Shown: in pieces, positions 1 through 64,000 of the stretch
How the letters are laid out: each line of letters opens with the position of its first letter
Position numbering within the stretch: the stretch's first letter is position 1
Source of the DNA: Halalkalicoccus jeotgali B3
GTDB taxonomy: Archaea; Halobacteriota; Halobacteria; Halobacteriales; Halalkalicoccaceae
Length of the DNA stretch: 64,000 nucleotides
Assembly (NCBI RefSeq): GCF_000196895.1
Contig: NC_014297.1
Location: 2,123,345-2,187,344 of the forward strand
Direction: 5' to 3'
Program-made: the position numbers and the translations under genes
Notes under the pieces: model-generated
What the model was told of the DNA's origin: nothing
Seen by the model: only the letters and a program-made list of their open reading frames with translations
Database searches by the model: none

Positions 1-1083
1 GACGAGGAGATCAAACCGCGCGCGAGCGAAATCGACGAGAACGACGAGTTCCCCCGGGATCTGATCGAGGAGATGGGCGAACTCGGCCTGATGGGGATAC
101 CCTTCCCGGAGGAGTACGGCGGGGCGGGTCTCGATTATCACTCGTATGCGATCGGCCTCGCCGAGATTTCGCGGGGCTCGGGCGGGCTCGGAACGGTCGT
201 CGCGGCCCACACCTCGCTTGCGGGCAACATGCTCTACGAGTTCGGCAGCGAAGACCAGAAGGAGACGTATCTGACGCCGCTCGCCGAGGGACGGGACGTA
301 GGGGCGTTCGCGCTCTCGGAGGCCGGCGCGGGCAGCGACGTCCCCGCGATGGAGACGACGGCCGAGCGCGACGGCGAGGAGTACGTCATCGACGGCGGAA
401 AGCTCTGGATCTCGAACGGTTCCGTCGCTGATACCGTCGTCCTCTTCGCGAAGACCGACCCCGAGGCGGGCAACAGGGGGATCTCCTCCTTTGTCGTCCG
501 CCCCGAGGAGGACGAGGGCTTTCTCGTCGAGGGAACCGAGCACAAACTCGGCGACAAGGGCTGTCCGACCGCCGAGCTCCGGTTTTCGGAGATGCGGATC
601 CCCGAGTCCCGGCGGCTCGGCGAGGAAGGCGAGGGGTTCGTCCAGGCGCTGAAAACCCTCAACGGCGGGCGGATCACCATCGCCGCCCGCGGGGTCGGCC
701 TCGCACAGGCCGCACTCGACGACGCCCGCGAGTACGCGAACGAGCGCGAGCAGTTCGGCCAGCCCATCGGGGAGTTCCAGACCATCAAGCACAAGCTCGC
801 GGATATGGACACCAAACTGAGCGCCGCCCGACTGTTGATGCATCAGGCGGCGGATCTGAAGATCCGCGACGAGGAGTTCATCAAGGAGGCCGCACAGGCG
901 AAACTCTACGCAAGCGAAATCAGTCGAGAGGTTGCGAACGAGGCGATCCAGATCCACGGCGGCTACGGCTATACGAAGGATTTCGACGTCGAGCGCTACT
1001 ATCGCGACGCCAAACTCAACGAGATCTACGAGGGGACCAGCGAGATCCTCCGGAACACGATCGGCGATAAAGTTCTAGACTGA
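1..1083 (+). CDS. Acyl-CoA dehydrogenase (5' end cut by window)
   Basis: FAD-dependent alpha,beta-dehydrogenation of an acyl-CoA, passing electrons to ETF; cytosolic beta-oxidation or branched-chain catabolism. The reading frame is open from base 1, so the N-terminus lies outside the window; 360 residues are visible of a family length near 380. Family landmarks are FALSEAGAGSD (flavin/substrate loop), LWISNG, the dimer/FAD segment IHGGYGYTKDFDVERYYRDA and the C-terminal NEIYEGTSEILRN. The Glu of IYEGT sits where the catalytic base of medium/short-chain enzymes lies. Its stop overlaps the 3' end of the convergent peptidase gene by 9 nt. Substrate chain length is not readable from the sequence. 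Confidence 0.95.
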   Translation, partial: DEEIKPRASEIDENDEFPRDLIEEMGELGLMGIPFPEEYGGAGLDYHSYAIGLAEISRGSGGLGTVVAAHTSLAGNMLYEFGSEDQKETYLTPLAEGRDVGAFALSEAGAGSDVPAMETTAERDGEEYVIDGGKLWISNGSVADTVVLFAKTDPEAGNRGISSFVVRPEEDEGFLVEGTEHKLGDKGCPTAELRFSEMRIPESRRLGEEGEGFVQALKTLNGGRITIAARGVGLAQAALDDAREYANEREQFGQPIGEFQTIKHKLADMDTKLSAARLLMHQAADLKIRDEEFIKEAAQAKLYASEISREVANEAIQIHGGYGYTKDFDVERYYRDAKLNEIYEGTSEILRNTIGDKVLD

Positions 1084-2007
1084 CCGGACGGTCTGGTTTC
1101 GCTCGACGAATCCCGTTTCGCGCCGTTTCGACTCCCCGTCGGATTCGACCGCGTACTCGACGAACTCGACGGGCAATCCCGCACCGAGGAAGAACTCGGG
1201 ACGGTCTTGGACGTGAAAATGGAGGTGCGGTTCCGACGAGTTGCCCGAGTTGCCACACCGGCCAACCGGCTGGCCGCGCTCGACGCACTCGCCCTCGCGT
1301 ACTGTGACGCTCCCCTCCTTGAGGTGAGCGAGGACGCTGTACTCGTCCTCGGCATGACGGATGGTCACGTAATTGCCCCGGAGGTCGCGCTGGAACGGGT
1401 CGACCCAGCCGCCGAGATACGGACAGTCCCGGTGGCCGTCCGCGGCCGCAACCACTTCCCCGTCAGCGGGCGCGAGGATCGGCTCGTCGAAACAGTAGTA
1501 CTCCCCCAACCGAGTGCCCTCGCCGGCGTGGCTCGTTCCGTCTTCGATGACGACGAAGTCGTAGGCATACCGTTGGGTGAGGACCTCCCACGAGTGGGAG
1601 GTCTCCTTCGTGGAGCCGCCGTTGATCGCCGTCCACCGACCCGAAAACGGCAGCGAAAAGCGGGTTTCCGGCGCATAGGTTTCAGGTGAGGGGAGTCCGT
1701 CGCGATAGCGGGCATGGATCGCGAGCTGGCCGGTGAGTTGGTTGATCGAGGCGACGAGGACGAAGGGATTGAGCATGGAGAGGAGGCTGCTCGCCCAGAA
1801 TCGGAGTTTCGTCCCGCGATCGAACTCGAGCGACGAATCCTCCGTAGGATCGCCGAACAGCCCCCGAACCGCCGGCCAGAACCAGAACAGGAAAAACAGC
1901 GCGAACAGCCGGAGGATTGCGAGCGGTTCGTACACGTAGCCCGGAACGGAAAGGACGCCCAGATAGCCAAGAGTAGTCGGGTCGAACTCACGGAGCTGTC
2001 GGGCCAT
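1075..2007 (-). CDS. M23 (LytM-type) metallopeptidase with membrane anchor
   Basis: Predicted zinc endopeptidase of the M23/LytM fold. The conserved core is in the C-terminal half: AHLKEGSVTV, a GNSGNSSEPHLHFHV block with the HxH zinc ligands, and an upstream loop with ILAPADGEVVAA. Two hydrophobic stretches near the N-terminus (around ALFFLFWFWP and NPFVLVASINQ) suggest membrane anchoring. The start MARQLREFD is preferred over an upstream in-frame codon at 2064, which would add 19 residues of unconvincing sequence. Archaea lack murein, so the physiological substrate is unknown; haloarchaea commonly carry such proteins. Convergent with the acyl-CoA dehydrogenase gene. Confidence 0.85.
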   Translation of the reverse strand: MARQLREFDPTTLGYLGVLSVPGYVYEPLAILRLFALFFLFWFWPAVRGLFGDPTEDSSLEFDRGTKLRFWASSLLSMLNPFVLVASINQLTGQLAIHARYRDGLPSPETYAPETRFSLPFSGRWTAINGGSTKETSHSWEVLTQRYAYDFVVIEDGTSHAGEGTRLGEYYCFDEPILAPADGEVVAAADGHRDCPYLGGWVDPFQRDLRGNYVTIRHAEDEYSVLAHLKEGSVTVREGECVERGQPVGRCGNSGNSSEPHLHFHVQDRPEFFLGAGLPVEFVEYAVESDGESKRRETGFVERNQTVRSV

Positions 2008-2255
2008 TGAGTCCTCTGTCTCGGCTCGTCCGATAGCGCTTTCGGCCGATGGACGCAGTTTCACTCGCTCGCCGTCCCGGCCTGGGCCACACGTCTCGCA
2101 CGAAACCCGCCCGACTGCGAGCCCCCGAGGACGGTGGGATCACGAGAGTTGTCTAGTACTCCTCGACGGGATCGATCACGTCCCGCCGTCCCGACGCTGA
2201 TACCGGTTCGGATCCCGACCGACAGGTTCGCCTTCCGGGCGGCCGAACGTCCGCC

Positions 2256-2513
2256 ATGAACGAGGTAGGCAGTGTGCACGCGGAGTACCGCGAGACCGAC
2301 ACCGAGCGCGTTCTCACGTTCGAGCGCGAGGGCCGAACCGTCGAGATAGCACAGAACCGTGAGGGATACGCGATGCTGGCGGTGCGCGAGGGGGGGACCG
2401 AACTGGAGCGATACTACGGGTTCGACATGGCGCTCGATCACGCCGCCGAACTGCTCGGAGCACCGCCGACAGCCCTTCCCGTCCCCGATCCGGCGTCGAA
2501 CATGGGACTGTGA
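2256..2513 (+). CDS. Conserved small haloarchaeal protein, function unknown
   Basis: An 85-residue acidic protein starting MNEVGSVHAEYRETDTERV. It looks like a small beta-rich domain (alternating ERVLTFEREGRTVEIAQN and YAMLAVREGGTELERYYGF) followed by a short helix DMALDHAAELLG. No cysteines, signal peptide or membrane segment. It is typical in composition for a conserved haloarchaeal protein, but I do not recognise a function. It lies 49 bp upstream of the thiolase gene and may be independent, since the thiolase has its own TATA element. Confidence 0.75.
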   Translation: MNEVGSVHAEYRETDTERVLTFEREGRTVEIAQNREGYAMLAVREGGTELERYYGFDMALDHAAELLGAPPTALPVPDPASNMGL

Positions 2514-2534
2514 CTCCGCCCCATTCGGCAGCCC

Positions 2535-2540
2535 TTTATT
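2535..2540 (+). promoter_or_regulatory. TATA-like element of the thiolase gene
   Basis: The sequence tttatt ends 22 bp before the ATG at 2563, the spacing expected if transcription starts at or next to the start codon (leaderless mRNA). No Shine-Dalgarno sequence is visible between it and the ATG. Confidence 0.45.
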
Positions 2541-2562
2541 TGCCCGTCGACTACGGGAGTTC

Positions 2563-3729
2563 ATGACAGGTGTTCGAATCGCTGGCACGGGACATACTCA
2601 CTTCGGGCAGTTCCCCGAGCGCACGGGACGGGATCTGTTCGCGGAGGCCAGCGCCGGAGCCATCGAGGAGGCGGGTGTCGACCGCGAGTCCGTCGAGGCG
2701 CTCTTCTACGGCAACTTCATGGGCGAACTCGCGGAGGATCAGGGCCATCAGGCCCCGTTGATGGCGGAGATGGCGGGAATCCGTGTCCCCGCCACGCGCT
2801 TCGAGAGCGCGTGCGCTTCGAGCGGGGTCGCGGTCCGGGAGGCCGTAAAGGACATCAGAAACGGCGAGAGCGACGCCATCCTCGTCGGCGGAGCCGAACG
2901 CATGACCAACCTCGGGACTGCGGGCGCGACGAAGGCACTCTCGATCGCCGCCGACGAACTGTTCGAGATCCGCGCGGGGATGAGTTTTCCCGGCGCGTAC
3001 GCGCTGATGGCGCAGGCCTACTTCGCGGAGTACGGCGGTTTTCGCGAGGACTTAGCCCACATCGCGGTGAAGAACCACGAGAACGCCCTCGAGAACGACC
3101 ACGCCCAGTACCAGCGTGCGATCACCGTCGAGGACGTTCTCGAAGCACCGCCCGTCGCCGAACCCCTCGGACTCTACGACGCCTGCCCGATCACGGACGG
3201 CGCGAGCGCGATGGTGCTCGTCAGCGACGAGTTCGCAGACCGCGAGGGGATCGACGCGCCCGTCTCGATCACCGGCACGGGCCAGGGTAGCGACCGGATG
3301 GCGCTTGCGGACCGGGAGTACCTCGCCCGGACCCCCGCCGCGAGCGCGGCCGCCTCGGCGGCCTACGCCGACGCCGGGATCGGCCCCGAGGACGTCGAAC
3401 TCGCGGAAGTCCACGACTGCTTTACCATCGCGGAGGTACTCGCAATCGAGTCGCTGGGCTTTTTCGAACCCGGCGAGGGGATCGGCGCGGCCCACGCAGG
3501 CGAGACGACGTGTGACGGGACGATTCCGATCAACCTCTCGGGAGGGCTGAAGGCAAAGGGCCACCCCGTGGGTGCGACCGGGACGAGCCAGATCATCGAA
3601 CTCGCGAAGCTCCTTTCGGGCGAGCACGTCAACAGCGACGCCGTCGCGGACGCTCGGGTGGGTCTTGCGCACAACGCCGGGGGGACCGTCGCGAGCACCA
3701 CGGTTCATATCTTGGAGGCAACACAATGA
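2563..3729 (+). CDS. Thiolase-domain acetyl-CoA acetyltransferase-like protein
   Basis: Thiolase-superfamily protein of 388 residues, likely acting in beta-ketoacyl-CoA cleavage or condensation. The nucleophile motif ESACASSG places Cys84 at the active site; further landmarks are EVHDCFTIAEVLAIE, GGLKAKGHPVGATG and HNAGG near the C-terminus. The start at MTGVRIAGTG is chosen because it matches thiolase N-termini and is preceded by a TATA element; an upstream in-frame start would add unrelated sequence. The stop overlaps the next ATG (ATGA), coupling it to the DUF35 zinc-ribbon protein, a partner arrangement common in archaea, where DUF35 proteins associate with thiolase and HMG-CoA synthase. 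Confidence 0.92.
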   Translation: MTGVRIAGTGHTHFGQFPERTGRDLFAEASAGAIEEAGVDRESVEALFYGNFMGELAEDQGHQAPLMAEMAGIRVPATRFESACASSGVAVREAVKDIRNGESDAILVGGAERMTNLGTAGATKALSIAADELFEIRAGMSFPGAYALMAQAYFAEYGGFREDLAHIAVKNHENALENDHAQYQRAITVEDVLEAPPVAEPLGLYDACPITDGASAMVLVSDEFADREGIDAPVSITGTGQGSDRMALADREYLARTPAASAAASAAYADAGIGPEDVELAEVHDCFTIAEVLAIESLGFFEPGEGIGAAHAGETTCDGTIPINLSGGLKAKGHPVGATGTSQIIELAKLLSGEHVNSDAVADARVGLAHNAGGTVASTTVHILEATQ

Positions 3730-4103
3730 GCGAGCAACGCGACGAGGGCTACGACGAGTGGATCGACGCGATCGATCGAGGCGAGGGCTACGTACTCGAG
3801 TGTTCGAACGGACACGGCTCGCTCCCGCCCCGCAGGCTCTGTCCGGAGTGTGGCGCGGGAGACCTCGAACGGAGGCCGCTGCCCGAGGGCGGCACCGTCG
3901 ACACCTACACGAGGACCCACGTCCCGACCCCCGAGTTCGCGGAGGACGCCCCCTACGTCGTCGCCATCGCGGACTTCGGCGTCGCCCGGCTGACCGGCCA
4001 GTTGCGCGGCGTCGACGAGCCCGAGGTCGGGATGCGTGTGGCCGTCGGCGTCGAGGAGCGCGAGACGACCGGGGACCCGCTACTGGTCTTTCGATCCGCG
4101 TAG
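3726..4103 (+). CDS. Zn-ribbon/OB-fold DUF35-family protein
   Basis: A 125-residue acyl-CoA-associated DUF35 protein. The N-terminal rubredoxin-like zinc ribbon has Cys26, His30 (in CSNGH) and Cys39/Cys42 (CPEC); an OB-fold follows ([43 protein letters not shown]). Archaeal relatives bridge thiolase and HMG-CoA synthase and channel acyl-CoA intermediates. The 4-bp overlap with the thiolase gene supports a joint function. One canonical zinc ligand appears as His rather than Cys. Its last 24 bp overlap the convergent hydrolase gene. Confidence 0.9.
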
Positions 4104-5018
4104 TTCCTCGCGGATCACGCCAACGAACTCCCGTGGGTGTTCGACGTGGGGGAGCAGTCGGGCGCGGTCGATCACGACGAGGCGGGTGTCTGCGGTCTCC
4201 GCGAGGGTGCGGCCCTGTCTGAGCGGCGTGATGTCCACTTCCCGGCCCCAGACGAGCGTCGTTTCGACGTCGAGGTCGGCCAGTTCCTTGCCCAGGTCGA
4301 GCGGGCGGTCGAGAAAGCCCGCGATGAACGAGGCGGGCGCGTAGCGCGCGCCCGGTTGGTGGGCGCTCTCCCACTCGTACTCGAGGGTCTCGTCGGTGAG
4401 CTTCTCCACGTCGTAGTAGCCGTGATCCGCGCTGAAATACCGGATCGAGGGCTTGCTCGCGATCAGGTTATATAAACTAGTCCCGACGACGGGGGACCGA
4501 AGCAGCGAGCGCAGGCGCGGGCGCTGGGTCGGCATCGTCCGCGCGGTCGGACAGATCAGCACGAGGCGCGAGAATTCGACGTCTGCGGCGGCCTCGACGG
4601 CGTACGCGCCCGACAACGAGGAGGCGACGCAGGTGGCGTCCTCGACGGTATCGGGGACGAAATCGCGGAGGAAGTCCGTATACAGCGCACCGGAGTACAG
4701 AAGCGGCGGGCGATCCGAGTTCCCGAAGCCCGGCAGGTCGGGCGCGATCACGTGGAACTCCTCGGCGAGTTCCTCGAAGACCTCCCTGAATTCGTGACTG
4801 GAGGCGGCGGCGTTGACCCCGTGGAGCAAAAGCAGGTCCGGATCCGACGAATCGCCGCCCTCGGTGTACGAAACGTCTATGCCGCGCCAGCGGTAGGTGT
4901 GCTGGCGGCCCGGGAGCGGTGGCGAAAGCGATCCGGCACGGCCGGCCAGCACGCGGTTGCCGGCGGCCGCGAGGCCGACAGCGGCCGCGGTACCACTAAC
5001 CAATCGTCGAAGCTTCAT
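4080..5018 (-). CDS. Alpha/beta hydrolase, probably exported or membrane-tethered
   Basis: A 312-residue alpha/beta-hydrolase-fold protein. The oxyanion loop [16 protein letters not shown], a nucleophile elbow in [12 protein letters not shown], and the C-terminal catalytic His region [10 protein letters not shown] are visible. The elbow is unusual: the usual Gly-x-Ser-x-Gly appears as Ala-Ser-Ser-Leu-Ser. The N-terminus ([20 protein letters not shown]) resembles a signal or anchor segment. A TATA-like ttaaga lies about 24 bp upstream. The C-terminal coding region overlaps the convergent DUF35 gene by 24 bp. Substrate unknown. Confidence 0.85.
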
Positions 5019-5130
5019 GCTCGGTCTATCGGACGGAGGGGTCTTAACCCTGATCGACTACGCTGTTCGGCCCATTCAATTCCCATTAGAAATGTCAGAA
5101 TATATAGTAGTAGCGGTCATACAGGAGATA

Positions 5131-5666
5131 ATGAAACGTGGACGGCGAACGGTTCTCGCAACCGGTGCGTTGACGTTCACTGCCGGCGTCACCGGCTGTC
5201 TGGGCTCGTTCGGTATAAGCTCCGAGCCGGCCACGAGTACGGGGGCGTCGCGTCGGTCTCAGAGTCGCTCATCGCACGAACCATCACCGAGAAGCGTGCC
5301 CCGTTCAACGCTGCCGTCTTCTACGGACCACCGCCTGAGGGGACGATCGATTGGGAGCTACTGAGCGAGCGGATCCCAAAAGCGACCGAAGAGTACAGGG
5401 ACGTAGATGAGGACGCGGTCATCACCGTCTTTCAGACGGCGTTCGAACTCGTCGAACCCGGACGCCCGCTGGTCGCCGTCGAGTTCGAATCGGACGTAAC
5501 ACGGTTCGTCGTCGATCTCGAAACGTGGCCCGACCGGACCGACACGGGGGATGATCCGAGATACCACGTCCGGATCCGACGGTACTCGTGGCAGGATTCG
5601 GTGGCGCCGGCGACCGAGACCGCGATCGAGGTTCCCGGGTTCGGGAGTTTCGATCACGTCGAGTGA
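5131..5666 (+). pseudogene. Frameshifted secreted lipoprotein gene
   Basis: Two reading frames together give one coherent protein. The first encodes MKRGRRTVLATGALTFTAGV followed by TGCLGSF, a twin-arginine leader with a lipobox Cys. After the run of five G at 5241-5245 the frame is lost; adding one G gives STGGVASVSESLIARTITEK and continues in the other frame to a stop at 5664. The restored product would be about 178 residues, ending in a beta-rich acidic domain with no recognised family. A Shine-Dalgarno-like aggag lies just before the ATG. Either a real one-base deletion in a homopolymer, programmed slippage, or a sequencing error. Confidence 0.7.
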
Positions 5667-5668
5667 GC

Positions 5669-6655
5669 CTACCGTGGCGAGGGTTCCGCTTCCTCGCGGG
5701 CGAGACACTCCGCCAGCGGCTCGATGATCTCGTCGGCCACGGTGTAGGGATCGGTCTCGCGGGCGACGATCCGGTCGACCAGCTCCTCGATCCCGCCGCG
5801 GCGCTCGATCTCACCCTCCAGCAGACGGCCGGCGTCCTCACGTAACAGGGTACGCACCTCCTCGGCATACCGGGTGCGGGCTTTCGCTTCGAGCGTGCCC
5901 GAGGATTCGAGATAGGTTCGATGGTCCGCGAACGTTTCGACGAGGGCATCGAGCCCCTCGCCGCTCGTCGCGACCGTCTCGACGATTTCGGGGGTCCACT
6001 CGCCGTTATCGCGGCCTTCGAGCATCTCCGAGAGCTGTTTCACGGTTCTGTCGGCACCGGGCATGTCGGCCTTGTTCACCACGAAGACATCGCCGATTTC
6101 GAGGATCCCGGCTTTGAGCATCTGGATGTCGTCGCCGCTTTCGGGCTGGACGAGCACGGCGACCGTGTCGGCGGTCCGGACGATGTCGACCTCGTTCTGA
6201 CCCGCACCGACCGTCTCGACGATGATCCGGTCGATCCCGAAGGCGTCGAAGGCCGTGATCGCGTCGCCGGTCGCCGTCGAGAGTCCGCCTAACTGCCCGC
6301 GGGCGCTCATCGAGCGGACGAAGGTGTCCATATCGCCCGTGGTCGAGGCCATGCGGATCCGGTCGCCCAGCACCGCCCCGCCCGTATAGGGCGAGGATGG
6401 GTCGACGGCGATCACGCCGACGGTCAGGCCCTCGTCGCGGTAGGCCTTCGCGAGTTTATCGACGAGGGTGGACTTGCCCGCGCCGGGGCTGCCCGTGATC
6501 CCGATGACCTCGGCGTCGCCCGTGTGCTCGTGGAGCGCGGCCACCAGATCGCGATAGCCCGGCGAACGGTTCTCGATCCGCGTGATCGCCCGCGCGAGCG
6601 CCCGATATCGGCCGTCGAGCAGGTCTCCAACGAGGTCCGTGTCGCCGCCGCTCAT
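5669..6655 (-). CDS. meaB: Methylmalonyl-CoA mutase-associated GTPase MeaB
   Basis: G3E-family P-loop GTPase (328 aa) that guards cobalamin loading and integrity of methylmalonyl-CoA mutase. Walker A is GITGSPGAGKSTLVDKL; then DPSSPYTGGAVLGDRIRM, ETVGAGQNEVDI and the base-recognition NKAD. The C-terminal helices mediate dimerisation in characterised MeaB. The start overlaps the stop of the upstream mutase small subunit by 4 bp, so the two are co-translated, which matches their biochemical partnership. Cytosolic. Confidence 0.95.
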   Translation of the reverse strand: MSGGDTDLVGDLLDGRYRALARAITRIENRSPGYRDLVAALHEHTGDAEVIGITGSPGAGKSTLVDKLAKAYRDEGLTVGVIAVDPSSPYTGGAVLGDRIRMASTTGDMDTFVRSMSARGQLGGLSTATGDAITAFDAFGIDRIIVETVGAGQNEVDIVRTADTVAVLVQPESGDDIQMLKAGILEIGDVFVVNKADMPGADRTVKQLSEMLEGRDNGEWTPEIVETVATSGEGLDALVETFADHRTYLESSGTLEAKARTRYAEEVRTLLREDAGRLLEGEIERRGGIEELVDRIVARETDPYTVADEIIEPLAECLAREEAEPSPR

Positions 6656-7068
6656 CGCTCGGGAGCGTTCTCGCGGACGAACTCGATGGTGTCGCTCATG
6701 GGCGTTCCCGGTCCGAAGATGGCGTCGACACCCGCCTCCTGAAGCGGCTCTTTGTCCTTATCGGGGATCACGCCCCCGAGAATGATCAGCGTGTCCTCGA
6801 AGGCGCCGTACTCCTCGAGTCCGGCGACGATCTTCGGGACGAGCGTGTTGTGCGCTCCCGAGAGGATCGAAATGCCGAGTACGTCGACGTCCTCTTGGAC
6901 CGCGGCCTGGACGATCTCGTCGGGCGCGTTGTGCAGCCCCGAGTAGATGACCTCGAAGCCCGCGTCGCGAAACGCCCGTGAGATGACGTGTGCACCGCGA
7001 TCGTGGCCGTCGAGACCGACCTTCGCGACGAGACACCGGATCGCCCGCTGGTCCTCTTCGACGCTCAC
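6652..7068 (-). CDS. mcmA2: Methylmalonyl-CoA mutase, cobalamin-binding subunit
   Basis: A 138-residue B12-binding domain subunit of methylmalonyl-CoA mutase, which interconverts methylmalonyl-CoA and succinyl-CoA. It carries the base-off/His-on signature (KVGLDGHDRGA, i.e. DxHxxG), SILSGAH and the glycine-rich ILGGVIP. In archaea the enzyme is split; the catalytic chain is encoded separately at 24882-26588, about 18 kb away on the same strand. The start codon is GTG. Followed directly by meaB. Confidence 0.95.
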   Translation of the reverse strand: MSVEEDQRAIRCLVAKVGLDGHDRGAHVISRAFRDAGFEVIYSGLHNAPDEIVQAAVQEDVDVLGISILSGAHNTLVPKIVAGLEEYGAFEDTLIILGGVIPDKDKEPLQEAGVDAIFGPGTPMSDTIEFVRENAPER

Positions 7069-7234
7069 TTCGACCGCCTCCAGTCGGTGTTCATGGCCGT
7101 ACTTTTCTGCCGAAGGGTTTTACTGTAACGGACGTCCGTGAGAGAGACGGCGGGCACCGCCGAGAAACCGGATTCGGTTATTTATTCGGATCGTTTCATC
7201 CCGTTCGGTTTCTGAGAAACGTAATACGATCCCG

Positions 7235-8350
7235 GTGTATAGTCCTCGCGTGGCCGTTTCAGTCCGAATCACCGGCTCCCGGCGTATCGAGTTCTCCGTC
7301 GACGAGGTGACGGGAGCGGTCGGTGATTCGCTTACGGTGTTGCCGATCGTCGTCGCGCTGGCGCTGTTGACCGAGATCTCGCTTCCCCACGTCCTGGTCG
7401 CCTTCGGGGTCTTCCAGATCGTGTGGGGCGTGTGGTACGGCCTGCCCGTTTCGGTCGAACCCATGAAGGCGCTGGCGGCGCTCGCGATCGCCGGGGCGCT
7501 CTCGTATGCGGAACTCGCGCTGGCGGGCCTCGTGTTGGGCGTCGTGTTGCTGGCGGTCGGCTATACGGGCGCGCTCTCGGTCGTCGAGCGCTGGATCGGC
7601 GAACCGGTGGTTCGCGGGATCCAGTTCGCCGTCGGGTTGCTCCTGTTGGAAACCGGCGTCTCGCTGGCGGCCGAGAGCCCCCCGCTCGCGGCGGTCGGAT
7701 TGGTGGTCGCACTCGTCGTCATCGCACTCGGCTACAGGAATGCGAGCGCGCTCGTCGTACTCGGGGTCGGAGCGGCGATCGCGCTCGGGACGGCCGGCGT
7801 GCCTGCGGTTCAGTCGCCCGGCCTGCCGCCGGTTCCGGCCCTGGGGAGTGCGCTGACCTGGGGCGTGGTCGACGGGATCGTCGCCCAGTTCGCGATGACC
7901 ATCGGCAACGCCGCGCTCGCGACGTCGCTGCTGTTCTCCGATCTGTTCGACCGGGAGGTCCCCGCCGACGTCCTCGCGGGAAGTATGGGCGTGACGAACC
8001 TCCTTGCCGTGCCGCTTGGCGGGATCCCGATGTGTCACGGCTGTGATGGCGTCGCGGGCAAGTACGAGTTCGGCGCACGCACCGGCGGCGCGAACGTGAT
8101 CCTCGGAATCGGCTATCTCGCGCTCGCCTTGGTGGCGACCGGCGCGCTCGTGGCCGCATTCCCGGTCGCGATGCTCGGGGTGTTGCTCGCACTCGTCGCG
8201 ATCTCGCTTGGAAGCAGCGTGAGAAAATCCTCGAACGTCGCCCTGTCGGTCGGAATCGGCCTGCTCGCGCTCGTCTGGAACGTGGGAATCGCCTTCGCGC
8301 TCGGGATCTGCGCTCACCTCGTCGTCGAGCGCTACCGCCGAGGCGCGTGA
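7235..8350 (+). CDS. MOT1-type molybdate/sulfate transporter
   Basis: Polytopic membrane protein (371 aa, about ten hydrophobic segments) resembling the MOT1 molybdate transporter family. The two family motifs are visible: GAVGDSLTVLPIVVALA near the N-terminus and WYGLPVSVEPMKALAALA, repeated in degenerate form later as VAQFAMTIGNAALAT and GGIPMCHGCDGVAGKYEFGA. The start is GTG; a second in-frame GTG five codons on is possible. Stands alone between the mutase genes and a small antisense gene. Whether it moves molybdate or sulfate cannot be told. Confidence 0.85.
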   Translation: MYSPRVAVSVRITGSRRIEFSVDEVTGAVGDSLTVLPIVVALALLTEISLPHVLVAFGVFQIVWGVWYGLPVSVEPMKALAALAIAGALSYAELALAGLVLGVVLLAVGYTGALSVVERWIGEPVVRGIQFAVGLLLLETGVSLAAESPPLAAVGLVVALVVIALGYRNASALVVLGVGAAIALGTAGVPAVQSPGLPPVPALGSALTWGVVDGIVAQFAMTIGNAALATSLLFSDLFDREVPADVLAGSMGVTNLLAVPLGGIPMCHGCDGVAGKYEFGARTGGANVILGIGYLALALVATGALVAAFPVAMLGVLLALVAISLGSSVRKSSNVALSVGIGLLALVWNVGIAFALGICAHLVVERYRRGA

Positions 8351-8354
8351 TCCG

Positions 8355-8507
8355 TCACGGGTCGGCCGGAACGACTTCGGTCGACTGGATCCACGCCTGG
8401 TCGTTGTCGGCGTCTTGGATCACGGCGATCGTCCGCGACTCGTGTCGGTATTCGCTGTAGCGATATCGCGTCCCCTCCCATGGGTTCTCGGTCGGTTCGT
8501 CGGCCAC
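8355..8507 (-). CDS. 50-residue conserved haloarchaeal protein
   Basis: A short gene with GTG start encoding MADEPTENPWEGTRYRYSEY and a C-terminal half containing RTIAVIQDADNDQAWIQSTE. The pattern is a single acidic beta domain, with no cysteine or membrane segment. Its composition (few K, many D/E, W and Y at ordered positions) is that of a real haloarchaeal protein rather than a chance frame, and I have seen similar short conserved proteins in this group. It converges on the MOT1 gene and precedes nothing obvious. Function unknown. Confidence 0.7.
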   Translation of the reverse strand: MADEPTENPWEGTRYRYSEYRHESRTIAVIQDADNDQAWIQSTEVVPADP

Positions 8508-8546
8508 ACCGACCCTCGGAGAGTTGGTGTGATAAACGTTCGCATA

Positions 8547-9293
8547 TCAATCGGTCTCGGGCAGCGCGTACGCGCCGACGAGGAAGAAGACGACTGCGAG
8601 CGCCGTGAGGACCGCCAGATCCGCGAGCCACGGCCCGCCGGAGACGGTAGCCGCGCGCACGCCCCGCGAGAAATAGGTGAGGGGAAGGAGGTCGATCACC
8701 GGCCCCATCCACTCGGGAAGGAGCGTCGGCGGGACGAACGTCTCGGCGAGAAACAGCATGGGCAGGGCGATAGTGTTCGCGGCGGCGATCACGCCGTCCT
8801 GGGAGTCCGCGACCCGCCCGAGGATCGCGCCGATGCCACAGAAGACGGCGGTGCCGATCACGACGAACGGGAGCAAGAGGGGCGAAAATACGAAGGTGGC
8901 GTCGGTCAGCAACCAGAGCACGCCAAGGAGGATCGCGCTGGCGACCCCGACGAGGATCGCGTTCACGAGAGTGTGTGCGAGCAGCCACTCGGTCCTGCTC
9001 AAGGGCGTGGTCGCCAGTTTCTCGAAGCGGTTGCCGTCCCGATGGCGCGCGACGGTGCTCCCGACCCGCGACAGCGGGGTAAAGAGGACGACGACCGCGA
9101 GATACCCCGGCAGGTAGTACTCCGGCGGCTCCGTAAAGAGGCCCCCGCCCGTGGGGTCGGTGGTCACGAGCGCTCCGAAGATGACGATCAGGAGGACCGG
9201 AAAGAAGAAGGTGAAAAAGACTGCCGTCCGACGGCGGATAAAGGAGTGCCACGCGGCGACGAACTCCGCTCGGGTGCGCGCGAACGAGTTCAT
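8547..9293 (-). CDS. ABC-2 type transporter permease
   Basis: A 248-residue membrane protein with about six hydrophobic segments (FFTFFFPVLLIVIFGALV, ILVGVASAILLGVLWLL, LLPFVVIGTAVFCGIGAIL, and a final LAVLTALAVVFFLVGAYALP). It has ABC-2 family features including VIDLLPLTYFSRGVRA before the last segments. The start MNSFARTRAEF overlaps the upstream ATPase stop by 4 bp, so permease and ATPase form one exporter. The cargo (drug, lipid or polymer) is unknown. Confidence 0.9.
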   Translation of the reverse strand: MNSFARTRAEFVAAWHSFIRRRTAVFFTFFFPVLLIVIFGALVTTDPTGGGLFTEPPEYYLPGYLAVVVLFTPLSRVGSTVARHRDGNRFEKLATTPLSRTEWLLAHTLVNAILVGVASAILLGVLWLLTDATFVFSPLLLPFVVIGTAVFCGIGAILGRVADSQDGVIAAANTIALPMLFLAETFVPPTLLPEWMGPVIDLLPLTYFSRGVRAATVSGGPWLADLAVLTALAVVFFLVGAYALPETD

Positions 9294-10210
9294 TGGGCAC
9301 CTCCGACCGTCGCCGGCTCCTCGGGGGCCCGCTCGTCGGCGAGTTCGAGGTAGACGTCCTCCAGTGTGGGTTGGGTCCAGGCGAGCGATTCGTACTCGAC
9401 GCCGGCGCGTTCGAGGGCCCGTACGGCCGTAGCGATCCCCTCGGGGTCGATCCCGTGGATCGTGAGTTCGCCCCGCGTGGCCGAGACCCGATACCCGCTG
9501 CCCGCGAGCGCGTCGGGTCCGGCGTCGGTCTCGACGACCAGCCGGCTCTCGCCGCCGTGTGTCGCGACGAGCGAGTCGGGAGAACCGACTTCGACGAGTC
9601 GGCCGTCTGCGAGCAGCCCCACCCGGTCGGCGAGCGCCTCGGCCTCGGCCATGTTGTGGGTCGTGAGAAGGACGGTCGTTCCCCCGTCGGCGAGGTCGCC
9701 GATCAGCGCCCAGAGGTCCCGCCGGCCCGCGGGGTCGATCCCGGTCGTGGGTTCGTCGAGAAAGAGCAGGTCGGGGTCGTTGACCAGCGCCGAGCCCACG
9801 CAGATCCGGCGTTGCTGCCCGCCCGAGAGGGTCTCGTACCACGCGTCGGCCTCGTCGGCCATTCCGACCTCCGAAAGCACGTCCTCGACCGGCCGCGACT
9901 CGTCGTAGAGGCCGGCGTAGTACGCGAGCAGTTCGCGGCCGGTCAGCCGTTCGGGTGGTGAGAACGCCTGTGGAAGTAACGAGATGCGATTCTCGTCGAG
10001 CGCGCCGAGCGGGGCGCCGAAGACGGACACCTCGCCGGCATCGGGCGTCGTCGTTCCGGTCAGCGCCCGGACGAGCGTGGTCTTTCCCGCACCGTTGGGG
10101 CCGATAAGCGCGAACACCTCGCCGCGTTCGACGGCCAGCGAGACGCCGTCGAGCGCGGCGGTGTCGCCGTAGGACCGCGAGAGGTCCTCGGCGACGAGCG
10201 CGTTGTCCAT
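9290..10210 (-). CDS. ABC transporter ATP-binding protein (ABC-2 exporter)
   Basis: A 306-residue nucleotide-binding subunit of the DrrA/CcmA type. Walker A LIGPNGAGKTTLVRAL, signature LSGGQQRR, Walker B LLFLDEPTTGID and switch His in LLTTHNMAEAEAL are intact. The C-terminal ~90 residues form the extra domain seen in multidrug-type ATPases. Translationally coupled to the permease gene downstream. Although it follows the pst genes, it is not PstB: PstB proteins are shorter and lack this C-terminal domain. Confidence 0.92.
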   Translation of the reverse strand: MDNALVAEDLSRSYGDTAALDGVSLAVERGEVFALIGPNGAGKTTLVRALTGTTTPDAGEVSVFGAPLGALDENRISLLPQAFSPPERLTGRELLAYYAGLYDESRPVEDVLSEVGMADEADAWYETLSGGQQRRICVGSALVNDPDLLFLDEPTTGIDPAGRRDLWALIGDLADGGTTVLLTTHNMAEAEALADRVGLLADGRLVEVGSPDSLVATHGGESRLVVETDAGPDALAGSGYRVSATRGELTIHGIDPEGIATAVRALERAGVEYESLAWTQPTLEDVYLELADERAPEEPATVGGAQ

Positions 10211-10258
10211 ATCGGGTGGAAGTAGCGAGGCCGTCCTAAGGGGTTCGATCCCGGGGCG

Positions 10259-11176
10259 CTACCGGCGTTGGTATCTGTTTCGGATCAGGATCGCCGCGGC
10301 GTTCATCGAGAGCATCACCGCCAGAAGGGTGACGACGCCTGCGGCGAGCACGCCGTACCGGAACTCGGGGCTCGGCATGGCCGACCACGTGTAGATCTGG
10401 CGCGGCATCGCACTGAACCGGGCCAGAAAGCCCGCGGGCGGGTTATAAATCGTCGCGGCCGCACCGATCATCAACAGTGGGGCCGTCTCGCCGATCGCGC
10501 GCCCGAACGCGAGGATCGTTCCGGTCAGGATACCGGGAAGGGCCCCCGGCAGGACGACGTTACGAGTTGTCTGCCAGCGAGTCGCGCCCATCGCAAGGGA
10601 CGCTTCGCGCTGTGAGTCCGGCACGCTGTCGATCGCCTCCTGTGCGGAGATGATGACGATCGGAAGGATCAGTAGGCCAACAGCCATGCCGCCGACGAGA
10701 ACGCTCCCGTAAGGGAGGGTAAAAACGCGGATAAACAGCGCGAGGCCGAGTAGCCCGTATACGACGGACGGAACGCCCGCGAGGTTCGCGATGTTGAGTT
10801 GGATCAGTTCCGTGAACCGGTTCTGCGGGGCGTACTCGACGAGGTACAGCGCCGCACCCACACCGATGGGAACCGTCGCCACTGCGACAACGATCATCAT
10901 CATGATCGACCCGATGAGTGCGGGATAGATCCCCGCTTCATCGGGGAAGCGCGACGGAGCACTCGTCAGGAACTGCCAATCGAGCCACCGTGGGGTGTTC
11001 GGCTGTGTGAGCGCGAATGCATCGAGCGTAACGTACACGAGCAGGACCCCGACCATCAGGATGCCAAACAGCGTCGCGCCAAGGCAGACTCCCTGAAAGA
11101 TTCGCCCACGCCAGTCACCGGAGCCACCGGTGTCGAACCAGTCGTCGGTCTGTGTCTGTGCGTTGTTTCCTGCCAT
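10259..11176 (-). CDS. pstA: Phosphate ABC transporter permease PstA
   Basis: Inner permease subunit of the high-affinity phosphate importer, 305 aa with six membrane segments. The ATPase-coupling EAA loop is visible as VPDSQREASLAMGATRWQTT followed by ILAFGRAIGETAPLL. It lies 14 bp downstream of pstC and is the last pst gene here; the next gene belongs to an unrelated exporter, so pstB is absent from the operon. Confidence 0.95.
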   Translation of the reverse strand: MAGNNAQTQTDDWFDTGGSGDWRGRIFQGVCLGATLFGILMVGVLLVYVTLDAFALTQPNTPRWLDWQFLTSAPSRFPDEAGIYPALIGSIMMMIVVAVATVPIGVGAALYLVEYAPQNRFTELIQLNIANLAGVPSVVYGLLGLALFIRVFTLPYGSVLVGGMAVGLLILPIVIISAQEAIDSVPDSQREASLAMGATRWQTTRNVVLPGALPGILTGTILAFGRAIGETAPLLMIGAAATIYNPPAGFLARFSAMPRQIYTWSAMPSPEFRYGVLAAGVVTLLAVMLSMNAAAILIRNRYQRR

Positions 11177-11190
11177 CTATCTGTCCTCCA

Positions 11191-12129
11191 TTAGCGGTAC
11201 TCCTCCTGATATCTGCTTGCGACCCATTCCGCGGTGAGGTTCATCAGGAAGGTAATCACAAATAGCGTCAGTCCGATCGCGAACAGCGCGCTATATGCGG
11301 TCGTGCCGGCCGAAACGTCACTGGTTCCGAGCTGGACCATTGCCGCGGTCATCGTCTGGCCCGATTCGAGCAGTATGCCCGGGAAGCTCTCGAACGAGAA
11401 CATCCGTGAGCGCTGGCCCATTGCGACCGCCACAATCATCGTCTCGCCGATCGCCCGTGAGAGAGCGAGGATGAACGCCGAGAAGATGCCTGAAGCAGCC
11501 GCGGGAACGACGACCCCCGTCGAGACCTCGAACTTCGTCGCGCCAAGCCCGTAGCCCGCCTGCCGGAGCTCGTCGGGGACGGCGCTCATCGCGTCCTCGC
11601 TCAGCGAGGAGACCATCGGGATGATCATGACGCCGACCATGATCGAGGCCGAAAGGACGTTGAACGTCCCGACGTTCAGCCCGACCGAGTCGAGGACCGG
11701 CGTGATGTATACGAGCCCGAAGTAGCCGTAGACGACCGTCGGGATCCCCGCAAGCACTTCGAGTGCGGGCTTGATCACCGATCGGATACGCGAACTCGCG
11801 TACTCCGAGAGGTATATCGCTGCGGCGAGCCCGACGGGGATGGCGATCAACGCCGACAGTACCGTCACGAGCAGCGTCCCAGTGACGAGCGGTAGCACGC
11901 CGAACTGGTTCGGCTCGATCGCGGGCGACCACTCGGACCCGAGGAGGAACGTCAGGGGGGAGACATCCCGGAAAAAGCCGATCGCGTCCGCTGTGAGCGT
12001 ATAGATGATCCCCAACGTTACGAATACCGAGATCACAGCGGAGATAAACAGCAGGGTTTCGATCACTCGCTCTTCAAGCGAACGGCTGGCGCCGTCTTCG
12101 AGATCGAGTGTGTCGGTTTCCGTACTCAT
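11191..12129 (-). CDS. pstC: Phosphate ABC transporter permease PstC
   Basis: Partner permease of PstA (312 aa, six membrane segments). The coupling loop is VPDELRQAGYGLGATKFEVS, followed by ILALSRAIGETMIVAVAMG. The N-terminal cytoplasmic stretch (METDTLDLEDGASRSLEE region) is acidic as usual in haloarchaea. Located 23 bp after pstS and 14 bp before pstA, so the three genes form one transcript. Confidence 0.95.
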   Translation of the reverse strand: MSTETDTLDLEDGASRSLEERVIETLLFISAVISVFVTLGIIYTLTADAIGFFRDVSPLTFLLGSEWSPAIEPNQFGVLPLVTGTLLVTVLSALIAIPVGLAAAIYLSEYASSRIRSVIKPALEVLAGIPTVVYGYFGLVYITPVLDSVGLNVGTFNVLSASIMVGVMIIPMVSSLSEDAMSAVPDELRQAGYGLGATKFEVSTGVVVPAAASGIFSAFILALSRAIGETMIVAVAMGQRSRMFSFESFPGILLESGQTMTAAMVQLGTSDVSAGTTAYSALFAIGLTLFVITFLMNLTAEWVASRYQEEYR

Positions 12130-12152
12130 CTGTTATCAGCTATGTACTGTGA

Positions 12153-13259
12153 TTATGCGCCGCTGCTGTTGTTGCTAGCGTTGCCGCTATCGTCGTTGCT
12201 GTTGTTACTGGCGTTGCCGCTGTCGCCGCTAGCACCTCCACCGACGACCTCATCGATCGTCGAGAGGTTTTCCTCGACCATGCTCTCGTTGGCCGGGACG
12301 TAGCCGATCTCGCTGACGAGGTCCGACGAGGAGTTGTTGATGTAGAACCGGACGAACTCCTCGACTGCCTGGTTCTCCTGCAGCGAGCTTTCGGAGACGT
12401 AGATGAACAGCGGTCGGGCGAGCGGGTAGTCACCGGCCTGTGCGGTTTCAAGGCTCGGCTCGACACAGCTGCCGTTACCGCCGTCGATCGAGAGGCCCTT
12501 GATCCGGTCCTGGTTCTCATCGTAGTAGGCGTATCCGAAGTAGCCCATCGCGTTCTCCGAGCCCTCGATGCCCTGAACGATGATGTTGTCCTGCTCGGTG
12601 CTCTCGTAATCGGAGCGGTGCGAGCCTCCCTCACCGATGACGGTCTCGGTGAAGAAGTCGAAGGTACCGGAGGTGGTCGCCGGGCCGTAGAGCTCGAAGG
12701 GCTGGTCCGGCCAGTCGTCGCGGACGTCGGACCACTGCTGGGCGCCGTTAGGGCCCCAGATCTGGGCGAGCTCCTCAAAGGTGACACAATCGACCCAGTC
12801 GGCGTTGTTGTTGACCGCAAAGGTCAGCGCGTCGCTACCGACCTGCATCTCGATCGGGGTGATGTCGTTCTCCTCGGCGGCCTGCTGTTCCTCCTCGCTG
12901 ATCTCTCGCGAGGCCCCGTTGATGTCCGAATCGCCGGGGATGAACGCGTTCTCGAAGCCGCCACCGGTCCCGGTCGAGTCGACCGAGATGTTGACGTCGG
13001 GGTTCTCCCGCTGGAACTCCTCGGCCATCGCCTGCGAGATCGGGTAGACGGTACTGCTACCGGCGATGATAACCTGACCCGAAACCGAGCCGCTACCCGA
13101 ACCATTGCCGCTCGACGAGCCACCGGACCCGTTGCCACCCTCGCCCCCGTTTCCACCGCTACACCCAGCGATCGAGATCGCAACGGCCGCCCCTCCGGTC
13201 GCAAGGAGCTCCCGGCGCGATACCGCTTCGACACGAGTCTTGCTTGGATCGTCTGCCAT
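12153..13259 (-). CDS. pstS: Phosphate-binding lipoprotein PstS
   Basis: Periplasm-facing (cell-surface) phosphate receptor of the Pst importer, 368 aa. N-terminus: twin-arginine SRRELLATGG and lipobox SIAGC, predicting Tat export and lipid anchoring at Cys. Phosphate-binding landmarks are IIAGSSTVYPISQAMAEEF, DSTGTGGGFENAF and INGASREI. A Ser/Gly/Asn linker follows the lipobox, and the C-terminus ends in an Asn/Ser-rich tail holding several N-glycosylation sequons (NAS, NNS, NSS). The start at MADDPSKT is preferred over a start four codons upstream. First gene of pstS-C-A. Confidence 0.95.
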   Translation of the reverse strand: MADDPSKTRVEAVSRRELLATGGAAVAISIAGCSGGNGGEGGNGSGGSSSGNGSGSGSVSGQVIIAGSSTVYPISQAMAEEFQRENPDVNISVDSTGTGGGFENAFIPGDSDINGASREISEEEQQAAEENDITPIEMQVGSDALTFAVNNNADWVDCVTFEELAQIWGPNGAQQWSDVRDDWPDQPFELYGPATTSGTFDFFTETVIGEGGSHRSDYESTEQDNIIVQGIEGSENAMGYFGYAYYDENQDRIKGLSIDGGNGSCVEPSLETAQAGDYPLARPLFIYVSESSLQENQAVEEFVRFYINNSSSDLVSEIGYVPANESMVEENLSTIDEVVGGGASGDSGNASNNSNDDSGNASNNSSGA

Positions 13260-13582
13260 CACGTAACCCATTCGACGGATACGGGAAATACCATGCTATG
13301 AGTAATATATATTCGACAATATCTATATATCTAAGTACGGGTAGCCGTCGGCGCTCCGAACCGTGAGTCACGCCGAGACCGTGCTACGTGGGAGCCTCGT
13401 TGCCGATGGTGGTATCGTTGCCGGCAGGACTGAGGTATTGAATTTGATACGAATGTTAATAGAGCGTTTCGACCCCTCAATATATATTCGTCTACGTCGG
13501 CGCTTGCGCGGATGCAGTCGCCCGAACCCGAAGCGTTGGCCGGGACGGTGAGCGTTTAGGTGATCGCGCCGACAGGGGACGT
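13260..13582 (+). promoter_or_regulatory. AT-rich divergent control region between pstS and aldo/keto reductase
   Basis: A 323-bp gene-free segment. It has marked AT islands in a GC-rich background: around 13300-13335 and 13437-13490. The palindrome AATATATATT occurs in both islands, each followed by CG (13304-13315 and 13479-13490). The proximal island supplies the likely pstS TATA element. The tttagg at 13555-13560 is a TATA candidate for the reductase, 22 bp before its ATG. Phosphate control is plausible for the pst side but no defined operator could be assigned. Confidence 0.5.
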
Positions 13583-14596
13583 ATGGAGTATCACAGCCTC
13601 GGATCGACGGGCACGCAAGTCTCGGAACTCTGTTTCGGCACCTGGCGGTTCGGCAAGGAGAGCAACGGCACCGTCGAAACCGACAGAGAACAAGCCCACG
13701 ACCTCCTCGATACGGCCTGGGAGCACGGTGTCAACTTCATCGACACCGCGAACGTCTATGGCACCCCCAACGGGACCAGCGAGGAGTACATCGGCGAGTG
13801 GCTCGCCGAGCACGACCGCGAGGACTTCGTGCTCGCCTCGAAGGTCTACTTCCCCTTTGACGGCTGGGGAGAACCCGGGCCGAACGATTCGGGGCTGGGA
13901 CGCAAGCACATCCGCGCACAGGTCGAGGGCACGCTGGACAGGCTCGGTACTGATTACCTCGATCTGTACTACGTCCACCGTTTCGACGAGGACACGCCCA
14001 TCGAGGAGACGCTTTCCGCGCTCGATACGCTGGTCGAGAAGGGCAAGGTCAACTACCTCGGCGCGAGCACGATGGCCGCCTGGCAGCTGACGAAGGCGCT
14101 GTGGAAGAGCGAGGTCAACAGCTTCGAGCGCTTCGAGGTCACCCAGCCGCTCTTTCACGCGGCGTATCGCGACGACGTCGCGGACTACCTCGACGTGGCG
14201 GCCGATCAGGATCTGGCGGTCTGTCCGTACTCGCCACTGGCGGGCGGATTCCTCACCGGCAAGTACGAACGCGAGGGCGAGGAGGTCGTCGGCCCCGAGG
14301 GCTCGCGCGCGGACCTCGACGACCGCTTCGAGGACTACTACGTCTCCGAGCGCGGTTGGCAGGTCTTAGAGGAGATCCGCGCGGTCGCCGACGAGGAGGG
14401 CGCGACCCCCGCCCAGGTCTCACTGCGCTGGCTGATGGACCAAGAGGCGTTCTCGTGTACGCCGATCGTCGGCGCGCGCACGACCGGCCAACTCGAGGAG
14501 AACGTCGGAGCGGTCGAAGTAGAGCTCTCGGACCAGCAGCGCGCACGGATCGACGACGCGCGCTACGAGGAAGAGGGGCGGCGCTTCGGTCACTAA
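13583..14596 (+). CDS. Aldo/keto reductase
   Basis: NAD(P)H-dependent oxidoreductase of the AKR TIM-barrel superfamily, 337 aa. The catalytic tetrad is visible: Asp/Tyr in FIDTANVYG, Lys in VLASKVYF, His in LYYVHRFD. The C-terminal cofactor segment CTPIVGARTTGQLEENV is present. It resembles YajO/potassium-channel beta-type members that reduce aldehydes or ketones; the substrate is not identifiable. Its last 4 bp overlap the convergent membrane protein gene. Confidence 0.93.
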   Translation: MEYHSLGSTGTQVSELCFGTWRFGKESNGTVETDREQAHDLLDTAWEHGVNFIDTANVYGTPNGTSEEYIGEWLAEHDREDFVLASKVYFPFDGWGEPGPNDSGLGRKHIRAQVEGTLDRLGTDYLDLYYVHRFDEDTPIEETLSALDTLVEKGKVNYLGASTMAAWQLTKALWKSEVNSFERFEVTQPLFHAAYRDDVADYLDVAADQDLAVCPYSPLAGGFLTGKYEREGEEVVGPEGSRADLDDRFEDYYVSERGWQVLEEIRAVADEEGATPAQVSLRWLMDQEAFSCTPIVGARTTGQLEENVGAVEVELSDQQRARIDDARYEEEGRRFGH

Positions 14597-15336
14597 CCGC
14601 GACGTTCTCGTCGTTTTCGCCGCCAGCGCTCCTCGGAGTTCTCGCCGTCATCGCCCCCGTGCTCGCGCTTGAACGGCCGCCAGTACAGCAGGACGATAGT
14701 GACGAGGAAGATCGCAGTACCGGCAACGTACGACTGGAGGCTCGTAGCCACCGCGGTCCCCGCGCTGCCGAACGCGCCGACGAAGATCGGCGCGATCAGC
14801 GGCCAGACACACGAGAAACACGAAAAGAGGCCGATGACGCCGCCGATCGCGGAGCCCGCGGCGTCGATCAGGGTCGCGTAGACGAGATACGAGAGGGCGA
14901 GGTAGCCGACGACGAGGAACGGAACGAACGTCGCGCGGACAAGCGGGCCGTTATACGAGACGACGGGTCCGATCCCCGGGGAGGGCATCGAGACGTCGAC
15001 CCCGGTGGGGAGCTGTGGAACCCCCGTCCAGAGCAGCCCCCCCAGCACGAACAGCGCGAGGAGGTAACCCCCGGCGACGACACCCGCGAGATACCGGTGG
15101 CGCGGTGCGCGCGGGTCGGGATTCGTCCGCACGATGGCCCACAGCCCGACGTTGATCCAGATGAAGGGGTAGACGACCGCGAAGACGCTATCGACGCGGA
15201 CGTCAGCGAGGAGGTGATAGACCAACAGAACGGCGAGTTCGGTGTTGACCAGCAGGCCCCCGTACAGCAGCGTCGCGGTCCGCGGTCGGAAGCGTTCGGG
15301 GAGCGCGTCGAAAGAGAGCGTATCGGTTCGAGTCAT
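14593..15336 (-). CDS. Haloarchaeal membrane protein next to haem O synthase
   Basis: A 247-residue membrane protein with about six to seven hydrophobic segments (LLYGGLLVNTELAVLLVYHL, VFAVVYPFIWINVGLWAIV, and further ones to IFLVTIVLLYW) and a basic C-terminal tail (RWRRKRRERRG). A FSCFSCVWP segment places two Cys four residues apart inside a membrane helix, possibly metal- or haem-related. The start overlaps the ctaA-ctaB stop by 4 bp, so a role in haem A/O synthesis or oxidase assembly is likely by context only. Confidence 0.8.
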   Translation of the reverse strand: MTRTDTLSFDALPERFRPRTATLLYGGLLVNTELAVLLVYHLLADVRVDSVFAVVYPFIWINVGLWAIVRTNPDPRAPRHRYLAGVVAGGYLLALFVLGGLLWTGVPQLPTGVDVSMPSPGIGPVVSYNGPLVRATFVPFLVVGYLALSYLVYATLIDAAGSAIGGVIGLFSCFSCVWPLIAPIFVGAFGSAGTAVATSLQSYVAGTAIFLVTIVLLYWRPFKREHGGDDGENSEERWRRKRRERRG

Positions 15337-16727
15337 AGCACGAGCGCGTCGACGATGATGGCGAACAGCAGCGCGCCCAGATACGCGTTCGAGGCGTGGA
15401 ACGAGCGCATTGCCGCCTCGCGGGTCTGTTCGCGGTGCAGCGCCATCACTTCCCGCAGGAAGATCGCCCCGAAAACGACGCTGGTCGCAGCGAAAAGCCA
15501 GCCCAGCGTGTCAACCGCGGCGAGCAGGCTCGCGGCGATCAGCGTCGCGCCCAGATAGTAGACGATGTGTTTTCTGGTGAGGCGCTCGCCACGAACGACG
15601 GGCATCATCGGGAACCCGCCGCGGGCGTAGTCGTCCTTGTACGCGAGCGCGAGGTTGTAGAAATGCGCGGGCGTCCAACAGAAGATCACGCCAGCGAGCA
15701 CGAGCGCCGGCAGGCCGATCTCCCCCGTCGCAGCGGCCCAGCCGATCAAGGCGGGCAACGCGCCCGCCGCACCGCCGATGACGGTGTTCTGGACGGTGTT
15801 CGGTTTGAGAACCAGCGTGTAGATCACGCTATAGAAGACGATCGCGGTCAGTCCCAGCAGGGCCGCGAGCGCGTTGACGAAGACGTAGAAGGTCCCGAGC
15901 GAAGCGAGCCCCAGGAGCGCACCGAACGCCAGCGCGTGGCTCACCGGGACGATCTCGGTCGCGAGCGGGCGGTCGGCGGTGCGTTTCATCCGCTGGTCGA
16001 CGTCGCGTTCGAGTACGTGATTGAAGGTACCGCTCGCGCCGATGGCGAGTACGCCACCCAGAAGGGTGGCGACGATGGTGACGACCGGGAGGTTCGGACC
16101 GGCCGCAAGCGTCATCGCCGCGGCCGCGACCAGACAGAGCAGCCACATCAGCCGCGGCTTCATCAGGCTGTAGTACGCGCCCAGGGTCGCACGCAACCCG
16201 CCTGTCGGTCGTGGCGTTGCGGACTCCGGGGTCGCTTCGGTGGGGGGCGATTTCGTGAGCGGTTCGTCGCGTTCGCGGGTCGGGAACCGCCGTTCGAGCG
16301 ACCACGCCAGACCGAGCAAGAGGCCACCGAAGATGGCCGTCCCGATCAGCAGGTGGAGCGCCGACACCATCGGGGGTGCGCCGGTCGTTGCGACGACCGC
16401 GCCGATCCCGATCTGGACGGGGTAGAGGACGGCGGGGATCCCGAGAGCCGTGCGGATCCGCGTCGAACCGGTTCGCCAGCCGACGACGGCGCTCGCGAGG
16501 ACGCCGACCCCGACCAGCGCCGCAAGCAGTCGGTGTGTCCAGGCGATGGTCACCGCGGCACCCGTAAAGGGATACCCGCCGTTGCAGGCGGGCCACGTCG
16601 AACACGCGGCGGTGGCGTCGGTGAGCGCGGTCGTCGCGCCCGCGATCACCAGTAGGTACGCCCCCATCGCGGTCGCGGCGAGCACGCCGAGAGACCGGGA
16701 TCCGTCGCCAAGCGATTCCGTGGACAC
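15333..16727 (-). CDS. ctaB: Fused haem A synthase-like / haem O synthase (CtaA-CtaB)
   Basis: Two enzymes of haem A formation in one chain. The N-terminal ~150 residues resemble CtaA/COX15 (DATAACSTWPACNGGYPFTG, AWTHRLLAALVGV, SALHLLIGTAIFGG; His pairs for haem). The remaining ~300 residues are a UbiA prenyltransferase, protoheme IX farnesyltransferase: KPRLMWLLCLV, NHVLERDVDQRMKRTADRPL (Asp-rich, Mg-pyrophosphate binding) and YKDDYARGGFPMMP. About 13 membrane segments in total. The GTG start at 16727 is chosen; an upstream start would add 24 non-conserved residues. It supplies the adjacent oxidase. Confidence 0.9.
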   Translation of the reverse strand: MSTESLGDGSRSLGVLAATAMGAYLLVIAGATTALTDATAACSTWPACNGGYPFTGAAVTIAWTHRLLAALVGVGVLASAVVGWRTGSTRIRTALGIPAVLYPVQIGIGAVVATTGAPPMVSALHLLIGTAIFGGLLLGLAWSLERRFPTRERDEPLTKSPPTEATPESATPRPTGGLRATLGAYYSLMKPRLMWLLCLVAAAAMTLAAGPNLPVVTIVATLLGGVLAIGASGTFNHVLERDVDQRMKRTADRPLATEIVPVSHALAFGALLGLASLGTFYVFVNALAALLGLTAIVFYSVIYTLVLKPNTVQNTVIGGAAGALPALIGWAAATGEIGLPALVLAGVIFCWTPAHFYNLALAYKDDYARGGFPMMPVVRGERLTRKHIVYYLGATLIAASLLAAVDTLGWLFAATSVVFGAIFLREVMALHREQTREAAMRSFHASNAYLGALLFAIIVDALVL

Positions 16728-16798
16728 GTCTAGGTAATCGTTGGAGCGGGCGTACTTAGAGGCCGCGATGTGACCGCCCCCGCTCGAAAACGCACACA

Positions 16799-16804
16799 TT
16801 TATG
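16799..16804 (+). promoter_or_regulatory. TATA element of coxB
   Basis: The sequence tttatg lies in an AT-richer stretch and ends 23 bp before the ATG at 16828, consistent with a leaderless transcript; no ribosome-binding site is visible. Confidence 0.55.
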
Positions 16805-16827
16805 CTCGCCCTCACAAAGGACGCGGT

Positions 16828-17733
16828 ATGGAACGGAGCCGGCGCGCCCTCGTGGGGATCCTCTGTCTCGGGCTGTTCGCGCTCGTTGCAGAGCCCGCCG
16901 CGGCGCAGACCTCTATCAACGATCAACTCATCGGCAACCTGAACAACGCGCTCCTGTACGCCGCGATCCCGATCACGATCCTGGTGCAGGCGATCCTGAT
17001 CTACGCGGTGTTCAAGTTCCGGAACAACGACGACCCCAAACCGACCCAGGAGAACCGTCGCTTGGAGATCACGTGGACGGTCGCGACCGCGATCGTGTTG
17101 CTGTTCGTCGGGCTGGCGTCCTATCAGGTGATGGCCGATCCCTTCATCACCGCCCAGAACGACGACGTGCCCGACGAGGCCGACGTCGAGATCGAGGTCG
17201 TCGCGTTCAACTACGGCTGGAACTTCAACTACCAGGACGAGGGCATCCAGACGACCGGCCAGGCGACGATCCCGACCGACACCCAGATCTACTTCAACGT
17301 GGGCGCTGATGCCGAGCAAAACTCCTACATACACGGGTTTCACGTTCCCGATCTCGGGCTGAAACAGGACGCCAACCCCGGCCAGCGAAACATGGTGAAG
17401 ACCGAAGTCTACGAGGAAGGCGAGTACCAGGGCTACTGCTCGAAGTACTGTGGCGTGGGCCACTCGAACATGTACTTCACCATCAACGCGGTGAGCGAGG
17501 ACGAGTACCAGCAGTGGGTCCAGGAGCAACAGGCCAGCGCTGAGGGCGGCAACGAGAGCCAAGCCGGCGGCGGTAACGAAAGCGGACAGAGCGGCGACCA
17601 GCAAGCCGGAGGCAACACGAGCGAACAGGCAAGCGGTAACGAGAGCCAGGCCGGAAACGAGAGCGGTGGCGGCAACGCGAGCGAACAGGCCGGTGGCAAC
17701 GCAAGTAGCGGCAACCAGACCGGCGGCCAGTAG
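16828..17733 (+). CDS. coxB: Cytochrome c oxidase subunit II with sequon-rich tail
   Basis: CuA-bearing subunit II (301 aa) of a haem-copper oxidase. It starts with a signal-like segment ending AAAQ, then two membrane helices (LLYAAIPITILVQAILIYAV, VATAIVLLFVGLASYQVM). The extracellular cupredoxin domain has the CuA ligands His in YIHGFHVPD and GYCSKYCGVGHSNMYF (CxxxC, His, Met). The last ~60 residues are a Gly/Asn/Ser/Gln tail with repeated NES, NAS and NTS sequons, unusual compared with ordinary CoxB. It has its own promoter and lies opposite the haem synthase. Confidence 0.95.
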   Translation: MERSRRALVGILCLGLFALVAEPAAAQTSINDQLIGNLNNALLYAAIPITILVQAILIYAVFKFRNNDDPKPTQENRRLEITWTVATAIVLLFVGLASYQVMADPFITAQNDDVPDEADVEIEVVAFNYGWNFNYQDEGIQTTGQATIPTDTQIYFNVGADAEQNSYIHGFHVPDLGLKQDANPGQRNMVKTEVYEEGEYQGYCSKYCGVGHSNMYFTINAVSEDEYQQWVQEQQASAEGGNESQAGGGNESGQSGDQQAGGNTSEQASGNESQAGNESGGGNASEQAGGNASSGNQTGGQ

Positions 17734-18387
17734 GGCCGTTTCCAGTCCGAGAGGATCCGGATTCTTTTTCGGAGTCCACGCGATGTTCGGTTCGGACGCG
17801 TCGTCACGACCGTAATCACCTATGATGCCGAGCATCTAGTGCGGCCAGTCCGTCGGGCCCGTCTCCCGGATCTCGTAGTCCCGCAGTTGCCGTGGCGACA
17901 CTGCAACGCCTGCTGGGCCACTCTTTCGTCACAGTGTCGCTCCCCGTTCTCGTCCGTTCGGCTTCGTCTCGCGATCCCTGCCTCGGTTGAAACAACCGCG
18001 ACAGTCGAGAGCGAACGCCCTCTCGCATTCCGGGCCCGTCGACCGGCACCGCGCATCGGCGTCGGTTGCCGTGGTAACGAGGTGGCTATCGACACAAACA
18101 GGAGAGACGACGGAGCTAGACGACCTCCGGATTCAGTCCATACACCGGGTCGAGTTCGACCGGTAAGAGCACATACTGACCGACTGGATCGTCTCTAAGA
18201 GCTACCCCGAGAGAAACGGCTCAAACGACACCGTCTGATCGAACGTTCACACTGCTATCGAGAGGGCGCCCGGACATACGCGAGCACTCCACTGGTCCTC
18301 AATAGTCATCGCCACCCGTCGTGACCGCTCCAAGCGTTGCCGTCTATCAGTCGGTCTGTCGCTCGCCTACGGAAGCGAAACGACGCC
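17734..18387. other. Gene-poor segment with decayed coding remnants
   Basis: No intact gene is apparent in 654 bp. On the minus strand, a frame ending at a stop at 18118-18120 reads VALRDDPVGQYVLLPVEL and then DPVYGLNPEVV. A frameshift upstream of it would join TVSFEPFLSG. A second minus-strand end reads LRDYEIRETGPTDWPH before a stop at 17836-17838. Both look like real haloarchaeal C-termini but are cut off by stops or frame changes upstream, so they are best read as debris of one or two lost genes. The family is not recognised. Confidence 0.4.
17763..17769 (+). terminator. T-run terminator after coxB
   Basis: A short T-rich tract (ttcttttt) begins 29 bp after the coxB stop in otherwise GC-rich DNA. 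Oligo-T tracts serve as archaeal intrinsic terminators. Confidence 0.35.
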
Positions 18388-19293
18388 TCAGACGACCGCG
18401 CCGAGGTACAGCACGGCGACGAGGAAGATCCAGACGACGTCGACGAAGTGCCAGTACATCGAGACCGTCGAGACCGAAGTGTGGCGTTCGGCCGAATACT
18501 GGCCGTAGAGCGCGCGCACGAAGACGATGGCGATGAGCACTGCACCCATCGAGACGTGCAGCCCGTGCAGGCCGGTCAGCCCGTAGAAGGCACTGGCGTA
18601 CAGCGCCTCCTGGGCGGCGGCCAGCGTGAACCCTTCGTGGACGATGAACTCGTAGTACTCGTAGCTCTGGCCGAAGAGGAAGATCACGCCGAGCAGGAGG
18701 GTCGCTCCGAGGCCGAGGATGAAGTTCCGGCGGTTGTCCTTCAGCAACTGGGAGTGTGCCCAGTGGATCGTCCCGCTGCTCAGTATCAGGATGAGCGTGT
18801 TCGCGAGGACGATCTCGCTGATGATGGGGATCTCGATCGAGCCCAGCGCGACGGTGCCGGCGACGAGCGGTCCCGAAATCACCTCGAAGTCGGCGGGCGG
18901 CCAACTGGCGATCCGGATCTGGAAGTAGTAGATGAACAGCGCACCGAAGGTCGCGACTTCGGTGCACAAGAACAGGACCATCCCCCAGCGAAGGCCGCTG
19001 TTGCCGTGACCGTCACCCTGCCAGAACGCCTTGATGAACGCGTGGTAGACCCAGCCATACAGCCCGACGAGGAATACGATGACGCTCGCGAGAACGAGCC
19101 CGCCGCCGACGAGCGGCTGCAGCGGTAGTTCGCCCATCGCGAGGATGAACAGTGCGGCCCCGATGTAGATCCCCGAGGCCCCCATCGCGGCGATGAAGGG
19201 CCACCAACTGGCCTCACCAAAGCCCTTCGGCCAGTCTTCGACGGCCGGCAGGTGGTGGCCGTGGTCGTCGCCAGAGTCTTCGGAAACGGTCAT
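18388..19293 (-). CDS. coxC: Cytochrome c oxidase subunit III
   Basis: A 301-residue subunit III with seven membrane segments, part of the haem-copper oxidase. Family landmarks are SWWPFIAAMGASGIYIGAAL at the start, LRWGMVLFLCTEVATFGALF, YGLTGLHGLHVSMGAVLIAI and the C-terminal YWHFVDVVWIFLVAVLY. The N-terminus has a His/Asp-rich acidic stretch (SGDDHGHHLPA). The start MTVSEDSG is used; the frame extends upstream but without conservation. Encoded opposite to coxB and cox1. Confidence 0.95.
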   Translation of the reverse strand: MTVSEDSGDDHGHHLPAVEDWPKGFGEASWWPFIAAMGASGIYIGAALFILAMGELPLQPLVGGGLVLASVIVFLVGLYGWVYHAFIKAFWQGDGHGNSGLRWGMVLFLCTEVATFGALFIYYFQIRIASWPPADFEVISGPLVAGTVALGSIEIPIISEIVLANTLILILSSGTIHWAHSQLLKDNRRNFILGLGATLLLGVIFLFGQSYEYYEFIVHEGFTLAAAQEALYASAFYGLTGLHGLHVSMGAVLIAIVFVRALYGQYSAERHTSVSTVSMYWHFVDVVWIFLVAVLYLGAVV

Positions 19294-19383
19294 AACTCTG
19301 GGTTCTGCGTCGATTACCAAAAAGGCTCCCAACCGCGCCGACGGTCCGGAACCTACAACCGCTATCGGGGACAACCGCCGGGT

Positions 19384-19644
19384 ATGTCAGCACCGGTCTT
19401 CGAGCGAGCCGACGAGGCCCCGGCCACCTGCCCGGAGTGTGGCCGGCCATTCGCGCGCACGGAGTACGTCACCCTCCATCTCGGCCTCGACCACCCGGAG
19501 GTGCTTTCGGAGTCCGACCGCGAGCGTTTCGTCGAAGTCTATCGGGGCGAGACCGAGGAGATGAAGCGGTTCCGGCTGAAGGCGCTCGCGGCGCTTCTCC
19601 TCGTCTACTTCGGGTTCCTGTACCTGTATCTCTTCGTCGGCTAG
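19384..19644 (+). CDS. C2H2-like zinc finger with C-terminal membrane segment
   Basis: An 86-residue protein. The N-terminal half has a CPECGRPFARTEYVTLHLGL finger followed by DH (C2H2 spacing), then an acidic helix. The C-terminal ~22 residues (LAALLLVYFGFLYLYLFVG) form one membrane helix. It starts a run of three small membrane protein genes leading into cox1. Similar finger-membrane proteins occur next to haloarchaeal oxidase genes. A role in oxidase assembly or copper handling is only a contextual inference. Confidence 0.8.
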   Translation: MSAPVFERADEAPATCPECGRPFARTEYVTLHLGLDHPEVLSESDRERFVEVYRGETEEMKRFRLKALAALLLVYFGFLYLYLFVG

Positions 19645-19682
19645 TTCGATGGGTTTTCGGTCGACTGGCCGCTAGTCGGGGC

Positions 19683-20066
19683 ATGGAAGAGCAATCGGGG
19701 TTGAGCGACCGACACCGCAAGGCCAGCCCGTGGCCGCTGTTCGTCGCGCTTGGGCTGGCGCTCGCGGAGGTGGGTGTCTTTCTGGATCTTATCGCGATCG
19801 CGGTGGGGGGACTGTTGTTGCTCGTCGGCAGCCTCGGCGGGATCCTGAGCGAGTCGGGGTACGCAAAGACGCCTTGGCCCGCCGTCGGCGCGCTCGGGCT
19901 CGTCCTCGCGATCGTCGGGGTCGTCCTGACGGCGATCTACCCGCTTGGCGGCGGCGGGGCGCTCGATCTGGGGTTTCGGGCGATTTCGATCGCGATCGCG
20001 GGACTGATGTGTATGGGTGGGTCGTTGCTTGGGCGCGTGCTCGCGGGACGTGCCTCGCCGCTGTAG
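19683..20066 (+). CDS. Small four-helix membrane protein of the oxidase cluster
   Basis: A 127-residue protein with four hydrophobic segments (WPLFVALGLALAEVGVFLDL, AVGGLLLLVGSLGGIL, AVGALGLVLAIVGVVLTAI, ISIAIAGLMCMGGSLLG) after a polar N-terminus MEEQSGLSDRHRKASP. Conserved in position beside cox genes in haloarchaea, as far as I recall; function unknown. It lies 38 bp after the zinc finger gene and 43 bp before the next small gene, so the run is probably one transcript with cox1. Confidence 0.75.
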   Translation: MEEQSGLSDRHRKASPWPLFVALGLALAEVGVFLDLIAIAVGGLLLLVGSLGGILSESGYAKTPWPAVGALGLVLAIVGVVLTAIYPLGGGGALDLGFRAISIAIAGLMCMGGSLLGRVLAGRASPL

Positions 20067-20109
20067 GGAGAACCACTAGCTATTTGATCGCCGACCGGGA
20101 AGGGCGGGT

Positions 20110-20337
20110 ATGAGCCGACTGCTCGACGACCGCGTCTTCAACAAGGAGACGCTGCTCGACTCGACGGTGAACCTGGTGCCGTTTGCCATTCTAATGTTCT
20201 TTCTCGTCCTGTACGTCGTCGCGACCCCGAGCGGGTGGCAGGACGGATCGCTGATGAGCATCTACATGTTGACGATCATCATCAGTATGATCTGGGGACT
20301 CCTGCACCTGACGTACGCGACCGCAAAGCGCATCTAA
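20110..20337 (+). CDS. 75-residue two-helix membrane protein of the oxidase cluster
   Basis: Starts MSRLLDDRVFNKETLLDSTV and has two membrane helices (LVPFAILMFFLVLYVVATP and SIYMLTIIISMIWGLLHL). Ends with a short basic tail AKRI. Placed directly upstream of cox1. It has the size and topology of an accessory oxidase subunit (subunit IV-like), but no homology to a characterised subunit is visible. Confidence 0.8.
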   Translation: MSRLLDDRVFNKETLLDSTVNLVPFAILMFFLVLYVVATPSGWQDGSLMSIYMLTIIISMIWGLLHLTYATAKRI

Positions 20338-20421
20338 CTCCGCGGGCGGCGTCGCTGCGGGCGATTCTCCACGACGGGCGGAACCTAACCTTTCATTACG
20401 CTCCGTTACTGAGAGTCGGGT

Positions 20422-22176
20422 ATGCAGGTAGACGGGCAAATAGCCTTGACCGTCCTGATGGGGCTCCTCCTGTTGATCGTCGCAGGGTGGATCGCCCGCA
20501 TCGAGGACTGGCGTTCGTACACGCCGCTCGCCAGTGGGGGTGGGCGTGCGGTCGACGACAGCGCGCACGGAACACACGAAAAACCCGGCGGACTCATCCG
20601 CTGGCTCACCACGGTCGATCACAAGGACATCGGGATCCTCTACGCGATCTTCGGTACGTTTGCGCTCGTATGGGGAGGGGTGACGGTCGCGTTGATGCGG
20701 ACCGAACTGTTCTCGCCGACGACGGTCCTCATGGACCCGACGACGTACAACGCCCTGATGACGAGCCACGGGATCACGATGCTGTTCCTGTTCGGGACGC
20801 CGATGATCGCCGCGTTCGGTAACTACGTCCTCCCGCTTTTGATCGGGGCCGACGACATGGCCTTTCCCCGGATCAACGCCATTGCCTTCTGGTTGCTTCC
20901 GGTCGCCGGGTCGCTGATCTGGGCGCCGTTTCTCCTGATGGCCGTCGGGATCGAACCCGCCCAGACCGGCTGGACGATGTACCCGCCGCTGTCGCTTGAT
21001 CAGAGTGCACTCGGGGTCGACTTCATGTTACTCGGGCTGCACCTCTCGGGAATCAGCGCCACGCTGGGTGCGATCAACTTCATCGCGACCATCTTCACCG
21101 AGCGTGCCCCCGACGTCGGCTGGGAGCGACTCGACATCTTCTCATGGACGATGCTTACCCAGTCGGGATTGATCCTCTTTGCATTCCCGCTGTTGGGCAG
21201 CGTGTTGCTCATGTTGCTGCTCGACCGGAACCTCGGGACGACCTTCTTCACCACCGAGGGTGGCGGGTACATCCTCTATCAGCACCTCTTTTGGTTCTTC
21301 GGCCATCCCGAGGTCTATATCCTCGTGTTGCCCCCGATGGGGCTGGTGAGCCTGATCCTGCCCCGGTTTGCAGGCCGCAAGCTCTTCGGGTTCAAGTTCG
21401 TCGTCTACTCGACGCTCGCCATCGGCGTGCTCTCGTTTGGCGTGTGGGCCCACCACATGTTCACGACGGGTATCGATCCCCGGATCCGCTCGGCGTTCAT
21501 GGCGGTTTCGCTCGCGATCGCGGTGCCGAGCGCAGTGAAGGTCTTTAACTGGATCACGACACTGTGGTCGGGCCGTCTGCGCCTGACGGTGCCGATGTTG
21601 TTCTGTCTCGGTTTCGTCTCGAACTTCATCATCGGCGGGGTCACCGGCGTGTTCCTCGCCTCCATCCCCGTCGACGCCGTACTTCACGCCACCTACTACG
21701 TCGTCGGACACTTCCACTATATCGTGATGGGCGCGATCGGCTTTGCGCTCTTTGCGGCCGTTTACTACTGGTTCCCGCTCATGACGGGCCGGATGTACCA
21801 GCGCTCGCTCGGGCTGATCCACTTCTGGCTCTCCTTTATCGGGACGAACGTGACCTTCTTCGCGATGATCCTGCTTGGCTACGGCGGGATGCCCCGTCGG
21901 TACGCCGAGTACCTGCCCCAGTACGCGACCCTCCATCAGGCCACGACGGTTGGGGCGTTTCTCATCTTCATCGGCGGGGTCGTCTTCCTGTGGAACATCA
22001 TCCAGTCGTGGCTCGAAGGGCCCCGTGTCGAGAGCGGCGACCCGTGGAACCTCAAGGAAGACGGAATGGTTTCCCACGAGTGGGCGTGGTTCGAACACCA
22101 ACTCGAAACCCGACTCGCTGACGGCGGCGAACCTGACGATGACACCGCGATGACCGACGGCGGCGAACGCGAGTAA
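20422..22176 (+). CDS. coxA: Cytochrome c oxidase subunit I
   Basis: Catalytic subunit (584 aa, 12 or more membrane helices) that reduces O2 and pumps protons. Haem and CuB ligands are visible: MTSHGITMLFLFGTP (haem a His), FFGHPEVYILVLPP (CuB His with cross-linked Tyr), VWAHHMFTTG (CuB His pair), and VVGHFHYIVMGA (haem a3 and haem a His). An extra N-terminal helix (ALTVLMGLLLLIVAGWIARI) precedes the usual start TTVDHKDIGILY, so it carries an extension. The C-terminal tail is acidic. Confidence 0.97.
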   Translation: MQVDGQIALTVLMGLLLLIVAGWIARIEDWRSYTPLASGGGRAVDDSAHGTHEKPGGLIRWLTTVDHKDIGILYAIFGTFALVWGGVTVALMRTELFSPTTVLMDPTTYNALMTSHGITMLFLFGTPMIAAFGNYVLPLLIGADDMAFPRINAIAFWLLPVAGSLIWAPFLLMAVGIEPAQTGWTMYPPLSLDQSALGVDFMLLGLHLSGISATLGAINFIATIFTERAPDVGWERLDIFSWTMLTQSGLILFAFPLLGSVLLMLLLDRNLGTTFFTTEGGGYILYQHLFWFFGHPEVYILVLPPMGLVSLILPRFAGRKLFGFKFVVYSTLAIGVLSFGVWAHHMFTTGIDPRIRSAFMAVSLAIAVPSAVKVFNWITTLWSGRLRLTVPMLFCLGFVSNFIIGGVTGVFLASIPVDAVLHATYYVVGHFHYIVMGAIGFALFAAVYYWFPLMTGRMYQRSLGLIHFWLSFIGTNVTFFAMILLGYGGMPRRYAEYLPQYATLHQATTVGAFLIFIGGVVFLWNIIQSWLEGPRVESGDPWNLKEDGMVSHEWAWFEHQLETRLADGGEPDDDTAMTDGGERE

Positions 22177-22179
22177 AGA

Positions 22180-22198
22180 ACCGCTTTTTCCTTTTCGA
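22180..22198 (+). terminator. T-rich terminator after cox1
   Basis: Two T runs (ctttttccttttc) start about 7 bp after the cox1 stop, an arrangement typical of archaeal oligo-T termination. Confidence 0.4.
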
Positions 22199-22238
22199 CG
22201 CCCGGATTCGAGTCGGAGACCGACAAACCGGCTCGTCG

Positions 22239-22343
22239 CTACCCGGTCGTAACGATAACCACGGCGGTGACGGCCATCAGTACGGCGATACCGCCCAGAA
22301 CGATCGCCAGTAGCTCCTTTTCGGTGAGCTCCCTGTCGAGCAT
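22239..22343 (-). CDS. 34-residue single-helix membrane microprotein
   Basis: Encodes MLDRELTEKELLAIVLGGIA followed by VLMAVTAVVIVTTG: a short charged N-terminus and one membrane helix running to the C-terminus. It is antisense to the flanking oxidase-cluster genes, in the gap between cox1 and the next small membrane gene. The charged-helix/hydrophobic-helix pattern and the absence of stray residues argue for a real gene. Tiny subunits of this size occur in many respiratory oxidases; the assignment to the oxidase is inference. Confidence 0.6.
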   Translation of the reverse strand: MLDRELTEKELLAIVLGGIAVLMAVTAVVIVTTG

Positions 22344-22401
22344 ATCCCCAGTCGGATCGGTGGAGGGAAAGCCTCATCGCTTCGCCGGCCGAACCCCCGC
22401 C

Positions 22402-22662
22402 GTGAGCGAATCAGCTACCGCCGGATCGCGCGTCTCGGGCCATCGGGTCGTCGTGGCGATCTACGTCGGGTTGGTCGTCTTCGCAGGTATCATGGGGTTT
22501 CTCCTCGGTTCCATCGTCGAGGACCTCCGGTCGGTCGCACTGCTCGGCGTGATCCCGATCCCGCCGACGCCGATCGGTCTGGCCGTCTACGGGTCGGTGA
22601 CGATCGCCCTCTTGCTCGGGGTGCTCTTACTCGGGGTACGATACGCCTCGTCGGTCGAGTGA
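22402..22662 (+). CDS. 86-residue two-helix membrane protein
   Basis: GTG-initiated gene coding MSESATAGSRVSGHRVVVAI with two membrane helices (VVVAIYVGLVVFAGIMGFLL and GSVTIALLLGVLLLGVRYA) linked by PIPPTPIG. Last gene of the oxidase neighbourhood. Similar proteins sit by haloarchaeal cox genes. Function unknown. Confidence 0.75.
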   Translation: MSESATAGSRVSGHRVVVAIYVGLVVFAGIMGFLLGSIVEDLRSVALLGVIPIPPTPIGLAVYGSVTIALLLGVLLLGVRYASSVE

Positions 22663-22676
22663 CCTAATCCGGTCGA

Positions 22677-24290
22677 CTACCCCTCGCCGACCATCCGGTC
22701 TTCCTCGTCCCACTCGCGCTGGCGCAGTTCGAACTTCTGGATCTTCCCGGTAGCGGTCGTGGGGAGTTCCTCGACGAACTCGATCTCGTGGACGACCTTA
22801 TAGCCCGCCAGTCGCTCACGGGTGAACTCGGTGATCTCCTCGGCGCTCGCGCCCGGACTGTCGGGATCGCCGTTCGCGGGGACGAGAAACGCCTTCGGAG
22901 TCTCACCCCACTTCTTGCTCGGCGCGGGAATTACCGCGGCGTCGGCCACGGCGGGATGCTCGAAGAGGGTGTCCTCGAGTTCGATCGAGGAGATGTTCTC
23001 GCCCCCGGAGATGATGATGTCCTTCTTGCGGTCTTGGATCGAGATCATCCCGTGCTCGTCGACCACGGCCAAGTCGCCGGTGTGGTAGTACCCCTCGATC
23101 CGATCCGAGAAGGCCTCCTCCGTGGCATCGGGTTTCTCCCAGTAGCCCTCCATCACCTGATTACCCCGGACGACGATCTCGCCGATGGTGGCATCATCGC
23201 GGGGGACGTCCTCGCCCTCGTCGTCGACGACGCGGATCTCGGTTCCGAGATAGCCAAGCCCCTGTCGCTTCTTGATCGCGAAGCGATCCGTCGAGTCGGG
23301 ATCGAACAGCCGTCTCGCGTCAGAGGTCGTGATCAGCGGGCCGGTCTCGGTCGCGCCGTAGACGTGTTTGAGATACCAGCCGAACTCGTCCTCGACGGTC
23401 CGGATGGTCGCCTCGGGCGGCGCGGCGCCCGCCGTGGCCGCCCGGACGGGATTGGACCCCTGGGTCCCCTCGCCGGTCTCCTCGTAGCGCTCGATCAGCA
23501 TGTTCAACACAGTCGGGGCGGCACACAGATACGAGACGTCCTCGGTCCTGATGGTCTCGAGGATCCACTCGGCGTCGATTCCTCTGGTGCAGACGTGTTT
23601 CGCACCCATCCCCGTGATCGCGTAGATATGCCCCCAACCGTTGACGTGGAACATCGGCAGCGTCCACAGATAAACGTCGTCGTCGCGGATCTCCTGGTGG
23701 AGGCTGACGAGATACGCGTGGAGCGTCTCGGTCCGGTGGGTCCGACAGACCCCCTTCGGGTCGCCCGTGGTCCCCGAGGTGTAGTTGATCGTGATGACCT
23801 CGTCTTCCGTCATCTCGGGGCGGTCGTACTCGCCGGTCGAGTCCGAAAGTAGGGCGTCGAAATCCACCCAGTCGCCGTCGGTGGCGTTCGCATCGTTCGA
23901 GATGTAGAGGTCGGTCGGGACCGACCCGCGGATCGGTTCGATCTTTCCGGCGTGTTCGTGATCGGCGATGACCGCTTTCACCCCCGCGTCGTTCAGGATG
24001 TACTCGAAGTCCTCGGGGACCAGCCGGTAGTTCAGCGGCGTGTGGATCGCCCCCAGTTGCATGATCGCGTAGGCCGCCTCGAGGTGGTAGTGGGTGTTGG
24101 GATCAAGCACCGCAACCCGGTCGCCCTTCTCGATCCCCCGCTCTGCGAGGGCCGCCGAGAGCCGATCGACCCGGTCGCCGAGTTCCCCGTACGTGAATCG
24201 CTCCCCCGTGGTCGCCACCACGGCTTCCTGGTCACCGTAGTGCCTGCGTGCCCGGTCTAAAAAGTCGGTCGTCAGCAGTGGCTTGTGCAT
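22677..24290 (-). CDS. Fatty acyl-CoA synthetase (AMP-forming)
   Basis: ANL-superfamily ligase (537 aa) activating a carboxylic acid to its CoA thioester through an acyl-AMP. Core motifs: ITINYTSGTTGDPKGVCRTH (P-loop), HVYGATETGPL, YYHTGDLAVVDEHG, IQDRKKDIIISGGENIS and the catalytic Lys near the end (TATGKIQKFELRQR). Resembles FadD3/AlkK-type medium- to long-chain enzymes. The start at MHKPLLTTDFLDRARRHYGD is chosen since the frame upstream is not conserved. Likely feeds the acyl-CoA dehydrogenases in this window. Confidence 0.93.
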   Translation of the reverse strand: MHKPLLTTDFLDRARRHYGDQEAVVATTGERFTYGELGDRVDRLSAALAERGIEKGDRVAVLDPNTHYHLEAAYAIMQLGAIHTPLNYRLVPEDFEYILNDAGVKAVIADHEHAGKIEPIRGSVPTDLYISNDANATDGDWVDFDALLSDSTGEYDRPEMTEDEVITINYTSGTTGDPKGVCRTHRTETLHAYLVSLHQEIRDDDVYLWTLPMFHVNGWGHIYAITGMGAKHVCTRGIDAEWILETIRTEDVSYLCAAPTVLNMLIERYEETGEGTQGSNPVRAATAGAAPPEATIRTVEDEFGWYLKHVYGATETGPLITTSDARRLFDPDSTDRFAIKKRQGLGYLGTEIRVVDDEGEDVPRDDATIGEIVVRGNQVMEGYWEKPDATEEAFSDRIEGYYHTGDLAVVDEHGMISIQDRKKDIIISGGENISSIELEDTLFEHPAVADAAVIPAPSKKWGETPKAFLVPANGDPDSPGASAEEITEFTRERLAGYKVVHEIEFVEELPTTATGKIQKFELRQREWDEEDRMVGEG

Positions 24291-24383
24291 ACCTCGCCGG
24301 ACTTTTATCACAAATCGTGATATACGTTTTCGTCGAAGGCGGTCGTCCCAACTGATATCCGGAGACCGAGCCAACACTCGAAC

Positions 24384-24869
24384 ATGACGGGAGAGAACGG
24401 CTCGGCGCCGACGACCGAGGAGTTCGTCGAGTACTGTCGGACACAGGCGGGTCTCCTCCGGGGCAGCGTCGAGACGATGGTCACGGAGGCCGACGAGTTG
24501 CTCGCGGAGATCGACGCGAAGACCGAAGAGATCCGCGCGCGCCTCGACGAGCGCTCTGCGGGACCGGCGACGCCGCAGTCCACAGAGGGTCCGGACGACG
24601 ACGTCGACCTCGAGGGGATCGAGGCGATGGAGTCGGACGTCGAGAGACAACAACTACTCGTCAGGACCAAACAGGCCCGAATGGAGGCGTTTCGCGAATT
24701 AGCGGACGATTACGACGCACTCGCGGGAGATCTGCGCTCGAACGTGGACGACGGCCGGGAGGCCATGGAACGCGTCGTCGAGTTCGAGGCCGACCGGGAC
24801 GCGCCGGCGTACTTCGAGGACCGACTCACAGTACTGGAAGCCGCCGCCGGGGGATCCGACGCCGAGTGA
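24384..24869 (+). CDS. Acidic coiled-coil protein, unknown
   Basis: A 161-residue protein with no membrane segment. Long helices with heptad-like spacing occupy residues ~12-60 (LLRGSVETMVTEADELLAEI) and ~80-150 (ERQQLLVRTKQARMEAFREL), separated by a Pro/Gly/Asp linker. One Cys. It is divergent from the acyl-CoA synthetase and convergent with the mutase gene. Not recognised; composition is normal for a haloarchaeal gene. Confidence 0.7.
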   Translation: MTGENGSAPTTEEFVEYCRTQAGLLRGSVETMVTEADELLAEIDAKTEEIRARLDERSAGPATPQSTEGPDDDVDLEGIEAMESDVERQQLLVRTKQARMEAFRELADDYDALAGDLRSNVDDGREAMERVVEFEADRDAPAYFEDRLTVLEAAAGGSDAE

Positions 24870-24881
24870 TCGGTTGGCGAG

Positions 24882-26588
24882 CTACCGGGCCAGTCCGACG
24901 GTCTCCCGATAGGAGCCGTGTTCGGCCTCGAAGACGGCCATGATCTCGCCCATCGTCGCGTAGGCCTTGACGGCGTCGACGATGGGGGGCATGACGTTTT
25001 CGTCCCCGCGGATAGCCTTTCGGATCGAGTCGAGGTGGGCCTCGACCGTCCCGTCGTCGCGTTCGGCTTTGACTTTCCGGAGGCGCTCGGTCTGGTGTTC
25101 TGCGGCGGCCTGTTCGTCGACGTGAAGGACGTCCGGGCTGGTGTCCTCTTCGAGGGTGTAGCTGTTTACCCCGACGACGACCTCCTCGCCCTGTTCGACG
25201 CGTTCTTGGTACTCGTAGGATGCGTCCTGGATCTCGCGGTGGAAGTAGCCCTCGGAGATCCCCCACAGAACGCCATCTCGGACCGACCCCTCGCCCATCT
25301 CGCGGATCTCCTCGAGGTACTCCATCGTCCGGCGTTCGGTCTCGTCGGTCAGCGCCTCGACGGCGAAACTTCCGCCGAGGGGATCGACGGTGTCGGCCGC
25401 ACCAGACTCCTCGGCGATGATCTGTTGGGTCCTGAGTGCGACCCGCACGGCCTCCTCGCTCGGGAGGGCAAGCGCCTCGTCGAAGGAGTTGGTATGGAGG
25501 CTCTGAGTGCCCCCGAAGACGCCCGCGAGCGCCTGGATTGTGACGCGCACGACGTTGTTCAGGGGCTGTTGAGCAGTAAGGGACTGGCCTGCGGTCTGCG
25601 TGTGGAACTTCATCTGCTTCGAACGGGGGTCCTCCGCGCCGTACCACTCGTCCATGATCCTCGCGTAGATCCGTCGTCCCGCGCGGTACTTCGCGACCTC
25701 CTCGAAAATCGAGTTGTGCGAGTTGAAAAAGAACGAGAGCTGGGGCGCGAAGGCGTCGACATCGAGGCCGCGTTCCAGACAGTCCTCGACATAGGCAAAG
25801 CCGTCCGCGAGGGTGAAGGCGAGTTCCTGAACGGCCGTCGAGCCCGCCTCACGGATGTGATAACCCGAGATCGAGACGGGTTTGAACCGCGGGGTTTGCT
25901 GGACGGCGAACTCGATGGTGTCGGTGACCACCCCGAGCGAGGGCTCCGGCGGGACGACCCACTCCTTCTGGGCGATGAACTCCTTGAGCATATCGTTTTG
26001 GAGGGTTCCCCTCACTTCCTCGCGGGGCACGCCCTGTTGGTCCGCAAGCGCGACGTACATCGCGTAGATCACCGCCGCCGAGGGGTTGATCGTAAAGGAG
26101 GTCGAGACCTCCCCGATGTCGATCCCGGCGAACAGCACCTCCATGTCCCGCAGCGTGTCGACGGCGACGCCCTCCTTGCCGACCTCGCCCTCCGAGAGGG
26201 GGTCATCCGAGTCCTTGCCCATCAGACTGGGCATGTCGAAGGCCACCGAGAGCCCGGTTTGGCCCTCGTCGATCAGGTAGTGAAAGCGCTCGTTGGTCTC
26301 CTCTGCAGTGCCAAAGCCCGCGAACTGTCGCATGGTCCACGTCCGGCCCCGATACATCGTCGGATAGACCCCGCGGGTGTAGGGTTCCTCGCCCGGATAG
26401 CCAAGGTCCGATTCGTAGTCGATATCGGCCACGTCCGCGGGGGTGTAGAGGCGATCGACCTCGAGGTTCGAGACGGTCGCGAAGTCTTCCTTTCGCTCGC
26501 CGTGACGACCGAGGACCGGGTCGAGGGTCTCGGTCTCCCAGCGCTCCCTCTCGGTTCGGATCGCGTCGAGGTCCTCCTCGTCGTACAT
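24882..26588 (-). CDS. mcmA1: Methylmalonyl-CoA mutase, catalytic subunit
   Basis: Catalytic TIM-barrel subunit (568 aa) of coenzyme B12-dependent methylmalonyl-CoA mutase, which turns methylmalonyl-CoA into succinyl-CoA. Family segments: YPTMYRGRTWTMRQFAGFGT, GLSVAFDMPSLMGKDSDDP, FHTQTAGQSLTAQQPLNN and TVDPLGGSFAVE. It lacks the B12-binding domain, which is the separate protein at 6652-7068. Start MYDEEDLDAIRTERERWE is preferred because the TATA-like ttaata lies 25 bp upstream of it; a start 6 codons earlier is possible. Confidence 0.95.
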   Translation of the reverse strand: MYDEEDLDAIRTERERWETETLDPVLGRHGERKEDFATVSNLEVDRLYTPADVADIDYESDLGYPGEEPYTRGVYPTMYRGRTWTMRQFAGFGTAEETNERFHYLIDEGQTGLSVAFDMPSLMGKDSDDPLSEGEVGKEGVAVDTLRDMEVLFAGIDIGEVSTSFTINPSAAVIYAMYVALADQQGVPREEVRGTLQNDMLKEFIAQKEWVVPPEPSLGVVTDTIEFAVQQTPRFKPVSISGYHIREAGSTAVQELAFTLADGFAYVEDCLERGLDVDAFAPQLSFFFNSHNSIFEEVAKYRAGRRIYARIMDEWYGAEDPRSKQMKFHTQTAGQSLTAQQPLNNVVRVTIQALAGVFGGTQSLHTNSFDEALALPSEEAVRVALRTQQIIAEESGAADTVDPLGGSFAVEALTDETERRTMEYLEEIREMGEGSVRDGVLWGISEGYFHREIQDASYEYQERVEQGEEVVVGVNSYTLEEDTSPDVLHVDEQAAAEHQTERLRKVKAERDDGTVEAHLDSIRKAIRGDENVMPPIVDAVKAYATMGEIMAVFEAEHGSYRETVGLAR

Positions 26589-26613
26589 TGTCCTGTCTTT
26601 CATCATCGTTAGG

Positions 26614-26619
26614 TATTAA
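26614..26619 (-). promoter_or_regulatory. TATA element of the mutase catalytic subunit gene
   Basis: ttaata on the minus strand, 25 bp upstream of the ATG at 26588. This spacing fits a leaderless start there and argues against the ATG at 26606, which would overlap the expected promoter melting region. Confidence 0.5.
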
Positions 26620-26664
26620 TGTTCCGTCGGTCGAACGGAGGTCCAGCCGTCGCTGGGAGCCGAC

Positions 26665-28323
26665 TCAGGCCCGTTCTCGCTTTCGGAGTTCGATCCGGCG
26701 GATCTTCCCGCTCGAGGTCTTCGGGAGTTCGGTGACGTACTCGATCCGGCGGGGGTACTTGTAGGGGGCCGTCTCCGATTTGACGACGGCCTGGATCTCC
26801 TCGGTGAGGTCCTCGTTCCCCTCGTAGCCGTCGGCCAACACGACGTAGGCCTTGACGACATTGCCCCGCTCGTCGTGGGGGCTCGCCACCGCGGCGGCCT
26901 CCGTGACCGCCTCGTGTTCGATCAGGGCGTCCTCGACTTCGAAGGGGCCGATCCGGTAGCCCGCCGAGATGATGATGTCGTCGGCCCGCCCCTCGAAGAA
27001 GAAGTAGCCCTCCTCGTCACGGGAGGCCAGATCCCCGGTCCGGTAGTACTCGCCCGCGAACGTCCGCTCGTCGAGGTCCGGGCGCTCGAAGTAGCCGTCG
27101 AAGATCCCCGGACAGTCGACCGGAACGGCGATCTCGCCGATCTCGCCCGGTTCGACCTCCCGCTCTTCGTCCGGGTCGATGATCGTCGTCCCCATCCCAG
27201 GTGCCGGCTTGCCCATGCTCCCGGGCTTGACCTCGATCCCGGGGTAGTTGGTGACGAGCGCGACCGTCTCGGTCTGCCCGTAGCCGTCCCGGGGCGTCAC
27301 GCCGAAGGCCTCCTCGAAGGCCGCGATCGGATCGCGGTTCAACGGTTCGCCCGCCGAGACCGCCTCCCGGAGCGCGGGGTCGTAGGCCCCGAGGTCCGTC
27401 TGCGAGAACATCCGGTACTGCGTCGGAACCGCACACAGCCGTGTGACGCCCTCCTCTTCGAGGAGTTCGAGAAAGCGCTCCGGGTCGAACGCGCCCCCAT
27501 AGACGAACTGCCTCGCGCCGGTGGTCAGACCGACGCCGACCGGGCTCCAGAACCACTTCGCCCACCCGGTTCCGGTGGTCGCCCACAGGAGTTCGTCCTC
27601 GAGGTCGTCTTCGGCCGTGATTCCCCACCAGTAGGGTCCGTTGACGAGTTCGAAACACCGCATCCAGCGGTGGCGGTGGAGGACGGGTTTCGGCTGGCCG
27701 GTCGTCCCGCTGGTGTAGTTGATCGACATCGGGTCCGCGGCCCCGAGTGCGGGCCCGTCGTGGTGGCCCTCTTCGGCCGCGACGAGGTCGGTAAACGACG
27801 CCCAGTCACCCTCGAACGCGTCGAAGGTCGCGCCCCCGTCGAGGTCGCCGCTCGTATCGCCGTCCAGAGCGACGAGCGTCTCGAGGGGCGTCTCCTCGAG
27901 AACGGGTTCGACCATCTCGAGCAGCGAGGCGTCACAGACGATCCCCGTCGCCTCGCAGTCGGTCGCACGATACTCGATGTCCTTCGGGGCGAGCATCGAC
28001 GAACAGGGGACCACGAGCGCGCCACGTTTCAGTACCCCCAGTTGGATCGCGAAGACGTCGGGGTGTCGTGGAAGGAGCAACAACACACGATCCCCCTTTC
28101 CGATCCTGCGCTCGGCGAGCGCGTTCGCGAACCGGTTCATGTCCCCACGCAGGTCGCCGTAGGTACGTTCGGTCCGATCTCCGGCCTCGTTGCGGAACTC
28201 GAGTGCGACCCGGTCGCCGAACGACTCGCCGTGGGATTCGATCACCGCCGGGAGGTTGTACTCCTCGGGAACGTCCCACTCGAAGTCCGCCACCAAACTG
28301 TCATAATCGACCATCGTAGTCAA
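26665..28323 (-). CDS. Acyl-CoA synthetase, medium-chain/acetyl-CoA synthetase-like
   Basis: AMP-forming ligase of 552 aa in the ANL superfamily. Motifs: INYTSGTTGQPKPVLHRHRW, GYGQTETVALVTNYPG, YRTGDLASRDEEGYFFFEGR, DDIIISAGYRIGPFEVEDAL and the acyl-adenylate Lys in KTSSGKIRRIELRKRE. The ISAGYRIGPFEVE form is typical of ACSM-like medium-chain enzymes rather than long-chain FadD. Transcribed from the AT-rich divergent region at 28324-28419. The gene start could also be the ATG three codons in. Confidence 0.93.
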   Translation of the reverse strand: MTTMVDYDSLVADFEWDVPEEYNLPAVIESHGESFGDRVALEFRNEAGDRTERTYGDLRGDMNRFANALAERRIGKGDRVLLLLPRHPDVFAIQLGVLKRGALVVPCSSMLAPKDIEYRATDCEATGIVCDASLLEMVEPVLEETPLETLVALDGDTSGDLDGGATFDAFEGDWASFTDLVAAEEGHHDGPALGAADPMSINYTSGTTGQPKPVLHRHRWMRCFELVNGPYWWGITAEDDLEDELLWATTGTGWAKWFWSPVGVGLTTGARQFVYGGAFDPERFLELLEEEGVTRLCAVPTQYRMFSQTDLGAYDPALREAVSAGEPLNRDPIAAFEEAFGVTPRDGYGQTETVALVTNYPGIEVKPGSMGKPAPGMGTTIIDPDEEREVEPGEIGEIAVPVDCPGIFDGYFERPDLDERTFAGEYYRTGDLASRDEEGYFFFEGRADDIIISAGYRIGPFEVEDALIEHEAVTEAAAVASPHDERGNVVKAYVVLADGYEGNEDLTEEIQAVVKSETAPYKYPRRIEYVTELPKTSSGKIRRIELRKRERA

Positions 28324-28419
28324 TAGCTCTCCCGGTGCGTGTTACCTGTTTTGGTCAATCAAAAATAACTAGTAAGATATATATCTATTCAGTACATATC
28401 AGATATGAGGAACTAACTA
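28324..28419. promoter_or_regulatory. AT-rich divergent promoter region
   Basis: Between the minus-strand acyl-CoA synthetase and a plus-strand small zinc finger gene. The segment 28355-28405 is strikingly AT-rich (tatatatc, agatatatatct) with several TATA-like steps usable in both directions. The aggaact just before the downstream ATG could act as a weak ribosome-binding site. Confidence 0.45.
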
Positions 28420-28578
28420 ATGGTTCGCTATCCAGACTGGTGCTGTCAACACTGTGGAGAACCGCTTCGTACCGTCCCCTGTCTGAACTGCATCCAGCTG
28501 GATCGGATGGAAGCAGAAGAAGACGGAACCGACGACGCCGAAGTCGAGGGCGAGCGCGCCGTCGCCACCACGAAGTAA
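28420..28578 (+). CDS. 52-residue double CxxC zinc finger protein
   Basis: Encodes MVRYPDWCCQHCGEPLRTVP then CLNCIQLDRMEAEEDGTDD and an acidic tail. The Cys pairs (CQHC and CLNC, about ten residues apart) make a compact zinc ribbon. Tiny zinc finger proteins of this type are frequent in haloarchaea, where a few have regulatory or biofilm/swarming effects; the role here is unknown. It ends 1 bp before the convergent acyl-CoA dehydrogenase stop. Confidence 0.8.
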   Translation: MVRYPDWCCQHCGEPLRTVPCLNCIQLDRMEAEEDGTDDAEVEGERAVATTK

Positions 28579-28579
28579 C

Positions 28580-29779
28580 TCAGTACGACCGCTCCATCCC
28601 GAGGGCGTTCTCGCCGAGGAAGTTGAGCGCGAGCTGTTGGGTGATCGGTACCAACCGCGTGAGGCGCGCCTCGCGGAAGTAGCGTTCGACATCGTACTCG
28701 CGGGCGATTCCGAACCCGCCGTGGGTCTGGACGGCCGCGTCGGCCGCCTCGAAGGCCGCCTCGCTCGCGAGGTACTTCGCGACGTTCGCGCGCGCGCCCA
28801 GATCCGCGCCGGCCTCCGAACCGACGGCGTTCGCCCCGTTGTAGACCACGGCCTTGGCCGCTTGCACCCGTGCGTAGGCCGCCGCGAGCGGGTGCTGGAT
28901 CGCCTGGTTCGTCCCGATGGACCGGCCGAAGACTTCGCGCTGGTTCGCATACTCGACGCCCGCATCCAGAGCCGCCTCACCCAATCCAACGCACTCGGCG
29001 GCGATCACGAGTCGTTCCTCGTTCAGCCCGTCGAGCATCTGGTAGAACCCGCGGCCTTTCTCACCGATGAGCCGTTCTTCCGGGACGCGAAGCCCCTCAA
29101 ACCAGCACTCGTAGGAGTGGACGGCGTTGCTCGCAGTCTTCTCGATCGCCTCGACTTCGAGGGTGCCCTTCGAGAGCGCCTCGTCGATGTCGACGAGGAA
29201 CATCGAGATCCCGCGGGTGCGCTTTTCGACGTCCGCGCGTGGCGTCGTCCGGGCCATCAACACGAGGTAGTCGCTCGCGTCGATCCGCGAGGTCCAGATC
29301 TTCTGGCCGTCGATCACGTACTCGTCGCCCTCCTTTCGCGCGCGGGTCTCGATGGCCGTCGAGTCCGAGCCCGCATTGGGCTCGGTGAGGCCGAAGGCCT
29401 GGATCGACATCTCGCCGGCCGCGACTTTCGGAAGCAGGTCGGCTTTCAGCTCCTCGCTCGCGTATTCGACGAGCGAGACGGAGTTGTAGATCCCACCGTG
29501 GACCGACTGGGCGGCACTGAACCCGCCGCCGCTGGCTGCGATCTCTTCCATCATGACGACCGTCTCGGGCGTGCCCATCCCCGCCCCGTCGTACTCCTCG
29601 GGGATCAGTGCGCCGAACCAGCCGTGTTCGGCGAGCGCCTCGGCGAACTCGTGTGGGTACTCTCCCTCGCGGTCCTTCTCGCGCCAATAGGTCGCGTCGA
29701 AATCCGCACAGATCTCGCGGATCGAATCCCGGACGAGGCGCTGTTGGTCCGACAGCTCCACAGTGTCACGATTGATCAT
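28580..29779 (-). CDS. Acyl-CoA dehydrogenase with relocated catalytic base
   Basis: A 399-residue flavoenzyme of the acyl-CoA dehydrogenase family. FAD/substrate motifs: AFGLTEPNAGSDSTAIETRA, KIWTSRIDASDYLVLMART and QTHGGFGIAREYDVERYF. At the usual C-terminal catalytic position the sequence reads TRLVPITQQLALNF, with Pro in place of Glu. A Glu is present in the helix LNEERLVIAAE, the place used by isovaleryl-CoA and long-chain dehydrogenases. This predicts a branched or long acyl substrate. Neighbours are a CoA ligase and MmgE/PrpD. Confidence 0.92.
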   Translation of the reverse strand: MINRDTVELSDQQRLVRDSIREICADFDATYWREKDREGEYPHEFAEALAEHGWFGALIPEEYDGAGMGTPETVVMMEEIAASGGGFSAAQSVHGGIYNSVSLVEYASEELKADLLPKVAAGEMSIQAFGLTEPNAGSDSTAIETRARKEGDEYVIDGQKIWTSRIDASDYLVLMARTTPRADVEKRTRGISMFLVDIDEALSKGTLEVEAIEKTASNAVHSYECWFEGLRVPEERLIGEKGRGFYQMLDGLNEERLVIAAECVGLGEAALDAGVEYANQREVFGRSIGTNQAIQHPLAAAYARVQAAKAVVYNGANAVGSEAGADLGARANVAKYLASEAAFEAADAAVQTHGGFGIAREYDVERYFREARLTRLVPITQQLALNFLGENALGMERSY

Positions 29780-29850
29780 GGCTCGAATAGCCGCTACATA
29801 ACTATACGCCTACGGAATGGCGTCGATCGTGCCGATTTCCGACGGCGCGC

Positions 29851-31173
29851 TCAGAGCGCCTCGGAGACGTCGAGCACCGTGGCGATCGAGTCCACTTCGG
29901 CGAACCCGTCGAGGTCCTCGTACAGTCCCTCGGCGTGTTCCTCACGAATCGTCCGGGTCGCACAGTCGAGGAACTTCGCGCGCTGGCGGTCCTCCGAAAG
30001 CGGGTTTCCGTACGTGCCCGGCGGGTTCTCCTGTCGGCGCTCGACGGTCTCGTCCCTTTCGAGTCGGACGACGGAGGTATGAGCGTCGTAGGCGAGGTCG
30101 GGATCGGTCCGAAACGAGACGCGCTCGCGGAGGTCCTCGACCGTCGGATCCGACAGCGCGGGCTCCTCGAACGTCGCGAGATCGACCCGGTCGCGCGCGA
30201 GCGCGCTCGCGACGGCATACTCCATCGAGAACTTCGCCTCCAGTCCCGTTTCGGGGTTCGAATGGGCAAGCGCGTCGGCCGCACCCTGCGAGGCCTCGAC
30301 GACTATCGACTCGACGTCCTCGGGGTCGATCGCGTGCTCCACTGCGAGCGACTGGGTCGCGGCGATCGCCGTATGAGTGAAATAACAACACGGGTAGGCC
30401 TTGGTGTGGATCCCTCGCTCGTCGATGTACCGTCCCGCGGGCGCTTCGACCTCGCTTCGCTCGCCGTACAGGTCGAGAAAGCCGCCGTCACCGCCGATCG
30501 CCTCGTCGTCGGCGGTGATCCCGTCACGCGCGAGTATCGCGGCGGTGAGTCCCGACCGGGCCGCAAAACCCGCATGCATCGGCTTGGTCATCGAGCCGAA
30601 GTTCCGTTTCAATCCGGCGGGCGTCGAGGCGGCGATACAGAGGGCGTTCCTCGTCTCCTCGGGAGCGAGATCGAGCAGCCACGCCGCGGCGGCGGCCGCA
30701 CCGAAGACCCCGAAGGTGGCCGTCGCGTGCCACCCGTCCTCGTAGTGGGCGGGACTGATCGGGGCGGCGACCCGGCTCATGACCTCGAAGCCTGCGACGT
30801 AGGCGGCGATCGCCTCTTGCCCGCTGGCCTCCGTCTCGCCGGCGAGCGCGAGGATCGGCGGGACCAGCACGACGCTCGGGTGACCGTCGATCGCCCACGA
30901 GAGGTCGTCGTAGTCGAGCGCGTGGCCCGCCGCCCCCAGCGCGAGCGCGTGGTCCAGCTCGGCACGTTCGGTGGTCGCCACCAACCCGCCGTCGGGACGC
31001 CACCGCGAGACGGACCGGCCGATATCGGTCGACAGTCCCGCGAGGGTCACCCCGACCGTATCGACGAACGCTCGCTCGACGAGGTCGGCCGTCGATCCGT
31101 CGATGGCGTTCGGATCGAGGTCCGTGACGGTCGCCGCCAGACGCGATTCGATGTCGTGATCCGCGAGGGCCAT
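29851..31173 (-). CDS. MmgE/PrpD family protein (2-methylcitrate dehydratase-like)
   Basis: A 440-residue MmgE/PrpD protein. The family includes 2-methylcitrate dehydratase, cis-aconitate decarboxylase and others. Visible landmarks: GHALDYDDLSWAIDGHPSVV (substrate-loop Asp-Asp and His), YEDGWHATATFGVFGAAAAA, and FGSMTKPMHAGFAARSGL. Start MALADHD is chosen because a TATA-like ttttata lies about 24 bp upstream; a GTG two codons earlier is alternative. No methylcitrate synthase is in the window, so a full methylcitrate cycle is not supported. Confidence 0.9.
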   Translation of the reverse strand: MALADHDIESRLAATVTDLDPNAIDGSTADLVERAFVDTVGVTLAGLSTDIGRSVSRWRPDGGLVATTERAELDHALALGAAGHALDYDDLSWAIDGHPSVVLVPPILALAGETEASGQEAIAAYVAGFEVMSRVAAPISPAHYEDGWHATATFGVFGAAAAAAWLLDLAPEETRNALCIAASTPAGLKRNFGSMTKPMHAGFAARSGLTAAILARDGITADDEAIGGDGGFLDLYGERSEVEAPAGRYIDERGIHTKAYPCCYFTHTAIAATQSLAVEHAIDPEDVESIVVEASQGAADALAHSNPETGLEAKFSMEYAVASALARDRVDLATFEEPALSDPTVEDLRERVSFRTDPDLAYDAHTSVVRLERDETVERRQENPPGTYGNPLSEDRQRAKFLDCATRTIREEHAEGLYEDLDGFAEVDSIATVLDVSEAL

Positions 31174-31207
31174 ACCCACCCATCGACCGGTCGGCGTATA
31201 AAACGAG

Positions 31208-32005
31208 CTACTGGAGGCGCTCGGTCGTCTCGACGAGCGGGTGGCGCGCGTAGTCGACCACCGTGATGTCGCCGATGGAGGTGAGCCCCTCCTTGCGGGC
31301 GGTCCGTTCCATTCCGAGTTCGATGTCGTCGTCGATGACGATCACGTAGGCGTCCATCTCCTCGATGTCGAGTCGGTCGGCGGCCATGACTCGATGGTGG
31401 CCGTCGGCGAGCAACAGCCGGCCGCCGACATCGATCACGACCAGCGGTTCTGCCAGCCCGTGTTCGAGTTCGTACTTCCGTCCCTCGAGTTCGTCCGCGT
31501 AGACTTTCCCCTGTGTAGGAACGAGATCGGCGAGCGAGATCGTCCGGTGTTCTTCGCTGACGGAGATATCGTGGATGCTTTCGAGGGTGCGGATCAGTTT
31601 CCCCACCTTCTCGGGGGTAGCGCGCTCGATCTGGCTGCGGATCACGTCGGCGTTCGAGATGATTCCCACGAGGTTGCCCGCGTCGTCGACGACCGGCAGC
31701 TTTTGGATCCCCGAACGTAGGATGACGCGGGCGGCGTCGGTCACTTTCATCCGGGGGTGAGCGACGACCAGATCCGTGCTCATCACCTTGAAGATCGGTT
31801 CGTCCTCGTCGGCCAGCAGGAGATCCCGGGCGCTGATAAAGCCCTCGACGCGCCGGCCGTCACAGACCGGAAACCCGCTGTGCTCCTCGCTCTCGGCGAT
31901 TCGGACGGCCACGTCGCCGACGGTCGCATCGGGCGAGACGGTCACGACGTCGCGGGTCATGTACTGGTTGACGCGTGGCTTGCCGTCGCTGACGCCTACG
32001 TTCAT
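31208..32005 (-). CDS. CBS-pair protein fused to a ParB/sulfiredoxin-like domain
   Basis: A 265-residue fusion. Residues ~15-135 are two CBS motifs (YMTRDVVTVSPDATVGDVAV and MSTDLVVAHPRMKVTDAARV) which usually bind adenosyl ligands. Residues ~155-240 form a ParB-like nuclease/sulfiredoxin-fold domain with the phosphate-binding signature LLADGHHRVMAADRL. Soluble. Such fusions are conserved in haloarchaea but uncharacterised; ADP-dependent serine kinase SbnI/SerK-type enzymes share the DGHHR motif, so kinase activity is an alternative to DNA binding. Confidence 0.88.
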   Translation of the reverse strand: MNVGVSDGKPRVNQYMTRDVVTVSPDATVGDVAVRIAESEEHSGFPVCDGRRVEGFISARDLLLADEDEPIFKVMSTDLVVAHPRMKVTDAARVILRSGIQKLPVVDDAGNLVGIISNADVIRSQIERATPEKVGKLIRTLESIHDISVSEEHRTISLADLVPTQGKVYADELEGRKYELEHGLAEPLVVIDVGGRLLLADGHHRVMAADRLDIEEMDAYVIVIDDDIELGMERTARKEGLTSIGDITVVDYARHPLVETTERLQ

Positions 32006-32041
32006 GGCCTCCAGACGGGTGGGTCTCGCAAAAACCCCACG

Positions 32042-33526
32042 CTACCGCCCACTGAGAGTCGAGCGCCACTGATCCGGTTCGTCGCCCGAGCGGTCATCCC
32101 CGCGCCCGTACGCCGAGAGCGTCTCGAAAAAGCGCTCGTCGATCACCTCGCGGACGATCTCGGTCAGCAGTTCGTCGTCGTTTTCGGTCTCCTCGCCGAG
32201 GAACCCGAGCGGGATCTGTGCGCCGGCCATCCCCGCGTGACCGCCCGCGCTCCCGATCTGGTCGAACGCCTCGCGCAGGGTTTCGCCGATATCGAGCTCC
32301 GAACCGCGCGCCCGCGCCGAGATGTAGATGGTCCCGTCGACGAACCCGTAGACGAGGGTGGCGACGACCCCCTCCATGGTCAGGAGGCGATCGGCAGCCT
32401 GTGAGATAGCGTCTCGGTCCCGGAGGGGGCCGATACAGCTCGTACAGACGCCGCCTTTCACTCGGTTGTTGCGGATCGCGCGCGCGAGCGTCTCGAAAGT
32501 CTCCTGACTGATCATTGGCCGTTCGATCTGATCGAGGACGTCGGTGTCGACGCGGGGCAACAGCGTTTCGGCCGCCTCGAAATCGAGGCGGTCTGCCCCC
32601 CGTGAGAAGTCCGCGGTATCGGTGCGGATCCCGAACAGGAGGGCGGTCGCGAGTTCCTCCGACGGTTCGACTTCCAGCGTATCGAAGTACTCGACGATCA
32701 TGGTACACGTCGAACCGACTTCGCTTCTGACGTCGAGGTGACGGGCCTCGATCGGTTCCGGGGAGGGGTGGTGATCGATCACGATGTCGATCGGGGTGTC
32801 CTCGGGAAGCCGGTCGTTGACGCCGGGCAGCGAGTGATCGACGAGCGCGATCGCGTCGAACGCCGCGATGTCTTCGGGCGCGTCGAGTTCGGTGAGGTCC
32901 TCGTCGAGGTCGAGGACGTTGATCAGCGCCCGGTTTTCCTGATGGGAGATCTCGCCGAAGTAGTACGCACCGGCCTCCGCGCCAAAGGAGCGCGCGAGCG
33001 TCGCGAGTCCGACGCCACTGGCGATCGCGTCGGGATCGGGGTTGTCGTGAAGCACCACGGCCAGTTCCCCCTCGCAGTCGCCGATCAGCGATCGCAGGTG
33101 GCGCGCGCGCTGGGCCGCCTGCCCGGTGACCGTCTCGCCGACGTACTCGCGAAGGGCGGCGGTCGGGTCAAGAACCGTCCCGACCAGTCCCGAGAGCGTC
33201 TCGCGTTCGGCGGCGGTCGGCTCGTGGCCCGCGAAGGCGACGATCGGGACGGACGTGAAGACGTCGCTTGCGGCCCGGGCGATCTCGACGTTTCGCTCCG
33301 GCGAATCCGTCCCGATGAAGGCGCTCGCGACCGGCCCGTCGATCCCCGCGAGTACCGACGGGTCCGCGGGATCGGCCGCCGTGATCGTCACGTCCCGCTG
33401 GGGGAACTCGCGCTGTTCGGGGTCGAGCGTCACGACGTGGACCGGATCGGCCCGTTCGCGGGCGCGCTCGATCAGCGCGTGGCCGACGGTCCCGGCGCCA
33501 CACCCCAACAGCAATCGGGAGGCCAT
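32042..33526 (-). CDS. DHH-family phosphoesterase with N-terminal Rossmann domain
   Basis: A 494-residue protein. Residues 1-~140 resemble a TrkA-N/RCK NAD-binding fold (LLLGCGAGTVGHALIERA). The middle is a DHH phosphoesterase domain with metal ligands in NPDPDAIASG, LVDHSLPG and VIDHHPSPE; the C-terminal DHHA1 part has SAGGHAGMAGAQIP. It also holds CTSC. This layout matches archaeal RecJ-/c-di-AMP phosphodiesterase-like proteins that degrade cyclic dinucleotides or nano-RNA. Encoded just downstream of the nuo operon on the same strand gap, but with its own frame start. Confidence 0.9.
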   Translation of the reverse strand: MASRLLLGCGAGTVGHALIERARERADPVHVVTLDPEQREFPQRDVTITAADPADPSVLAGIDGPVASAFIGTDSPERNVEIARAASDVFTSVPIVAFAGHEPTAAERETLSGLVGTVLDPTAALREYVGETVTGQAAQRARHLRSLIGDCEGELAVVLHDNPDPDAIASGVGLATLARSFGAEAGAYYFGEISHQENRALINVLDLDEDLTELDAPEDIAAFDAIALVDHSLPGVNDRLPEDTPIDIVIDHHPSPEPIEARHLDVRSEVGSTCTMIVEYFDTLEVEPSEELATALLFGIRTDTADFSRGADRLDFEAAETLLPRVDTDVLDQIERPMISQETFETLARAIRNNRVKGGVCTSCIGPLRDRDAISQAADRLLTMEGVVATLVYGFVDGTIYISARARGSELDIGETLREAFDQIGSAGGHAGMAGAQIPLGFLGEETENDDELLTEIVREVIDERFFETLSAYGRGDDRSGDEPDQWRSTLSGR

Positions 33527-33593
33527 ACGGTGGTCGTACCCGATGGACGCGCTAAAACGTATCGTATCAGCGGGTGAAAAACCGTCCCGGGGA

Positions 33594-35078
33594 TCAGGCC
33601 AGCAGCGCGCCCGCGGCGGCCTGTGCGAGGTCGACGACCGGGAACGCCGGAATCAGCGCGACGGTCATGACCGCCGCGGCGACGATCGCCGCGTACAGCC
33701 CGACGGGCTGGCGCGAGACGTCGAGTTCCCGAATCGGGTCCTCGATCCAGATCGCCTTGACCAGCCGGGAGTAGTAAAACAGCGACAGCGCGCTCGCGAG
33801 CGCGCCGACCGCCGCGAGCCACCAGTAGCCCGCCCCGATGGCCGCCGTGAACAGGACGTACTTCGAGAGGAACCCGCCCCCGATGGGCAGTCCCGCGAGG
33901 CTGAAGAGGAACACCGTCACCGCCGCGCAGGCGATCGGGGACTGGCGCCACATGCCGTTGTAGTCCTCGAAGGTGCGCCCGACACCGCGATATTCCGCGA
34001 GCGCGATAAAGAGGAACGCGCCGGTGTTCATGAAGCCATAGACCAGCAGGTGCATCATCGCCGCACCCATCACGGCCGCGTCGTTGCCGCCACCGAGCGC
34101 CGCCAGCCCGATCAGAACGTAGCCGGCGTGCCCGACCGACGAGTAAGCGAGCATCCGCTTGACGTTCTCCTGTAGCGCCGCGGCGAAGTTACCCACGAGC
34201 ATCGTCACGACCGCGAGCACCTGAAAGATCAACACCCAGTCGATCCCGAGTCCGGCGACGACGTCGAGGGGGAACGCCTCGACGAACACGCGGAAGGCGA
34301 TCACGAAGCCGGCGGCCTTCGACGCCGAGGAGATGAAGGCGCTGACGGGTGCGGGCGCGCCCTCGTAGGCTTCTGGCGCCCAGAAGTGAAACGGCACCGA
34401 GGCGGTCTTGTAGGCGAACCCGCCGACCAGCATCAGCGTGCCCACGCCGAGGATACCGACGTTCTCGGTCTCCTCGATCCCCGCGGCGACCGCACCGAGC
34501 TGGAGCGAGCCCGTCGTCGCGTAGACGAGGCTGATCCCGTAGACGAAGATCGCAGACGAGAGCGCCCCGATCAGGAAATACTTCAGACCGCCCTCGACGC
34601 TGCCGCGGTTGTGCTTGAGAAACGCAACCAGCGCGTACGAGGAGAGGCTCGCGAGTTCGAGACTGATGAAGACCGTCATCAGGCTGTTCGCGTTGGCCAT
34701 CAGGGCCATCCCGGTCGCCGCGAGCACGATCAGCGAGTAGAACTCGCCCTTGTGGGGCTGGTCGTGTAGGTAGTCGTAGCTAGCCAGCACGACGAGCGCG
34801 GCCACGCTCGTGACGATGAACGTAAAGAAGAGGCTCATGCCGTCGACGATCACCTGATCGCCGAGCAAGGAGAGCCCCTCCGGGCGGCCGACGCCGGTAA
34901 AGAAGTACCAGACGGTGACCGCAAGCGACCCGAGGACGCCCGCGAGCGAGAGACCCGCGAGCAGCCCGTTGTTCGTCTTTCCGGGGTTGACGCTGTCGAG
35001 GAGGAACAGCGCGAACGACGTTACTGCCAGCACCACGACGGGCGCGAGTGCGATCCACGTGCCGGCGTCGGTCACCAT
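33594..35078 (-). CDS. nuoN: NADH dehydrogenase-like complex subunit N
   Basis: Antiporter-like membrane subunit (494 aa, about 14 helices) of the respiratory complex I-type enzyme. Proton-channel landmarks: ALMANANSLMTVFISLELAS (helix-breaking Glu), AFLKHNRGSVEGGLKYFLIG, SVPFHFWAPEAYEGAPAPVS and RMLAYSSVGHAGYVLIGLAA. Last gene of the nuo operon; its start shares one base with the nuoM stop (TGATG). Confidence 0.96.
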   Translation of the reverse strand: MVTDAGTWIALAPVVVLAVTSFALFLLDSVNPGKTNNGLLAGLSLAGVLGSLAVTVWYFFTGVGRPEGLSLLGDQVIVDGMSLFFTFIVTSVAALVVLASYDYLHDQPHKGEFYSLIVLAATGMALMANANSLMTVFISLELASLSSYALVAFLKHNRGSVEGGLKYFLIGALSSAIFVYGISLVYATTGSLQLGAVAAGIEETENVGILGVGTLMLVGGFAYKTASVPFHFWAPEAYEGAPAPVSAFISSASKAAGFVIAFRVFVEAFPLDVVAGLGIDWVLIFQVLAVVTMLVGNFAAALQENVKRMLAYSSVGHAGYVLIGLAALGGGNDAAVMGAAMMHLLVYGFMNTGAFLFIALAEYRGVGRTFEDYNGMWRQSPIACAAVTVFLFSLAGLPIGGGFLSKYVLFTAAIGAGYWWLAAVGALASALSLFYYSRLVKAIWIEDPIRELDVSRQPVGLYAAIVAAAVMTVALIPAFPVVDLAQAAAGALLA

Positions 35079-36610
35079 CAGAGACCACCTCCGAGTTCGG
35101 CGAGCGGGTCAACTGCGTCTTGAATCATGGTAAAGAAGATGTCGGGATCGACACCCAGCAGGATGATGAGGCCGATCAGTACGAACAGCGGCACGACGTC
35201 GTGCAGCGGCGCGCGTGTGACCTCGTAGTCGGTTGCGAGTCGGTACTCGCCGAACAGCGTGCGCTGCATCGCAAACAGCAGGTAGCCCGCAACGATCACG
35301 ATGCCGAACATCGCGACCGCTGTGAAGATCGGCGCGCTCGGGAGCACCGTCGACTGGAACGCCCCGAGGAAGATCATGAACTCCCCGGCGAACCCGGCCA
35401 TCAGCGGCAGGCCCATGTAGCCGAACGCGGCTGCGATCAGGATTCCGACGGCGATCGGCATCCGGTCGGCCATCCCCGAGATGTCCCCGACCATACGCGT
35501 GTGCGTGGCGTTGTAGATCACGCCGACGGCCATGAACATCAGCCCCGAGATCAGCCCGTGGGCGACCATCTGGAAGGTTGCCCCGCCGATCCCGTAGACG
35601 GTGAAGGCGACCAGCCCGAGGATGACGTAGCCCATCGAGGAGATCGAGGAATAGGCGACGATCCGTTTCAGGTCCTGTTGGGCCAGCGCGAGCATCGCGC
35701 CGTAGATGACGCTGAAGACGCCGAGCGCGGCGATCGGGACGGCCAGCGCGGCGGCGACGTCGTACAGCATCGTGAAGTTAAAGCGCAACAGCGCGTAGGT
35801 CCCCATTTTCAGGAGCACGCCAGCGAGCAGCACGGAGACGGGCGTGGGGGCCTCGACGTGAGCGTCCGGCAGCCACGTGTGGACCGGGAAGATCGGCACC
35901 TTCACCGCGAACCCGAAGAAGATCGCGACGAAGCAGAGCAGTGCCACCGTATCGGGACCGAGCCCTGCGACGCCGGAGAGTTCGCCGTTGTGGAGCGCCT
36001 GGGTGATCTCGGCCATGCCGAAACTCGTCACCGAGTCCCCGAGCGCGAACACCAGCGTGATGAAGCCGATGAACATCACCAGCGAGGCGACGTTCGTGTA
36101 GACGAAGAACTTGATCGCGGCGTACTTCCGACGGGGGCCGCCCCAGACGCCGATCAGCAGGTACATCGGGATCAGGACGGCCTCCCAGAAGACGAACCAG
36201 ACGAAGAAATCGAGCGTCGAGAAGACGCCGATGAGGCTCGCCTCCATGAACAACACCAGCCCGTAGAACTGCGAGATCCGCTCTTGAATGGGCGTCCACG
36301 CGCTCATGATCGCGAGCGGAACGAGGACGGTCGTAAGTACCAACAGCGGGAAACTCACGCCGTCGAGGCCGACGTGCCAGTTGATCGCGTAGGGATCGAG
36401 AGCGATCCACTGGGCTTGGGTTTCGAACGCGACGGTGCTGCCTTCGAGCAGGGCGTTCCCGCTCGCGTCGAAGCGCGTCCACATGTAGAGGCTGCCCGCG
36501 AGCGGAAGCAGGCTTAGGACGAACGCGACCTGCGGTGCGTACGCCTCCGGGATGAGGAAGACGACGAGCGCCGCGACGAGCGTGACTGCGATGAGTGCTT
36601 CGATCAACAT
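35078..36610 (-). CDS. nuoM: NADH dehydrogenase-like complex subunit M
   Basis: Antiporter-like subunit (510 aa, about 14 helices). Landmarks: FLVWFVFWEAVLIPMYLLIG (functional Glu), VPIFPVHTWLPDAHVEAPTP, GVLLKMGTYALLRF and KRIVAYSSISSMGYVILGL. Follows nuoL directly with zero intergenic bases, so co-translation is likely. Contributes to the proton-pumping membrane arm. Confidence 0.96.
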   Translation of the reverse strand: MLIEALIAVTLVAALVVFLIPEAYAPQVAFVLSLLPLAGSLYMWTRFDASGNALLEGSTVAFETQAQWIALDPYAINWHVGLDGVSFPLLVLTTVLVPLAIMSAWTPIQERISQFYGLVLFMEASLIGVFSTLDFFVWFVFWEAVLIPMYLLIGVWGGPRRKYAAIKFFVYTNVASLVMFIGFITLVFALGDSVTSFGMAEITQALHNGELSGVAGLGPDTVALLCFVAIFFGFAVKVPIFPVHTWLPDAHVEAPTPVSVLLAGVLLKMGTYALLRFNFTMLYDVAAALAVPIAALGVFSVIYGAMLALAQQDLKRIVAYSSISSMGYVILGLVAFTVYGIGGATFQMVAHGLISGLMFMAVGVIYNATHTRMVGDISGMADRMPIAVGILIAAAFGYMGLPLMAGFAGEFMIFLGAFQSTVLPSAPIFTAVAMFGIVIVAGYLLFAMQRTLFGEYRLATDYEVTRAPLHDVVPLFVLIGLIILLGVDPDIFFTMIQDAVDPLAELGGGL

Positions 36611-38611
36611 TTAGAACCAACCTCCGTAGATGCCAAAGGCGACGAGCAACACGACCAGCGCAGTCGTGATCAGCGCCGCGTAGTTCGTGACGACCCCGCT
36701 TTGGAGCCTGCGGACCCGGCCGCTACCGAGCAGGCTCACGCTGCTGATGCCGTTGACGACGCCGTCAACGACACCCTGATCGAACGTGTCCGCGCCGCGG
36801 GCGACACGCTGGGTCAGACCCTCGGCGAGCCAGACCTGATACTCGTCCTGATAGTAGTTCGCCGCTAGCACGTCCTTCGCGCTACCGAGTTTGTCGGTGT
36901 GGGCCACCGGATGGGGCCCTCGGTAGAGCGCGATCGCGGTGCCGGCCCCCGCCAGTGCGAGGACGAACGCGATCGCACCGGGGATAAAGGGCGCCACGTC
37001 GGCGTGGTGGATGTGTGCGAACTCCTCTGCGGTCGTCGTGTACGTCGAGTAGGCGAGTTCCTCCGGCCCGCTGTCGAGCCAGTGTGAGAGGTACGTGATG
37101 TCCGCGCCGGTGAGTTCCGCGACCGGGACCATGTTGACGAACCCGGCGACCGTCGCGAGGATCCCGAGCACCGCCAGCGGGACTTTCGTGTTCCAGCCCA
37201 GCGGAACCGGGTGTTCCGCGTGGTCGCTCCGAGGCTCGCCGTGGAAGGTGAGGATCACCATCCGGAACGTATAGAATCCGGTGAAGAACACCGCGAGCAG
37301 CCCCATCGCGTACGCGGCGAGCAACACCGGGTTCTCGAGGCCGGCGATCAGCGCCTCGTAGAGGATCTCGTCCTTGCTCCAGAAGCCCGAAAAGGGCAGG
37401 ATACCCGCGAGCGCGAGCGAGCCCGCGAGGAACGAGTAGTACGTCACGGGCATCTCGTCCTTGAGCCCGCCCATGTTCCACATGTTCTGTTCGTGGTGCA
37501 TCGCGATGATGACCGCACCCGCGCCGAGGAACAACAGCGCCTTGAAGAAGGCGTGGGTCATCAGGTGGAAGGTCGCCGCGACGTAACCCGCCACGCCCAG
37601 CCCGAGCATCATATAGCCGTACTGGGAGATCGTCGAGTAGGCGAGCACCTGCTTGATGTCGTCCTTGACGACGCCCATGGTCGCCGCAAACAGCGCCGTG
37701 AAGCCGCCGGTAAAGGCGATGATGCCCATCGCGGTCGGCGAAAGGGCGTAGAAACCGAACATCCGCGCGACGAGGAAGACCCCGGCGGCGACCATCGTCG
37801 CCGCGTGGATCAGCGCCGAAACCGGCGTGGGACCCTCCATCGCGTCGGGCAGCCACGTGTGAAGCGGGAACTGCGCGGACTTGCCGATCACGCCACCGAG
37901 AACGAGCAACCCGAGGATCGTGACCCACGTCTGGGCGGGAAAGCCAAAGAGCGTCTCGCCACCCTCGATGGCCTCGCGGGCCAGTTGGGGGAACGCGCCC
38001 TCGCCGGCGAACTGGGCTGTGCCGAAGGTCGCGAGGATCCCGACGACACCGATCAGGAAGAAGTAATCGCCAAAGCGCGTGACCAGAAACGCCTTCTTCG
38101 CGGCGCTCGGCGGGGCGTCCTCGCGGAACCAGAAGCCGATCAGCAGGAACGAACAGAGGCCGACGAGCTCGAAGAACATGAAGGCCATCAGCAGGTTGTC
38201 CGCGAAGACGAACGAGAGCATACTGAACGTAAAGAGACCGAGCCCGGCGTAGTACCGGGGAAGACCGGTTTCGCCCTCGTCGTTCATATAACCGAGGCTG
38301 AACATGTGGACGAGGAAGGCGATCAGCGAGACGATCACCAACATCATCGTCGAGAGCGGGTCGAGAAGCAGGCCGAACGAAAGCGAGAGCGTCTCCCCGC
38401 CGACGCCGGTGATCCACGTATAGAGCGTCTCGTCGTAGACCTCGCCGCCCGCGACCCGAAGCATGGCCCAGAGCGAGAGCAACAGCGAGCCGCCCGTGGC
38501 AGCCATACCGACGAAGCCGCCCTTCTTCGGGAGGTACTCGCCCGCGACGAGCGCGATAACGAACGACGCGAGCGGGAGCAGTGCGATCAACGGTGCGTAT
38601 TCGAATGCCAT
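36611..38611 (-). CDS. nuoL: NADH dehydrogenase-like complex subunit L
   Basis: Largest antiporter-like subunit (666 aa, about 16 helices), including the C-terminal lateral-helix region. Landmarks: LMAFMFFELVGLCSFLLIGF, AQFPLHTWLPDAMEGPTPVS, IHAATMVAAGVFLVARM and KQVLAYSTISQYGYMMLG. Lies 4 bp after nuoK. Full length for the family. Confidence 0.96.
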   Translation of the reverse strand: MAFEYAPLIALLPLASFVIALVAGEYLPKKGGFVGMAATGGSLLLSLWAMLRVAGGEVYDETLYTWITGVGGETLSLSFGLLLDPLSTMMLVIVSLIAFLVHMFSLGYMNDEGETGLPRYYAGLGLFTFSMLSFVFADNLLMAFMFFELVGLCSFLLIGFWFREDAPPSAAKKAFLVTRFGDYFFLIGVVGILATFGTAQFAGEGAFPQLAREAIEGGETLFGFPAQTWVTILGLLVLGGVIGKSAQFPLHTWLPDAMEGPTPVSALIHAATMVAAGVFLVARMFGFYALSPTAMGIIAFTGGFTALFAATMGVVKDDIKQVLAYSTISQYGYMMLGLGVAGYVAATFHLMTHAFFKALLFLGAGAVIIAMHHEQNMWNMGGLKDEMPVTYYSFLAGSLALAGILPFSGFWSKDEILYEALIAGLENPVLLAAYAMGLLAVFFTGFYTFRMVILTFHGEPRSDHAEHPVPLGWNTKVPLAVLGILATVAGFVNMVPVAELTGADITYLSHWLDSGPEELAYSTYTTTAEEFAHIHHADVAPFIPGAIAFVLALAGAGTAIALYRGPHPVAHTDKLGSAKDVLAANYYQDEYQVWLAEGLTQRVARGADTFDQGVVDGVVNGISSVSLLGSGRVRRLQSGVVTNYAALITTALVVLLVAFGIYGGWF

Positions 38612-38615
38612 CTCG

Positions 38616-38957
38616 TTACCACCTCATCGTCGTCGCCTCGGTCACGTCCACGCCGCGGAAGTTGCGATAGAGAACGAGGATGATCCCGATCCCGATCGCG
38701 ACCTCGGCGGCGGCCAGTGCCATCACGAACAGCGCGAAGGTCTGTCCGGTCAGGTTGCCCCACTGCAGCGAGAAGGCGACGAAGTTGATGTTCGCTGCGT
38801 TGAGCATGAGTTCGACGCTAATCAGGAACATTAGCGCGTTACGGCGCGTCAGTACGCCGAACAGGCCGATACAGAACACGCCCGCCGAGAGGACGAGGTA
38901 CCACTGGACGGGCACGAGCAGTTGCGTCGGTGCGAGCAGTTGCGTCGGTGCGAGCAT
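38616..38957 (-). CDS. nuoK: NADH dehydrogenase-like complex subunit K
   Basis: Small three-helix subunit (113 aa). Landmarks: GVLTRRNALMFLISVELMLN (membrane Glu essential for pumping) and FVMALAAAEVAIGIGIIL (second Glu). The N-terminus has a duplicated LAPTQL (MLAPTQLLAPTQLLVPVQWY) due to an 18-bp tandem repeat; a later start such as the GTG for VPVQWY would remove it. The stop of nuoJ2 abuts its start. Confidence 0.93.
   Translation of the reverse strand: MLAPTQLLAPTQLLVPVQWYLVLSAGVFCIGLFGVLTRRNALMFLISVELMLNAANINFVAFSLQWGNLTGQTFALFVMALAAAEVAIGIGIILVLYRNFRGVDVTEATTMRW
38916..38951. repeat. Perfect 18-bp tandem duplication in the nuoK start
   Basis: The unit gagcagttgcgtcggtgc occurs twice head-to-tail, encoding the six-residue repeat at the NuoK N-terminus. 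It looks like a recent slippage event because the copies are identical. Confidence 0.85.
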
Positions 38958-39299
38958 CTACTCCTCACCCCCCTCGAAGCCACCGCGTTCGGGGACGAGT
39001 CCCTCGGCAGGCTCCGCTTCTTCCTTGCGTGCGAGCATCACCGCGCCGTCTAGTGCCGCATCCAACACGATCGCGATCGCGAAGAAGCCGGCGATGAAGC
39101 CCTCGGCGGGAATCTCGCCCGCGTCGATGTTGAACAGCGCGTAGCCGATGTTCGCGGTAACGTTCGCCCCGTCGGGAAAGCCCTGTGGGGCGGGAAACGA
39201 CGACGTGACGAAGACGAGCGCGAAGACACAGAAGAGCGCAAGCGCCGCCAGACCGGGAAGCAGGTGGCTCCCGACCTGGAATTCGGGCTTAGTCGGCAT
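38958..39299 (-). CDS. nuoJ2: NADH dehydrogenase-like complex subunit J, C-terminal part
   Basis: A 113-residue membrane protein with two helices (LLPGLAALALFCVFALVFVTS and IPAEGFIAGFFAIAIVLDAA). Haloarchaea encode NuoJ in two pieces; this is the second, following nuoJ1 with an 11-bp overlap. The start MPTKPEFQVG is chosen over an upstream in-frame start that would run through nuoJ1. The acidic tail ends GGFEGGEE. Confidence 0.88.
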   Translation of the reverse strand: MPTKPEFQVGSHLLPGLAALALFCVFALVFVTSSFPAPQGFPDGANVTANIGYALFNIDAGEIPAEGFIAGFFAIAIVLDAALDGAVMLARKEEAEPAEGLVPERGGFEGGEE

Positions 39300-39597
39300 T
39301 GCTCGCCTCCGAGTCGGTCGGTCCCATGCCCTGTGCACCGCGGTCGGCCTCCACCGTTTCGTCGTGAGTCAGCATCACGGCGAACGTGATCAGGATGAGC
39401 ACCCCGCCGACGTAGACGAGGATCTGCACCGCCGCGAGGAACTCCGCGGTCAGCGTCACGTAGTGGATCGCGACGCTCAACAGTGCCACCCCGAGCAGGA
39501 GCGCCGCGTGCCAGACGTCCCTGACGAGGACGACGCCGAGGCTGCTCGCGAGTGTCACCCCCGCAAACAGCACGAACGCCGCTGTCTCTAGTACCAT
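39289..39597 (-). CDS. nuoJ1: NADH dehydrogenase-like complex subunit J, N-terminal part
   Basis: A 102-residue protein with three helices (LETAAFVLFAGVTLASSLGV, WHAALLLGVALLSVAIHYV, AAVQILVYVGGVLILITFAV). The AEFLAAVQILVYVGGVLILI stretch is the NuoJ/ND6 signature with the pi-bulge helix. Starts at MVLETAAF. Separated from nuoI by a 113-bp gap that holds no recognisable gene. Confidence 0.92.
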   Translation of the reverse strand: MVLETAAFVLFAGVTLASSLGVVLVRDVWHAALLLGVALLSVAIHYVTLTAEFLAAVQILVYVGGVLILITFAVMLTHDETVEADRGAQGMGPTDSEASNAD

Positions 39598-39710
39598 TAG
39601 TTCAACACTCAGTCGCACGCCCTTTGAAGATTTCGAGATTGCCCCGGTGGATGGCGGATTTCCGGACCGATCCATCGGTGTTCGACGGCGAATTCGGGCC
39701 GCCGACTGGG

Positions 39711-40172
39711 CTACTGGTAGTCGACTTCGCCCTCGCCCTCGCCGATCCAGGCACCGCGATCGGGCTCGCGCGATTCGAGCGGGTCGATGTCCTTATACCA
39801 CGGGACGTTCCCGAGCTGTTCTTTGTTGTAGACGAGATCGTCCTTGGTATCGCCGGTGAACTCGAAGTTCTGGGTGAGCAGGATGGCGTCGACGGGACAG
39901 ACCTCCTCGCACAGCCGACAGTAGATACACTGGCCGATATGGAGGTTGTACTGTTCGCCGTTTCGCTGCTCGTCCTGGACGATCTGGATGGTGTCGTTCG
40001 GACAGACGTTCTCACACTGACGACACCAGATACAGCGCTCCTGGCTGAACTTATGCACCCCGCGAAAACGGGGGCTCACTTCGGGTGCGGTTTCTGGATA
40101 CTCGACAGTGAACGTGTTGCCGTCGAGTGCGTGCTTCATCGTCGTCGCCATGGATTTGAACAGTCCGATCAT
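39711..40172 (-). CDS. nuoI: NADH dehydrogenase-like complex 2x[4Fe-4S] subunit I
   Basis: A 153-residue ferredoxin-like subunit carrying clusters N6a and N6b. The two binding motifs are CIWCRQCENVCP and CIYCRLCEEVCP, each CxxCxxCxxxCP. The start MIGLFKSMATTMKHALDG overlaps the nuoH stop by 4 bp. Relays electrons from the (unidentified) input module to NuoB. Confidence 0.96.
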   Translation of the reverse strand: MIGLFKSMATTMKHALDGNTFTVEYPETAPEVSPRFRGVHKFSQERCIWCRQCENVCPNDTIQIVQDEQRNGEQYNLHIGQCIYCRLCEEVCPVDAILLTQNFEFTGDTKDDLVYNKEQLGNVPWYKDIDPLESREPDRGAWIGEGEGEVDYQ

Positions 40173-41236
40173 GCGATAAACACCCCCACGATGATGGCCG
40201 TGAGAACCAGGTTGGCAAAGGAAAGCACGAGCATTCCCTTCCAACCGATCTCGATGAGCTGATCGATCCGCACCCGGGGCAGCGCCGAGCGCGCCCATTG
40301 GGTGAACAGGAAGACCGCCCAGATCTTGATGACGAACCAGACGATCCCCGGAAGCACCGGCCCCGCGGGCCCGCCCAGGAACAGCGTCGTGACGATCGCA
40401 CCGCCGAGGAAGATGTGGAGGAACTCCCCGAGGTAGATCAACACGAAGTACACCGAGGAGTACTCGGTCTGGTACCCCGCGACGATCTCGGTCGGCGCCT
40501 CGGGCACGTCGAAGGGGTTACGACCCACTTCGGCCATGTTCGCGGTCATGAACAACACGAACGCGAAGGGGTTGACAAACGCGTACCACGAGGGGATCGA
40601 GACGCCCGCGACCGAGAACAGCGGTTCGGCCTGCGCGGCGACGATCTCGGACATCTGGAGCGTCCCCGCGAAGATCACGACCGACGCGGCCGTGACAATC
40701 AGCGGGATCTCGTAGGCGACGTTCTGGGCGACCGCGCGCAGCCCGCCGAGCATCGAGTACTTGTTGTTCGAGGCGTACCCTGCCGTCGCGAGCCCGAGCG
40801 AGGCGATCGAGGCGATCGCGAAGACGAGCACCAGCCCGACCTCGGGGTCGGCGAGGTGGATCCCACTTCCCATCGGGATCACCGCAAAGCCGAGCATCGC
40901 CGAGGAGGCGATCACCAGCGGCGCCAGATCGTAGGCCGGCCGGTCGACGCCCTCGGGGATGATCAGTTCCTTTGCGAGCAGTTGGACCGAGGCTGCGGGG
41001 ATGATCAGGATCCCCGCCGGACCGTGTCGATTGACCGCGATCCGGTCGGTAAACGCGGCCGTGATCTTCCGTTTCGCCCACGGGCCGGCGACGCCGCTCA
41101 TCGCCAGCATGATGTTGGCGATCAGGAACGCCGCGAGAAAGGCGGCGACGAACTCGCCGAGAACGCCGAACTGCCCAAGGCCGGTGACGTCGGCGATCCG
41201 GTCGGGGAGGACGACGTCCTGAAGCGGCAGGACCAT
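40169..41236 (-). CDS. nuoH: NADH dehydrogenase-like complex subunit H
   Basis: Membrane subunit (355 aa, eight helices) forming the quinone chamber. Landmarks: AVNRHGPAGILIIPAASVQL, LGLATAGYASNNKYSMLGGL, and PFDVPEAPTEIVAGYQTEYS. Adjacent to nuoCD with no intergenic base. Full length. Confidence 0.96.
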   Translation of the reverse strand: MVLPLQDVVLPDRIADVTGLGQFGVLGEFVAAFLAAFLIANIMLAMSGVAGPWAKRKITAAFTDRIAVNRHGPAGILIIPAASVQLLAKELIIPEGVDRPAYDLAPLVIASSAMLGFAVIPMGSGIHLADPEVGLVLVFAIASIASLGLATAGYASNNKYSMLGGLRAVAQNVAYEIPLIVTAASVVIFAGTLQMSEIVAAQAEPLFSVAGVSIPSWYAFVNPFAFVLFMTANMAEVGRNPFDVPEAPTEIVAGYQTEYSSVYFVLIYLGEFLHIFLGGAIVTTLFLGGPAGPVLPGIVWFVIKIWAVFLFTQWARSALPRVRIDQLIEIGWKGMLVLSFANLVLTAIIVGVFIA

Positions 41237-42904
41237 TCAGCGATCCACCTCCCCGAGGATGATGTCCAGACTGCCAAGCGAGGCGATGAGGTCTGCGACG
41301 TACTCGCCCTCCGAGATCTCCGGCAGCACGTGGAGGTTGGAGAAACACGGACTGCGGATCTTGAAGCGTGCCGGCTTGTCGGTGCCGTCCGCACGGATGT
41401 AGATCCCGAGTTCGCCCTTCGCGGCCTCGACCGCCCGGTAGATCTCGGTGTCGGGGTCCGGGCGCAGCGTCCGGGGGACGTTCGCTTGGATCTCCCGGTC
41501 GTCCTCGGGCCACTCCTCGAGCAGGTCGATACACTGTTCGAGGATGCGGGCGGACTGTTCGACCTCGCGCATCCGCACGAGCAGGCGCGAGTAGTTGTCG
41601 CCGGCCTCCTCGGTGGCGACGTCCCAGTCGAGTTCGGGGTAATACCCATAGGGGTCGTCCCGGCGGAGGTCGTAGTCGACGCCCGACGCGCGGGCGACGG
41701 GGCCGGTCGCGCCGTACTGCTTTGCGACGTCGGTATCGAGGACACCGGTTCCGACGGTTCGGATCTGGAAGATCTCGTTGGAGGTGATCAGGTCGTGGTA
41801 CTCCTGGGTCGCCTCCGGAAGGTCGTCGAGGAAGTCTCGAACCTTCTCGAAGAACTCCTCGCGGGGTTCGGGCAGGTCCCACGCGACCCCGCCCAGTCGG
41901 AGGTAGTTGAACATCATCCGACTGCCGGTGAGGTCCTCGAGGAGGCTCTGGCACTTCTCGCGGTCGCGCATCGCATACATGAAGATCGCGGTGAAGTCCC
42001 CGTAGATGTCCAGACAGAACGTCCCGAGCGCGAGCATGTGCGAACAGATCCGACACAACTCCGCGCCCATCGTTCGGATGACCTGTGCGTACTCGGGCAC
42101 CTCGATGTCCGCGAGGTCTTCGGCGGCGCGCGCATAGCCCCACTCGTTCATCAGCCCGCCGGGTGCGTAGTCCCAGCGGTCCGGATAGGGCATGATCTGA
42201 TGTCGATACGTGCCCTTCTGGGCCATCTGCTCCTCACAGCGGTGGAGGTAGCCGATGTCCGAATCGACGTCAACGACCTGCTCGCCGTCGAGCACCGTCT
42301 TCAGGTGCAACACGCCGTGGGTCGCCGGGTGGTGGGGACCGATGTTGAGGAACATCGTGTCCGTGTCCTCGTCGTAGTGGTCGTCGGCGATCGGGTTCTG
42401 GTGTTCCGCGAGCGTGACCATCTGCGGGCGGTCCTGATCGTAATCCAGCGCCAGCGGATGTCCCTGCCAGGTCTCGGGCAGCAAGATCCGTCGCGGGTCG
42501 GGATGGCCCTCGTACTCGATGCCCACTAGATCGTAGGCCTCACGTTCGTGCCAGTCGGCGGTCCGGTAGACGGGCTCTGCGGTCTGACTGACCGGACGGT
42601 CCTTGGCCGTCGGAACGACGACGCTGACTTCCTGGGTCGGATCCGCGTACTTCTTCAGGTGGTAGATCGATTCGTAACGGTCCTCGTACTCCTGGGCGGT
42701 GACCACCGAGAGGTGATCGAATCCGGCCTCGTCGCGCAGCGCAAAGAGCACGTCCTGGACCTCGTCGGGCCGGATGACAAAGCCCTCCGCGTTCAGATGC
42801 GTCTCGCGGCCGAGGACGTACTCGCCAAGCAGGCGCTCGATCGCGTCGTAGTCAACGCCCTCGTCGGTGACGTACTGTCGTCGTTCGGGTCGTTCTAAAC
42901 TCAT
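41237..42904 (-). CDS. nuoCD: NADH dehydrogenase-like complex fused subunit CD
   Basis: A 555-residue fusion: residues 1-~170 NuoC (HLSVVTAQEYEDRYESIYHL, DWHEREAYDLVGIEYEGHPD) and the remainder NuoD (NIGPHHPATHGVLHLKTVLD, YLHRCEEQMAQKGTYRHQI, quinone-site His/Tyr region). It forms the quinone-reducing hydrophilic core with NuoB. Overlaps nuoB by 4 bp. Confidence 0.96.
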   Translation of the reverse strand: MSLERPERRQYVTDEGVDYDAIERLLGEYVLGRETHLNAEGFVIRPDEVQDVLFALRDEAGFDHLSVVTAQEYEDRYESIYHLKKYADPTQEVSVVVPTAKDRPVSQTAEPVYRTADWHEREAYDLVGIEYEGHPDPRRILLPETWQGHPLALDYDQDRPQMVTLAEHQNPIADDHYDEDTDTMFLNIGPHHPATHGVLHLKTVLDGEQVVDVDSDIGYLHRCEEQMAQKGTYRHQIMPYPDRWDYAPGGLMNEWGYARAAEDLADIEVPEYAQVIRTMGAELCRICSHMLALGTFCLDIYGDFTAIFMYAMRDREKCQSLLEDLTGSRMMFNYLRLGGVAWDLPEPREEFFEKVRDFLDDLPEATQEYHDLITSNEIFQIRTVGTGVLDTDVAKQYGATGPVARASGVDYDLRRDDPYGYYPELDWDVATEEAGDNYSRLLVRMREVEQSARILEQCIDLLEEWPEDDREIQANVPRTLRPDPDTEIYRAVEAAKGELGIYIRADGTDKPARFKIRSPCFSNLHVLPEISEGEYVADLIASLGSLDIILGEVDR

Positions 42905-43602
42905 GGTGAATCAGCCCAGTTGTACCGCATGACCAGGTCCTCCGTGTCGATCTGGCTCGCGAGCTTATCGACCAGTTCGTCCTGTTCTAAGTCGCCGAAC
43001 TGCTCTAGCTCGTAGGGTTTGACCGTCACCGGCGAGGACTCGCCCTCGGCGATGCGTTCTTGCAGCTTGACGACGCCGTAGACCAGCGCCTCGGGGCGGG
43101 GTGGACAGCCCGGAACGTGGATGTCCACGGGGATGACCTCCTCGGCACCCTTGATGACGTTGTAGCCCTCCTGGAAGGGGCCACCGGAGATGGCACACGA
43201 GCCCATGTTGACGACGAACTTGGGTTCTGCCATCTGGTCGTAGACGCGCTTCATCCGTGGGGCGAACTTCGAGACGATCGTTCCGGGGATGATGATGGTA
43301 TCGGCCTGTCGCGGCGACGCCCGGGGCACGCCCGAGCCGAACCGGTCGAGGTCGTGTTTCACGGCGTAGGTGTGCATCATCTCCAAACTGCAGCAGGCGA
43401 TCCCGAACTGCAGCATGAACATCGAGGACCCACGCGCCCAGTTCAGGAACTTATCGAACTTGGTGAGGATAAACGGCGAGGACCCGAACGCTTCGCGCAG
43501 CCGCGAGTTGAAGCGGTTGTCCACGTCGCCCATGCGGGCCTCCCTCGTGGCCGTCATGGCGTCGTTGCTCTCGGCGATCGACTCCCGTGGTGTGTCGCTC
43601 AT
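42901..43602 (-). CDS. nuoB: NADH dehydrogenase-like complex subunit B
   Basis: A 233-residue subunit carrying the terminal cluster N2. Cys ligands are visible in FGIACCSLEMM (tandem Cys), MGSCAISGGPF and VPGCPPRPEAL. The start MSDTPRESIAES is used: it overlaps the nuoA stop by 4 bp, whereas the longer in-frame start would overlap 60 bp. N-terminal extension is acidic. Confidence 0.96.
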   Translation of the reverse strand: MSDTPRESIAESNDAMTATREARMGDVDNRFNSRLREAFGSSPFILTKFDKFLNWARGSSMFMLQFGIACCSLEMMHTYAVKHDLDRFGSGVPRASPRQADTIIIPGTIVSKFAPRMKRVYDQMAEPKFVVNMGSCAISGGPFQEGYNVIKGAEEVIPVDIHVPGCPPRPEALVYGVVKLQERIAEGESSPVTVKPYELEQFGDLEQDELVDKLASQIDTEDLVMRYNWADSP

Positions 43603-44003
43603 TGTAGTCTGCTCCGTTTTGTCGCCTCCGGGCTCTTGATCCACTGTACTGCACCGGTGCGCCACGCCCAGATCAGCGCGGCGACGAGAACGGCGATGAA
43701 GACCAACATCGGTCCCAGCGCGTGGAGCAAGCCGACCTGCGCCACCGCGTCGCTGTAGATGAGAACCCAGGGGAAGATGAAGACCGTCTCGATGTCGAAG
43801 ACGAGGAACAACAGCGCGACCATGTAGTACTGTATGTTAAACCGGATGCGCGTCGTCCCCGTTGGGATCTCACCGCTCTCGTAGATGCTCCGCTTTCCTT
43901 GTTCGGGGACCGTCGGCCGCAACAGCGCTGATACCGCCATCATACCGAGCGGGATCAACACCCCCACGAGCGCCAGTGCCCCAACTGCTATCCATGTACT
44001 CAT
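43599..44003 (-). CDS. nuoA: NADH dehydrogenase-like complex subunit A
   Basis: First gene of the operon; a 134-residue three-helix subunit. Landmarks: YESGEIPTGTTRIRFNIQYY and VALLFLVFDIETVFIFPWVL (membrane Asp/Glu). The operon A-B-CD-H-I-J1-J2-K-L-M-N lacks nuoE, nuoF and nuoG, as is known for haloarchaea, so the electron donor may not be NADH. Confidence 0.96.
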   Translation of the reverse strand: MSTWIAVGALALVGVLIPLGMMAVSALLRPTVPEQGKRSIYESGEIPTGTTRIRFNIQYYMVALLFLVFDIETVFIFPWVLIYSDAVAQVGLLHALGPMLVFIAVLVAALIWAWRTGAVQWIKSPEATKRSRLQ

Positions 44004-44046
44004 AGACCGTGATCTCCGTATCGTTTTCCGGTTGGGAACCCACCTA

Positions 44047-44052
44047 CATAAG
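44047..44052 (-). promoter_or_regulatory. TATA-like element of the nuo operon
   Basis: cttatg on the minus strand, about 43 bp upstream of the nuoA ATG. A cggag stretch near the ATG could serve as a ribosome-binding site, so this operon likely has a short 5' leader. Confidence 0.4.
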
Positions 44053-44091
44053 GGTTGATTCTCACCGGTTCGCCCCCGTCAGCGGCAAGGG

Positions 44092-44715
44092 TCATCGGTC
44101 TCGCTCCGCCCGGAACGCGGGGGTTCCCGACTCGTGGAGCTCCCGGGAGACCGACGCCACTTCCCCCTGCAAGCTCTGGTGGTACTCGACCAAGCGATCG
44201 CGCAGTTCGACGTGCTCGCGCGCGAGGATCTGGACCGCCGACAGCGCCGCGTTGAACGACTTTCCCGCGTCGACCGCGACCAGCGGCGCTCCCGTCGGCA
44301 TCCCGATCACCGAATCGACCGACTTCTCCTGAACCGGTACGCCGATGACGGGAACGGGGTAGGCCAGCGAAGCGGTCATGTTCGGCAGGTCCGCCGATTT
44401 TCCGCCCGCGCCCGCGATGATCACGTCTAGTCCCCGATCGCCAGCCGTACTCGCGTAGGCGTCCATCAGCTTCGGGGTCCGGTGGGCCGAGACGACGTAC
44501 GTTTCGAAGGTAAAGCGAGTCTCGGGCGGGTCCTCGACGTCAGTCAGTTCCTCGAACCCCAGCTCGGTCAGGGCCTCGTAGGCCCCGTACATCGTCTCGA
44601 GATCCGAGTCGCTGCCCATGACGATCCCGACCTCGGGGGTCTCCTCGTCGGACCGCTCGCACTCGGCTTCGGCCTCGAAGCTCTCGATCAAGTCCCGTAC
44701 TCCCTCGACGGTCAT
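44092..44715 (-). CDS. purE: N5-carboxyaminoimidazole ribonucleotide mutase PurE
   Basis: Purine biosynthesis: converts N5-CAIR to CAIR. A 207-residue protein; the PurE fold begins at VGIVMGSDSDLETM, with AHRTPKLMDAYAS and IAGAGGKSADLPNMTASL. It is preceded by ~28 extra acidic residues and followed by a helical C-terminus, so it is longer than typical bacterial PurE (~165). Overlaps purK by 4 bp. Confidence 0.95.
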   Translation of the reverse strand: MTVEGVRDLIESFEAEAECERSDEETPEVGIVMGSDSDLETMYGAYEALTELGFEELTDVEDPPETRFTFETYVVSAHRTPKLMDAYASTAGDRGLDVIIAGAGGKSADLPNMTASLAYPVPVIGVPVQEKSVDSVIGMPTGAPLVAVDAGKSFNAALSAVQILAREHVELRDRLVEYHQSLQGEVASVSRELHESGTPAFRAERDR

Positions 44716-45866
44716 GGGTCGAACTCCACGTGCCGCCAGTATGTACGTGCCGACTCCAGCAGCTCGTCGGCCGAGCGATCGCCGCCGAGCACGGCGAAGT
44801 GACCCATCTTCCGAAGCGGGCGGACCTCGTCTTTGCCGTACCAGTGAAGGTGGACGAGCGGTTCGGCGAGCAGTTGCTCGATTCCCGAAAGCGTCGCTCG
44901 CCGGGGCTCACGGTCGTCGCCCAATACGTTCTTCGTCACGACCGGTTCGCGCAGTTCGGTCGCACCTAACGGAAGGCCACAGACCGCCCGGGCGTGCTGT
45001 TCGAACTGTGAACTGCGCGCGCCCTCGATCGTCCAGTGACCCGAGTTGTGTGGGCGTGGCGCGATCTCGTTGACGAGGATCTCCCCGTCTTCCTGAAAGA
45101 GTTCGATCCCGTAGACGCCCCGGCCGTCCATCAGTTCGAGGACCTCGCCGGCGACCGCCTGTGCGCGCTCTCGGACCGCCCCGCTCGCGCGCGCCGGGAC
45201 CACCGTCTCGCGGAGGATTTCCTTTTCATGCAGGTTCTCGCCGGCCACGTAGGTCGCGACCTCCTCGTCCCCTTTGACGGCGATCACCGAGAGTTCGCGC
45301 TCGAAGTCGACCATTTCCTCGACCATCGCCGCCCCGCCCAGCTCCGAAAGGACGTCAGCGGCCTCCTCGGGGTCCTCGATGGGGAGGTTCCCCCGACCGT
45401 CATACCCGCCCTCGCGAGCTTTCACCATCGCGGGCGTCCCCAGTTCCTCGAGGGCAGCCCGCAACTCCTCGGGAGAGTCGACCGCCCGGAACGCCGGGAC
45501 CGGGACGCCGGCGTCGGCGAGCGCGCGCTTTTGGACCAGTTTGTCCTGGATGGTTCGCAGGGTCTCGGGCGAGGGCTGAACCTCGATGTCGGCCTCCTCG
45601 GAGACGGTTTCGAGAAGGTCCGGATCCGCGAGTTCGATCTCGAACGTCAGCACGTCCGCGCGTGCGGCGAGTTCCCGAACCGAATCGGGATCATCGAACG
45701 CCCCGACGATCTGCTCGCTCGCGACGGGCGAGGCCGGACACTCGGGGGTGGGATCGAGGATGACTGTCTCGATACCGAGCGGTGCCGCCGCCTCCGCAAG
45801 CATCCGCCCCAGTTGGCCGCCGCCAACGACGCCGATCGTCGGTCCCGGAAGGGTCTTCGTTGCCAT
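44712..45866 (-). CDS. purK: N5-carboxyaminoimidazole ribonucleotide synthase PurK
   Basis: ATP-grasp enzyme (384 aa) making N5-CAIR from AIR, bicarbonate and ATP. N-terminal GVVGGGQLGRMLAEAAAPLG, central ATP-grasp KAREGGYDGRGN, VNEIAPRPHNSGHWTIEGA near the C-terminus. Start MATKTLPGPTIG is chosen; the frame extends 9 codons further without conservation. purK-purE form a two-gene operon upstream of which lie the sulfatases. Confidence 0.95.
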   Translation of the reverse strand: MATKTLPGPTIGVVGGGQLGRMLAEAAAPLGIETVILDPTPECPASPVASEQIVGAFDDPDSVRELAARADVLTFEIELADPDLLETVSEEADIEVQPSPETLRTIQDKLVQKRALADAGVPVPAFRAVDSPEELRAALEELGTPAMVKAREGGYDGRGNLPIEDPEEAADVLSELGGAAMVEEMVDFERELSVIAVKGDEEVATYVAGENLHEKEILRETVVPARASGAVRERAQAVAGEVLELMDGRGVYGIELFQEDGEILVNEIAPRPHNSGHWTIEGARSSQFEQHARAVCGLPLGATELREPVVTKNVLGDDREPRRATLSGIEQLLAEPLVHLHWYGKDEVRPLRKMGHFAVLGGDRSADELLESARTYWRHVEFDP

Positions 45867-45903
45867 GAGCGACGGTTTCCCGAGGCGGGTCAAAAGCCCA
45901 CCG

Positions 45904-47307
45904 CTACCGACCCATCGCGGTCGCGGTCCACGGTGCGATCGGGTCCTCGACCGCTTCCATGCGCTCGACCAGTCGTGCCTCCAGATCGCGTCGGATCCCC
46001 TCGTAGGCCGGATGGTCGATCAGGTTTCCGAGTTCGTTCGGGTCCGCCTCTATATCGTAGAGTTCGTTCCGGTCGGGGCCGTTGTGGACGTATTTGTACT
46101 GTGCGGTCCGAAGCATTCGCTGGGAGTAGAGTCCGAACTCGTCGCCGTGGTACTGGGCGAAGTGCGCGTCGGGCCAGTCCGTCGGTATCTCGCCCGCGAG
46201 GAGCGGCCGGATCGACCGGCCGTCCACGTCGGGGATCTCGACGCCCGCCAAGTCGAGAAACGTCGGCATCAGGTCGTGCAGCGAGACGAACTCCCGGCAG
46301 ACGGAGCCTGCCTCGACCTCGCCGGGCCAGCGCACCTGCAAGGGGATGTGGTAGGTCTCGTCGTACATGATCGGCCCCTTGTTGAACTGGCGGTGGTTCC
46401 CGGTGAAATCGCCGTGATCCGAGGTGTGGATCGTACAGAGGTCTTCGACCCCCTCGGCGGCGTCGAGGATCCGTCCGATCTGGTCGTCGATCAGCGTCAT
46501 GAACCCCCGATATTTGGCGATCGCTTCGGCCCACCGTTCCCAGTCGAAGCTCCTGACGCCGCGATAGTCGAGGTACTGTTCGTGGACCGCGGGTTTGCCG
46601 GCGTAAGTCTCCCGGTAGCTCGCCGGGGGGTCGATCTCCGCGGGGTCGTACATCGACGCGTAGGGTTCGGGGACGACGTAGGGATGGTGAGGACCGTAGA
46701 GGTCCACCCGGAGGAAGAACGGCTCGTCGAGTCCCTCCCGAAGCTGCTCGATGGCCTGTTGTGCGAGGTAGTACGGACGCGTCGCCTCGACCGGAACGGG
46801 GTCGCGTGCGGCGACGAGCGTTCCCGTGTCGGTGTAGATCGCGTCCTCGAGGTCCGCTTCGTCGACGCTGACCCCGAGCTCCTCGCGGTACGTACAGAAG
46901 TCGCCGGCCAAATCGGCGTCGTGGTGGCGGTCGGCCCCGCCGTGGTACTCGAAACCGAAGTCCCCGGGACCCTGATCGCGACCGACGTGCCACTTGCCCA
47001 CGTAGGCGGTGTGGTAGCCGTCCGCGGCGAGCAGTTCGCCGAACGTGGGATGTCCCGGCGGCAGGTTCGGTTGTATCGCGTCGGCCTCGTGGCAGTTGTT
47101 CAACATCCCATGGTTGTGCGGGTACAGCCCAGTCAAAAGCGAGGCGCGCGCGGCCGAGCAGATGCTGATCGGGGTGTAGGCCCGCTCGAAGGTCATCCCG
47201 CCCTCTCGAAGGCGGTCGACGTGTTGAGTCTCGACCGAGGAGCCGGGCGCGGTGAGGTCGTACCGTTCCTGATCGGTGAGGAGAAGCAAGACGTTCGGGT
47301 CGCTCAT
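45904..47307 (-). CDS. Sulfatase with formylglycine-type Cys motif
   Basis: Alkaline-phosphatase-superfamily sulfatase (467 aa). The active-site signature is ISICSAARASLLTG: Cys50-x-Ala-x-Arg54 fits the C-x-P/A-x-R motif whose Cys is oxidised to formylglycine. Metal-binding Asp residues are in LLLLTDQERYD and TIHTSDHGDFTGNH. Hydrolyses sulfate esters, perhaps of exopolysaccharide or glycan. It overlaps the upstream paralog by 4 bp, forming a two-gene unit. No formylglycine-generating enzyme is in the window. Confidence 0.9.
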   Translation of the reverse strand: MSDPNVLLLLTDQERYDLTAPGSSVETQHVDRLREGGMTFERAYTPISICSAARASLLTGLYPHNHGMLNNCHEADAIQPNLPPGHPTFGELLAADGYHTAYVGKWHVGRDQGPGDFGFEYHGGADRHHDADLAGDFCTYREELGVSVDEADLEDAIYTDTGTLVAARDPVPVEATRPYYLAQQAIEQLREGLDEPFFLRVDLYGPHHPYVVPEPYASMYDPAEIDPPASYRETYAGKPAVHEQYLDYRGVRSFDWERWAEAIAKYRGFMTLIDDQIGRILDAAEGVEDLCTIHTSDHGDFTGNHRQFNKGPIMYDETYHIPLQVRWPGEVEAGSVCREFVSLHDLMPTFLDLAGVEIPDVDGRSIRPLLAGEIPTDWPDAHFAQYHGDEFGLYSQRMLRTAQYKYVHNGPDRNELYDIEADPNELGNLIDHPAYEGIRRDLEARLVERMEAVEDPIAPWTATAMGR

Positions 47308-48752
47308 AGGTAGCCTAGATCACGGAGACGGCCCTTGGTCGCTTCGGCCATCTCGACCGCTTCGTCGACGTCCGCGTGCTCGAAGGAGTCGGCCCACCCC
47401 TCCAGTTCGGCTGCCAGCTCCGCGGCGATCTCGGGTTCGGTCGCGGCGATCTCGAAGCGCTCCTCGGGGTCCTGCTCGACGTCGTAGAGCTCCTCGCTCC
47501 CATCGGAACCCCGGATGTATTTGTACTCGTCCGTCCGAATCGCCCGCAGGGAGCGGTCGTACTCGTATAAGGAGTCGGGAATCGACCCGAAGCGCTCCTC
47601 CAGTTGCGCCATCGAGGGCTGGGGCGAGACGTACTCGGCGATCACCGACTCGCGGGGCGTTTCCCGGGTGAGCAGCGATCGGCCCTGGGCCTGCTCGCGT
47701 GCGGCGGGCGCGTCGACCCCCGCCAGATCCAGCAGCGTCGGGAACAGGTCGAGCAACTGTATCAGTTCGTCCTCGTCGGCGGCGGGTTCGGGTCCGCCAT
47801 GGATGACGAGCGGAACGTGCAACAGGGTATCGTAGACGTTGTACTGGTGGCCGAGAAAGCCGTGATCGCCGATGTTCTCGCCATGATCGCCACAGACCAC
47901 GAGCACGGTGTCCTCCCACTCGCCGGCCGCTTCGAGGGCCGCACGGAACTCGCCGAGTTTCGCGTCGAGATAGGCGAGTTCGCCCCGGTACAGCCCCTCC
48001 AGTAGCGCGAACTCCTCCTCGGTGATCGCGTACTCCCCGACGTCGTAGGCACGCGGGTCCTGTCGGATCGCGATCGCCTCCTCGTAGGTTCCCTCGGGCA
48101 GGAACGGCTCGGCGTACTCGCGGGGTGGGCGATACTCGATGTGGGGCTCGATGTAGTTCGCGAAACAGAAGAAGGGGCGATCGCCGTCGCGTTTCCCAAG
48201 CCAGTCGGCGAGCCAGTCGGTAGTGTGGGCGGCCCCGTCGTCGGCGTTCGTTCGGACGAACTCGTCGTAGATCGCGTTCAGGCCGTTGACGATCGGGTTA
48301 CCCGAGAACGCCTCCGAGACGAACGCGTCGAGCTTTCCGCGGGCGTGTTCGGCCCGCGTCACCTCCCCGAGGTCGGTCGCCGACTGGACGAGTTGCCACG
48401 TCTTGTGGAAGGTCTCGAACCCGCGGGCGAAGCCGAACTCCTCGGTGATCCACGTGTTGTTCGAGATACCCACCGTCTCGTAGCCCGCTCCGGCGAGCGT
48501 CTCCGCGAGGGTGGTGTAGCCCTCGTCGAGGTACGTGTGCCCGCCGTGGGCGCCGTGGCGTGAGGCGTAGGTGCCCGTAAAGAGCGACGCGTGCGAGGGC
48601 AACGTCCACGGCGCGCTCGTAAAGGCGTTCGAGTAGGCCGTTCCCTCGTCGGCGAGCTCCGCGAGCGTCGGCGTGATCGTCGGATCTGCCGGCACCGTCT
48701 CCGTCGCACGAGCGGTGTCCATGACGACGACCGCGATATTAGGATGTCCCAT
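47304..48752 (-). CDS. Sulfatase-superfamily protein with Thr in the nucleophile position
   Basis: A 482-residue alkaline-phosphatase-superfamily enzyme. Metal ligands appear in NIAVVVMDTARATE and VVCGDHGENIGDHGFLGHQY. The sequence aligning with the sulfatase signature is SAPWTLPSHASLFTG: Thr50 replaces Cys and His54 replaces Arg. A formylglycine cannot form there, so a phosphoester or phosphonate/phosphoglycerol-transferase-like reaction with a Thr nucleophile is likelier. Start MGHPNIAVV is chosen. Coupled to the Cys-type paralog downstream. Confidence 0.88.
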   Translation of the reverse strand: MGHPNIAVVVMDTARATETVPADPTITPTLAELADEGTAYSNAFTSAPWTLPSHASLFTGTYASRHGAHGGHTYLDEGYTTLAETLAGAGYETVGISNNTWITEEFGFARGFETFHKTWQLVQSATDLGEVTRAEHARGKLDAFVSEAFSGNPIVNGLNAIYDEFVRTNADDGAAHTTDWLADWLGKRDGDRPFFCFANYIEPHIEYRPPREYAEPFLPEGTYEEAIAIRQDPRAYDVGEYAITEEEFALLEGLYRGELAYLDAKLGEFRAALEAAGEWEDTVLVVCGDHGENIGDHGFLGHQYNVYDTLLHVPLVIHGGPEPAADEDELIQLLDLFPTLLDLAGVDAPAAREQAQGRSLLTRETPRESVIAEYVSPQPSMAQLEERFGSIPDSLYEYDRSLRAIRTDEYKYIRGSDGSEELYDVEQDPEERFEIAATEPEIAAELAAELEGWADSFEHADVDEAVEMAEATKGRLRDLGYL

Positions 48753-48995
48753 CGTCTGATCCCCTTCGGGGTTCGATATTGGATCATTACAGGCAAATAT
48801 CAGGCCCTTGCGTGCGCACCCCATTCAGGGGTGATCGGACGGAACAGCGCTCCAAAATACCGATATCGGACAGCAGGATATTTGATACGATATCGAGTGA
48901 AGGTTTCCGAAATTGGCTAGTCCATATAAAAGCCACGGTATCGCAGGCAGAAGGGGGAGTGCTGAAAGCGTTGTAGCCATGTTCACAATAGGGCC

Positions 48996-49409
48996 ATGAA
49001 ACCCGCATTAGATGACATATTCCTGCCGTGCGGATGGGCGGTCGTCGCCCTCCGTGAGGACAGGATCGAGTTCAGGCGGGACGACGAGCGCCTGTCGCTC
49101 GTCGCGGAGCCGACGGACGAGAGTCCGTCGATGCCCGAGCTGTGTACGAGCCAACTCTGGCAGCTCCGGTGTGAACAACGCGTGGGAGAGGCGAAAAGTG
49201 GTATGAGGCTGGACTGTGTAACGACTATGGACACAGCCGTGGAGACACTACTCACCTATACGCAACGAATAAACGGAATCGTCGAGGCGGAGTCCGGGAT
49301 CTCCGTCGGCCGAGTGGTGGAACTGCTCGACGCCGAGGCCCCCGGCAACTGCCGCGACCGGTGGAACCGGGATCTGTCGTCCGGTCTCGGCACGCACCCA
49401 CCGCTATGA
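48996..49409 (+). CDS. Conserved small protein preceding otsA, unknown
   Basis: A 137-residue soluble protein, MKPALDDIFLPCGWAVVALR, with an N-terminal beta-rich half (EDRIEFRRDDERLSLVAEPT) and a C-terminal helical half (VETLLTYTQRINGIVEAESG). Three cysteines at non-motif spacing. The stop overlaps the otsA start (ATGA), so it is translationally coupled to trehalose synthesis. No family recognised; regulatory or assembly role for OtsA is only contextual. Confidence 0.7.
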   Translation: MKPALDDIFLPCGWAVVALREDRIEFRRDDERLSLVAEPTDESPSMPELCTSQLWQLRCEQRVGEAKSGMRLDCVTTMDTAVETLLTYTQRINGIVEAESGISVGRVVELLDAEAPGNCRDRWNRDLSSGLGTHPPL

Positions 49410-50890
49410 CGGACCGACCACTGAGCGAGACGGTCCTCGAGGGGCTCGCCGAGCGGGACCTCGTCGTCGTCTCGAACCGACAACCGTACGCGCACAACCG
49501 CGATGACGGCGAAATCACCGTTTCGCGGCCGGCTGGCGGTCTCACCGCAGGGATCGACCCGGTGATGCAGCGCACGGAGGGGACGTGGATCGCGTGGGGC
49601 GACGGGGATGCGGACTTCGAGGTCGCCGAGGAGGGCCGCGTCCGCGTTCCCCCCGACGATCCCTCCTATACGCTCTCCCGGGTGGAACTGAGCGAGACCG
49701 ACCTCGAACGGTACTACTACGGCTACAGCAACCAGGCGCTCTGGCCGCTGTGTCACGGCATGATCTACCCCGTCCGGTGTGACGGGCGGGACTTCGAGCG
49801 CTACCGGGCGGTCAACCGCCGCTTTGGCGAGGCCGTCGTTGAGGAGAGCGACGAGGGAAGCCTGATCTGGTTTCAGGACTACCACTTCGGGCTCGCACCC
49901 CGATTCGTCCGCCAAGAGATGCCCGAGGCGTTGCTGACTCAGTTCTGGCACATTCCCTGGCCGGCGCCGAAGACCTTCGCGGTCTGTCCGCAGGCCGACG
50001 CGCTGCTTGACGGCCTGCTCGCGAACGACCTACTGGTCTTTCACGTCGCCGAGTACGTCGAGAACTTCCTCGAGTGTGTCGCGTCGGTGCTGTCCGAAGC
50101 GACCGTCGACCGGGAGGACGGGACCGTCGAGTACGACGGCTCGACGACGACGATCCAATCGTTTCCGCTCGGAATCGACGCCGAGCGAACCGAGTCACTG
50201 GCGAGCGAGTCGGGCGTCTGGACCGACCTCGCCGAACGCTACGGGATCGACGGGCAGACGGTCGCGCTGGGCGTCGACCGGCTCGATTACACCAAGGGGA
50301 TCCCCGAGCGTATCGACGCGATCGAGCGCTTTTTCGAGGAGTACCCCGGCCGACGCGGCGAGTTCACGTACGTCCAAAACGGCTCGGCGAGCCGCAGCGA
50401 GATCGAGAGCTACGAGTACCTCCAACAGCGGGTCGACACCGCGATCGAGCGGGTCAACCGTCGGTTCGGGACGGCGACGTGGAAGCCGATCGTCCGAATC
50501 GACGAGATGCTCCCCGAGGAGGAACTCTACGCGCTGTATCGCCACAGTGACCTCGCGCTCGTGAGCGCGCTTCGCGACGGGATGAACCTCGTGGCGAAGG
50601 AGTACGTCGCCTCCCAGGTCGACGACGACGGCGTGCTCGTCCTCTCTGAGTTCGCGGGCGCCCACGAGGAACTCGGCGATGGGGCGGTGACGATCAACCC
50701 CTTCGACACCCAGTCGTTCGCCGAGGCGATCGACCGGGCGCTGTCGCTGCCAACGGAGGAACGAAACGAGCGGATGGCCGCCCAGCGCCGGCGGGTCGCC
50801 GAATACGACCTGCTGACCTGGATGAACGACGTCTTCGAGACCGCACTCGCCTGCGAAACCGATCGGGAGCAGTCAGTGAGCCATGTCTGA
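49406..50890 (+). CDS. otsA: Alpha,alpha-trehalose-phosphate synthase OtsA
   Basis: GT20 glycosyltransferase (494 aa) joining UDP-glucose or GDP-glucose and glucose-6-phosphate to trehalose-6-phosphate. Landmarks: VVVSNRQPYAHNR, SRPAGGLTAGIDPVM, WFQDYHFGLAPRFVR, LGVDRLDYTKGIPERIDAIE and ALRDGMNLVAKEYVASQ. The start MTDRPLSETV is fixed by the ATGA overlap with the upstream gene. The stop overlaps otsB by 8 bp. Makes a compatible solute. Confidence 0.95.
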   Translation: MTDRPLSETVLEGLAERDLVVVSNRQPYAHNRDDGEITVSRPAGGLTAGIDPVMQRTEGTWIAWGDGDADFEVAEEGRVRVPPDDPSYTLSRVELSETDLERYYYGYSNQALWPLCHGMIYPVRCDGRDFERYRAVNRRFGEAVVEESDEGSLIWFQDYHFGLAPRFVRQEMPEALLTQFWHIPWPAPKTFAVCPQADALLDGLLANDLLVFHVAEYVENFLECVASVLSEATVDREDGTVEYDGSTTTIQSFPLGIDAERTESLASESGVWTDLAERYGIDGQTVALGVDRLDYTKGIPERIDAIERFFEEYPGRRGEFTYVQNGSASRSEIESYEYLQQRVDTAIERVNRRFGTATWKPIVRIDEMLPEEELYALYRHSDLALVSALRDGMNLVAKEYVASQVDDDGVLVLSEFAGAHEELGDGAVTINPFDTQSFAEAIDRALSLPTEERNERMAAQRRRVAEYDLLTWMNDVFETALACETDREQSVSHV

Positions 50891-51722
50891 GGGCGAGCGA
50901 AGCCTCGAGCGGTTCGACTCCTCACACGCGAGGATACGCGAGCGAGTCGAGGCCGCCGAGGGACTGTTGCTCTGTACGGACTTCGACGGCACGCTCGCCC
51001 CCATCGAGACCGACCCACAGGCCCCCGAGATCGTTCCGGAGAACCGCAGGGTGCTGCGTGCGCTTCGAGACACAGCCGGCGTGCGCGTCGCCGTCGTCAG
51101 CGGGCGGGCGCTCGCTGACGTCCGCGAGCGCGTTGGCATCGAGGGAATCGCCTACGCGGGCAATCACGGCCTCGAACTCCAGCGCCGCGACGCCACCGCC
51201 GTCCACCCGATCGCCGCGAAACACCGCGGGCGGATCGCCCGGATCGTCGAGGCGCTTAAGGCCGCCCTCGCCGGAATCGAGGGCGCGGCCGTCGAGGACA
51301 AGTCGGTCACGGCGACGGTTCACTACCGGAAAACCCCCGACGAACGGATCCGACAGGTCCGCGAGGCCGTCGAAACCGCCCTCGAGCGCTTTGGCGACGG
51401 GCGGGTCCGACGGACGGGGGGCAAGGAGATCATCGAACTTCGACCGGCCGTCCGCTGGCACAAGGGGATGGCCGTCTCGTTGCTCGCCGCCGACCACGAG
51501 GGATGGTTGCCGATCTACATCGGCGACGACACCACCGACGAGTCGGCGTTCCGGGCGGTCGAGGACGGGCTTGCGATCTACGTCGGATCGGGCGAGACGG
51601 CTGCCCACTACCGGGTGCCGACACAGGAAGGAGTCACCGCGTGTCTCTCTGCGCTCGCCGAGTGGCACGCCGACGAAAGCACCGTTCGAGAACCGACGCC
51701 GATAGAAACACAGCACACATGA
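50883..51722 (+). CDS. otsB: Trehalose-6-phosphate phosphatase OtsB
   Basis: HAD-superfamily phosphatase (279 aa) that dephosphorylates trehalose-6-phosphate. Catalytic Asp pair in LLCTDFDGTLAPIETDP; motif II in VAVVSGRALADV; Lys/ motif IV GDDTTDESAFRAV. Coupled to otsA and to a tiny zinc finger gene (overlap TGA/ATG). Confidence 0.94.
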   Translation: MSEGERSLERFDSSHARIRERVEAAEGLLLCTDFDGTLAPIETDPQAPEIVPENRRVLRALRDTAGVRVAVVSGRALADVRERVGIEGIAYAGNHGLELQRRDATAVHPIAAKHRGRIARIVEALKAALAGIEGAAVEDKSVTATVHYRKTPDERIRQVREAVETALERFGDGRVRRTGGKEIIELRPAVRWHKGMAVSLLAADHEGWLPIYIGDDTTDESAFRAVEDGLAIYVGSGETAAHYRVPTQEGVTACLSALAEWHADESTVREPTPIETQHT

Positions 51723-51874
51723 GCCGCTACCCGCGCGAGGCGCGCAACGCACGGATCAAATGCATCGCCTGTAACGCACCCGTCGTCCGCACGACCGACG
51801 ACCGGTACGTCTGTGTCGACTGCGGGGAGTCTCCGGTTCGTCCCCACGCGAAGGCGCCGCCCGCGGCCGACTAA
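51719..51874 (+). CDS. 51-residue zinc ribbon protein coupled to otsB
   Basis: Encodes MSRYPREARNARIKCIACNA then PVVRTTDDRYVCVDCGESPV. Two CxxC pairs (CIAC and CVDC), 15 residues apart, make a classical zinc ribbon. The ATG overlaps the otsB stop by 4 bp, so it is the last gene of the trehalose operon. It ends 1 bp before the convergent acidic protein gene. Possible transcription-related or protein-interaction role; not known. Confidence 0.8.
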   Translation: MSRYPREARNARIKCIACNAPVVRTTDDRYVCVDCGESPVRPHAKAPPAAD

Positions 51875-51875
51875 C

Positions 51876-52493
51876 TCACTCCTCGAAGTCGAGCGCCTCG
51901 ATGAGCTGATCGGTCATCTCCTTGCGGCCGAGGTTGGCCTTGATGTCGTGGTCCTTCGCCAGCGACTGGAGTTCCCGATACGACAGCTCCTCTAGCTCCT
52001 CGCGACTCTCGGGGTCCTCTTCGTCCCCGGATTCGTCGTCCGATTCCCCACCGCCGTTCTCATTTCCCTCTTCGTCCTCCTCGTCCGTGCTCTCGACGTC
52101 CTCGTTTTCGTTCTCGTCGTCCTCGTCGTCCTCCTCGTCGTCGTCACCCGACTCCTCCGCGTCGTTCTCAGTTCCCTCCTCGTCGCCTGACTCCTCGTCC
52201 TCGCTCTCGTCTTGTGTGTCCTCCCCGTCTTCGGATCCGTCGTCGGCGTCCGATCCTCCGTCGTCCTCCTCGTCGTCGCCTCTGATCGATTCCTGGATCT
52301 GCCGGGCGATCGCTTCGCCGAGCTTCCGGCCGATGATCGCGCCGAGTGCGCCGCCGAGCGATTCGGCGAGCGATTTCTCGTCGTCGGCCTCGAAGGTGTC
52401 CTCGAGCTGGGTGCCCTCGAACAGCTCCTCGTAGTCGACGTTGTCGAGCAGTTTTTCGGTGTCGATGCTGTCGGCAAGGTTTGTGTCGCTCAT
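51876..52493 (-). CDS. Hyperacidic protein with glycine-zipper helix and SAP-like C-terminus
   Basis: A 205-residue protein in three parts. Residues 1-70: acidic helices then a small-residue helix ESLGGALGAIIGRKLGEAIA (glycine-zipper-like, amphipathic). Residues ~71-160: an almost pure Asp/Glu/Ser/Gly linker. Residues ~160-205: SREELEELSYRELQSLAKDH and DIKANLGRKEMTDQLIEAL, a helix-extended loop-helix like SAP/Rho-N/HeH domains. Last gene of the gvpA-gvpO transcription unit, where gvpC/gvpN usually lie. Not recognised as a Gvp family; possibly a scaffold. Confidence 0.75.
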   Translation of the reverse strand: MSDTNLADSIDTEKLLDNVDYEELFEGTQLEDTFEADDEKSLAESLGGALGAIIGRKLGEAIARQIQESIRGDDEEDDGGSDADDGSEDGEDTQDESEDEESGDEEGTENDAEESGDDDEEDDEDDENENEDVESTDEEDEEGNENGGGESDDESGDEEDPESREELEELSYRELQSLAKDHDIKANLGRKEMTDQLIEALDFEE

Positions 52494-52535
52494 TGTTGGC
52501 TCTGGGTGCCCACTGTGGGCTTGTCGGTTCGGGAT

Positions 52536-53369
52536 CTATGCGCTCGCGGCGTCGCCGTTGTCGCTGTCGTCGCTATCGTCGGCGCCCAGAAGCTGGTTGA
52601 CCAGTTCCTGAACGAACTGCGTGGCCAGCTCCTCGAGGGGCAACTCGTCGAGGATGCTGCCGAAGAAACTCCGCAGGCGCTCCGCTATTGCACTCCCGAA
52701 CGCCGCAATCCGCTCGCCGAGGGCCAGATCGGGCAGGAGCCCGCTCGAACCGTCGCCGTCCTCGCCCTCCTGGTCACCGTCGTCCCCGCCAAGCAGACCG
52801 TCCTCGCCCAGCAGACCGCCGTCCTCGTCGTCCCCGCCCAGCAGGCCGCCGCCGAGCAGGTCATCGAGGCCGAGCAGGCTCCCCAGATCGCCGCCGTCGA
52901 GCAGGCCGCCGACCGCCGACAGCAGGTTTCCGAGCAGGTTCCCCCCGCCGGGAATCGCGGTGATATCGAGGGTCACCTCGTCGAGGTCGACCTCCAACCC
53001 GAGGAGATCGAGGAACAGTCCATCGAGGTTGAGGTGGAGCACGCGGGTGCCCTCCTCGGATTCGGACTCCTCGCGGTCGCTCTCCTCTTCGTCACCCGTC
53101 TCGTTGTCCTCGGTTTGATCGTCCTCGTTTTCCCCTTCGGCGTCCGCTTGTTCGTCGCCTTCCTCGGTTTCGTCGTCTTCCTCGTCCTCGGTTCCCTCGG
53201 CGGACTCCCCTTCGCTGTCGGCTCCGTCCTCGGCGTCCGCTTGTTCGTCGCTTTCCTCCGTTTCGTCTTCCTCCTCGGGCGCTTCCTCCTCTCCCCCGTC
53301 GGGGAGCAGTACGCGCACGTGGACGCCATCGTCTCGACCAGCGGTCGTAGATTGGTCTACCATCGTCAT
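52536..53369 (-). CDS. Acidic Gly/Leu-rich protein of the gas vesicle cluster
   Basis: A 277-residue protein. Residues 1-~107 are Asp/Glu-rich with a repeated DEQADAE. Residues ~110-158 form a distinct hydrophobic block LHLNLDGLFLDLLGLEVDLD then EVTLDITAIPGGGNLLGNLL, a pattern I have seen in other haloarchaeal and bacterial hypothetical proteins. Residues ~159-195 are LLGG/DDL repeats; ~210-262 an amphipathic helix region. No signal peptide. Its place between gvpO and the SAP-like protein suggests a shell-surface or assembly role in place of GvpC; this is inference. Confidence 0.75.
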   Translation of the reverse strand: MTMVDQSTTAGRDDGVHVRVLLPDGGEEEAPEEEDETEESDEQADAEDGADSEGESAEGTEDEEDDETEEGDEQADAEGENEDDQTEDNETGDEEESDREESESEEGTRVLHLNLDGLFLDLLGLEVDLDEVTLDITAIPGGGNLLGNLLSAVGGLLDGGDLGSLLGLDDLLGGGLLGGDDEDGGLLGEDGLLGGDDGDQEGEDGDGSSGLLPDLALGERIAAFGSAIAERLRSFFGSILDELPLEELATQFVQELVNQLLGADDSDDSDNGDAASA

Positions 53370-53433
53370 CGAAACAACCCACTAGAGACGTAAGTAGGTT
53401 CATTGCGGATTCGCTTACGTCTTCGTCGGGCGG

Positions 53434-53772
53434 CTACTCGCCGGCCGGCGTAAACGACTCGTGACAGTCGAGACAGACGTGGGACTCGGCGTTGAGCGCG
53501 TCCGCGCTCGCGTCAGTTAGCGCTCCGTCGTTGGCGAGTTTCGCCGCACCGACACCGGATTTGTATACCGCTGCCGCGCTCTCACACTCGGGGCACTCGA
53601 TCGACGAGCCGTCCTCGAGGGCGGCGAGACGGCCCTCGAGGACCTCGATCCGGTCTTCGAGGGCTTCGATATGCTCGCCGTCGTCGACGGAGGCCTGTCC
53701 GAGCGCCTCGAGGGCCTCTTCTACGTCCATCGGTTCGTCGATCCACGGCAGGGTGATCTCTTCGTTACTCAT
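53434..53772 (-). CDS. Coiled-coil zinc ribbon protein of the gas vesicle cluster
   Basis: A 112-residue protein: N-terminal acidic part, a heptad coiled coil at residues ~33-54 (GEHIEALEDRIEVLEGRLAA), then a zinc ribbon with Cys60/Cys63 (CPEC) and Cys100/Cys103 (CLDC). Placed 51 bp downstream of gvpO. Not a recognised Gvp family member; likely dimeric. Could regulate or adapt vesicle assembly. Confidence 0.72.
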   Translation of the reverse strand: MSNEEITLPWIDEPMDVEEALEALGQASVDDGEHIEALEDRIEVLEGRLAALEDGSSIECPECESAAAVYKSGVGAAKLANDGALTDASADALNAESHVCLDCHESFTPAGE

Positions 53773-53823
53773 CGCTGATCGGTAGGTGACGTGTCCGTAT
53801 AACTCCCGGTACGTGACGAGAGA

Positions 53824-54282
53824 TCAGACGTCCTGATCCATGTCGTCACGGCGATACCGGTGGGTTCGGCGGTAGCCGGTGATCTCGTGGTCGGCGTCGA
53901 GCGTGATCTCGTAGCGCCCGAGGATGTCCTGCGTATCGGGGACGCTCTTGCGTTCGAGGATCTCGACCGCCGCGACCCATCCTTCCTCGTTGTTGTCCTC
54001 GCCCCGGCTCCGATCGCGGTCGACGGAGACGACGCTCACGAGCGGACGGCCGATGAGGTCCGCTGCGACCTGCCTGATCTTTTCGCGTACCGTCCCGATC
54101 TCGGTTTCCGAGACGGAGTCGTTGTCTGCCATGTCTGAATCCTCCGATTGGTGGTCGTCGATCGTCTCGTCGTCGGGTCCGTGCTGGTAGCAGAACCCGT
54201 CGCCCTGTGCCGGCCGGGTGCATCGCTCGCCGCCCGAGGTCAGCGCCTGGCACTGCTCGTCGGCTGTCTCCGCGTCGGACAT
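53824..54282 (-). CDS. gvpO: Gas vesicle protein GvpO with N-terminal Cys/His knuckle
   Basis: A 152-residue GvpO. The C-terminal core (GWVAAVEILERKSVPDTQDI, LGRYEITLDADHEITGY, YRRDDMDQ) matches halophile GvpO, an essential accessory protein. The first ~37 residues are an added domain with Cys11, Cys21, Cys31 and His34 (CQALTSGGERC, FCYQHG), a zinc-knuckle pattern also seen in DUF5763-like fingers. An internal ATG (MADNDSVSETEIG, residue 51) could give a canonical short GvpO. Starts 12 bp after gvpA. Confidence 0.85.
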   Translation of the reverse strand: MSDAETADEQCQALTSGGERCTRPAQGDGFCYQHGPDDETIDDHQSEDSDMADNDSVSETEIGTVREKIRQVAADLIGRPLVSVVSVDRDRSRGEDNNEEGWVAAVEILERKSVPDTQDILGRYEITLDADHEITGYRRTHRYRRDDMDQDV

Positions 54283-54294
54283 GGGGGAGTCCGC

Positions 54295-54558
54295 TTACGA
54301 GGACTCGGCGGACGCCTCGATCTCGATGTCCTCGAGGTCGTCTAAGTCCCCCTCTTCCTCCGCTTGTTCGATCTTCGATATCTCCCTCGCATAGTGGAGG
54401 AACGTGTCAACGGAGGCGATCACGACGCGGGCCTCGACGGTGAGGATCTCGATCCCGACGAGCGAGACACGCACCCAGATGTCGATGACCGCACCCTTAT
54501 CGAGGATGCGATCGAGCACCTCTGCGAGGCTTGACGTGCTTGGTCTTGCTTGACTCAT
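54295..54558 (-). CDS. gvpA: Major gas vesicle structural protein GvpA
   Basis: Main rib protein of the gas vesicle shell, 87 aa. The core [20 protein letters not shown] then [20 protein letters not shown] and [15 protein letters not shown] matches GvpA almost residue for residue. The acidic tail ([21 protein letters not shown]) is longer than in Halobacterium GvpA (76 aa). Start [10 protein letters not shown] is supported by a Shine-Dalgarno-like gaaggga 8 nt upstream. Transcribed away from gvpF. Confidence 0.95.
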
Positions 54559-54687
54559 GGTCTTCCCTTCATCTACCATGCGAACGCCGACCGTCTTATG
54601 GTTTCCCCTTCCAGCGCAAGCGCTCACCTATTGGCCGACCGTGACACATATGCGGGTGCGACCGAGTAGGTTCGCTACCGAGCCACC
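54559..54687. promoter_or_regulatory. Divergent gvpA/gvpF promoter region
   Basis: A 129-bp gap between oppositely transcribed gas vesicle units. On the minus strand a TATA-like accataag (54594-54601) lies about 36 bp before the gvpA ATG. On the plus strand acatatg (54645-54651) lies about 36 bp before the gvpF ATG. The spacing predicts short leaders on both sides. No gvpD/gvpE regulator genes accompany it, so the known GvpE activator site need not apply. Confidence 0.45.
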
Positions 54688-55317
54688 ATGACCGACGACG
54701 CACTCTACGTCTACGGCGTGATCGAAAACGAGGATCTCGACCTCGACATCGAGGGGGTCAACGGGGCCGAACGCGCGTACACAGTCAGCTATCAGTCGCT
54801 CGCGGCCGTCGTCTCGGACATCGACACCGTCGAGCCCGAACGCAGCGACGAGAACGTCCAGTGCCACGACGAGGTGCTCCAGACGATCCTCGAGCACGAC
54901 GGCGGCCGAACGGTCGTCCCGATGAGCTTCGGGATGGGGTTCAAGAACAAACGCACCCTGAAGAACGTCCTCCGGAACGCCCGACCGGTCTTTTCGCGGA
55001 CGTTACGGGAGATCGACGGGATGGTCGAACTCGGGCTGAAGGTCCTGACCGACGAGGACGCCGACGTCGACACCGACGAGATCGTCGCGGAGGTCGAGGA
55101 GCGCTTCGACCGGATAAGCGTTAACGTGGTGGAGAACCAACTGTTCAGCGATCGACTCGTGATAAACAGATCGTACCTCGTCGAACGCGCCGACCGGGAG
55201 GCGTTCAACGAGGCAGTCGGCGAGTTCGAGGACGACCACGACGAACTGTTGGTCCAGTATACGGGCCCGTGGGCACCGTACAACTTCGTCGACATCGAGA
55301 TCACGGCCCAACGCTAA
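54688..55317 (+). CDS. gvpF: Gas vesicle protein GvpF
   Basis: GvpF/L-family accessory protein, 209 aa. Contains ALYVYGVIENEDLDLDIEGV, ECHDEVLQ-type helix (VQCHDEVLQTILEHDGG), VVPMSFGMGFKNKRTLKNVL and the C-terminal YTGPWAPYNFVDIEI typical of the family. It is one of the minimal eight and in other haloarchaea contacts GvpA in early assembly. First gene of gvpF-G-H-[I]-J-K-L-M; next start is 2 bp away. Confidence 0.95.
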   Translation: MTDDALYVYGVIENEDLDLDIEGVNGAERAYTVSYQSLAAVVSDIDTVEPERSDENVQCHDEVLQTILEHDGGRTVVPMSFGMGFKNKRTLKNVLRNARPVFSRTLREIDGMVELGLKVLTDEDADVDTDEIVAEVEERFDRISVNVVENQLFSDRLVINRSYLVERADREAFNEAVGEFEDDHDELLVQYTGPWAPYNFVDIEITAQR

Positions 55318-55319
55318 CC

Positions 55320-55574
55320 ATGTTCATCGTCGACGACATCCTGTTTCAGCCGTTCATCTCGATCCTCGATGCGATCCACACGCTCGCGGTCACGGAGATG
55401 TACAACATCGAGGGGATCCAGAGCGACCTAAAGGAAAACCAGCTGCTGTACGAACTCGGCGAGCGCGACCAAAGCGAGTACGAAAGCCGCAAGGCCGAAC
55501 TCGAAGCCGAACTCGAGACGGCGGAGTTGGCACACGAACAGCTCGACAACAAGAACATCCAGATACGACAATGA
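55320..55574 (+). CDS. gvpG: Gas vesicle protein GvpG
   Basis: An 84-residue helical accessory protein: MFIVDDILFQPFISILDAIH, then YNIEGIQSDLKENQLLYELG and a charged coiled-coil C-terminus with many Glu/Lys. The match is to the GvpG family. Essential in the minimal haloarchaeal set. Overlaps gvpH by 4 bp. Confidence 0.92.
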   Translation: MFIVDDILFQPFISILDAIHTLAVTEMYNIEGIQSDLKENQLLYELGERDQSEYESRKAELEAELETAELAHEQLDNKNIQIRQ

Positions 55575-56068
55575 CCGACGACAACCACCGCGAGGCCTCC
55601 TCGCTGCTCGACGCACTCAGACACGTCGTCGAGACGCTACAGGAGGCGGAACAAAACGGCGAGAGAACGGGTGCGGGACACGGCAGCGTCTCGGGCAAAC
55701 ACGCCCGGACGGACTACGGGTTCAGGATCAGCACCGGCCCGGATCCGGACAGCCTCTGGGAGCGACTCGGCACCGACTCCGGCGAGGAGACCGAGCCGAC
55801 AGCCGATACGGACACGGACACCGACGATCACCTCGTCGACGTCCGTAGGGAGGACGACGGCCTGGTCGTGCTCGCGGACCTCCCGCAGGCGACCGCAGAG
55901 AGCATCACCGCCGGGATCGACCGGGCGGAAAACGACCTGGTCATCGGGTTCGACGGGGAGGTCGTCGACCGGATCGCGCTGGGCGACGCCGAAGTCGCCG
56001 TGGCCGACTCGACGTTCAGAAACGGCGTACTGGAGGTCCGACTGCGAACGGAGGAGGGTGAGTCGTGA
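55571..56068 (+). CDS. gvpH: Gas vesicle protein GvpH (Hsp20-like)
   Basis: A 165-residue protein. N-terminal DDNHREASSLLDALRHVVET and RTDYGFRISTGPD, an acidic linker, then an alpha-crystallin/Hsp20-type domain (HLVDVRREDDGLVVLADLPQ; VADSTFRNGVLEVRL). GvpH in Halobacterium behaves as a chaperone-like factor and is not strictly needed. Overlaps the next gene by 4 bp. Confidence 0.88.
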   Translation: MTDDNHREASSLLDALRHVVETLQEAEQNGERTGAGHGSVSGKHARTDYGFRISTGPDPDSLWERLGTDSGEETEPTADTDTDTDDHLVDVRREDDGLVVLADLPQATAESITAGIDRAENDLVIGFDGEVVDRIALGDAEVAVADSTFRNGVLEVRLRTEEGES

Positions 56069-56859
56069 GCGAAACCGAAACGGAAACCGACGCTGAGGTC
56101 GCCTCGATCCTCGACCGCCTCGAGGAGCTACTTCCGGGACTCGTCGACGGGATCGAGCAACTCAAGACCCAGATCGTCGAGGGCAGCGACGACGAGGAGG
56201 TCATCGAGACCGCCGAGAACATCTGGGAGATCGTCGACGAGGCCGAGGACGTCCTCGATACGATCGACCTCGATGAGCTTCCCGACACGATCGACCTCGA
56301 TGAGCTTCCCGACGCTATCGACGCCGAGGAGGTCCCCGAGGCGATCGCCGACGGCGACGCGCACGACGCGATCGATCTCTCGGCGCTCAAGGAGGCAATC
56401 GAACTCCGGGAGCTGTGGGAGGCCGTCGACCTCACTGACCTGCGCGAGCAGAAAGCGGACCTCGACGACGAGATCGACGACGTGACCGACGGCGACAGCG
56501 GCGACGACGGAGGGGTGCTCGATATGGATCTGGGGATGGGCGAGGGCGCACACATGAGTTTCGACCCCGAGAACCGCCAGGAGAAGATCCAACAGCTCAT
56601 CGAGACGGCGGTCCAGGGCTTTCGAACCGCGCTGCTCGAGACCCACGACAAGCTCCGGTTGCTCTACGAGTTCAACCAGGAGAAACTCGGCGGCAACGAC
56701 TCGCTGAACCCGACCGCGGTCTCGACGATGCCGAGTGGGCCGCTTGCGAACTCCGCCTCGACGCGTCACTCGACAGTGCCCTCGCAGGTGAAATACTCGC
56801 GAGCGAAAAACCCCCGCCGGATCTACGGCCGGCGCTTCGAGAACGCCAACACCGACTGA
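56065..56859 (+). CDS. gvpI: Nonapeptide-repeat protein at the gvpI position
   Basis: A 264-residue protein with GTG start, between gvpH and gvpJ where gvpI normally lies. Residues 1-64 are acidic helices; 65-127 are seven tandem 9-residue repeats of the form D-[AT]-I-D-L-x-E-L-x (DTIDLDELP, DTIDLDELP, DAIDAEEVP, EAIADGDAH, DAIDLSALK, EAIELRELW, EAVDLTDLR). The rest includes an acidic linker, a helix RQEKIQQLIETAVQGFRTAL and a basic C-terminus VKYSRAKNPRRIYGRRFEN. The basic tail is like GvpI; the long acidic repeat part is not known to me in GvpI. Symbol is positional. Confidence 0.7.
   Translation: MSETETETDAEVASILDRLEELLPGLVDGIEQLKTQIVEGSDDEEVIETAENIWEIVDEAEDVLDTIDLDELPDTIDLDELPDAIDAEEVPEAIADGDAHDAIDLSALKEAIELRELWEAVDLTDLREQKADLDDEIDDVTDGDSGDDGGVLDMDLGMGEGAHMSFDPENRQEKIQQLIETAVQGFRTALLETHDKLRLLYEFNQEKLGGNDSLNPTAVSTMPSGPLANSASTRHSTVPSQVKYSRAKNPRRIYGRRFENANTD
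56260..56313 (+). repeat. Perfect 27-bp tandem repeat inside the gvpI-position gene
   Basis: Two identical 27-bp units (56260-56286 and 56287-56313) encode two copies of TIDLDELPD. Identity at the DNA level suggests recent slippage; the flanking five diverged nonapeptide units suggest a longer history of repeat expansion. Confidence 0.85.
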
Positions 56860-56862
56860 ACC

Positions 56863-57294
56863 ATGAGCGACGCACGACCCACACGACAGAAGAGCGACCT
56901 GGCGGACGTCCTCGAACTCGTCCTCGATAAGGGGATCGTCATCAACGCCGACATCGCGGTGACCGTCGGCGAGACCGAACTGCTCGGAATCGAGATCCGG
57001 GCAGCGATCGCCTCCTTCGAGACCGCCGCCGAGTACGGACTCGCCTTCCCCACCGGCACCGATATGCGCCGGGTCGAACAGGCCTCCGGGCGCGAACCCC
57101 TCGAGGTCGAAAACAACGAGGAGGTGAACCTCGGGATCAACGCGAGCGACGGGGGATCGAACGAGGACAGCGACCCGCCGAGCGCCCGTCCGGATCCCGA
57201 GGTCCCGATCTCGACGAACGAGGGTTCGGAGTCCGGCACCGACGCGAGCGACGGAGATGACGGGGACGGCGAGGACGAACCGGAGGACTCATGA
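56863..57294 (+). CDS. gvpJ: Gas vesicle protein GvpJ
   Basis: GvpA-family minor protein, 143 aa. The shell-type core is LADVLELVLDKGIVINADIA, VTVGETELLGIEIRAAIASF and EYGLAFPTGTDMRRVEQA. A long acidic Ser/Asp/Gly tail follows. Member of the minimal eight, thought to shape the conical tips or nucleate. Overlaps gvpK by 4 bp. Confidence 0.93.
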   Translation: MSDARPTRQKSDLADVLELVLDKGIVINADIAVTVGETELLGIEIRAAIASFETAAEYGLAFPTGTDMRRVEQASGREPLEVENNEEVNLGINASDGGSNEDSDPPSARPDPEVPISTNEGSESGTDASDGDDGDGEDEPEDS

Positions 57295-57623
57295 GACAGA
57301 TCGACCTCGGTGGCGAGGCCGACGAGGGTGGCGAGACGGACGCGGCCTCCGGACTGTTGGCGCTCGTGATGACCGTCGTCGAGTTGCTCGTCGAGGCGAT
57401 GGAAAAGGAGGCGATCCGTCGTATGGAGTCGGGCGTCCTCTCTCCAGAGGAGATCGAACGGCTGGGCACCCAACTCCAGGCCATCGAGGACGAAATCGAG
57501 GCCATCAAGGAGCGAGAGGGGATCGAAAACGACGTCGGGGAGCTCCGTACCGAGCTCAACGACCTGCTCAGCGAGGGGATCGAGCGGGTCTACGACGATC
57601 ACTACGAGGAGCTGGAACGATGA
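57291..57623 (+). CDS. gvpK: Gas vesicle protein GvpK
   Basis: A 110-residue GvpK family protein: SGLLALVMTVVELLVEAMEK, AIRRMESGVLSPEEIERLG and a coiled-coil EIEAIKEREGIENDVGELR. Minimal-set accessory protein. Overlaps gvpL by 4 bp. Confidence 0.94.
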   Translation: MRQIDLGGEADEGGETDAASGLLALVMTVVELLVEAMEKEAIRRMESGVLSPEEIERLGTQLQAIEDEIEAIKEREGIENDVGELRTELNDLLSEGIERVYDDHYEELER

Positions 57624-58444
57624 GCACCGCCGGCACGGAGTTCGAGGTGGGACGATACCTCTACTGTGCCGTGCGGGCCGACGATGACCCCTCGATCTCT
57701 GTCGCGGGGATAGAGGACGGCGAGGTGCGGATCGTCACCGCCGAGGGGATCGGCGCGGTCGTCCAGCCGGTCGAGGCGATGTTCGATTCGGACGACCTCA
57801 CGGAGGTCAGACGGTGGTTACTCAGTCACCAGCGCGTGGTCGACGCCGTCGGCGAGTCCTTCGATACGCCCGTCCCCTTCCGGTTCGACACCGTCATCAA
57901 GGGCGACGACGAGCGCGTCGAAAACTGGATCACCGAGAACGCAACACAGCTCGAGGCCGCACTGGAGTCGCTGTCGGGCTGCTGGGAGTACCGGATCGAG
58001 CTTCGCTGGGACGAGTCGCGAGTCCGCGAGGAGATCGCACGCGATGACGAAGAACTCGCGGCGCTCCAAGCACGCATCGACGACGCGAGCGAGGGAACGG
58101 GCTACCTGCTCGAAAAGCAGTACGAACAGCACCTCACCGAGCGCCTCCAGGGGCGCCGGGACGACCTCGCGGGGCAACTCTACGATCGGGTCGCAGAACA
58201 CGCACGAGCGGTCGAGACGGCCGGAAACCAGTCGACGCTGCTTGGGGCGGACGGGACGAACGGGAGCGACGACGGGTTCGAGACGGTGATCGAGCTGTCG
58301 GTGCTCGCCCCCGAGGACCATGAGGGAGTCATCGGCGACGTCTTAGAGGAGTTCATCGACCGCGATGGGTTCGACGTCAACTACACGGGGCCGTGGCCGC
58401 CGTACTCGCACGCACCGACGATCGGAGACGGGGGTGAGGGCTGA
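57620..58444 (+). CDS. gvpL: Gas vesicle protein GvpL
   Basis: GvpF/L-family protein, 274 aa, second member in the cluster. Landmarks: GRYLYCAVRADDDPSISVAG, VPFRFDTVIKGDDERVENW, and C-terminal FDVNYTGPWPPYSHAPT. Interacts with several accessory proteins in other haloarchaea. Its ATG overlaps the gvpK stop; gvpM starts on its last base. Confidence 0.94.
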   Translation: MSTAGTEFEVGRYLYCAVRADDDPSISVAGIEDGEVRIVTAEGIGAVVQPVEAMFDSDDLTEVRRWLLSHQRVVDAVGESFDTPVPFRFDTVIKGDDERVENWITENATQLEAALESLSGCWEYRIELRWDESRVREEIARDDEELAALQARIDDASEGTGYLLEKQYEQHLTERLQGRRDDLAGQLYDRVAEHARAVETAGNQSTLLGADGTNGSDDGFETVIELSVLAPEDHEGVIGDVLEEFIDRDGFDVNYTGPWPPYSHAPTIGDGGEG

Positions 58445-58761
58445 TGGAGCCGGCACGCCCCGAGGGCCACGCGATCGTCGACGTGCTCGACGTCCTGTTG
58501 ACCGACGGGGCGATCGTCCAAGCCGACGTGGTCGTCACCGTCGCGGACATCCCGCTCGTGGGAATCAACCTCCGGGCGGCGATCGCTGGCATGACGACGA
58601 TGGTCGAGTACGACATCTTCACCGAGTGGGACGAGGAGATCCGGAGCCAGGAGCGGTATCGACACTCCGAGTTCGGCCGGCGGCCGCGTCCGAGCGTGCC
58701 CGATCCTTCGGGTTCGGATCCCGAGACCGACACGGGCCCCGCGGACCCGGACGAACGGTAA
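58444..58761 (+). CDS. gvpM: Gas vesicle protein GvpM
   Basis: GvpA-family minor protein, 105 aa. Core: AIVDVLDVLLTDGAIVQADV, VVTVADIPLVGINLRAAIAG and EYDIFTEWDEEIRSQERYR. Ends in a Pro/Asp tail. Member of the minimal eight; last gene of the F-M unit. Followed 31 bp later by ribH, which has its own TATA-like element. Confidence 0.93.
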   Translation: MEPARPEGHAIVDVLDVLLTDGAIVQADVVVTVADIPLVGINLRAAIAGMTTMVEYDIFTEWDEEIRSQERYRHSEFGRRPRPSVPDPSGSDPETDTGPADPDER

Positions 58762-58766
58762 GGTCT

Positions 58767-58772
58767 TTTAGG
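58767..58772 (+). promoter_or_regulatory. TATA-like element of ribH
   Basis: tttagg ends 20 bp before the ribH ATG at 58793, suggesting independent leaderless transcription rather than read-through from gvpM. Confidence 0.35.
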
Positions 58773-58792
58773 TCGCTGTGATTCCCTCGGGT

Positions 58793-59194
58793 ATGGTCAC
58801 GCTCGGGCTCGTGGTAGCGCAGTTCAACCGGTCGGTCACCGAGGAGATGGCGGAGACGGCCCGCGACGCCGCCGCCGAGCGCGACGCCGAGATCGCGGCA
58901 ACGCTCCGCGTTCCGGGCGCGTACGACAGCCCGCTAGCGGCCGATCGACTGGCCCGCCGCGACGAGATCGACGCGGTGGCGGTCGTGGGGGCGATCGTCA
59001 CCGGCGACACCGAGCACGACCGCGTGATCGCCCAGTCGGCGGCCGACGCGCTCACGCAGGTGAGTCTGGAACGGGATACCCCCGTGACGTTCGGCGTCAG
59101 CGGGCCGGGGATGTCCTGTGCGGAGGCCCGCGAGCGCATCGAAAAGGGGAGGGATGCGGTCGAGGCCGCAATCGATCTGGTGGAGGAACTATAA
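58793..59194 (+). CDS. ribH: 6,7-dimethyl-8-ribityllumazine synthase
   Basis: Riboflavin pathway enzyme (133 aa) condensing the ribityl-uracil with dihydroxybutanone phosphate; forms multimeric capsids. Landmarks: LGLVVAQFNRSVTEEM, RVPGAYDSPLAADRL, VVGAIVTGDTEHDRVIAQSA (catalytic His) and VTFGVSGPGMSCAEA. Short archaeal form. Start MVTLGLVV chosen. Its last base starts the aminotransferase gene. Confidence 0.94.
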   Translation: MVTLGLVVAQFNRSVTEEMAETARDAAAERDAEIAATLRVPGAYDSPLAADRLARRDEIDAVAVVGAIVTGDTEHDRVIAQSAADALTQVSLERDTPVTFGVSGPGMSCAEARERIEKGRDAVEAAIDLVEEL

Positions 59195-60378
59195 TGGAGT
59201 TTACAGACAGAGTCAGCCGAGTCGAACCGAGCGCAACCCTCGCGATCAGTCAACTCGCGAGCGAACTCGAAGCCGAGGGCGCGGACGTGATCGACCTCTC
59301 GGTGGGCGAACCCGACTTCCCGACCCCCGAGAACGTCGTCAGCGCGGGCAAGGAATCGATGGACGCCGGGGACACCGGCTATACGTCCTCGAACGGGATC
59401 AGCGACCTCCGCGAAGCCATCGCGACGAAGCTCCGGGGCGACGGGCTGGAGTACGGTCCCGAGAACGTTATCGTCACGCCGGGGGCGAAACAGGCGCTGT
59501 ACGAGACGTTCCAGACGCTGGTGCAGGACGGTGACGAAGTGGTGTTGCTGGACCCGGCGTGGGTCTCCTACGAGGCGATGGCGAAACTCGCGGGTGGCAC
59601 CCTTTCCAGAGTGGATCTCTCGGCCCACGAGTTCCGGCTGGAACCCGCCCTCGACGAGCTCGCAGAAACCGTAACCGACGACACCGAGTTGCTCGTCGTG
59701 AACTCCCCGAGCAACCCCTCGGGGGCGGTCTACAGCGACGACGCGCTCGACGGCGTGCGAGATCTGGCCGTCGAGCACGATATTACCGTGATCTCCGACG
59801 AGATCTACGAGCGCATCACCTACGGCGAGGAGCCGACGCCGCTCGCGACGCTTGAGGGGATGGGAGAACGCACCGTCACGGTGAACGGCTTTTCGAAAGC
59901 GTACTCGATGACCGGGTGGCGACTGGGCTATCTCGCCGCGCCCGAGGCGCTGATCGACGAGGCCGGCAAACTCCACTCGCACTCGGTTTCGTGTGCGACG
60001 AACTTCGTCCAGCACGCCGGCTGCGAGGCCCTCGAGAACACCGAGGACGCGGTAGAAGAGATGGTCGAAGCCTTCGAATCGCGCCGCGACCTGCTGGTCG
60101 ACCTCCTCGCGGATCACGGGATCGACGTGCGAGCGCCCGAGGGCGCCTTCTACATGATGGTCCCCGTGAGCGAGACACCAAGCGCCTCGGATGCGAGCGG
60201 CGGCGAGCCGCGAGCGGACGATCAGTCGTGGTGTGAGGGGGCCATTCAGGACGCCCACGCCGCCACCGTGCCGGGAAGCGCGTTCGGCACGCCCGGCTAC
60301 GCGCGGTTCTCGTATGCCAACAGCGAGGAGCGGATCCGCGAGGCGGTCGATCGGCTGGCCGAGGAAGGTTACCTGTAG
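59194..60378 (+). CDS. Pyridoxal-phosphate aminotransferase (aspartate aminotransferase-like)
   Basis: Class I/II fold-type I aminotransferase, 394 aa. PLP-Lys in NGFSKAYSMTGWRLGYLAAP; LSVGEPDFPTPENV; NSPSNPSGAVYSDDALDG; DEIYERITYGEEPTP; C-terminal ARFSYANSEERIREAVDRL with substrate Arg. Resembles archaeal/AspB-type aspartate or aromatic aminotransferases. It overlaps ribH by 1 bp and the convergent dioxygenase by 10 bp. Confidence 0.93.
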   Translation: MEFTDRVSRVEPSATLAISQLASELEAEGADVIDLSVGEPDFPTPENVVSAGKESMDAGDTGYTSSNGISDLREAIATKLRGDGLEYGPENVIVTPGAKQALYETFQTLVQDGDEVVLLDPAWVSYEAMAKLAGGTLSRVDLSAHEFRLEPALDELAETVTDDTELLVVNSPSNPSGAVYSDDALDGVRDLAVEHDITVISDEIYERITYGEEPTPLATLEGMGERTVTVNGFSKAYSMTGWRLGYLAAPEALIDEAGKLHSHSVSCATNFVQHAGCEALENTEDAVEEMVEAFESRRDLLVDLLADHGIDVRAPEGAFYMMVPVSETPSASDASGGEPRADDQSWCEGAIQDAHAATVPGSAFGTPGYARFSYANSEERIREAVDRLAEEGYL

Positions 60379-61292
60379 AAGATCATCGGCAGATCGCGCT
60401 CGATCTCGGCCCGTCGGGGTTCGAGCCAGTCGGGCAGTCGAAGCTCCTCGCCGAGCGACGTTTCGGGCTCGTCGATGGTGAACCCCGGCCCGTCGGTCGC
60501 GATCTCGAAGAGCACGCCGCCCGGTTCCCGGAAGTAGATCGATTCGAAGTACGTGCGGTCGAGGACCGGCGTGACGTCCAGACCGCGCCCGACGAGCGTT
60601 TCGCGCCATTCCCGTTGGATGGCCGAATCGGCGGCCCGGAACGCGACGTGATGGACGCTGCCGACGCCGATCCGCCCGCGGCGCAACCCGGGACGGCACC
60701 TGACGTCGAGGATCGAGCCGGGTTCATCGCTCGCCACGTACCGGAAGCGGTCGTCCTCCTCGCCGACGGCGTCGTATCCCATCGCCCCGAGCAGGTCGGC
60801 GGTGCGCTCGTAGCCCTCGAGTGCGAGCGTCACGCCGTACAGGCCACCGATCGCGTGTTCGGGATCGGCCGATCCACCCTCCCACGGCTCCGCGTCGATC
60901 TCGGTTTCGGCGAGTTCGAGACGCAGCGCGTCGGGCCCGTGAAACCGCAGCAGGCGCTCGTCGAACCGTTCGACCGTCTCGGCGTCGATCTTCCGGTTCG
61001 CGAGGCGGTCGGCCCAGTACTCGAGCGAGTCGGGCGGTACCCCGAGAGCGATCGACTCGACCTGTCCGGTTCCGAGACGCCCGTGGGGAGTGTCGGGCCA
61101 CGCGAAGAACGTCATCAGCGTCCCGGGTCGGCCGAGTTCGTCGCCGTAGTAGAGGTGATAGCTGTCGGGTGCGTCGAAGTTGACGGTCCGCTTGACCAGA
61201 CGCAGACCGAGCAAGTCGGCGTAAAACGCGATGTTCTGTCCTGCGGTGTCACAGACGGCCGTGACGTGGTGGATGCCGGCTATGGTTGCCAT
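60369..61292 (-). CDS. VOC-family ring-cleaving dioxygenase-like protein
   Basis: A 307-residue protein with two vicinal-oxygen-chelate domains. First: GIHHVTAVCDTAGQNIAFYA, YHLYYGDELGRPGTLMTFFA; second: GSVHHVAFRAADSA and YFREPGGVLFEIATDGPGF. His (HHVT), His (HHVAF) and Glu (FEIA) are the likely metal ligands. Such proteins are named ring-cleaving or glyoxalase-like dioxygenases (LinE/PcpA-type); in haloarchaea the substrate is unproven. Confidence 0.88.
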   Translation of the reverse strand: MATIAGIHHVTAVCDTAGQNIAFYADLLGLRLVKRTVNFDAPDSYHLYYGDELGRPGTLMTFFAWPDTPHGRLGTGQVESIALGVPPDSLEYWADRLANRKIDAETVERFDERLLRFHGPDALRLELAETEIDAEPWEGGSADPEHAIGGLYGVTLALEGYERTADLLGAMGYDAVGEEDDRFRYVASDEPGSILDVRCRPGLRRGRIGVGSVHHVAFRAADSAIQREWRETLVGRGLDVTPVLDRTYFESIYFREPGGVLFEIATDGPGFTIDEPETSLGEELRLPDWLEPRRAEIERDLPMIFYR

Positions 61293-61327
61293 ACCAACAG
61301 GACGACGGCCGTCACCATAGCTGTAGG

Positions 61328-61867
61328 CTACGAGAGGCGTGCGGCGACGTCGGCCTCGGTGATGATCCCGACGGTTTCGCCTGTCTCGGTCACCATCACG
61401 GCCTTGTAGTGATCGAGCAGGTTGCCGATCTCGTCGAGGGTCGCCTCCCGCGAGACGGTCGGGAAGCTCTCGGCCATATGCGAGACCACCGGTTCGTCGC
61501 GCGCGTCGGCGTCGAGGTGGACGAGGTCGCTCTGGCTGATCGAGCCCACCGGAATACCGTTCTGGAGGACGGGCAGTTGCGAGTAGGCCTCCTCGTCCAT
61601 CTTCCGCACCGCCTCGCGGATCGCATCATCGGGCCCAACGCGGATCACCTCGGTGTTCATCAGATCATCGGCCCGGACGATCCCGCCCTCGGTCTCGTCG
61701 AGCGCCTCGACGATCCGCCGCAGCGTCGAGAGCCGGGGGTCGACGTCACCGCCCTCGATCCTGGCGATCAGCGGCTGGGAGACGCCCGCCCGTTCGGCGA
61801 GGGCGCTCTGGGTCAGATCGAGTTCGATCCGGCGCTCGCGCAGGTCCTGGGGCGTGGGAAGGTTCAT
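61328..61867 (-). CDS. XRE-type HTH and CBS-pair regulator
   Basis: A 179-residue protein. Residues ~7-58 form an XRE helix-turn-helix (LRERRIELDLTQSALAERAG, VSQPLIARIEGGDVDPRLST). Residues ~68-178 are two CBS motifs (MNTEVIRVGPDDAIREAVRK; MAESFPTVSREATLDEIGNL). A ligand-sensing transcription factor conserved in archaea. Upstream region has an AT-rich stretch (tgcgagttattataaaagg on the plus strand) suited to a TATA box. Confidence 0.92.
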   Translation of the reverse strand: MNLPTPQDLRERRIELDLTQSALAERAGVSQPLIARIEGGDVDPRLSTLRRIVEALDETEGGIVRADDLMNTEVIRVGPDDAIREAVRKMDEEAYSQLPVLQNGIPVGSISQSDLVHLDADARDEPVVSHMAESFPTVSREATLDEIGNLLDHYKAVMVTETGETVGIITEADVAARLS

Positions 61868-61904
61868 GCGCGTGAATAACTGCGAGTTATTATAAAAGGT
61901 TCGA

Positions 61905-62255
61905 CTACTCGCCCTCCTCGATCTCGAAGGTCTCGATCACCGAGAGAGGAACGTCTCGGAGCGCGCCGCCGACCTCGCTTTTGGCGATGCGCTGGGCGTG
62001 TTCTTCGCCCTCGGCGTTGAACACCTTCATCTCCAGGACGAGCCCGACCAGGGCGGTGTCGGCCGCCACGTACGCCGAGTCGAACGGTTCCCCGCAGGCC
62101 GGACAGCCCGTCGCCCCGACCTCGACCTCGACGTAATCGAGGTCCTGTCGGTTCAGTCGCTTCCCGGCCTCGCTGACCGCCACGCCGATCGCGTCGTCGA
62201 TCGACTCGACGTCCCGGACCAGCCACGCCGCCTCCATCGCCACGAGATAATTCAT
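61905..62255 (-). CDS. UPF0212 family protein
   Basis: A 116-residue archaeal protein of the UPF0212/DUF555 family. N-terminal [40 protein letters not shown] with one CxxC pair; C-terminal [18 protein letters not shown]. Function unknown. The start MNYLVAME is chosen over an in-frame start 18 codons upstream. Convergent/adjacent to the HTH-CBS gene. Confidence 0.9.
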
Positions 62256-62521
62256 ACCTTCCCTCTCCCCTGCGAAGGGGAGTGCGTTGCGGTTCGGCGC
62301 GCACGTCACGTCGATTCTCCCGATACGTTATTCAAATCTCTCAGTTCGCTCACCAAAAACCTTTCAATTCTCCGTCACGTGTCGGGATTTCGACCGTCCC
62401 GATCCGACAGAGTTCGTAAACCGAACGACTGCGCCGGGTCGCAGTCGTCACGAATGAATCGTTATATTCAGTTTGAGCAACAAGATATATGTAGGACGTG
62501 GTAGTCAGCGACTGGTATCGA
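62256..62521. other. 266-bp intergenic region
   Basis: No gene recognised. It separates divergent UPF0212 and small membrane protein genes and has an AT-rich patch at about 62455-62490 (gttatattcag, agatatatg) that likely carries promoters. Confidence 0.35.
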
Positions 62522-62698
62522 ATGATCGAACGGCTGTCCAACGTTGCCCTGTTTGCCCTGTACCAGACGACCGTCGCCCTCGGTTTGTGCCTGCTCCCGC
62601 TGGCGGTGGCGATGAGACGAGTCGGCCTCACCCTCCCGGTTCATCGGCTCCTCGCCGCGGCCGAGCGAAGCTACCAGAAGCGTTCGCCCGCGGAGTGA
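62522..62698 (+). CDS. 58-residue single-helix membrane protein
   Basis: Starts MIERLSNVALFALYQTTVAL and contains one or two hydrophobic stretches to LPLAVAMRRVG, then an amphipathic LPVHRLLAAAERSYQK. This is a small haloarchaeal membrane protein of recurrent type; a GTG start 8 codons upstream is possible. Located 48 bp before psmB. Function unknown. Confidence 0.7.
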   Translation: MIERLSNVALFALYQTTVALGLCLLPLAVAMRRVGLTLPVHRLLAAAERSYQKRSPAE

Positions 62699-62716
62699 TC
62701 GGCCGGAACGAGTGGG

Positions 62717-62722
62717 TTTATC
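62717..62722 (+). promoter_or_regulatory. TATA element of psmB
   Basis: tttatc, ending 24 bp before the psmB ATG at 62747, as for coxB; consistent with leaderless mRNA. Confidence 0.55.
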
Positions 62723-62746
62723 AGTCCGTGGGAGTAACGTCCGGTA

Positions 62747-63490
62747 ATGCGAACGCCCGACGACCTACAGCTTTCGGAGTCGCTCGCGTCGAGTCCCGGT
62801 CAGGCCAACCCCTACGAGCCCGAACTGGGTTCCCTACCCGAGGCCGACCTCCCCGAGGGGGCCGACGCCGCCGAACTCAAAACCGGCACCACGACCGTGG
62901 GCCTGCGCGCCGAGGACGGTGTCGTGCTGGCGACCGACATGCGTGCGAGTCTCGGCAACATGGTCTCGAGCAAGACGGTCCAGAAGGTCGAGGACGTCCA
63001 CCCGACGGGCGCGCTCACCATCGCCGGCTCGGTCTCGGCGGCCCAGTCGCTGATCCGGACCCTGCGAGCCGAGGTCAACCTCTATGACGCCCGCCAGGGC
63101 GAGGACATGAGCATGACCGCCCTCTCGACGCTGACGAGCAACCTCCTTCGCAGCGGCGGCTTTTTCATCGTCGTGCCTGTGCTTGGCGGCGTCGACGACG
63201 AGGGCCCCCACATCTACAGCATGGACGCGCTGGGTGGCACCACCGAGGAGACCTACGCCGTCTCGGGCTCGGGCTCGCAGTTCGCCCTTGGCGTGCTCGA
63301 ACAGCACTACGAGGAGGGCCTGAGCGTCGAGGAGGCCCGCGACGTCGCCATCCGCAGCGTCGGCAGCGCCGTCGAGCGCGACACCGCAAGCGGCAATGGC
63401 ATCAACATCGCGACCGTCACCGAGGAGGGCGTCGACATCGAGCGCTTCGAGGAGTTCGAGGGCGTCGACGGCATCTCGAACGGCCGGTAA
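62747..63490 (+). CDS. psmB: Archaeal proteasome beta subunit
   Basis: Ntn-hydrolase catalytic subunit of the 20S proteasome, 247 aa. A 47-residue propeptide is cleaved at KTG/TTTVGL to expose Thr48 as the nucleophile. Further motifs: DMRASLGNMVSSKTVQKVED, ALTIAGSVSAAQSLIRTLRA and GSGSQFALGVLEQHYEEGLS. Pairs with alpha subunits encoded elsewhere. Its stop is 6 bp from the convergent gene. Confidence 0.96.
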   Translation: MRTPDDLQLSESLASSPGQANPYEPELGSLPEADLPEGADAAELKTGTTTVGLRAEDGVVLATDMRASLGNMVSSKTVQKVEDVHPTGALTIAGSVSAAQSLIRTLRAEVNLYDARQGEDMSMTALSTLTSNLLRSGGFFIVVPVLGGVDDEGPHIYSMDALGGTTEETYAVSGSGSQFALGVLEQHYEEGLSVEEARDVAIRSVGSAVERDTASGNGINIATVTEEGVDIERFEEFEGVDGISNGR

Positions 63491-63496
63491 GTCGGT

Positions 63497-64000
63497 TTAG
63501 CGGTCGTCAACCCAATCGGCGAAGCTGCCCTCCAGCAGCGTTTCTTTCTGGCGGTCGATGTACTCGCGTTGAGCGGTGTGGATCGCCGACTCGAGCGAGT
63601 CACCCTCACTGCGGAGGTCGCTGACACGCTCGTGGCGCAACTCGGCGGGCGAGTAGCCATGTCGGGCGCGGTGGCGAAGCGGCCAGAGGTAGGTTTCGAC
63701 CTCCTGATCGCTGAGCCCGCGGAGTTTCAGTCCGTCGCGGGCGTGGTCGAACAGGTCCGTAAACAGCGCCTCGCTCTCGATGGTCTCCTCGCCCCCGCCG
63801 GTGATCCACGAGAGGTCCGCCGCGAGGCCGTCGCGCATCGCACAGTAGAAGTTCTCCCGGGCGTCGGCCCAGTCGAGATCGATCACGGGGTGCTCGCGTC
63901 GGGGGAGACTCTCCAAGAGTCCGGCGAAGACCGCGAGGAAGGCCACCGAGTCCCTGACGGTCGGCTGGGAGCCGATGGGTCGGAACTCGATGCGGGCGTT
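63497..64000 (-). CDS. gshA: Glutamate-cysteine ligase-like protein (5' end cut)
   Basis: C-terminal 167 residues of a protein extending past the window edge. The visible ARIEFRPIGSQPTVRDS is the conserved core of the GCS2-type glutamate-cysteine ligase family, followed by AFLAVFAGLLESLPR and DWADARENFYCAMRDGL. Haloarchaea use such an enzyme to make gamma-glutamylcysteine, their main thiol. The frame remains open to base 64000. Assignment rests on this C-terminal part only. Confidence 0.75.
   Translation of the reverse strand, partial: NARIEFRPIGSQPTVRDSVAFLAVFAGLLESLPRREHPVIDLDWADARENFYCAMRDGLAADLSWITGGGEETIESEALFTDLFDHARDGLKLRGLSDQEVETYLWPLRHRARHGYSPAELRHERVSDLRSEGDSLESAIHTAQREYIDRQKETLLEGSFADWVDDR

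Follow-up and report, generated by a model that had tools for sequence, protein, structure and literature searches.

GvpO is essential for gas vesicles in experiments on Halobacterium salinarum, with a function described as unknown in the sections of the study cited here (PMC9501494). Haloarchaeal gas-vesicle clusters without gvpC are known (PMC4390858, in its passages on these clusters), and the passage on zinc in PMC9372576 concerns GvpC. In Haloferax volcanii, the C-terminal part of Cas11b is made separately by in-frame internal initiation, which the authors present, in the excerpt cited here, as the first such case known in archaea (PMC11899642). Our search of the literature found nothing on DUF5763, on GvpO isoforms of the kind discussed below, or on internal start codons in gas-vesicle genes; a paper that mentions GvpO and an isoform deals with enterobacterial gas vesicles.

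Here, we analyze the gvpO gene of Halalkalicoccus jeotgali B3 within a window of 64,000 nucleotides (the whole stretch of DNA under study), and compare it with its relatives in the class. We propose that this GvpO carries a small knuckle that serves as a zinc-containing docking tip, and that the gene gives two products by internal initiation at ATG51. We give this combined reading an even chance.

Results

The gvpO locus and the gas-vesicle genes of the genome

The gene belongs to a gvp cluster: it adjoins gvpA, whose stop codon is separated from the gvpO ATG by 12 nt, and gvpF/L-, gvpH-, and gvpJ-type genes are close by (Table 1). The Pfam GvpO model matches the core with 79.8 bits (E 1.6e-22, cut-off 25). 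Profile searches of the H. jeotgali genome gave a single GvpO match, no match to the GvpC repeat, and four GvpA-type matches, of which one is outside the window. Among named relatives, Halalkalicoccus paucihalophilus (L033) is the nearest, being 79% identical over its best segment.

Some further genes deserve mention. A GvpA-type gene additional to those of the window cluster lies away from it, at G000:C1:1910322-1910438 (L194). A GvpN match over the cut-off is found some 0.95 Mb from the cluster (G000:C1:1226235-1226999, L173), and the ORFs listed beside it include no recognized gas-vesicle gene. The gene directly downstream of gvpO encodes a product with a coiled-coil-like part and two CxxC pairs resembling a zinc ribbon, and its Pfam and NCBIfam matches are weak only. 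Two acidic proteins are also encoded downstream of gvpO, one of them with a weak SAP-like C-terminus that scores under the cut-off.

Table 1. Features of the gvpO locus (positions in the window; residues are those of the full-length GvpO)
Feature	Positions	Strand	Remarks
gvpA	54295-54558	minus	Immediately upstream of gvpO; NF046092 halo_gas_GvpA
gvpO, 152 aa full-length halophile-type GvpO	53824-54282	minus	ATG start; profile matches
N-terminal knuckle domain NF045806	54154-54258	minus	Residues 9-43; putative ligands Cys11, Cys21, Cys31, His34 at 54181-54252
Acidic linker, knuckle to GvpO core	54100-54180	minus	Residues 35-61; translation and comparison of relatives
GGAGG, Shine-Dalgarno-like	54141-54145	minus	8 nt before ATG51
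Internal ATG in frame (Met51), from which a knuckle-less 102 aa GvpO might start	54130-54132	minus	ATG kept in genus
GvpO core	53836-54132	minus	PF05800, residues 51-149
Gene directly downstream of gvpO	53434-53772	minus	Zinc-ribbon-like product
Acidic protein	52536-53369	minus	
Acidic protein	51876-52493	minus	Weak SAP-like C-terminus

A conserved knuckle on a variable linker

The three cysteines, the histidine, and Met51 that the initial annotation placed ahead of a normal GvpO core are present as stated in the translated ORF. The knuckle itself is not new. It matches NF045806 of NCBIfam ('GvpO_arch_Nterm') far above chance (75.2 bits, E 2.2e-21, cut-off 52), and residues 9-45 match DUF5763 (PF19067; 53.2 bits, E 2e-14, cut-off 26.3); it is therefore a domain already named in databases.

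Across relatives, conservation is high in the knuckle, and the variable part is the linker, with lengths of 22 to 110 residues over 99 distinct knuckle genes. In 98 knuckle sequences (L097, with a knuckle of 25 residues, was left out), the invariance of the Cys and His was imposed by the pattern used for selection; that pattern did not impose the positions A, T, G, R, A, F, and Q, which are nearly invariant as well. Within the window's genus, the knuckle has a dN/dS of 0.094 and the core one of 0.069 (six sequences, L108 being left out; no value was obtained for 1 of the 15 knuckle pairs, and core pairs of unequal length were compared from Gly-Trp onward). The knuckle thus evolves at about the slow pace of the core, under purifying selection. 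Conservation beginning at the internal Met only, which the initial annotation named as the refuting pattern, is not what the family shows; a start near the position equivalent to Met51 is seen in one bare relative (L071). The knuckle pattern did not pick up L119, a GvpO in which Arg replaces the first Cys and the remaining ligands are kept, and the counts on 99 genes do not include it.

A conserved knuckle followed by a variable linker has the look of a folded tip on a tether, and the knuckle is very likely a structural metal site. Searches of PDB sequences gave no credible relative of the knuckle (best E 0.26) and no match for the whole protein. In the AlphaFold model, built from three sequences, the core blocks have mostly about 53-80 pLDDT and the knuckle is unreliable (<50); Foldseek comparison of this model with the PDB gave 0 matches at E <= 0.001.

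Distribution of the knuckle and alternative modules

PF05800 is present in 161 of the 391 genomes of the class, and NF045806 exceeds its cut-off in 120. A comparison of the two lists by eye puts the knuckle over the cut-off in 118 of the 161 genomes with GvpO; in the two other genomes (G213 and G340), it is on a protein other than GvpO. Of the 391 genomes, 17 gave matches to GvpC repeats, 16 of them with GvpO (two of these, G156 and G235, with one weak repeat each), and none of the 16 has the knuckle over the cut-off. This contrast between the knuckle and GvpC persists within groups f2, f3, and f5 and within genus g21, in counts that ignore kinship.

The GvpO proteins without the knuckle include some with a helix-hairpin-helix, some with another helical module that has no Pfam name, and bare ones. 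Among the proteins tested, L016, L079, and L082 have an N-terminal HHH_5 (helix-hairpin-helix) and no knuckle. The knuckle label changes 9 times on a core tree of 148 rows, which has few columns and weak support; the rows are the distinct proteins from 157 ORFs in 156 loci (identical ones counted once), and L064 was scored as bare although it has a helical module.

The knuckle also occurs on other proteins. In two genomes (L112 and L114), a GvpO-type knuckle is at the C-terminus of GvpJ-type proteins, a label assigned from sequence; the Gas_vesicle model matched L114 only, L112 being cut. One of the two genomes has a GvpO knuckle and a GvpJ knuckle that agree at 95 of 105 nt, which suggests recent copying within the genome. 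L110 and L111 have an N-terminal knuckle on a different protein of about 255 aa, in L110 with a glycine-zipper-like stretch.

Candidate internal starts in the window gene and its genus

The GGAGG ahead of ATG51, which the initial annotation did not mention, is complementary to GGATCACCTCCT, a presumed 16S tail sequence that has three copies in the H. jeotgali genome. Its distance from ATG51 is inside the range of 4-10 nt reported to translate well for the gvpH gene of Halobacterium (PMC4390858, passage on spacing). The internal ATG is found in all 7 distinct sequences of the genus, and the sister genus (L097) has a GTG in the corresponding part of the linker, with GGAGG upstream. When compared with random synonymous recodings, the GGAGG-ATG51 pair of the window is not significant (p about 0.20), and a start with a binding site is not enriched in the genus (4 of 7 sequences vs 3.3 expected, p 0.45). 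The claim of two isoforms from one gene gains its comparative support from the family: most knuckle genes retain an in-frame ATG or GTG beyond the knuckle, and such a codon with a Shine-Dalgarno-like sequence upstream is retained more often than the amino acids would predict.

Candidate internal starts across relatives

An in-frame ATG occurs in the linker of 66 of the 99 distinct knuckle genes. We rejected this plain count as evidence, because the binding-site energy at the 66 first internal ATGs is no better than in recoded sequences (mean p 0.53). In 18 of the 99, an internal ATG is absent, and so is any GTG more than 8 codons beyond the knuckle; some of these carry a GTG directly after it. 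GTG takes a larger share of the linker Val codons in genes without a linker ATG than in genes with one (16/69 vs 7/170, Fisher 2.4e-5); in the cores, the shares are 48/338 vs 57/647 (p 0.012). Fifteen linker GTGs of genes lacking a linker ATG have a better upstream binding-site energy than recoded sequences (p 0.004). A test on independent ATG/GTG pairs had only 4 pairs and was too small to decide. The linkers of the 16 GvpO automatically labelled with a helical module have no Met among 641 residues, a count that ignores kinship and is suggestive only.

Further evidence comes from a large clade set, the 64 distinct genes with TV[SN] directly after the knuckle; the set defined in this way has at least one member from another family (L139). 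Their usual DNA at this place is GAC GAG AGT GAT CCA ACM GTG AGY. The Val codon is GTG in all 64, while GTG accounts for 13% of the Val codons. Of 121 columns, the three most conserved unpreferred codons are this GTG (64/64), GAT (62/64), and AGT (55/58). Further columns without any third-base change exist, none of them among the 14 columns with the strongest unpreferred codons. The GTGATCC of the clade can pair with GGATCAC in the presumed 16S tail; this pairing uses the outer part of the tail and leads to a long aligned spacing, about 10 nt by our own count.

We then counted genes with an ATG or GTG in the linker preceded by a binding site with energy <= -6, and compared them with 200 synonymous recodings. 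Such a start is found in 56 of the 64 TV[SN] genes (9.5 expected) and in 18 of the 35 other knuckle genes (9.2 expected), with 0/200 recodings as high in either case. When the first eight post-knuckle codons of the 64 genes are removed, the excess is gone (8 vs 8.4 expected); the signal of the clade is therefore that of the GTG site alone, not of a later ATG. Among 19 held-out loci, GTG is present in 18/18 of the TV[SN] type, and L189, of another type, has GTC. Since the held-out genomes are related to those of the first set, this is a check of consistency rather than an independent one. Over all loci, with a stricter core pattern, the GTG is in 78/78 TV[SN] genes and the upstream GTGATC in 60 of the 78.

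Two other readings of the post-knuckle site were rejected. One is an internal promoter that would give a short transcript without a leader: by eye, the third bases some 20-35 nt upstream of the clade GTG vary freely. The other is a conserved overlapping gene with a TGA overlapping the GTGA: the TGA is in 64/64 genes, yet the open length upstream of it ranges from 26 to 416 codons, and so no conserved overlapping ORF is evident.

Possible relics or pause sites

The internal codons might be relics. According to this explanation, GvpO is a single product, the knuckle is fixed, and the internal ATG or GTG are the start codons of an ancestral bare GvpO to which the knuckle was fused. We consider this a serious possibility, if one with clearly less than an even chance. 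Bare GvpO does occur and, as in L071, can start near the equivalent of Met51; the ribosome-binding signal is not significant at the level of the genus; and in some knuckle genes the linker contains neither ATG nor GTG. Yet, relics are expected to decay by synonymous change. On a tree of the core DNA, the third bases of the clade GTG, GAT, and AGT changed 0, 2, and 1 times, when the median column changed 7 times, even though these codons are unpreferred.

Alternatively, the conserved rare codons might cause a translational pause, by codon rarity or by an internal Shine-Dalgarno sequence, that lets the knuckle fold, and not mark a start. The conserved unpreferred codons are indeed just beyond the domain boundary, and the site pairs with the 16S tail. 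However, a pause does not need a start codon, and the Val codon is nonetheless invariably GTG, whereas the third bases of the two spacer codons before it changed 8 and 14 times. A pause also leaves unexplained the enrichment of GTG in other lineages where the ATG is missing. We regard it as improbable.

Discussion

Our results suggest that the comparative support for the predicted short form comes from the relatives more than from the window gene. Internal initiation seems somewhat likelier than its absence in the large clade, and about evenly balanced in the window gene. More broadly, gvpO may be a one-gene, two-protein locus in a large haloarchaeal clade and, in another form, in further lineages including H. 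jeotgali. The last codons of the knuckle would contain the binding site for an in-frame GTG or ATG, and translation would set the ratio of knuckled to bare GvpO in systems without GvpC. We hold this general reading tentatively, at slightly under an even chance.

The mechanism that we envisage for H. jeotgali is the following. Its gvpO encodes a halophile-type GvpO in a gas-vesicle cluster without gvpC. The N-terminal 35 residues form a small Cys3His knuckle, most likely with one structural zinc, and this knuckle would act as a protein-docking tip that an acidic, flexible linker tethers to the conserved GvpO core. GvpO contacts GvpA, GvpN, and GvpL in another species. The most likely products are two, the full-length GvpO and a knuckle-less GvpO, the translation of the latter presumably beginning in frame at ATG51, after the GGAGG. 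Our case for a structural metal site that serves in docking is that the knuckle is small and tethered, that other small modules can take its place, that GvpJ has it as well, and that it is missing where GvpC occurs. The initial annotation had instead proposed that zinc links vesicle assembly to the metal or redox state, and although the Cys3His ligand set would suit a zinc or redox sensor that switches assembly, we find this very improbable: the alternative N-terminal modules of GvpO (helix-hairpin-helix and another helical one) and the C-terminal knuckle of GvpJ better fit a tethered binding tip, the natural relative L119 has Arg for the first Cys, and this analysis turned up no regulator or metal gene tied to the knuckle.

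At the level of the domain, the knuckle does not differ from NF045806 GvpO_arch_Nterm and DUF5763 (PF19067), whose curated cut-offs it exceeds; the descriptions of both models are silent on internal starts and on function. The Halobacterium-type GvpO has the PF05800 core in common with that of H. jeotgali. It differs in being bare, without the knuckle, and in being encoded in gvpACNO clusters with GvpC, whereas in H. jeotgali gvpO comes right after gvpA, and the search for GvpC repeats gave no match. The C-terminal zinc finger of haloarchaeal GvpC is likewise a zinc-finger motif on a vesicle-associated protein. Yet, its motif, a CxxC with a later H...H (L164), is unlike the GvpO knuckle, and GvpC was not found in the knuckle-bearing genomes of our set. 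The confinement of the knuckle, in this set, to genomes without a GvpC match, together with a possible built-in dual GvpO, offers a testable handle on the role of GvpO.

Finally, the closest precedent for in-frame internal initiation is Cas11b, where it was shown by experiment; for gvpO, it is predicted from sequence comparison. If the short form is real, gvpO would be a further case of internal in-frame translation, beside the one that its authors, in the portion cited here, call the first known in archaea (PMC11899642).

Follow-up and report, generated by a model that had tools for sequence, protein, structure and literature searches.

The window, a 64,000-nucleotide stretch of the Halalkalicoccus jeotgali B3 genome, holds a gas-vesicle gene cluster with gvpFGHIJKLM on the forward strand and gvpA and gvpO on the reverse strand, the latter accompanied by three unnamed acidic or zinc-ribbon-like genes (Table 1). 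The GTG start codon of gvpI overlaps the gvpH stop, and the gvpH-I-J order within the FGHIJKLM operon agrees with the first-pass annotation, which had placed a repeat protein at the gvpI position and had noted that a repeat protein like GvpC is otherwise missing. The latter also holds: no gvpC lies between gvpA and gvpO, and PF05465, the GvpC repeat family, has no match anywhere in the B3 genome. A GvpN scoring above the family cut-off is encoded far from the cluster (C1:1226235-1226999), as is likewise seen in relatives.

Table 1. Features of the gas-vesicle gene cluster in the window and of the long GvpI protein
Feature	Coordinates	Strand	Basis or remark
Unnamed acidic neighbour, SAP-like C-terminus	51876..52493	-	N-terminus SIDTEKLLDNVDYEELFEG resembles two ladder units
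Unnamed acidic Gly/Leu-rich neighbour, travels with the SAP-like gene	52536..53369	-	
gvpO	53824..54282	-	PF05800, E 1.6e-22
gvpA, extended acidic C-terminal tail	54295..54558	-	
gvpF	54688..55317	+	PF06386, E 2e-44
gvpG	55317..55574	+	NF045779, E 1.7e-38
gvpH (Hsp20-like; GvpI partner in Halobacterium)	55571..56068	+	PF05455, E 3.7e-20
gvpI, long form, 264 aa	56065..56859	+	Homologues with the same gvpH-I-J order
N-terminal helical segment capping the ladder (predicted), residues 3-64	56071..56256	+	AlphaFold2 helices 3-39 and 43-64
Nine-residue ladder, 7 units, residues 65-127, net charge -20	56257..56445	+	
Unit 4 (EAIADGDAH), degenerate ladder break	56338..56364	+	Homologues show 1-2 residue indels here
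C-terminal capping helix of the ladder (predicted), residues 122-140	56428..56484	+	AlphaFold2
GvpI core, residues 166-264: helix, then conserved motifs; basic, pI 9.5	56560..56856	+	Alignment with Halobacterium-like GvpI
RRIYGRRF signature, residues 250-257; R251 and R256 invariant	56812..56835	+	
gvpJ	56863..57294	+	NF046090, E 3.1e-42
gvpK, gvpL, gvpM	57291..58761	+	gvpL: NF045778, E 1.2e-103; gvpK and gvpM: gene order and tblastn homology

The repeat block of GvpI is confirmed. As first described, it splits exactly and without linkers into seven nine-residue units, in order DTIDLDELP, DTIDLDELP, DAIDAEEVP, EAIADGDAH, DAIDLSALK, EAIELRELW and EAVDLTDLR. Scored against the pattern [DE]-[ATSV]-[IVLF]-[DE]-[LIVFA]-x-x-[LIVFM]-x, 39 of 42 constrained positions fit, far above chance: in 5000 shuffles that kept the composition of the N-terminal 150 residues, the highest score was 27 and none reached 39. 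Self-identity of the protein peaks at lags of 9, 18 and 27, and Tandem Repeats Finder independently detects a DNA repeat of period 27 at 56256-56347. When 1160 acidic frames of at least 80 amino acids from the window and 41 other loci were scanned with the pattern, the top 18 were all GvpI homologues (score at least 31), and the highest-scoring other frame reached 24. The pattern is less strict than had been proposed, as unit 4 lacks L/V at positions 5 and 8. Since this degenerate unit is also where homologues carry indels, the array is better described as 3+1+3 than as seven equal units. Nor are two units identical in DNA; units 1 and 2 encode the same peptide with a single mismatch among 27 bases (GAT/GAC).

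The C-terminal part of the protein is an ordinary GvpI core. Alignment with a Halobacterium-like homologue (L022), which is 67% identical to the GvpI of pNRC100 and whose closest named relatives, on pNRC100 and other plasmids, are annotated GvpI, reveals the motifs NPTAxSTMP, STVP and RRIYGRRF common to Halobacterium-type GvpI. The Halobacterium salinarum protein (pNRC100 VNG_RS13760) likewise lies between gvpH and gvpJ and has the C-terminal helix, NPTAxSTMP, STVP and R-x-YGxR. It differs in being a basic protein of 144 amino acids that lacks the acidic N-terminal domain and the nine-residue repeats; the characterised Halobacterium GvpIs thus do not already contain the block. A basic, Lys/Arg-rich N-terminus is a property of Halobacterium GvpI (PMC7688916), and the short GvpIs are basic overall. 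The H. jeotgali protein is neither basic overall nor Lys/Arg-rich at its N-terminus, its charge being -53 in the N-terminal part (pI 4.05) and +3 in the C-terminal part (pI 9.5). As the basic nature describes the Halobacterium protein and does not define the family, this mismatch marks a variant form.

The first-pass annotation had suggested a solenoid or amphipathic helical ladder, and structure prediction with AlphaFold2 is in favour of a regular nine-residue solenoid and not of disorder. With the whole protein and a 50-sequence alignment, the ladder was modelled as short helices with single bridge residues between them. For residues 40-143 alone, the best model (mean pLDDT 86.3, pTM 0.56) places beta bridges at residues 67, 76, 85, 103, 112 and 121, all of them position 3 of a unit (units 1, 2, 3, 5, 6 and 7), and unit 4 is absorbed into a longer helix. 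The five models of this segment disagree, with pLDDT ranging from 47 to 86, so the fold stays a prediction, obtained with a method that can over-predict solenoids for tandem repeats. Comparison of the predicted model with the PDB using Foldseek returned no significant match (best E 0.62 for the whole protein and 1.2 for the domain), and neither did comparison with viral structures. In a PDB sequence search, a match to a LIM-domain entry (E 1e-13) was rejected as repetitive and compositionally biased, and the remaining matches had E above 0.1. RTX nonapeptide repeats, whose signature is GGxGxDxUx, share with the ladder the nine-residue period, the acidity and the solenoid form. They differ in the glycine pattern, which the ladder lacks, and in being a pure beta-roll, whereas the model of the ladder contains helices; none of 29 ladder sequences matched an RTX family in Pfam, and the signature was not found in the ladder.

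The ladder is not peculiar to the H. jeotgali genome. A first homologue search found GvpI relatives in 22 of 59 related genomes. When a profile was run against 391 genomes of the class, 163 proved to have a GvpI; counted from the profile-search table, the match was strong in 146 of these (E no higher than 4e-55) and only weak in the other 17 (E no lower than 7e-19). Of the 391 haloarchaeal genomes searched, 162 have a GvpA-type gene, and by the same count the ladder form occurs in 146 of them (about 90%); the short basic, ladder-less GvpI of Halobacterium is the minority form. In an alignment of 50 distinct long GvpIs, most of them 35-80% identical to the H. jeotgali protein, the units stay in register. 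The ladder spans 63 residues in 34 of these, and in 15 its length deviates at unit 4 (-1 to +2 residues); the remaining one (L024) is shorter by exactly one nine-residue unit. Within units, D at position 4, I/V at position 3, L at position 8 and A at position 2 are most conserved, and W118, D122 and P73 are near-invariant. The block is therefore a conserved acidic domain fronting a long GvpI and no local expansion.

In the ladder clusters examined, gvpI belongs to the accessory operon, where gvpH and gvpJ flank it. The H. jeotgali protein matched no Pfam or NCBIfam model above cut-off, a Pfam scan of all long GvpIs and ladders gave scattered chance matches only, and plasmid records of Natrinema, Haladaptatus, Natronorubrum and Halocatena label the long form a hypothetical protein. 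A ladder-only profile, run against 20 selected genomes and afterwards against 295 of the phylum, matched GvpI relatives and produced no other convincing match; it had no match in the GvpC-type genomes tried, and gvp-less genomes gave none below 0.04. The expectation that similar repeats occur in unrelated haloarchaeal proteins was therefore not borne out, apart from weak look-alikes in a single neighbour family, the SAP-like one. A single-protein search of genome contigs found two loci in Halalkalicoccus paucihalophilus, where contig 13 carries a second, partial cluster with gvpH, I, J, K, M and A, in which gvpF, gvpG and gvpL were not found. Extra copies of ladder GvpI were also seen outside complete gvp clusters at four loci (L067, L076, L137 and, in the B3 genome itself, L065 at C2:197902), standing alone, next to an orphan gvpA, or between homoserine-kinase-like and pdxS-like genes; such stand-alone genes hint at another role.

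The distribution of the ladder is complementary to that of GvpC. Multi-repeat PF05465 matches were found in 14 genomes, none of which is among the 146 with a long GvpI. Thirteen of the 14 have a short GvpI that aligns only to the C-terminal part of the profile, and in the other (G228), whose gvp cluster lies on a short contig, no GvpI was found. Two further genomes (G058 and G255) each have a lone weak match at a distance from the gvp cluster, which was not counted. Pfam overlooks divergent GvpCs, one of which occurs in genome G258 together with a short GvpI and has a stretch at its end similar to the SAP-like one. Another belongs to a gvpACNO set in genome G032 (L124) that is separate from the ladder-type cluster of the same genome; no accessory genes were found with it in the 20 kb examined. 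All intact GvpC-bearing clusters examined have a short GvpI and no ladder cluster examined has a GvpC. The exclusivity of GvpC and ladder holds for these clusters; in the remaining genomes the absence of GvpC rests on PF05465, with its blindness to divergent forms. The two cluster types differ also in GvpA, which continues after the FLHYA motif as an acidic tail of 25-60 residues in ladder clusters versus 17-24 residues in GvpC clusters. A short tail was likewise seen at two loci with a divergent GvpC, GvpA having been compared in the window and at L066-L084 and L109-L124. The idea that the tail mimics a ladder unit was set aside, its hydrophobic spacing being by eye 3,3,2 versus 2,3,4 in the ladder. 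A link between GvpN and GvpC was rejected, since many long-GvpI genomes of one family (f8) have gvpN; in Natrinema, gvpA and gvpN are adjacent without gvpC. In a concatenated tree of eight other Gvps the GvpC clusters form one clade (bootstrap 100), which G258 joins; the pattern is therefore taken as a single event in evolution and not as repeated replacement. Both cluster types were found inside the same three genera (g6, g25 and g29), which suggests that clusters were swapped as wholes and did not mix.

The SAP-like neighbour has a recurrent layout of two ladder-like nine-mers, a glycine-zipper-like helix and an acidic linker, seen in the window and at six further loci (L061, L066, L069, L072, L073 and L125). 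Relatives of the acidic and SAP-like neighbours also occur in stand-alone operons away from gvp clusters (L134, L135, L136, L138, L139 and again L125), which also encode a GvpI-like protein whose ladder is degenerate and which has HSTMP motifs.

We consider it somewhat probable that the long GvpI is an accessory protein of gas-vesicle assembly, present as a minor component and not as a stoichiometric coat, and that its N-terminal repeats form an acidic mini-solenoid domain. This domain is of near-fixed size, is fused to the basic GvpI core and belongs to GvpC-less clusters in all cases examined. In the predicted fold, each unit would contribute one beta-bridge residue, the I/V at position 3, and a short helix N-capped by the strongly conserved D at position 4, the units being stacked between two capping helices. 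As the long form keeps the gene position and core of GvpI, we infer that it is an assembly factor to which a rigid acidic arm has been added. In Halobacterium, GvpI is non-essential, contacts GvpH strongly and also GvpL, promotes oligomers of GvpJ, GvpK and GvpM, and its loss leads to extremely long cylinders (PMC7688916); the accessory Gvps are produced at low levels, and GvpI shows no direct binding to GvpA, which it reaches only through other proteins (PMC9372576). This low abundance and lack of direct GvpA binding make an assembly role likelier than a coat for ladder GvpI too. The long protein would then be two-ended: by analogy with Halobacterium, its basic tail may contact the GvpH/GvpL/GvpF assembly complex, and the rigid acidic ladder may offer a second binding surface on that complex, controlling nucleation and length. 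A counterpoint is that Halobacterium GvpI functions without a ladder, and several species with the ladder cluster type are reported to form no gas vesicles (PMC4390858).

A coat function would follow if ladder GvpI replaced GvpC and reinforced the GvpA shell from outside. Both are tandem-repeat proteins of gvp clusters, and their mutual exclusion, to which the divergent gvpC loci of G258 and G032 conform, the different GvpA tails and the seemingly wholesale swapping of clusters within genera fit such a replacement. We nevertheless regard it as unlikely. The single GvpC clade reduces the pattern to one event and the Halobacterium protein does not bind GvpA (PMC9372576). Moreover, the halobacterial shell coat is built of 32-residue repeats encoded directly after gvpA, with gvpN and gvpO, whereas gvpI lies in the opposite, weakly expressed accessory operon, the ladder has no sequence similarity to GvpC, and PF05465 repeats of about 32 residues were found neither in the B3 genome nor in the ladder sequences.

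Alternatively, the ladder could be a docking platform for the two acidic neighbours (51876-53369) and their relatives, like nine-residue units stacking on one another. The paired nine-mers that open the SAP-like protein are kept across genera, hhalign pairs them with the ladder over 19 columns at 42% identity, and neighbour-type genes accompany a degenerate-ladder GvpI relative in the stand-alone operons of Natrialbaceae-type and other genomes; with an hhalign match as weak as this (probability 13.5%, E 0.0021) and many ladder clusters devoid of a clear SAP-like gene, we hold this to be improbable. Haloarchaeal proteins are generally acidic, and slippage can expand repeats, as units 1 and 2, one base apart, might suggest; the block might on these grounds be acidic low-complexity sequence adapted to high salt, for the most part disordered and without a specific role. 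This is the least credible of the three, given that register, hydrophobic positions and unit number are kept across many genera at 30-50% identity, that W118, D122 and P73 hardly vary, that no other acidic frame comes close to the pattern and that the best model predicts helices with good confidence.

An N-terminal extension of GvpI was described in 2012 for Nmag_0338 of Natrialba magadii and Htur_2370 of Haloterrigena turkmenica, whose gvp clusters have no GvpC, and noted as absent from Halobacterium GvpI (PMC3403918); these proteins very probably represent the same long form. The passage of that paper dealing with them is silent on repeats and fold, on how widely the form occurs among taxa and on any connection with GvpC across clusters. 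It was the only report of the extension found, and the repeats, their fold, their spread and the associations with GvpC and GvpA seem not to be described in the literature searched, subscription journals aside.

Haloarchaeal Gvp experiments in the work cited here use Halobacterium clusters, with GvpC and a short GvpI; by the count given above, about 90% of haloarchaeal gvp-bearing genomes carry the other, ladder form. A bolder reading, which we hold to be rather unlikely, pictures a GvpC-free route in which ladder GvpI and tailed GvpA, joined in some lineages by acidic SAP-like partners, shape or strengthen the shell; it would be commoner than the textbook GvpC route with its short GvpI and tail-less GvpA, and would employ a mini-solenoid fold unseen in solved structures. 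As a very short repeat fold, the ladder is worth solving. Should it determine how long or how strong vesicles become in the absence of GvpC, it would provide a new handle on shell shaping, which may also be useful for engineered vesicles in ultrasound imaging.
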